18,791 nt of DNA from Candidatus Woesearchaeota archaeon (GTDB lineage: Archaea > Nanobdellota > Nanobdellia > Woesearchaeales > UBA525). Positions 1 to 18,791 of the stretch are shown piece by piece; positions within the stretch are counted from its first letter, which is position 1; each line of letters opens with the position of its first letter. The stretch is taken from positions 1 through 18,791 of the forward strand of contig RFKA01000037.1 in assembly GCA_003694385.1 (NCBI GenBank), read 5' to 3'. The position numbers were made by a program, and so were the translations under genes. The notes beneath the pieces are model-generated. The model ran no database searches, was not told where the DNA came from, and saw only the letters and a program-made list of their open reading frames with translations.

Positions 1-105
1 ATTACGCGGCTCCACGCAGTCGTGTATGGGGGCGCGGCGGCGCGGGAAACCTTCGAGCGCCTCGCGCAGCTCCAGATGCCAGCGAGCAAAACCATTGAAG
101 GGTAA
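1..105 (+). CDS. C-terminal end of an unidentified protein (partial)
   Basis: The first 35 codons of the window are open in frame 1 and stop with TAA at 103-105. They encode 34 residues ending in MPASKTIEG. The reading frame is entered from outside the window, so the gene is truncated at its 5' end. The visible tail reads like an amphipathic C-terminal helix (ARETFERLAQL) and has no motif I can assign. The next gene starts 12 nt downstream on the same strand and lacks a clear Shine-Dalgarno site of its own, so the two may be cotranscribed. Function unknown. Confidence 0.55.
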   Translation: MTRLHAVVYGGAAARETFERLAQLQMPASKTIEG

Positions 106-117
106 CTTCCTGAAAAC

Positions 118-1251
118 ATGGGCTGGGAAAAAGAACTAGCGAACAGCATTACGTCACCTGAAGAACTGTCATCGTATCTCAATCTCTCCCCTGGGGAACA
201 GCGAGGGATTGAAGAAGTAGTCAAGCTCCACCCGATGCGTATCCCGCGCTACTACCTCAACCTCATCGACCCCAAAGACCCCTATGACCCCATCAGGAAG
301 CTCATCGTGCCTTCAATCGCGGAGCTCTCGACAGAGGGAGAGTACGACACAAGTGGCGAGCAAGAGAACACGAAGGGCCCGGGGCTCCAGCACAAGTATG
401 CTCAGACAGCGCTCGTCCTCGCCACGAACCAGTGTGCGGCGTACTGCCGTCATTGTTTCCGGAAGCGGCTCGTCGGCCTGCCGAACAGGGAGATTCTCAA
501 TCGCTTTGATGATGCAGCGCGCTATATTGAGCAGCATCATGAAATAACGAATGTCCTCATCAGTGGCGGCGATCCTTTCGTGTTGAGGACGGAGGTCATC
601 AGGGGTTTCCTCTCCCGCCTCGATACGATTCCCCACTTACAGTTCATTCGCTTCGGGACGCGCACACCCGCGACGTTCCCACAACGCATCACTCGTGATT
701 CATCACTAACTACGCTGCTGAAGGAGTACTCACGCCCAGACCGGCGGCTCTATGTCATCACGCACTTCAACCACCCGCGAGAGCTCACACAGGAAGCACG
801 GGAGGCCGCGGCGCGCATCCAAGATGCTGGCGTGCTCATGTATAATCAGGCGGTGCTCCTCCGCGGCGTGAACGATTCGAGTGTCGTGCTGAGCGACCTC
901 CTCAACAAACTCGTAGGGAGCGGCATTACTCCGTACTACGTATTCCAGTGCCGCCCCGTTAAACGCGTGAAAGAGCAGTTCCAGGTGCCTTTCAGCGAGG
1001 GCATCCCCATCATTGAAGGAGCAAGAGCCCGTTGTAGCGGCCCAAGTAAAGGGTTCACGTTTGCGATGTCCCACCGCTTAGGGAAAATCCAGATCCTTGG
1101 CCTCAGGGACGATGAGATATTCTTCAAGTTCCACGAGGCAAAACACCCTGTTGACGCTGGGCGCTTCTTCAGCAGGCGCTTGCTGAAGGGCGCGGGGTGG
1201 CTCGATGACCTGACTGAAGAGAGTGAGCGCTCAACCAACCCGCTCTCGTGA
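118..1251 (+). CDS. KamA-family radical SAM protein (lysine 2,3-aminomutase-like, substrate unknown)
   Basis: 377 residues. The radical SAM cluster motif is C106-x3-C110-x2-C113 within CAAYCRHCFRKR, followed by the SAM-binding GGDP at 150-153. FNHPRELT (217-224), NQAVLLRGVND (243-253) and YYVFQC (273-278) match the lysine/glutamate 2,3-aminomutase barrel. In that family PLP is held by a lysine near the C-terminus; K323 in HRLGKIQ is the likely equivalent. The two aspartates that bind the substrate side chain in lysine 2,3-aminomutase fall where this protein has QCRP (R279) and MSHR, so lysine is probably not the substrate. It belongs to a divergent KamA branch whose reaction I cannot name. 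It lies 12 nt after the upstream partial gene and converges on the CBS gene with a 5-nt gap. The ATG at 118 has no strong Shine-Dalgarno. Confidence 0.85.
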   Translation: MGWEKELANSITSPEELSSYLNLSPGEQRGIEEVVKLHPMRIPRYYLNLIDPKDPYDPIRKLIVPSIAELSTEGEYDTSGEQENTKGPGLQHKYAQTALVLATNQCAAYCRHCFRKRLVGLPNREILNRFDDAARYIEQHHEITNVLISGGDPFVLRTEVIRGFLSRLDTIPHLQFIRFGTRTPATFPQRITRDSSLTTLLKEYSRPDRRLYVITHFNHPRELTQEAREAAARIQDAGVLMYNQAVLLRGVNDSSVVLSDLLNKLVGSGITPYYVFQCRPVKRVKEQFQVPFSEGIPIIEGARARCSGPSKGFTFAMSHRLGKIQILGLRDDEIFFKFHEAKHPVDAGRFFSRRLLKGAGWLDDLTEESERSTNPLS

Positions 1252-1261
1252 GCTGCTCACG
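1247..1261. terminator. Perfect palindrome spanning both convergent stop codons
   Basis: CGTGAGC-T-GCTCACG is a 7+1+7 perfect inverted repeat. It contains the TGA of the KamA-like gene (1249-1251) and, on the other strand, the TGA of the CBS gene (1257-1259). It could act as a bidirectional transcript-end hairpin. No T-tract follows on either strand, so terminator function is an inference. Confidence 0.4.
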
Positions 1262-2390
1262 CAGCGAGGGCGAGACGCCCCCAGTCTTTGCCGCGCTGCA
1301 CGCTTTTCTCTTTGCGGAGTCTCAGCTTCAAGCGAGCCAGGCACTGCGTGACCGCCTGCTGCACTGTTGCGCCTTCCCCAACGAGTTGGATGTTTAACGT
1401 GCTGGTGTAGAGCCTTATTCTGCACTGCAAGAGGGAGTGCTTCCTTCTCGCGATGGAGCGAAGGTACGCAAAGAGGTGCCCAGTGCCCAACTCGGCTCTG
1501 TGCCGCGTGACGAACGAGACGAGCCGCTCTTTCACTGCGGCCCGCTCAGCTGCTCCAGCGCGGGAGGAGACCTGTACCCGTACAGGAGCTGTTGCACTGT
1601 CGCGCGCGTTCAGGATGTGCTCGAGGATATCGCGCTTCGTAATCATGCCAATGGGGAGTCGCGCCTCATCGACAACGATGACTCCCCCGATACCCTCTTC
1701 TCTCATCGTCGTGATGACCTGCCTGATAGGGTCGTCTTTTGTTACGGTTTCGACTGTAGAGGACATAACAGCCTCAACTGGCAGCGTGAAGAGGGGGCGT
1801 TTCTCGTCCATCGTCGCGAAAATGTCTGTTTCGTTATCCATCGCGATGGCTTTCTGGACGAGGTCATGCATGGAAACGACGCCAACGAGCACGCCTTCAC
1901 TTACGACGGGCAAGCGGGAGATATGGTGGTTCCTGAAGATTATTGCTACGGAGTACAGTGTGTCCTGGGGGGAGCAGACGAGGATATCTCTTGTCATCAT
2001 CGTTTCAGCTTTTGTCTCACCGAAGAGTTTCGGCGCGACCGCCGCGAGGATTGACTCGGCACTGACAACGCCAAGAAGTTTCTCATCTCGGAAGACAGGC
2101 AGTTGGAATGCGTCATTCTCAATCATGAGTCTTACGCACTCGACGAGGCGCTCTTTGGGGGCGACCTTCGGCGCGTGGGTCACGAGTCGTTTCACTTTCG
2201 CCGTCCCCTTGAGGCCACTCCGGATGATGGCGCGGTGGGTGAGGGACCCTTTGTATGTTTCTTCGTCGTAGACGAAGAGAACGTCGGTTTCGCCGTCGAA
2301 GAGTGCGACGGCTTTTGTGAGTGGCTCGTTGGCCTGCACGGTTTTGTAGCGTTGCGTCATTGCGTCGTTTGCGGTTAGCGAGAGTACCAT
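1257..2390 (-). CDS. Four-CBS-domain protein with C-terminal HPF/RaiA-like domain
   Basis: 377 residues. Four CBS motifs are visible at about 7-60, 68-120, 130-182 and 206-262, with typical strings such as LPVVSEGVLVGVVSMHDLV and IGGVIVVDEARLPIGMITKRDIL. CBS pairs usually bind adenine nucleotides and act as energy sensors. Residues about 268-358 (RVQVSSRAG...LYTSTLNIQLVGEGATVQQAVTQ) resemble the ribosome-hibernation HPF/RaiA fold, with a basic tail of KLRLRKEK type. The inferred role is nucleotide-gated control of ribosome activity. The ATG at 2390 is fixed by a strong Shine-Dalgarno, GGAGGTGAT (2396-2404), 5 nt away. Cdc48 lies 58 bp upstream on the same strand. The HPF assignment rests on overall pattern and is less certain than the CBS call. 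Confidence 0.8.
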   Translation of the reverse strand: MVLSLTANDAMTQRYKTVQANEPLTKAVALFDGETDVLFVYDEETYKGSLTHRAIIRSGLKGTAKVKRLVTHAPKVAPKERLVECVRLMIENDAFQLPVFRDEKLLGVVSAESILAAVAPKLFGETKAETMMTRDILVCSPQDTLYSVAIIFRNHHISRLPVVSEGVLVGVVSMHDLVQKAIAMDNETDIFATMDEKRPLFTLPVEAVMSSTVETVTKDDPIRQVITTMREEGIGGVIVVDEARLPIGMITKRDILEHILNARDSATAPVRVQVSSRAGAAERAAVKERLVSFVTRHRAELGTGHLFAYLRSIARRKHSLLQCRIRLYTSTLNIQLVGEGATVQQAVTQCLARLKLRLRKEKSVQRGKDWGRLALAA

Positions 2391-2395
2391 GGTGT

Positions 2396-2404
2396 ATCAC
2401 CTCC
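2396..2404 (-). promoter_or_regulatory. Strong Shine-Dalgarno of the CBS-HPF gene
   Basis: GGAGGTGAT on the minus strand matches the complement of an archaeal 16S rRNA 3' end (AUCACCUCC) in full. It lies 5 nt before the ATG at 2390 and decides that start. Confidence 0.8.
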
Positions 2405-2448
2405 GTTATGCAGAGTGAGCACGATGCGCCACAACGTACTACTCATAC

Positions 2449-4590
2449 TCACTGCTTCTTCTTTGCCGAGCTCAGGACCTCGGCTTTCTTGTTCGCTGCC
2501 TGGATTTTCTTGAAGGCCTCTGCGAAGTGCGTTTCGCTCACGAGCGCTTTCGTATTCTTTCCCGCTTTGTGCTGGCGCATGGCTTCCATGCCTGCTTCTC
2601 GGCAGAGGGCCTCAATGTCGGCGCCCGACCAACCAGCGGTCTTGTCCGCCCACTGTTCGAGCTTGACGTTCTTATCCAAGGGCATGTGCTTCGTGTGCAC
2701 CTTGAAGATTTCCACGCGTGACTGCTTATCAGGCATGGGTATCTCAATCTTAAGGTCGATGCGCCCTGGACGGAGCAGGGCCTCATCGATAAGCTCGGGC
2801 CTGTTCGTCGCGGCGATGATAGCAACACGCTCGAGCTCCTCTACACCGTCAATTTCATTCAGCAATTGGTTGACCATGCGCTCGGTCGCATCAGTCAGTG
2901 AGCTCCCTCGCGCTTTTGAGATGCTATCGAACTCGTCGAAGAAGATGATGGCTGGTGCGACTTGGCGTGCTTTGCTAAAGATTTCCCTGATGTGCTTTTC
3001 TGACTCCCCCACCCATTTCGAGATCAATGATGGGCCCTTCACGGCGATGAAGTTCGCGTCTGCTTCATTCGCAACGGCTTTCGCGAGCAGGGTCTTCCCC
3101 GTACCGGGGGGGCCATAGAGCAAGATGCCTTTGGCTGGTTTGATGCCGAATTTCTTGAAGCTCTCAGGGTCTTTGAGGGGCCACTCGACAACCTCCTTGA
3201 TTTTCTCCTTGACCTGCGTCAGGCCCCCGACATCCTCCCATTTCGTGTGGGGCTTCCTAATGAGCACCTCACGCATCGCGGATGGCTCCACCATCATGAG
3301 CGCCTCTTGGAAGTGCTTCGCCGTGACGACGAGCTTGTCCAGAACATTCGCAGGGACTTTCTCCTTGAACGTCTGGAGGCTCTTCATATATGGCTTGAGC
3401 GCTTTCATCGCTGCTTCCTTGCAAAGGACTTCGAGGTCGGCGCCTGTATAGCCGAGTGTCTTCCGCGCGAGGTAGTCTAGCGAGACATCTTTTGCGAGCG
3501 GCATACCGCGCGTATGAATCTGCAGGATCTCTTTCCGCCCCTTTTCATCTGGGGGGTTGATGCGGAGCTCTCTATCGAAGCGTCCGGGGCGGCGCAGTGC
3601 CGGGTCGACATCGTCGGGCCTGTTTGTCGCAGCCATCACGACGACTTGCCCCCTGCTCCTCAAGCCATCCATGAGCGTGAGGAGCTGGGCAACGACTCTG
3701 CGCTCGACTTCCCCTTTCGCCTCTTCTCGTTTCGGAGCAATCGCGTCAATTTCATCTATGAAGATGACGCTTGGCGCGTTCTTCTCCGCTTCTTCAAAGA
3801 TTTCCCTGAGCTGCTTCTCTGATTCACCGTAGTATTTGCTGATGATTTCCGGTCCTGCTATCGAGTAGAAATGCGATTCTGTCTCCGAGGCGACGGCTTT
3901 CGCGAGCAGGGTCTTCCCCGTACCGGGGGGGCCGGAGAGCAGCACACCTTTTGGCGCACCGATTCCCATCTTCTGGAATACTTCAGGGTGTCGCATGGGG
4001 ATCTCGACCATTTCCCTGATGAGTTCCACTTCATCATGGAGCCCGCCAATATCCTCGTAGGTGACATCTGGAATTCGGAGTGATTCCGCTTTCACGACTT
4101 TCTCAGAGACAGTGATTTGCGTGCGCGGAGTCACCTTTACGACTTTGTTGGGCGTGACAGCACTCACGACGTAGTGGAGTTGATTACCCATGATGTCTAT
4201 GGCGAGCTTCTGGTTTTTGAGAAGTGGGCGGTCGAGGAGTTTGTTGTGAAAGTAAGGTGTTGGGTCGCCGCTGAAGCGGACTTGTTCGATGGGTGAGAGG
4301 GTAATGGTTTGCGCCTCTACCCACTCCGCGACCTTACAAATAACTTCTTCTCCTATGGAGACGCCTGCATTGAATCGGATGATGCCGTCCATCCGGGCAA
4401 CTTTTAATCCTTCATCCTCTGGTTTTGCTCTCCAGGCTGTGGCGACTGCGCGTTGTTTCCCCTTAATCTCTATGATGTCTCCTGCTTCGATGCCGAGTTC
4501 GTCCATGACGTCGCCGGGCAGCCTCACGATGCCGCGGCCCACGTCCATTTGTAATGCTTCTGCAACGGTGAGCTTGATGCCTTCAGTCAT
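2449..4590 (-). CDS. Cdc48/VAT-type AAA+ ATPase (p97 family)
   Basis: 713 residues, close to the usual archaeal VAT/Cdc48 length. An N-terminal substrate-recognition domain (about 1-175, double-psi barrel type with [18 protein letters not shown]) is followed by two AAA+ modules. D1 has Walker A GPPGTGKT at 220-227, Walker B VIFIDEID at 275-282 and arginine fingers in RRPGRFD (333-339). D2 has Walker A GPPGTGKT at 493-500, Walker B IIFFDEFD at 548-555 and LRPGRID near 606-612. The hexamer unfolds proteins and feeds proteases or disassembles complexes. The C-terminus ends SSAKKKQ and lacks an HbYX proteasome-docking motif. The ATG at 4590 is supported by the Shine-Dalgarno AAGGAGGG a few bases upstream. 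It sits between hsp20 and the CBS-HPF gene, all on the minus strand. Confidence 0.97.
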
Positions 4591-4648
4591 GATTATCCCT
4601 CCTTGTGATAGTTTGGTGATTAGGTCATATCCATCTTTTTGGTGGCTG

Positions 4649-4666
4649 AAAAAAATGGTGGAAAAA
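4649..4666 (-). terminator. Oligo-T terminator downstream of hsp20
   Basis: On the minus strand, directly after the hsp20 TAA, come a T5 run (4662-4666) and a T7 run (4649-4655). This is the T-rich form usual for archaeal intrinsic termination. The T7 run can also pair with A5 at the far side of a 10-bp near-perfect stem that begins with CCAT. It would separate hsp20 from cdc48. Confidence 0.5.
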
Positions 4667-4672
4667 GTTGTT

Positions 4673-5143
4673 TTAGTCTACGGAGATGCGTTTTGCTTTT
4701 CTCTTTGATTCAACTTTTGGCATCCGGAGTTCCAGGACGCCGTTTTTGTAACTGGCTTTGATGTTGTCTATGTCGACTCCGTCGGGTACGGGGATGAAGC
4801 GGTAGAAGCCCGCATAGCTTCTCTCGAGACGGTACATCCCTTTCTTCTTCTCCTCCTTCTCGTCTTTCTTCTCTACTTTGATTTCGACTCCGTCATCTGT
4901 CGCGTTGATTTGTATGTCCTTCTTTTCGACTCCAGGCAGCTCGACGGTTGCGACCAACTCACTGTCCGTTTCGGAGAGGTCCATGAGGGCTTGCCGATAG
5001 TTACTGCTCACGATGTCCGTTCCTGGGCCGGTGAGCTGCGGCACGCCACCCCACGCTTCTCGAGCGAAGAGGTCCCCGAAGAGTCGCTCCATCTCGCTCT
5101 GCATCCTCCGCAGGTCATCCCAGATATTCCATCGTTGAACCAT
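4673..5143 (-). CDS. hsp20: Hsp20 / alpha-crystallin small heat-shock protein
   Basis: 156 residues from the ATG at 5143. The N-terminal amphipathic arm (MVQRWNIWDDLRRMQSEMERLF) precedes an alpha-crystallin domain at about 50-140, ending with the family signature YKNGVLELRMPK. The tail ISVD provides an I-x-V motif of the kind used for oligomer docking. A lysine/glutamate-rich loop (KKDEKEEKKKG) lies between strands. It is an ATP-independent holdase that binds unfolding proteins in the cytoplasm. A GTG nine bases further upstream is in frame, but it lies inside the Shine-Dalgarno GGAGGTGAT (5148-5156), so ATG 5143 is preferred. It is divergent from a winged-helix regulator and upstream of cdc48. 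Confidence 0.95.
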   Translation of the reverse strand: MVQRWNIWDDLRRMQSEMERLFGDLFAREAWGGVPQLTGPGTDIVSSNYRQALMDLSETDSELVATVELPGVEKKDIQINATDDGVEIKVEKKDEKEEKKKGMYRLERSYAGFYRFIPVPDGVDIDNIKASYKNGVLELRMPKVESKRKAKRISVD

Positions 5144-5180
5144 TGCGATCACCTCCGTTATGTTGTTAGCTGAACCAACC

Positions 5181-5197
5181 GTTGAGTTAAGCTCAAC
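5181..5197. promoter_or_regulatory. Inverted repeat in the hsp20/wHTH intergenic region, candidate operator
   Basis: GTTGAG-TTAAG-CTCAAC is a perfect 6-bp inverted repeat with a 5-bp spacer. It lies where hsp20 transcription should begin, given minus-strand TATA candidates at about 5204-5211 and 5220-5227. A repressor dimer bound here would block hsp20. The winged-helix protein encoded divergently at 5322 is the obvious candidate ligand (inference). Confidence 0.5.
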
Positions 5198-5219
5198 AAT
5201 AATAATATAACATAATTAA

Positions 5220-5227
5220 TATTTAAA
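5220..5227 (-). promoter_or_regulatory. Candidate TATA box of hsp20
   Basis: The AT-rich stretch reads TTTAAATA on the minus strand. Its expected start site, about 26 bp downstream, is near 5198, giving a leader of about 55 nt that contains the inverted repeat and the Shine-Dalgarno. A second candidate (TTATATTA, 5204-5211) is equally possible. Confidence 0.4.
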
Positions 5228-5290
5228 CTTTTCTATTTTAGTCAAAATAATAAAAGTTAAAATGAAGTTTATTCATTATTTTTGGAAAAA

Positions 5291-5298
5291 TTTAAATA
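5291..5298 (+). promoter_or_regulatory. TATA box of the leaderless wHTH gene
   Basis: TTTAAATA preceded by an A-rich (BRE-like) stretch. Its centre is about 27 nt before the ATG at 5322, which places transcription start at or next to the start codon. Confidence 0.5.
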
Positions 5299-5321
5299 AT
5301 TGTTTGCATATTAAAAGTTGT

Positions 5322-5741
5322 ATGGCACAGCAGATAATCCTACGAGACTTGCAACGACCTAAGAAAGCAAACATTGACGAAGATATCGGCTGGCTCGGCA
5401 GCAGCCTCGGCTTTGTCTCGCGGAAGGATACAGCCCACATGATGAGGCAAATCCTCAAGCGCGTACTCACAGGTATCGCGGAAGAGGAAGGCATCTCGAC
5501 GGAAAGGCTGGCAAGAGAGCTTAACATTGCAATACAGCGTGTCAACTACCACGTACGGTGCTTGGTCGATGCAGGGTTCCTCTACAGGAGAAAGAAACGC
5601 ATCTTCTTGCGGCAGGGAAGTGTCCGGGCCGCGGTCGAGGAAATACGGAAGGACGCAAATAGAATGTTTGACAACCTCCTGGTAATTGCGGACGACATTG
5701 ACCGTTCCCTCGGCCTGAAGAACAGAAACCGTCTCCGCTAA
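5322..5741 (+). CDS. Winged-helix DNA-binding protein, likely regulator of hsp20
   Basis: 139 residues from the ATG at 5322. A longer in-frame ATG at 5262 lies upstream of the TATA box and would add an AT-rich, unlikely N-terminus. Residues about 43-97 form a winged helix: LKRVLTGIAEEEGISTERLARELNIAIQRVNYHVRCLVDAGFLYRRKKRIFLRQ, with the recognition helix near IQRVNYHVRCL and a basic wing (YRRKKRIFL). A C-terminal helix (about 100-131) could dimerise. No metal-binding cysteine cluster is seen. The gene is divergent from hsp20 and the shared region holds an inverted repeat, which suggests a heat-shock repressor analogous in role to Phr. That role is inference from position and fold only. No Shine-Dalgarno is present, so it is probably leaderless. 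Confidence 0.8.
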   Translation: MAQQIILRDLQRPKKANIDEDIGWLGSSLGFVSRKDTAHMMRQILKRVLTGIAEEEGISTERLARELNIAIQRVNYHVRCLVDAGFLYRRKKRIFLRQGSVRAAVEEIRKDANRMFDNLLVIADDIDRSLGLKNRNRLR

Positions 5742-6030
5742 CACCTGCACAAAGAACATTTGGAGGAATTCTCCACCTAAACCATGGATGAGGTGTTGGC
5801 TGCGCCGTCACGCCAGAGGTAAGAGAGCCCCACACCAAAAGCATCCACTCGGCGATTATTCATCGCTCCACTAGTCGCATCTATGAAATTATCCCCGCGC
5901 CGGAGACAGACGCCTAAAACCACCAAGTACGAGCTGAGGAGTCAGAGGGGTCTGTTCCCTAGCCCTACGCACACCTCTTCACTCATGCGACAGTGCTGCA
6001 AGGAAGAGCGGGCTGGGGGTCTGGGAAAGA
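5742..6030. other. Gene-free stretch between the wHTH and Lrp-like genes
   Basis: This is the 3' side of two converging genes, 289 bp long. It holds only a short open frame (5883-6071) with no Shine-Dalgarno and an implausible, cysteine/arginine-rich composition, which I do not accept as a gene. Small stems are present, such as GCGAT-TATTC-ATCGC and an outer GGTGT/ACACC pair around 5791-5840, but nothing I can match to a known RNA family. Confidence 0.4.
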
Positions 6031-6978
6031 CTACGAGTAGTAACTCGTACGATAGATTTTGTCCAACATAAAAGAAGAGTGGGATTCAATCGATTCCCCA
6101 AAGCGATCCTCCATTTCTTCGATGATGGCATAGAACTGCTCGGGGGACTCAACCTCGATTGTCGGCTCGAGGTTCCACTGAGCGAGAACTTCACGGACAC
6201 TGACCGTGTTCGGTTGCGTGTGGAAGTAGTCAAAGAACCGCTTCTTATGCGCACTATTCTTCAGACGAATAAGCAGCTTGTACGTTGTCAAGCCCAGCTT
6301 CTCAAGGTCTATCGCAACCGTGTATTTCTGCACGATGCCTTGTTGCTCCAAGTTCCTGATGCGATAGGCCACAGTCTTCGGTGTTGAACCAACGATTTCT
6401 GCTATGCGCCGAAGGCTTTGGCGTGCGTTTCGAGCAAGCTCGGAGAGTATCGCTTCGTCGAGTGCATCAGTTTCCTCCTTTCCCGGCGCGTCCACCTGTT
6501 GCGCAAGGTGGATGTTTTTCCCTACAAGGTATTTCCTCCCGAAGAAATACGTCTCTATGGTGAATGATAAGGAAGACGTAGCGAGGTAAGGCGCATAGGC
6601 ATTGAAGACATGATTCTTGAATGCATTAAGCTCATACACGTCATTGACGACAACACCGATGAGGAAATCCCATGAGCCCCTGCACGACGCGAGCTCGCTC
6701 GCTTCGGGGAGCCGCTGCAAGTAGTGGAGTATCTCCTGCTTCAAGGGACGCGTGACATTGCGGAATTTCAGGTAGAACTCGGCATGCATCTTCCCCCTCT
6801 TTGCGAGGCTCACGATAGAAGGATAGCCCTTGATGATGCCTTTTGCCTCCAGTTGCTGGATACGATAATGCACAGATTCTTTTTTTATCCGGGCTCGTTT
6901 CCCGATTGAAGAGAGTGTTTGGCGAGAGTTACAGTCCAGTTCACACAATATTACTCGTTCAGTTTTATGCAAGTCCAT
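6031..6978 (-). CDS. Lrp/AsnC-like regulator with two HTH-RAM units
   Basis: 315 residues from the ATG at 6978. HTH 1 is at about 1-50 (MDLHKTERVILCELDCNSRQTLSSIGKRARIKKESVHYRIQQLEAKGII), followed by a RAM-like alpha/beta region at about 62-150. HTH 2 is at about 171-220 (DALDEAILSELARNARQSLRRIAEIVGSTPKTVAYRIRNLEQQGIV), followed by a second RAM-like region to the end. Ordinary Lrp proteins have one such unit in about 150 residues, so this is a fused tandem. A TATA box (TTTAAATA, about 7000-7007) lies about 25 nt before the ATG and no Shine-Dalgarno is present. The message is therefore leaderless, and longer open-frame starts are excluded. It is divergent from the DUF302-CopA operon and might regulate it. 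The ligand is unknown. Confidence 0.85.
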   Translation of the reverse strand: MDLHKTERVILCELDCNSRQTLSSIGKRARIKKESVHYRIQQLEAKGIIKGYPSIVSLAKRGKMHAEFYLKFRNVTRPLKQEILHYLQRLPEASELASCRGSWDFLIGVVVNDVYELNAFKNHVFNAYAPYLATSSLSFTIETYFFGRKYLVGKNIHLAQQVDAPGKEETDALDEAILSELARNARQSLRRIAEIVGSTPKTVAYRIRNLEQQGIVQKYTVAIDLEKLGLTTYKLLIRLKNSAHKKRFFDYFHTQPNTVSVREVLAQWNLEPTIEVESPEQFYAIIEEMEDRFGESIESHSSFMLDKIYRTSYYS

Positions 6979-6998
6979 ATTAAACAATAAAATAGACT

Positions 6999-7007
6999 TA
7001 TTTAAAT
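6999..7007 (-). promoter_or_regulatory. TATA box of the Lrp-like gene
   Basis: The plus strand reads TATTTAAAT, giving ATTTAAATA on the minus strand. It is centred about 25 nt before the ATG at 6978. The TTTAAA core is palindromic, so it could also serve the rightward copper operon, with a leader of about 150 nt. Confidence 0.5.
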
Positions 7008-7186
7008 GGATTTTCCTTTTGTTAGAATTCTTGTAAGAAAGAGTTAAGTAAAAAGGGTTGTTAGCTACAGTGAAACGGAACAGTTTCAGGAGTGGAAAAG
7101 CAGCGTCACAGAACACCGCACGCGGCCTGATTAGGGCGCACCAACAGTGACCAGCGGAGAAGTGCAGACGGTACTAAGGAGGCGAG

Positions 7187-7570
7187 ATGATGTACGGATA
7201 CAAGAAGACAGTAAACAGGGGGTACGAAGAAGCAGTCCGGAAGACAAAAGAAGAACTGCAAAAAGAGGGTTTTGGCGTGCTCACAGAAATAGATGTAAGA
7301 GCGACGCTAAAAAAGAAGCTCGGCGTTGATTTCGATAACTACCTCATCCTCGGCGCCTGCAACCCGCCATTTGCCCACAAGGCCCTGCAGGCAGAGCGCG
7401 ACATCGGCCTCATGCTCCCCTGTAATGTCGTCGTCGCAGAGCATGAAGGACGTACAAGCGTGTCGGCAATCTTGCCGTCAGTCGCGATGAGCATGATTGA
7501 GAACGAGGAACTGAAGAGTATCGCAGTGACTGTTGAGGAGAAGCTGAAGAAGGTCATCGATAGTGTTTGA
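7187..7570 (+). CDS. DUF302 domain protein
   Basis: 127 residues forming a single DUF302 (TT1751-like) domain. The family core is clear: EIDVRATLKKKLGVDFDNYLILGACNPPFAHKALQ, then GLMLPCNVVV, with C58 and C79 positioned as in relatives. DUF302 proteins are small, dimeric and biochemically uncharacterised. They are often found near metal or sulfur metabolism genes, which fits this position. Shine-Dalgarno AAGGAGG (7176-7182) precedes two consecutive ATGs (7187 and 7190); spacing of 4 or 7 nt allows either. It is the first gene of an apparent operon with a Cys-rich microprotein 24 nt downstream and a Cu(I) ATPase. No signal peptide or membrane segment is seen, so it should be cytoplasmic. Confidence 0.88.
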   Translation: MMYGYKKTVNRGYEEAVRKTKEELQKEGFGVLTEIDVRATLKKKLGVDFDNYLILGACNPPFAHKALQAERDIGLMLPCNVVVAEHEGRTSVSAILPSVAMSMIENEELKSIAVTVEEKLKKVIDSV

Positions 7571-7580
7571 AGGTGAATGC

Positions 7581-7588
7581 AAGGAGGT
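7581..7588 (+). promoter_or_regulatory. Strong Shine-Dalgarno of the Cys-rich microprotein gene
   Basis: AAGGAGGT lies 6 nt before the ATG at 7595. It is one of the best ribosome sites in the window. It is the main argument that the 29-codon frame is translated, and since copA has no site of its own it probably recruits ribosomes for both. Confidence 0.75.
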
Positions 7589-7594
7589 AAGAAC

Positions 7595-7684
7595 ATGGGT
7601 TGTTGCTGCAAAGAGGAGAAAAAAAGCAAGGGGAAAGATTGTTGCAAAGAAGCAGGTGATGAAGAGCACACGTGCTGTCAATGA
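7595..7684 (+). CDS. 29-residue Cys-rich microprotein, putative metal-binding peptide
   Basis: The ATG at 7595 opens a 29-codon frame. It encodes MGCCC, a Lys/Glu-rich spacer, DCCKE, an acidic spacer, then HTCCQ and stop. Seven of 29 residues are cysteine, in one CCC and two CC clusters separated by charged linkers, plus one histidine. It has no hydrophobic core, so folding probably depends on metal binding. A full Shine-Dalgarno precedes it, and its TGA overlaps the ATG of the copper ATPase (ATGA, 7681-7684). The setting suggests a Cu(I) buffer, chaperone or sensor peptide (inference). I do not recognise a named family. A leader-peptide role, in which cysteine-codon translation gates copA, is an alternative. 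Confidence 0.7.
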
Positions 7685-10329
7685 GTCCTGGCAAAGAACA
7701 AGACGGCTTGAAAGACCCTGTGTGCGGCATGGCCGTCGACCCTAACAAAGCGCCATACATGCTTCAGCAAAAAGGGAAGAAGTTCTACTTTTGCAGTAAG
7801 CACTGCTTCCAAGCATTCAGTGCAAAACAAGACGCATCCAGAGAGAAGCACGCAGTTACTCCTGCGAGCAAGGCACAGAGTGTTTCATTCGCCATAAAAG
7901 GTATGAGCTGTGCAAGCTGCGCCCGGACAATCGAAAAGGCTCTTGCCAAGCTCGATGGGGTGAAGGACGCGACCGTGAACTTCGCCACCGAAACTTGCCA
8001 CGTGGTCTTCGAGGGCAAGAGCGACCCCGAGTGCATCGCACAAGTAATCCGAGATGCCGGCTACATACCCATTGATTCGCAGTACCGGCAAGCAACATTC
8101 ACCGTCATAGGCATGAGCTCCGATCACTGCGCAGGTATCGTCAAGGAAACACTAGAGAAATTCGAAGGGGTGAAAAACGTCGAGACGAACTACGCAAACG
8201 CGTACGCGAGATTCTCGTACGACCCCTCGGTCGTGAAGCTCACAGAGCTCAAGAAAGCCATAGATGGTGCGGGGTATACGGCGACACTGCTCGATGAGTC
8301 TGACGATCCACTTGAGAAAGAGGAGGAAGCCAAAGAGAAAGAGATTGTAATGCTGAAGAAAAAACTCTTGCTCTCTGTCGCGTTCGCCCTTCCTGTGTTT
8401 TACTTAGCAATGGCCGAGCTCATCAGCAAGTATTTGATCCCCCCTTTCCTCCGTCCAGAAGCGTTCCCGCTGCGCTTCGCCCTCGTGCAGTTGCTGCTCT
8501 CCATCCCTATCATCATTGCTGGCCACAAATTCTACACGGTTGGCTTCAGGAATCTCGTGAAGCGCACGCCGAACATGGATTCGCTCATCGCCCTGGGAAC
8601 CTCTGCCGCCTACCTGTATGGGCTCTATGCAGTGTTCGAGATTCTCATGGGCAATGAAGCGTACGTGAAGAGCCTCTATTTCGAGACTGCAGGAGTCATC
8701 ATCACCCTCATCCTGCTCGGGAAGTACTTGGAAGCCTTAGCGAAGGGGAAGACTTCAGAGGCTATCAAGAAGCTCATGGGTCTCGCACCCAAAACCGCGC
8801 TTGTCGTGCGCGACGGGAAAGAACAAGAAGTCCCTGTCGCGGAGCTCGAAGTTGGCGACCTCATCATCGTCCGGCCTGGAGAGAAGATACCTGTAGATGG
8901 GATTATCGCTGAGGGAGCGAGCAGCGTCGACGAGAGCATGATTACTGGGGAGAGCATACCCGTCGATAAGAAGAAAGGAGACACTGTTATTGGCGCCACA
9001 ATCAACGTTTCTGGCGTGATACGGTTCACGGCGACAAAAGTAGGGAAAGAGACTGCGCTCGCACAGATTATCAAGCTCGTTCAGGAGGCCCAAGGGTCGA
9101 AGGCACCCATCGCCAGACTCGCCGACATCATCTCAGGATACTTCGTCTGGGCAGTCATGGCTATCGCACTCCTGAGTTTCAGCGTGTGGTACCTGCTTGG
9201 TTTTGGCTTCCTTTTCTCACTAACCGTACTCATCGCCGTACTCATTATCGCGTGCCCCTGCGCACTCGGCCTGGCGACCCCCACATCCATCATGGTCGGG
9301 ACGGGCCTGGGCGCAGAGCAGGGGATTCTCATCAAAAGCGCCGAGGCACTCGAGCAAGCACAGAAAATCACTGCAGTCATCCTTGACAAGACGGGAACGG
9401 TCACAACCGGCACGCCTGAGCTCACGAACATAAAGAGTTTCTCAAAACTGAAGGAAGACGACATTCTGCGCATCGCCTCTTCGATCGAGAAGAACTCCCA
9501 GCACCCCGTTGCTGAAGCAATTGTGGCCGGTGCAAAGAAGCGAAAGGTGCGTATCGGAAACGCTGAAGCGTTCAGAGAGCTTCCGGGGCGCGGCCTCCAG
9601 GGGACGCTGCGAGGAACGCGCTATTTCGTCGGGAACCGCAAGTTACTCGAGGAAAACAACATCGATTTCGAGCAGCACAACAAGACCATTCATGCCTTGG
9701 AGGAACAGGGCAACACCGTTATGTTTCTCGCCAATACGAAAACGCTCCTCGGCATTATCAGCGTTGCAGACACCGTCAAACCAACGTCCCGACAAGCGAT
9801 AGCGGAGCTCAACAAAGAGGGAATAAGCGTCTACTTGATAACAGGCGATAATGAGCGGACCGCGAAAGCAATAGCACAGCAAACAGGCATCGACCCTGAG
9901 AAGGTGTTTGCTCAGGTCATGCCCGAGGACAAGGCAGAGCACGTACGGCGGTTGCAAGAGAAAGGATTTGTTGTCGCAATGGTTGGGGACGGGATTAATG
10001 ATGCACCCGCACTGGCGCAGGCCGACATCGGCATCGCGATCGGCGCAGGGACCGATGTCGCTATTGAGAGCGCAGACGTCGTCCTCATGAAGAGCGATCT
10101 CCGCGATGTGAACAAGGCCATAAGGCTGAGTAGAGCGACAATGAAGAACATCAAGCAGAACCTGTTCCTGTCGTTCGTGTATAACGCCGCGGGCATTCCT
10201 GTGGCAGCGGGGGCCCTCTACCCTCTCCTCGGTTTCCTCCTGAGCCCCATCATCGCCGCAGGAGCGATGACGGCAAGCTCAGTCAGCGTCGTCACGAATG
10301 CATTAAGGCTCAAAAGCATAAAGCTCTGA
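7681..10329 (+). CDS. copA: Cu(I)-transporting P1B-type ATPase with YHS and two HMA domains
   Basis: 882 residues from the ATG at 7681, which overlaps the preceding stop. A GTG nine bases earlier is less likely. The N-terminus has a YHS/TRASH-like metal site (C15 in DPVCGM, then C38 and C42 in FYFCSKHC). HMA domain 1 has an intact GMSCASC (C77, C80). HMA domain 2 is degenerate, GMSSDHC, with the first cysteine changed to serine. The ATPase core has the transmembrane CPC at 525-527, phosphorylation motif DKTGT at 569-573, an HPVAEAI nucleotide site, GDGINDAP at 769-776, and YN plus MxxSS in the last helices, the pattern of P1B-1 copper pumps. It exports cytoplasmic Cu(I) using ATP. No separate Shine-Dalgarno is seen, so translation probably depends on coupling to the microprotein gene. 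Confidence 0.96.
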
Positions 10330-10481
10330 ACTTGGCCCCGCCACCGCTCTGCCCCAGCAAGACTGCAAGCACCCTGCACAGGGTAGAGGAAGACAGCGGT
10401 TGCTGGATATGATTCGAGAGTCCCCACTCTTCTCCCTCATCATAGTGCTCTTTTCATGGTGGAGAACTGAAAACGAACGAA
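10330..10481. other. Short convergent intergenic region between copA and PCNA
   Basis: This 152-bp gap lies between two converging genes. The minus strand carries a weak T-rich patch just after the PCNA stop and one ATGATGA string, but no matching box D. Nothing else is recognisable. Confidence 0.4.
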
Positions 10482-11219
10482 TTAATCGTTGTCGACCCGT
10501 GGCGCGAGGATGAATGCGAGCTGCATCTTGTCTTTCACGGTGTAGTCGAGCCTGAGGGGGTAGTCCTTGCTAAACTGTACGGTGACGGTATCGGCGAGCT
10601 TCGCTCCCTGAATCATCTTCTTGAGGTACTCGATGCTGTACTTACTCCGCGTCTCTTCTTTTGCATCGATGCTTGTCTCATCGTCGGCCTTCAGTTCGAC
10701 TTCGGCTGTGCTGAGGTCGTTGCTCGAGCTGATCGTAAAAGCCTTTTCATCAGCGGAGAAGACAACGCTCTCGCCAATGATATCAACATCCTCGATTGCG
10801 TCGTTGATTGTGCTCGCGGCTGTCGTGACGGTCACGTTGAATTTGAGGTCGGGGACTTTCTGTTCGCGCTCCTCAATATCGATGAGGGGCAGCTGGAACG
10901 TACGAGTGCTCTTTCCCTTCAGCGTCACTTTGAGCTTCGCGTCGGGATTCTCGAGCGTGAGGGTGTCGGCTGGCTTCACCCGGCGCAGGACTTGCTTGAG
11001 GTCATTGAGGTTGAGCGCGATGACGGTGTCTTTCTTCACCTCGTACTCGATGAAGCTGCTGCTGAGGAGCGTGAAGAGGACCATCGCAACGTTTGCGGGA
11101 TCCATTGCGACGAGCTCGAGCCCATTACTCGTGACCTTGAATCGCACCTCGGTGACGAGGTCAGCAATGGCACTAATGGAGTCTTTCAGGAATTTCGTAT
11201 CGGCTAGTGTGAGTTTCAT
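10482..11219 (-). CDS. pcn: DNA polymerase sliding clamp (PCNA)
   Basis: 245 residues from the ATG at 11219, the usual archaeal PCNA length. The opening (MKLTLADTKFLKDSISAIADLVTEVRFKVTSNGLELVAMDPANVAMVLFTL) is diagnostic, including the LxxMDPxxVAM core. LPLIDIEERE lies in the interdomain connector region and the C-terminus is LAFILAPRVDND. The homotrimeric ring tethers replicative polymerases, FEN1, ligase and others through PIP boxes. In-frame codons upstream to 11360 lie before the TATA box (11251-11263) and do not resemble PCNA, so they are excluded. The leader is about 11 nt and holds GAGGGG. It lies downstream of RNase J on the same strand, but with its own promoter. Confidence 0.97.
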   Translation of the reverse strand: MKLTLADTKFLKDSISAIADLVTEVRFKVTSNGLELVAMDPANVAMVLFTLLSSSFIEYEVKKDTVIALNLNDLKQVLRRVKPADTLTLENPDAKLKVTLKGKSTRTFQLPLIDIEEREQKVPDLKFNVTVTTAASTINDAIEDVDIIGESVVFSADEKAFTISSSNDLSTAEVELKADDETSIDAKEETRSKYSIEYLKKMIQGAKLADTVTVQFSKDYPLRLDYTVKDKMQLAFILAPRVDND

Positions 11220-11250
11220 GGGTACCCCTCTGCCACAGGGAGAAGAGGAA

Positions 11251-11263
11251 GTTATTTTAAAGC
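11251..11263 (-). promoter_or_regulatory. TATA box of the PCNA gene
   Basis: The minus strand reads CTTTAAAATAAC at this place. The predicted start site, about 26 bp downstream, is near 11231, leaving a leader of about 11 nt that includes GAGGGG before the ATG at 11219. Confidence 0.5.
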
Positions 11264-11398
11264 TTTCCCGACCGAGGGCGGCACGAGCGCGAGAGGCCAC
11301 AAGACGGTGAGCATTCCTCTCAGAGGTAGCTTGACAGGCCCACTTCGGCAAAGACGTCACTCTGTCACCACGAGGAGCGGTCTCTTGACGCAGTTTGT

Positions 11399-11441
11399 CT
11401 CTGCACCAGGGCCGCCGAAGCCTGCCGGTATTGCTGCAGAG
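11399..11441. repeat. 7-bp inverted repeat between RNase J and PCNA
   Basis: CTCTGCA (11399-11405) and TGCAGAG (11435-11441) are perfectly complementary. The 29-nt interior is itself GC-rich and contains CAGG/CCTG arms. On the minus strand the right foot is followed at once by ACA. It could be a structured 3' end of the RNase J transcript or a small RNA. The surrounding 11264-11506 stretch has no convincing gene. Confidence 0.35.
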
Positions 11442-11506
11442 AGGACTTTGTCCGTGGGTGGCGCGTTGCGTAGCGTCGGAGCTCCATGGAACGCTGACGC
11501 GGGACT

Positions 11507-12919
11507 TTACTTGACTCTGACGCGCTCGCCGTTCCTGACGATGCGGATCTGTTCAGGTTTGTAGCCTACCTCGAGTGCGAGTTCTTTGAACGCTCCCAGC
11601 CCTTTCATCTCCGCGTGTGTTGGAATGATATGCTTGGGCTTGAGGGTGTTCAGCAAATCACGGTGGTCTTCCCGCGCCCCGTGGCCAGAGACGTGGATAT
11701 CCGTGAAGATGCGCACGTGCTGTGCTTGGAGCTCGTTCTCAAGGCGCTTCCTATTCTCTATCGTGACGGGTACGGGAATCATCTTGCAGCTGAAGATAAC
11801 GATGTCGTTATCCGTGAGCGGCAAGAGTCGCTGGTTGACTATGCGTGCCAGCGTCGCCTTCGGTTCTCCCTGGTTCCCTGTCGCGACGAAGAGGTAGCGT
11901 TCGGGGTTCTTGATGCGCTTGAGGTACGGTTTCACCTTGTTGCCGTAGCCGACGATCTCGACGTCGCTGAAGTCCGCGATGCCAACATCCTGTGCGGCCT
12001 CTACATACTTGCGGAGGCTGCGGCCGAGGAAGACGGGCTTGCGTTTCATCATCTTCGCGACATTCACGATGGCGCGGAGGCGCGCGATATGGCTACTGAA
12101 CGTCGTGATGATAATCTTCGCCCCTTTGCTCTGCGTGCCGAGGAGTACGTCCTTGAGCATTTCTTCAGCTATCTTCTCGCTCGGCGTCTTAATGGGGTGC
12201 TCTGCATAGAGTGTGTCGAGAATAAGGTAGTCGACCGTTCCGGCAAGCTCCCTGAGGCGAGCATAGTTTGGTTTCGGGCCGAGCGTTGGGTTGTTGTCGA
12301 GCTTGAAGTCATTGCAGTACAAGACTTTCCCGTACGGCGTATGAATGAGAATCATCACTGTCTGCGGCGTGCTGTGCGTGACGGAGATGAACTCTGCCTG
12401 TATCTTGTCGGTGAGGACGAAACGGTCATTCACGTCGTGTGCGACGAGCCGCCCACGAGGGTGGCGTCGCTCGTCTTCGTACATACGGCGCACGAGCTCT
12501 GTCGTGAAGGGGGTGGCGTGAATATCGCAATCGAATCTGTTCGCGAGGTAGGGGACGGCGCCGATGTGGTCGAGGTGGGCGTGCGTCAGTAAGATCCCAA
12601 CAACGTTCTTCTTCTCTTTTCCGAGAATGTTCACATCGGGTGCCGCGCCTATCTCGATGAGCTTTCTTCCTGAGATCTCGACAAGGTCGTCACTATCAGT
12701 GTATTCGATGTAACGGTCCATCATGAGGCCGAGGTCGAGAATGACAATCTCATCTTCGCAGCGTATGGCGACGCTGTTCCGCCCGACCTCGCTGAATCCG
12801 CCGAGCGGGATGATCTCCAGCTTTGTCGGGCCATTGTTCCGTCCCGGGTGTTGTCTTCGGGGTTGCTTAGGCCTCTGTTGTGTGTTTGTATTACTGTGCT
12901 TACGAAACTGTGTACTCAT
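11507..12919 (-). CDS. rnj: Archaeal RNase J (beta-CASP metallo-beta-lactamase ribonuclease)
   Basis: 470 residues from the ATG at 12919. A basic, disordered N-terminus (QRPKQPRRQHPGRNN) precedes the metallo-beta-lactamase fold, which begins IIPLGGFSEVGRNS. Zinc motif 2 is HAHLDH (113-118), followed by H182 and D204 (YCNDFK). The beta-CASP insert runs about 235-400, with TFSSHIARL and GNQGEP. The closing motifs are SGHG (411-414) and PTHAE (433-437). Archaeal RNase J is a 5'-3' exoribonuclease and, as here, lacks the bacterial C-terminal domain. Shine-Dalgarno GGAGGAA (12926-12932) fixes the start. An upstream in-frame ATG at 13009 would add 30 charged residues encoded by hairpin-forming DNA and lies at or before the predicted transcript start, so it is rejected. 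Confidence 0.95.
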   Translation of the reverse strand: MSTQFRKHSNTNTQQRPKQPRRQHPGRNNGPTKLEIIPLGGFSEVGRNSVAIRCEDEIVILDLGLMMDRYIEYTDSDDLVEISGRKLIEIGAAPDVNILGKEKKNVVGILLTHAHLDHIGAVPYLANRFDCDIHATPFTTELVRRMYEDERRHPRGRLVAHDVNDRFVLTDKIQAEFISVTHSTPQTVMILIHTPYGKVLYCNDFKLDNNPTLGPKPNYARLRELAGTVDYLILDTLYAEHPIKTPSEKIAEEMLKDVLLGTQSKGAKIIITTFSSHIARLRAIVNVAKMMKRKPVFLGRSLRKYVEAAQDVGIADFSDVEIVGYGNKVKPYLKRIKNPERYLFVATGNQGEPKATLARIVNQRLLPLTDNDIVIFSCKMIPVPVTIENRKRLENELQAQHVRIFTDIHVSGHGAREDHRDLLNTLKPKHIIPTHAEMKGLGAFKELALEVGYKPEQIRIVRNGERVRVK

Positions 12920-12953
12920 TGTATTTTCCTCCGAGAGAATGCGAAAATCGTTT

Positions 12954-12970
12954 GCCCGGGCCTCCCGGGC
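12954..12970 (-). promoter_or_regulatory. Perfect GC hairpin in the RNase J leader (second stem)
   Basis: GCCCGGG and CCCGGGC are separated by 3 nt: a 7-bp all-GC stem with a triloop that reads AGG on the transcript. It ends 35 nt before the ATG at 12919 and about 20 nt before the Shine-Dalgarno. Confidence 0.55.
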
Positions 12971-12985
12971 TGATCTTTCTCTCTC

Positions 12986-13000
12986 ACGGCTCTCAGCCGT
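12986..13000 (-). promoter_or_regulatory. Perfect hairpin at the predicted 5' end of the RNase J mRNA
   Basis: ACGGCT-CTC-AGCCGT (plus strand) is a perfect 6-bp stem with a 3-nt loop. The TATA box at 13027-13034 predicts transcription start near 13004, so this stem would begin only a few nucleotides from the mRNA 5' end. Confidence 0.5.
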
Positions 13001-13026
13001 TCTTACCATTGCCGAATCACGACCAA

Positions 13027-13034
13027 TTTATAAG
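13027..13034 (-). promoter_or_regulatory. TATA box of RNase J
   Basis: CTTATAAA on the minus strand, with expected start near 13004. A second, equally good TATA-like element (13048-13056, ATTTATAAA on the minus strand) could give a start near 13026. Confidence 0.45.
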
Positions 13035-13089
13035 CCTTTTGTATTTGTTTATAAATGATCGTTTTTCCTGAATAAAGAGGATTTGTTTG

Positions 13090-13112
13090 ATGCGGGGGAA
13101 GGGGTGCCCACT
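13090..13112 (-). pseudogene. Partial duplicate of the tRNA-Leu 3' end
   Basis: A 14-bp exact copy of the tRNA 3' terminus plus flank (plus strand ATGCGGGGGAAGGG) occurs at 13090-13103, 48 bp from the original at 13138-13151. Three bases later comes CCCACT, also present in the real tRNA (13167-13172) after 15 bases. The copy thus looks like a tRNA 3' fragment that lost most of the T arm. It may be a tandem duplication scar or an attachment-site remnant. Confidence 0.5.
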
Positions 13113-13138
13113 AGCGTTCACGCCCTTCTCCCGACTAA

Positions 13139-13267
13139 TGCGGGGGAAGGGATTCGAACCCCTGAACCCACTGAGGGACCGGATGGCCCAGTCATCGCGC
13201 GCTCGCGGCGCGCTCATCACTCAAGGACGCTTGAGTCCGGCGCGTTTGACCACTTCGCTACCCCCGC
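13139..13267 (-). tRNA. tRNA-Leu(CAA) with a 45-nt intron
   Basis: On the minus strand: acceptor GCGGGGG pairs with CCCCCGC (13140-13146), and discriminator A is at 13139. D stem GCG/CGC encloses a GTGGT-type loop. The anticodon stem is CCGGA/TCCGG. The spliced loop is CTCAAGA, giving anticodon CAA (13231-13233). A class II variable arm (CCC/GGG stem) is followed by T stem and loop AGGGG-TTCGAAT-CCCTT. CCA is not encoded. A73 and the long variable arm fit leucine rather than serine (G73 in archaea). Removing the 45-nt intron leaves 84 nt. A minus-strand TATA-like element (ATTAAAAAA, 13294-13302) lies about 31 bp upstream. Confidence 0.95.
13185..13229 (-). other. tRNA intron with canonical bulge-helix-bulge
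   Basis: The intron interrupts the tRNA between positions 37 and 38. The splice motif is complete. Exon CTCA pairs with intron TGGG (4-bp central helix). The 3-nt bulge AGC holds the 5' cut (after G37), and the 3-nt bulge CCA holds the 3' cut (before A38). Flanking helices are the anticodon stem and intron GTC/GAC. The rest folds into a GCGCGC-CGCGA-GCGCGC hairpin (13197-13213). Cleavage by the archaeal tRNA-splicing endonuclease is expected. Confidence 0.9.
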
Positions 13268-13293
13268 GGTCGGAGGAGGAGAAACAAGAAGGG

Positions 13294-13302
13294 TTTTTTA
13301 AT
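13294..13302 (-). promoter_or_regulatory. TATA-like element upstream of tRNA-Leu
   Basis: ATTAAAAAA on the minus strand, centred 31 bp before the mature tRNA 5' end. It lies immediately downstream of the stop of the coiled-coil gene at 13307. Confidence 0.4.
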
Positions 13303-13306
13303 GCTT

Positions 13307-13651
13307 TCAGAGTTTATTCAAGCGCTCTTCAATGAGGGAGAGGCTCTCCTGGAGCCTATCGAGTTCAGAAGTTTTTACTGGTTTCGGCTTTGTCCGGGGA
13401 GCAAGGGTTTCCGTGGGGAGAAACTGTTCAACTTCTTTCGTTGATCGTTCAGGGAGGAGCGCGTCAGCTTTGGTAAAGAGCTCACTGAGCTCGGAGAGGG
13501 TCTTTGCAAGTTGTTGCACAACGTCCATCTTTTGCTCCCTCATGTCGAGCATATGGTGGTAGGAAGAGAGGATGCCGAGGAAGTCCTTCGTCGTCTCAAG
13601 GATGGCGCGGCGCACCGCTGTCGCGTTATCAATCCGTACAAAGTAGGTCAT
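13307..13651 (-). CDS. Conserved-looking coiled-coil protein of unknown function (third gene of trio)
   Basis: 114 residues from the ATG at 13651, which overlaps the stop of the preceding gene by four bases (ATGA). Residues about 8-70 are strongly helical (ATAVRRAILETTKDFLGILSSYHHMLDMREQKMDVVQQLAKTLSELSELFTKAD). A proline-rich linker (LAPRTKPKPVKTSE) follows, then a final short coiled coil (LDRLQESLSLIEERLNKL). There is no signal peptide, membrane segment or catalytic motif. I do not recognise the family. The overlap with its neighbour and the shared coiled-coil character suggest that the three products of 13307-14736 form one complex. An ORF extension to 13714 exists but reads through the upstream gene and is not needed. 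Confidence 0.75.
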   Translation of the reverse strand: MTYFVRIDNATAVRRAILETTKDFLGILSSYHHMLDMREQKMDVVQQLAKTLSELSELFTKADALLPERSTKEVEQFLPTETLAPRTKPKPVKTSELDRLQESLSLIEERLNKL

Positions 13652-13860
13652 CGTCCCAGTGTCTTCCCAATGTCTTTCGCGCGGTCTTGCGCATCGCTGA
13701 GCGCCGCCGCCCACGCTTTGAGCTCCTCTTCTTCTTCACGCTTCAGGTCTTGGAGTTGCTTGAGGAGCTCTTCAGCCTCGCGTATCTTCCCGTCGATTGA
13801 ATCAAAAATCTTGGTGAGTTCGTCGTAGTGCTCAATCTTGACGAAAATAGGAGTTTCCAT
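13648..13860 (-). CDS. Small coiled-coil protein of unknown function (second gene of trio)
   Basis: 70 residues. After a short beta-like start (METPIFVKIEHYDEL), a single long helix runs to the end with heptad spacing (IFDSIDGKIREAEELLKQLQDLKREEEEELKAWAAALSDAQDRAKDIGKTL). The ATG at 13860 follows directly on the upstream TGA with no gap, and a Shine-Dalgarno (GAGGTGAT) lies within the end of the upstream gene. Its own stop overlaps the next ATG. It is therefore translationally linked on both sides. The opening resembles that of its downstream partner (MTYFVRIDNATAV), suggesting a shared N-terminal module or an old duplication. Function unknown. Confidence 0.75.
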   Translation of the reverse strand: METPIFVKIEHYDELTKIFDSIDGKIREAEELLKQLQDLKREEEEELKAWAAALSDAQDRAKDIGKTLGR

Positions 13861-14736
13861 TCAATCACCTCGTTGTTTCAAGAGGATGTTATCCATACTG
13901 ATGAGCTCGTGCTGGAGGGCATTCACTGCCTCAGCAAAGGTTACGTACGGCTGCTTCTGTGCCTCAAGTCGTTTTGTATATTGCTTAATCGCTCCTCGCG
14001 CTGTCGTGAGCTGTTGCTTCGCTATGCGGAGGTCTGCGAGGAGCGCTTGGTACTGTTCGAGGGGAAGATAGTCGCGTGGAGCGTCTTGCGGTGCCGTCTC
14101 CTGTTCCGCATCCGGCTCTTCCAGGGGTGGGAGTTCCATGGCATCGTCTGGTTGCGTTTCAAGCGGCGGCGTTTCGGGAGAGCTTCCCTCTTGTGCAGGA
14201 GCTGTTGTCGTCGGCTCGGTGGGTTGCTCAACAGGCGGTTTCCACTGCGCGTTCTCGTCTTTCTGTTGTACCCCTCCAGGTTTTTGGTCCTCGGCTTGGA
14301 CTGCGGCAATATCGGCATCTGAGAATGTCGGTATCTCGCCCTCCGAGGATTCTGGAGATGGTTCTTGGAAAGCCTGCTCTTGGGGCTCGGGCGAGGCGGG
14401 CGCTTCGGCCGAAGGAGCGTCAGGAGGAGCTGCAGAAGGGGCCTCTGAAGGGGTGTCAGAAGAAGCATCAGTAGGTGCTGAGAAGGGCTCTTGTGAGCTG
14501 GGGGCTGCTGGCTGCGCATTCTCTTGAGCAGGGGGCTCTGGGGAGGGGGGTTTTTGGACGCTCGTGTCGAGGACGCTGTCGCGCATCCAGGGTGGCGTCT
14601 GCGCTGGCTCGACAGCAGAGGGCTCTCCATCACCCAGGTCATCAATGTGCGTTTCGTCGTGCGTATCCCCTGGCTTGGGAGGTGCAGGGGCTGGCGCAGC
14701 CTTCGCCTTCTTCTTGAAGAGGTTCATGAATCCCAT
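13861..14736 (-). CDS. Pro/Ala/Glu-rich disordered protein with C-terminal coiled coil (first gene of trio)
   Basis: 291 residues from the ATG at 14736; a TTG at 14760 and an ATG at 14727 are alternatives. The N-terminus is short, hydrophobic then basic (MGFMNLFKKKAKAAPAP), a possible membrane-association or docking motif. About 190 residues of low-complexity Pro/Ala/Glu/Ser/Gln sequence follow (EAPSAAPPDAPSAEAPASPEP and similar), clearly disordered and acidic. Residues about 220-291 form a coiled coil (YLPLEQYQALLADLRIAKQQLTTARGAIKQYTKRLEAQKQ...). TATA (14764-14773) predicts a leader of about 6 nt before ATG 14736. It heads an operon with the two small coiled-coil genes. No known family is recognised; it may be a scaffold or envelope- or division-linked adaptor. 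Confidence 0.75.
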   Translation of the reverse strand: MGFMNLFKKKAKAAPAPAPPKPGDTHDETHIDDLGDGEPSAVEPAQTPPWMRDSVLDTSVQKPPSPEPPAQENAQPAAPSSQEPFSAPTDASSDTPSEAPSAAPPDAPSAEAPASPEPQEQAFQEPSPESSEGEIPTFSDADIAAVQAEDQKPGGVQQKDENAQWKPPVEQPTEPTTTAPAQEGSSPETPPLETQPDDAMELPPLEEPDAEQETAPQDAPRDYLPLEQYQALLADLRIAKQQLTTARGAIKQYTKRLEAQKQPYVTFAEAVNALQHELISMDNILLKQRGD

Positions 14737-14763
14737 ACAGCCCTTCGTGAAGTCCTCCAAGAA

Positions 14764-14773
14764 TTTATATAAT
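14764..14773 (-). promoter_or_regulatory. TATA box of the coiled-coil trio operon
   Basis: ATTATATAAA on the minus strand, centred about 33 nt before the ATG at 14736. The predicted start is near 14742, which excludes the TTG at 14760 as initiator. Confidence 0.5.
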
Positions 14774-14799
14774 ACTTTCTCACTATTGCAGAATAGTCA

Positions 14800-16308
14800 T
14801 TAGTTCTTTCCCGTCGACGAAGAGGTGATGTGATAGGGCGCGAGGATGCGATCGTAACGCTTGACTTGGGCGAGTTTTTCTCTGCTGTCTGCGTAGGCAG
14901 TATAGAGTGGTTCGCGAGGAACAACCTTGGCGCCGACTTTTTTATGGAGGTCTATACCCGCTCCTTTCGTGATGGGTGCGCCCGCCATGCGCGCGAGTTT
15001 CGCTATAGCTTTGTTATCAATTTCTCGCACGCGCCCACCCTTCGTAGCTCTGATAACGCAGCTGTGCCTACCGAGGCGAGGCTGCGCATGGGCCCCCTGC
15101 GCCGCGATGATTTCCTGCATTTTCTTCCACGCCTTCCCCGTATCGAGCACGTCTTTTGCGACAGTGTACCCTTCTCCTTTCGGCACGTGCCCTACGAACT
15201 CGAGGAGGTGCCCTGCGAGCATGAGGCTCTTCTCTCGCAGGTCGCGTGGCGCCCCGGGCTCCCCGCGAAGGACTTGGAGCGTGTCGCGCGCCTCGAGCAC
15301 AGGGCCAACGCCGTTCCCAATGGGTTGGCGCCCGTCAGTGAGGACAACGGTGAGCTGCATGCCGAGGAGTTTCCCGATGCTCAGGAAATGCTGTCGAAGT
15401 TCTTCGGCACGCGCTTTCGTCGTTACTTTTGCTGTGCGGCCATAGGGGATATCAATAAGGACGTGCGTTGCGCTCACGCTGAACTTCTTGGCCATGACGC
15501 TGCTGAGCATGAGGCCGACGACGTCGAGGCTGAGTGGCTTCTCGATACGAATGATCTTGTCATCGGCGGGGGCGAGTCCGATCGCCCCACCCCACGTAAT
15601 GCACGCCCCCACGCGCTGCATGACTTTCCGCATCTCGGGGAGTGTCAGCGAGACATTGCAGAGGACTTCCATCGTGTCTGCAGTTCCTGCGGGACTCGTG
15701 ATTGCGCGGCTGCTCGTCTTGGGGATTGTGAGGCCGCATGCGGCGAGGATGGGAACGACGATGAGTGTGGTCCTGTTCCCAGGGATTCCGCCGATACAGT
15801 GCTTGTCCGCGACGGGGTATTTCTTCGTCTTGTAACGGCTTCCGTTCCTCGCGATTGCTTGCGTGAGGTATGAGGTTTCTTCGAGGCTGAGCTCGTTGAG
15901 TGCTGCTGCGCAGACGAAGTAAGTGAGCTCGACTTCAGTGAGGGCTCCCGCGACGATGTCTTTGACGATGCAGTCAAAGTCCCTCATCTGCAGGCGTACT
16001 CCTCGCATCTTCTGCTTAATAAGGTGAAGCGAGTCTGGTTTTGGCGCGGGGTGCACGGAGACGGTGTCGCCTGTCGAGACGCCGAGTTCCCGCGCTACTT
16101 CCGTGAAGAGGCCAAGCGTGCCGGCGCGCAGCGTCGTGCCGTCCGTAATATCTACGACCGCGATACACTGCCTCATGGGTGAGCGGGTTGTCTCAACTAT
16201 GACGCGGTCTCCTGGGTGTAAGTCATACCTGAGCGCATCACGATTATTGATGGCGACAACTGTGGTGAATCCTGTCTCGAAAGGGATTGTTTTGACGCGT
16301 AGCTTCAT
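14800..16308 (-). CDS. deoA: AMP phosphorylase (archaeal thymidine phosphorylase family)
   Basis: 502 residues, the length typical of archaeal AMP phosphorylases and longer than bacterial DeoA. An N-terminal extension domain (about 1-85) precedes the phosphorylase fold. Diagnostic strings are KHCIGGIPGNRTT (169-181), SSRAITSPAGTADTMEVL (199-216) and VLTDGRQPIGNGVGPVLEARD. The enzyme converts AMP and phosphate to adenine and ribose 1,5-bisphosphate. This is the first step of the archaeal nucleotide-salvage route that continues through ribose-1,5-bisphosphate isomerase and form III RuBisCO; neither of those is in this window. The ATG at 16308 has Shine-Dalgarno GAGGTG upstream. The preceding gene ends 60 bp upstream on the same strand, so cotranscription is possible. 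Confidence 0.95.
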   Translation of the reverse strand: MKLRVKTIPFETGFTTVVAINNRDALRYDLHPGDRVIVETTRSPMRQCIAVVDITDGTTLRAGTLGLFTEVARELGVSTGDTVSVHPAPKPDSLHLIKQKMRGVRLQMRDFDCIVKDIVAGALTEVELTYFVCAAALNELSLEETSYLTQAIARNGSRYKTKKYPVADKHCIGGIPGNRTTLIVVPILAACGLTIPKTSSRAITSPAGTADTMEVLCNVSLTLPEMRKVMQRVGACITWGGAIGLAPADDKIIRIEKPLSLDVVGLMLSSVMAKKFSVSATHVLIDIPYGRTAKVTTKARAEELRQHFLSIGKLLGMQLTVVLTDGRQPIGNGVGPVLEARDTLQVLRGEPGAPRDLREKSLMLAGHLLEFVGHVPKGEGYTVAKDVLDTGKAWKKMQEIIAAQGAHAQPRLGRHSCVIRATKGGRVREIDNKAIAKLARMAGAPITKGAGIDLHKKVGAKVVPREPLYTAYADSREKLAQVKRYDRILAPYHITSSSTGKN

Positions 16309-16341
16309 ATGTGGCACCTCTTGGTTAGCAAAGCGCAAAGC

Positions 16342-16371
16342 GTGAGATCGCGGTTAGTGAGATCGTGGTTA
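16342..16371. repeat. Two tandem 15-bp units at the end of the beta-CASP gene
   Basis: GTGAGATCGCGGTTA (16342-16356) and GTGAGATCGTGGTTA (16357-16371) differ at one base. The second unit contains the stop codon of the beta-CASP gene (TTA, 16369-16371), and a shorter echo (AATCGTGATT) follows inside the coding end. Confidence 0.6.
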
Positions 16372-17664
16372 AATCGTGATTGCATCACCTACTGCGGGGC
16401 CGCGTGCATCAAACCCTTCTTGTTTCGCCCAGGCGAGGAGGTGGTCCACACTCTCCGGCTCGCCGTGCTGGATGATGAGGAGGCGGGGATTAATGGCTTT
16501 GATTGCCTGTTTGATGTCCTCTGTGTCTGCATGCCCACTAAAGTCGAATTTACGCACGGGGCACTTAACAAAGGTTTTCCAGCCGTCTATATAGACGCTG
16601 CCTTTCGTGAGGAGGCGGTAACCGGTCGTGCCCGGTACTTGGTAGCCGGTGAGGAACACTGCATTCGTGGGGTCATGCCAGAGCTGCTTGAGGTAAATCA
16701 TTGCTGGGCCTCCCTGCAGCATGCCGCTTGTTGTGACAATGATGCCTGGACGAGTTTTTGCTGCGAGCATCCTGCGCTGCTGGCTCGAGATGAGCGTTGT
16801 GCGCTTCATGTACATCTCGTTGAGTATGTCTTTGTTACTGACATGGGTGCTCTGATGTAAGAGAATCTTGCGCGTCACTTCTTTCGCCATGCCGTCAAAG
16901 TAGATGGGACAAGGCCATTGTTCACGCGCGAGCAAGATGAGGATTTCTTGCGCCCTCCCCACCGCGAAGACGGGGACGAGGACGGTGCCGCCACGCTTGA
17001 CAACGCGGCGGACGCTATCGAGAAAATCCCTTTCTAGTGCTGGACGTTTCGGGAGTTCTCGCGCGCCATACGTGCTCTCCGTAATGAGACAGTCTATCGG
17101 TCCGTACTCGGCAGCGATGCTCTGGTAATCAGCCGGGCGCATGAGCCGCGTCGTCCGCGTGTTAAAATCGCCCGTATAGAGGAGTCGTTTCCCGTCTACG
17201 TCGAGGAGGATGCTTGCGCTACCGGGGATGTGGCCTGCGTTGAGGAAACGAAACAGGACGTTCTTGAATCTGTAGAGTTTGTCCGGTTTCACGCGCCGCG
17301 CATCCTTGCGTACTTCTTTCAGGTCTACCTTGTCGAAAGCCGCGTGCAGGTGCTTGATGCGCGCAATCTTGTACGAGTCCTTCAAGAGTAAACGGGTGAT
17401 AGCCAGTGTCTGGTGTGTACAAAAGATGGGGCAAGTAATGCCATAGTGCTCAATGAGTGGAAGGCCTCCACTGTGGTCGAGGTGGGCGTGGCTCAGGAAT
17501 ATTGCATCGACGCGCTTGCTGCTCGCGAAGAGCTTGTCGGGGTATGCGAAGCCATCGTGTGTGAACTTCACCCCGCAATCCAAGAGATAGTTTCCTTGTG
17601 CTGTTTGTACTTCAATACAGCTACGGCCAACTTCTCTCGCGGCGCCGTGGAAGATGCATTTCAT
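16369..17664 (-). CDS. CPSF-like beta-CASP ribonuclease (aCPSF2 type, no KH domains)
   Basis: 431 residues from the ATG at 17664. The metallo-beta-lactamase fold opens with FHGAAREVGRSCIEVQ. Motif 2 is HAHLDH (59-64), followed by NAGHIPGSASI (motif 3) and YTGDFN (motif 4). The beta-CASP insert starts at TESTYG and includes VPVFAVGRAQEI, with SGMLQGGPA and SGHADTEDI near the end and a final histidine in IQHGEPES. Archaeal proteins of this form act as RNA endo/exonucleases in decay and 3'-end processing. The KH domains of aCPSF1 are absent, which fits the shorter aCPSF2 group. A GTG at 17670 lies about 26 nt from the TATA centre and could be a leaderless start, adding two residues. It is the second beta-CASP nuclease in the window, after RNase J. 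Confidence 0.92.
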   Translation of the reverse strand: MKCIFHGAAREVGRSCIEVQTAQGNYLLDCGVKFTHDGFAYPDKLFASSKRVDAIFLSHAHLDHSGGLPLIEHYGITCPIFCTHQTLAITRLLLKDSYKIARIKHLHAAFDKVDLKEVRKDARRVKPDKLYRFKNVLFRFLNAGHIPGSASILLDVDGKRLLYTGDFNTRTTRLMRPADYQSIAAEYGPIDCLITESTYGARELPKRPALERDFLDSVRRVVKRGGTVLVPVFAVGRAQEILILLAREQWPCPIYFDGMAKEVTRKILLHQSTHVSNKDILNEMYMKRTTLISSQQRRMLAAKTRPGIIVTTSGMLQGGPAMIYLKQLWHDPTNAVFLTGYQVPGTTGYRLLTKGSVYIDGWKTFVKCPVRKFDFSGHADTEDIKQAIKAINPRLLIIQHGEPESVDHLLAWAKQEGFDARGPAVGDAITI

Positions 17665-17690
17665 GCTCACTGAACTTCCCGCAACGAGAG

Positions 17691-17702
17691 TTTATTTAAA
17701 AG
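17691..17702. promoter_or_regulatory. Shared TATA element between divergent genes
   Basis: TTTATTTAAAAG includes a palindromic TTTAAA. Its centre is 26-32 nt from the leftward start codons (17670/17664). It is also suitably oriented for the rightward LTD gene, with start near 17724. Confidence 0.45.
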
Positions 17703-17787
17703 TTGTGAAAAGGTTTCGATGAGCGGCGGAAGCGTCACAGAAAAAACTGACAAAGCCTTTTCTTCCTCTAAGGCGCGCGGGGAACTC

Positions 17788-18791
17788 ATGAGCATCTCGA
17801 CCTCTGTTCCTCCTCTGGCATCCTCAGGGTTCAGGCGGGGTGGGACGAAGTCTTCACTGACGAATTCGCTGAAACAGTTGAGGAGCGCGGTCTTCTCGAG
17901 GTGGAGAATCCTCCTGTTCCTTTGCCCTTTGCTCCTCACCACCTCATTCGTTGAGGCAACGAGCATCACTGAGGTGCTCTATGACGCTCCCGGGAGCGAC
18001 AACAATCACGAGTTTGTCGAAGTGCTAACAACGGAGAACCTTACGGGATGGGTTATAGGCGACGCAGAGAGCAACGACACACTCCGCTTGCTCCAACCCG
18101 CAAAGAACACTAGCGCAAGGAATGGTTCGACGACCTACGCACTCATCGTCGAAGAGGGGTTCAATGATTCGAGTCTCGCGTGCGCACTCTATAGCGCGGG
18201 AGCAACCATTGGAAACGGTTTAGGGAATAGCGGGGATACAGTGAAGCTCTACGCCCCGAATGGCACACTCGTCGATGAGAAGACGTATGACGCATCACTC
18301 GGTGCGGGGAATGGGCATTCAATCGTATGGAATGGTTCTTGGAAAGAGAGCGCGGCAATTGGTGGCTCGCCATGCAGTGCCGAGCCCCCAGCAGCTGAGC
18401 CGGCCAATCCTGAAGAAGACGTGGTGGTGCGGCAACGCATCACGAGGGGGTTCCAGGGCGAGCGCGTCGGACCAGTCTTCACGATTGAGAACACATCGTA
18501 CGTGCAGGGGAATACGACGGCGCTTACCGCACAGTTCTGGGTGCAAGAGAACGGGTCGGTCCTCGTGAACGAGACGGTGTCTCTCAGCGTGAAGCGGCAA
18601 ACAAGTTATGGCACGTTTGTGCTCGCCCGAGAGGGTTTCTTCACGGTGTGCACCGCTGTTGCAGGGCGACGCCTTTGCGGCAACCTCTCACTCAGGCCGC
18701 TGCCCTGCAATGTGAGTTTCACGCTTACTGTTCCGCCGTTGCTCTCAGCAGGGGAGAGCATCACAATCGACCATAACGTGTCCGGCGTGAG
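17788..18791 (+). CDS. Secreted lamin-tail-domain (LTD) protein, truncated by window end
   Basis: The frame is open from the ATG at 17788 (another in-frame ATG at 17719, a TTG at 17878) to the window end, 334 codons. A basic stretch is followed by a hydrophobic segment, ILLFLCPLLLTTSFVEA (about 41-57), which reads as a signal peptide or membrane anchor. An LTD follows at about 58-180 (SITEVLYDAPGSDNNHEFVEV..., GWVIGD, GNGLGNSGDTVKLYAPNGTLVDEKTYD, NGHSIVWNGSW). After a Pro/Glu linker an Ig-like beta-rich region runs on. About 14 N-x-S/T sequons occur after the hydrophobic segment, suggesting heavy N-glycosylation at the cell surface. LTDs are found in archaeal and bacterial extracellular proteins, often with other adhesion or enzyme modules, which would lie beyond the window. 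Confidence 0.8.
   Translation, partial: MSISTSVPPLASSGFRRGGTKSSLTNSLKQLRSAVFSRWRILLFLCPLLLTTSFVEATSITEVLYDAPGSDNNHEFVEVLTTENLTGWVIGDAESNDTLRLLQPAKNTSARNGSTTYALIVEEGFNDSSLACALYSAGATIGNGLGNSGDTVKLYAPNGTLVDEKTYDASLGAGNGHSIVWNGSWKESAAIGGSPCSAEPPAAEPANPEEDVVVRQRITRGFQGERVGPVFTIENTSYVQGNTTALTAQFWVQENGSVLVNETVSLSVKRQTSYGTFVLAREGFFTVCTAVAGRRLCGNLSLRPLPCNVSFTLTVPPLLSAGESITIDHNVSGV

Follow-up and report, generated by a model that had tools for sequence, protein, structure and literature searches.

The genome of an uncultured Candidatus Woesearchaeota archaeon carries, at the start of a copper pump gene, a 29-residue frame whose seven cysteines stand as CCC, CC and CC. Judging from the codon pattern and its counterparts, the frame is very probably a coding gene, as peptides of the same type occur in two further families of the order. 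The microprotein is probably a real, so far unnamed metal-handling peptide, because counterparts lie near copper pumps in a few relatives. The reading we favour, to which we give about an even chance, is that this is a copper cassette gene whose product would be a cytosolic Cu(I)-thiolate buffer or shuttle, acting in trans and feeding the pump CopA. The microprotein operon is a new variant of the archaeal copA operon.

Gene array around copA

The window analysed here is an 18,791-nt stretch of contig RFKA01000037.1 (assembly GCA_003694385.1) from a genome, G000, of 889,737 bases in 130 contigs that is 86.7% complete. One array on the forward strand runs from a DUF302 gene (7187..7570; ATG 7187, stop 7570; 127 aa) through the 29-codon frame (7595..7684; ATG 7595, TGA ending at 7684) to copA (7681..10329; ATG 7681, stop 10329, alternative GTG 7672). 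The microprotein stop and the copA start have the bases ATGA in common, a certain overlap of 4 nt. The coordinates and frames of the three genes, together with this overlap, are all as the preliminary description had given them, and its placing of DUF302 and CopA in established families was confirmed.

Pfam recognizes in CopA a CopM-like YHS domain (residues 11-50), an HMA domain in two stretches, the first with CxxC and the second degenerate, and an E1-E2 ATPase. The core motifs CPC, DKTGT and MxxSS (TM8) are all present; with an N-terminal CxxC HMA they form what we take to be the P1B-1 copper ATPase signature. The protein matches TIGR01511 with 641.7 bits against a cut-off of 397 and is, by profile and motifs, a copper-type pump.

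The leading gene of the operon encodes a plain member of DUF302 (PF03625; TT1751, PDB 1j3m), which matches the family with 92.2 bits (cut-off 23, E = 1.9e-26). Its Cys58 and Cys79 are found in 92 of 92 aligned sequences, window included, and have aligned cysteines in 1j3m and 1q9u, two relatives of solved structure; we therefore guess that the pair may form a metal or redox site. Literature searches returned no function for DUF302, and none in copper handling. Close DUF302 proteins (E below 1e-30) occur in 11 of the 96 other genomes searched, and at E<=0.001 the family is found in 19 of 97 genomes, G000 counted. A P-type ATPase lies in the fetched stretch in 7 of the 11 neighbourhoods of close relatives within the order, and in the flanks (up to 5 kb) of 18 of the 80 DUF302 loci taken from genome contigs. 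The linkage of DUF302 and copA is thus recurrent but separable. Nor is DUF302 an obligate partner of the microprotein: the 18 loci show no MGCCC peptide among the frames listed, and in the relative G085 the DUF302 gene and the peptide gene are on different contigs.

Divergent from the operon, on the reverse strand (6031..6978), lies the gene of an Lrp/AsnC-like double winged-helix regulator of 315 residues. The Pfam scan places HTH_24 and an HTH_AsnC-type domain above cut-off and AsnC_trans_reg just under it; it finds two HTH domains and an AsnC-like stretch and no TRASH/YHS domain, and there are three cysteines in the whole protein. We read by eye a candidate archaeal TATA box, TTATTTAAAT (6998..7007, forward strand), and an inverted repeat, TGAAACGGAACAGTTTCA (7071..7088, no strand), is a candidate operator. 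This repeat is absent from the relatives G076 and G085, and a search of the divergent promoters of the window, G076 and G085 gave no shared operator.

The seven-cysteine microprotein and its relatives

The 29-mer is hydrophilic (pI 5.6). Pfam and NCBIfam give no match for it at E<=0.001, and hence none to a known metallothionein profile either, so the earlier remark that no named family was known for it was borne out within these two collections. The fungal copper metallothionein CuMT is likewise a small hydrophilic chain with seven cysteines, of 25-26 residues. We claim no sequence relation to it; its cysteines follow a CxC spacing, whereas those of the microprotein are adjacent.

The frame begins behind a ribosome site GGAGGT (7583..7588, forward strand; AAGGAGGT), which pairs at -11.4 kcal/mol with the archaeal anti-SD, using what we take to be the 16S tail. 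Of 3000 places drawn at random from the window, only 0.5% pair at -11 kcal/mol or better. Among 26 candidate starts, a list that includes some places not at true start codons, three do better (CBS, a place next to the Hsp20 start, and 13860) and Cdc48 equals it, in agreement with the earlier view of the site as one of the best in the window. One RNA fold of 326 bases, run without shuffled controls, predicts the GGAGGT to be paired. A longer in-frame alternative begins at ATG 7577; the relatives support 7595 as the probable start.

Two other families of the order have counterparts in their copper loci. G076 has the order DUF302 (67%), MGCCCGSKKKEVKERRSCCQVEDDVQSGGEE, copA (71%). The peptide MGCCCGSKKKEVKERRSCCQVEDDVQSGGEE is a 31-aa MGCCC..CC chain behind GAGGTGA, with five cysteines rather than seven, the last CC pair being lost; its stop and the GTG of copA have GTGA in common (a 4-nt overlap), and the CopA of this genome is without a YHS domain. 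In G085, from a third family, the peptide MGCCCNGKGQEDKKERNGCCGDSEGGDDRKDCCND (35 aa, CCC/CC/CC) stands behind AGGAGG on the copA contig, followed by an ~80-residue membrane protein and a 65-residue TRASH-like protein ending SCCH; a YHS-copA lies about 3 kb from the peptide, with the regulator between, divergent from copA. The initial methionine, the glycine and five cysteines are unchanged in the peptides of the window, G076 and G085. A further peptide in G166, MKEHNCCKENKENKEHECCNNKGKSGKKYHSCCCNKEVM, has another cluster order (CC/CC/CCC), and common descent with the MGCCC peptides is not claimed. It sits in a copA operon that reads ArsR-like HTH protein (by eye), peptide, TRASH-like protein ending GGGCCG, membrane protein, DUF7128 protein (53 residues) and YHS-copA. 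In both genomes 'TRASH-like' is our own label for proteins with sub-threshold Pfam/NCBIfam matches.

What accompanies the MGCCC peptide in each of the three genomes is the Lrp-like regulator and not DUF302. Its relatives in the copA loci of G076 and G085 (62% and 65%) are the only ones above 60% among the loci compared. When 18 chosen genomes were searched in full, G073 (59%) and G083 (58%) were added, all other matches lying at or below 30% and G166 having no such regulator; a set of 5.8 billion proteins gave 18 regulator proteins at E<=1e-40, that of the window included. The MGCCC peptide is found in three of the five genomes with a regulator at or above 58%, the other two having CopM-like mini-proteins. 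G073 carries its regulator at one contig end and, at another, a Cys mini-protein, DUF302 and a YHS mini-protein ending GGCCCH; in G073 and G060 alike, the gene after DUF302 in the operon encodes a YHS mini-protein whose sequence ends in GCCCH or GCCH. In G083 two TRASH/YHS-type mini-proteins (a 62-residue Cys protein and a YHS protein) are divergent from the regulator, copA follows ~3 kb on, and the 20 kb read holds no MGCCC peptide. YHS/TRASH mini-proteins in place of the peptide in these three genomes are as expected if both fill one role.

We compared the codons of the peptides of the window, G076 and G085 at G2, C3, C4, C5, C16 and C17, after the Met; the invariant G21 was excluded as its alignment is less sure. 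Third positions differ in five of the six codons and first or second positions in none of 12. Because change in the six codons is synonymous only, selection appears to act on the residues, three sequences and six codons being few. The comparison of synonymous and nonsynonymous change that had been proposed for this frame thus points to coding constraint.

The distribution of the microprotein is patchy. A copA match at E<=1e-100 is present in 228 of 352 genomes of the order. We scanned the flanks of 107 other distinct copA places among the matches listed (109 loci less two duplicates, window excluded) for peptides with at least four cysteines, one CC, an SD-like site and a charged composition. 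The scan reached a mean of 1.4 kb upstream (counted to 1.5 kb; some 2.5 kb), so that other or farther peptides can be missed. It gave MGCCC peptides at two places (G076, and G085 only through a longer fetched stretch), the CC/CC/CCC peptide at one (G166) and no such peptide at the other 104. The expectation that the cysteine pattern is conserved upstream of archaeal copA genes therefore held in three genomes for M, G and five cysteines, and not at the great majority of places. Four genus mates and four other family mates, several with incomplete genomes, showed no credible MGCCC peptide with the patterns used.

A profile built from the window and G076 peptides gave matches at E<=1 in 26 of the 352 genomes of the order, only G000 and G076 being below 0.001, and at E<=0.02 in five of 371 genomes of the phylum, with G000 and G076 again strong; weak matches were set aside on their E-values alone. 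This profile missed G085, which was found by a plain pattern and the copA-flank scan, and its negatives therefore carry little weight. The pattern ATGGGNTGYTGYTGY occurs at 74 places in 64 of the 352 genomes against 10 in a reversed control. Of 73 places read, we judged eight credible by their hydrophilic composition and ribosome site (the window, G076, G085 and five tiny poly-Lys peptides) and rejected 65 on the same grounds. A pattern of this type with GAGG ahead gave 41 places in 40 of 336 genomes against five in the control; all 41 were read, one in part, and nine judged credible, including a further poly-Lys peptide (G173).

Cysteine-rich frames do arise by chance, as the 65 rejected MGCCC places illustrate, and the frame could in principle be one of them and go untranslated. 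We consider this extremely unlikely. In 200 dinucleotide shuffles of the window, an ATG frame of 20-45 codons with at least seven cysteines appeared in four, and with a ribosome site in none. In a sample of overlapping loci selected for their copper genes, 623,992 bases long in total, at least six cysteines occur in 34 distinct ATG frames of this length; five of these have a ribosome site, namely that of the window, L082 and three of another family (L034, L070 and L071). The relatives in the same context and the synonymous-only change also argue against a chance frame.

Coupling to copA and proposed function

The ATG of copA at 7681 pairs with the anti-SD at only -2.1 kcal/mol, and for this start the earlier statement that copA is without a ribosome site of its own is correct. 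It fails for the in-frame GTG 7672, nine bases upstream, for which the microprotein gene supplies an SD-like AGGTGA (-9.4 kcal/mol). With this alternative start, copA need not depend wholly on coupling. The proposal that ribosomes finishing the microprotein go on to start CopA thus keeps the overlap in its favour, while the dependence of copA on it is weakened and not certain.

The frame might do nothing else than bring ribosomes to copA, its peptide being functionless, and a good ribosome site next to the overlap would suit such a device. We hold this to be very unlikely: it is the residues, not the DNA, that are conserved at the cysteines, and G085 has retained its peptide at a distance from copA.

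The preliminary description had also raised a translated sensor. The nascent peptide would bind Cu(I), and its translation or stalling would control initiation of copA, as in CruR and CutF. These copper-responsive upstream frames (CruR, of DUF2946, PMC9426467; CutF, PMC9973294) are, in the portions of the two papers available to us, small Cys-bearing frames ahead of copper genes like the microprotein, and offer precedents. The overlap and the weak context of the copA ATG fit such a leader, and so does the fold, a single one of 326 bases without controls, in which the bases just upstream of that ATG are predicted to be paired and the ATG mostly open. The same portions of these papers describe CruR and CutF as bearing a signal peptide and, at the C-terminus, a Pro-rich arrest-like motif, and as acting through Rho or a stem-loop; none of these was seen for the microprotein. 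By eye the 29-mer has no signal peptide, and reading the four peptides gave no proline-rich or RAPP-like arrest motif. The peptide of G085 is ~3 kb from copA, ahead of other small genes, and the regulator lies between the two; G166 has three small genes between peptide and copA. A leader role at copA therefore cannot be general. The sensor idea is weakened by this arrangement, and a cis-acting leader seems unlikely.

The Cu(I) buffer or shuttle reading draws on the likeness to known archaeal clusters, because the bare thiol peptide occupies the position of the small CopM gene. In the accessible parts of PMC3595675, the gene of a TRASH protein, CopM (56-71 aa in S. metallicus), precedes copA in the archaeal copTMA clusters and is cotranscribed with it, and copM2 and copA2 overlap by 11 bp. 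The parts of PMC3595675 and PMC7830388 available to us further describe an Lrp-like HTH-TRASH regulator in archaeal copper clusters, a P. furiosus regulator divergent from copA, as in the window, and a degenerate copM primer that translates to DPVCGM. Like CopM (CopT in copRTA), by these accounts, the microprotein is a small thiol protein upstream of copA, overlapping as in one CopM case, with an Lrp-like HTH regulator nearby. It differs in that it is without the TRASH/YHS motif: DPVCGM is the motif of the YHS domain, which in the window is fused to CopA. The position is that of the gene directly upstream of copA in the window and G076, not in G085. The archaeal CopR/CopT regulator, too, has an HTH and a C-terminal TRASH domain, whereas the regulator of the window has no TRASH domain in the Pfam scan.

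We infer translation of the 29-mer, Cu(I) binding and delivery to CopA. The cassette would consist of the Lrp-like regulator and the divergent operon ending in copA. The 29-mer, presumably cytosolic and highly charged, would bind Cu(I) through its CCC/CC/CC thiols, buffer it and shuttle it in trans to the N-terminal YHS and HMA sites of CopA. It would thereby fill the slot before copA that in other archaea belongs to CopM, the small TRASH/YHS chaperone, and in G000 the overlap may help pump and peptide to be made together. If this holds, small-genome archaea have shrunk a metallochaperone to ~30 residues and placed it at the start of the pump gene. That would explain Cu(I) handling in organisms with few annotated chaperones, and would point to proteins below the usual gene-calling length beside metal transporters.

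Cysteine-cluster peptides beyond copA

A thiol peptide could also serve another soft metal or metalloid (As(III), Zn, Cd, Ag) or redox protection, and be merely co-regulated with copA. Vicinal cysteine pairs are classic As(III) ligands, for example in ArsD, and vicinal cysteines suit As(III), Zn(II) or redox roles too. In the same order, peptides that overlap or abut ArsP-type permeases also terminate in cysteine clusters. Against this stand the three MGCCC..CC peptides, all in copA loci with a common regulator, and the copper-type profile of CopA. We regard this explanation as possible but rather doubtful.

We searched for ArsP permeases because the DUF302 locus of G023 held a CCC peptide before an ArsP-type permease. 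PF03773 has matches in 38 of 97 relatives, 35 of them over cut-off. In 13 of the 30 ArsP loci read, a peptide of the form MxKKKGFFxKLxEKLDKKLEEKSKKKxCCC... stands at the permease start; these peptides have 34-47 residues, except that the longest frame of one gives 67. All 13 have an in-frame permease start no more than 18 bases away from the end of the peptide stop codon; 11 can overlap and two abut. G000 itself has such a peptide (L255). Two of them tested against Pfam and NCBIfam gave nothing above cut-off, and a 41-residue one had no match in the protein set, which may reflect gene-calling length limits. The ArsP pattern is broader and more novel than the copA case. Literature searches turned up nothing on an MGCCC peptide beside copA.

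Short MGCCC or MACCC(C) poly-Lys peptides of 15-21 residues also stand behind strong ribosome sites in six other genomes, where we noticed no copA in the listed frames nearby. It is plausible that the order has a class of cysteine-cluster microproteins, homology between the types not being implied. We suggest tentatively, and with somewhat less than even confidence, that the CopA-linked type (CCC/CC/CC, ~30 residues) and the ArsP-linked type (Lys/Glu-rich, C-terminal CCC) might be thiol carriers whose synthesis keeps pace with that of the transporter they load, a pared-down equivalent of CopM, CopZ or ArsD missed by gene finders. A fourteenth candidate for an ArsP-linked peptide, at L270, ends in CSCECSCSKK.

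Invariant cysteines of DUF302 and cysteine tails of neighbouring mini-proteins

In the DUF302 protein of the window (7187-7570), Cys58 and Cys79 are kept in all 92 of the 92 aligned sequences, and metal binding is possible for this domain of unknown function. Near DUF302 genes at some of the loci examined, which are numbered with L, there are YHS mini-proteins (L026 716-886, L027 8088-8267 and L029 5739-5903) whose last residues are GCCCH, SCCH or GCCH. The proteins of L082 and L316 that we term TRASH-like have cysteine tails resembling these, and the TRASH-like protein of L072 ends in GGCFG.

Cysteine-rich proteins near copA

At several loci where the copA product bears a fused YHS domain, the end of a cysteine-rich protein of 51-70 residues lies near the start of copA. 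The one at L315 (1509-1670), the same one as in L082, is a DUF7128 protein by Pfam, and tblastn recovered proteins resembling it in L070, L079, L081, L088, L096, L097, L105 and L110. Another cysteine-rich family of 37-42 residues (C..T...KLC.ML..C.C....CC), with a C-terminal CC pair and basic residues, lies near copA loci (L070, L071 and L278).

Short cysteine-cluster peptides

MGCCC/MACCC(C)-poly-Lys peptides of 15-21 residues, preceded by strong ribosome sites, occur in six genomes of the window's order (L317, L320, L335, L343, L353 and L367); no copA was noticed beside them at these six loci. The start of an ArsP_1 (PF03773) permease is overlapped or abutted by a cysteine-cluster peptide in 13 of the 30 loci read (L255-L264, L266, L268 and L269). 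These peptides, exemplified by L255 1334-1450 and L262 1322-1447, are about 34-47 residues long and combine a Lys/Glu-rich stretch with a C-terminal cysteine cluster. Neither of the two tested gave a family match. One of the 13 lies on contig C32 of the window's own genome.
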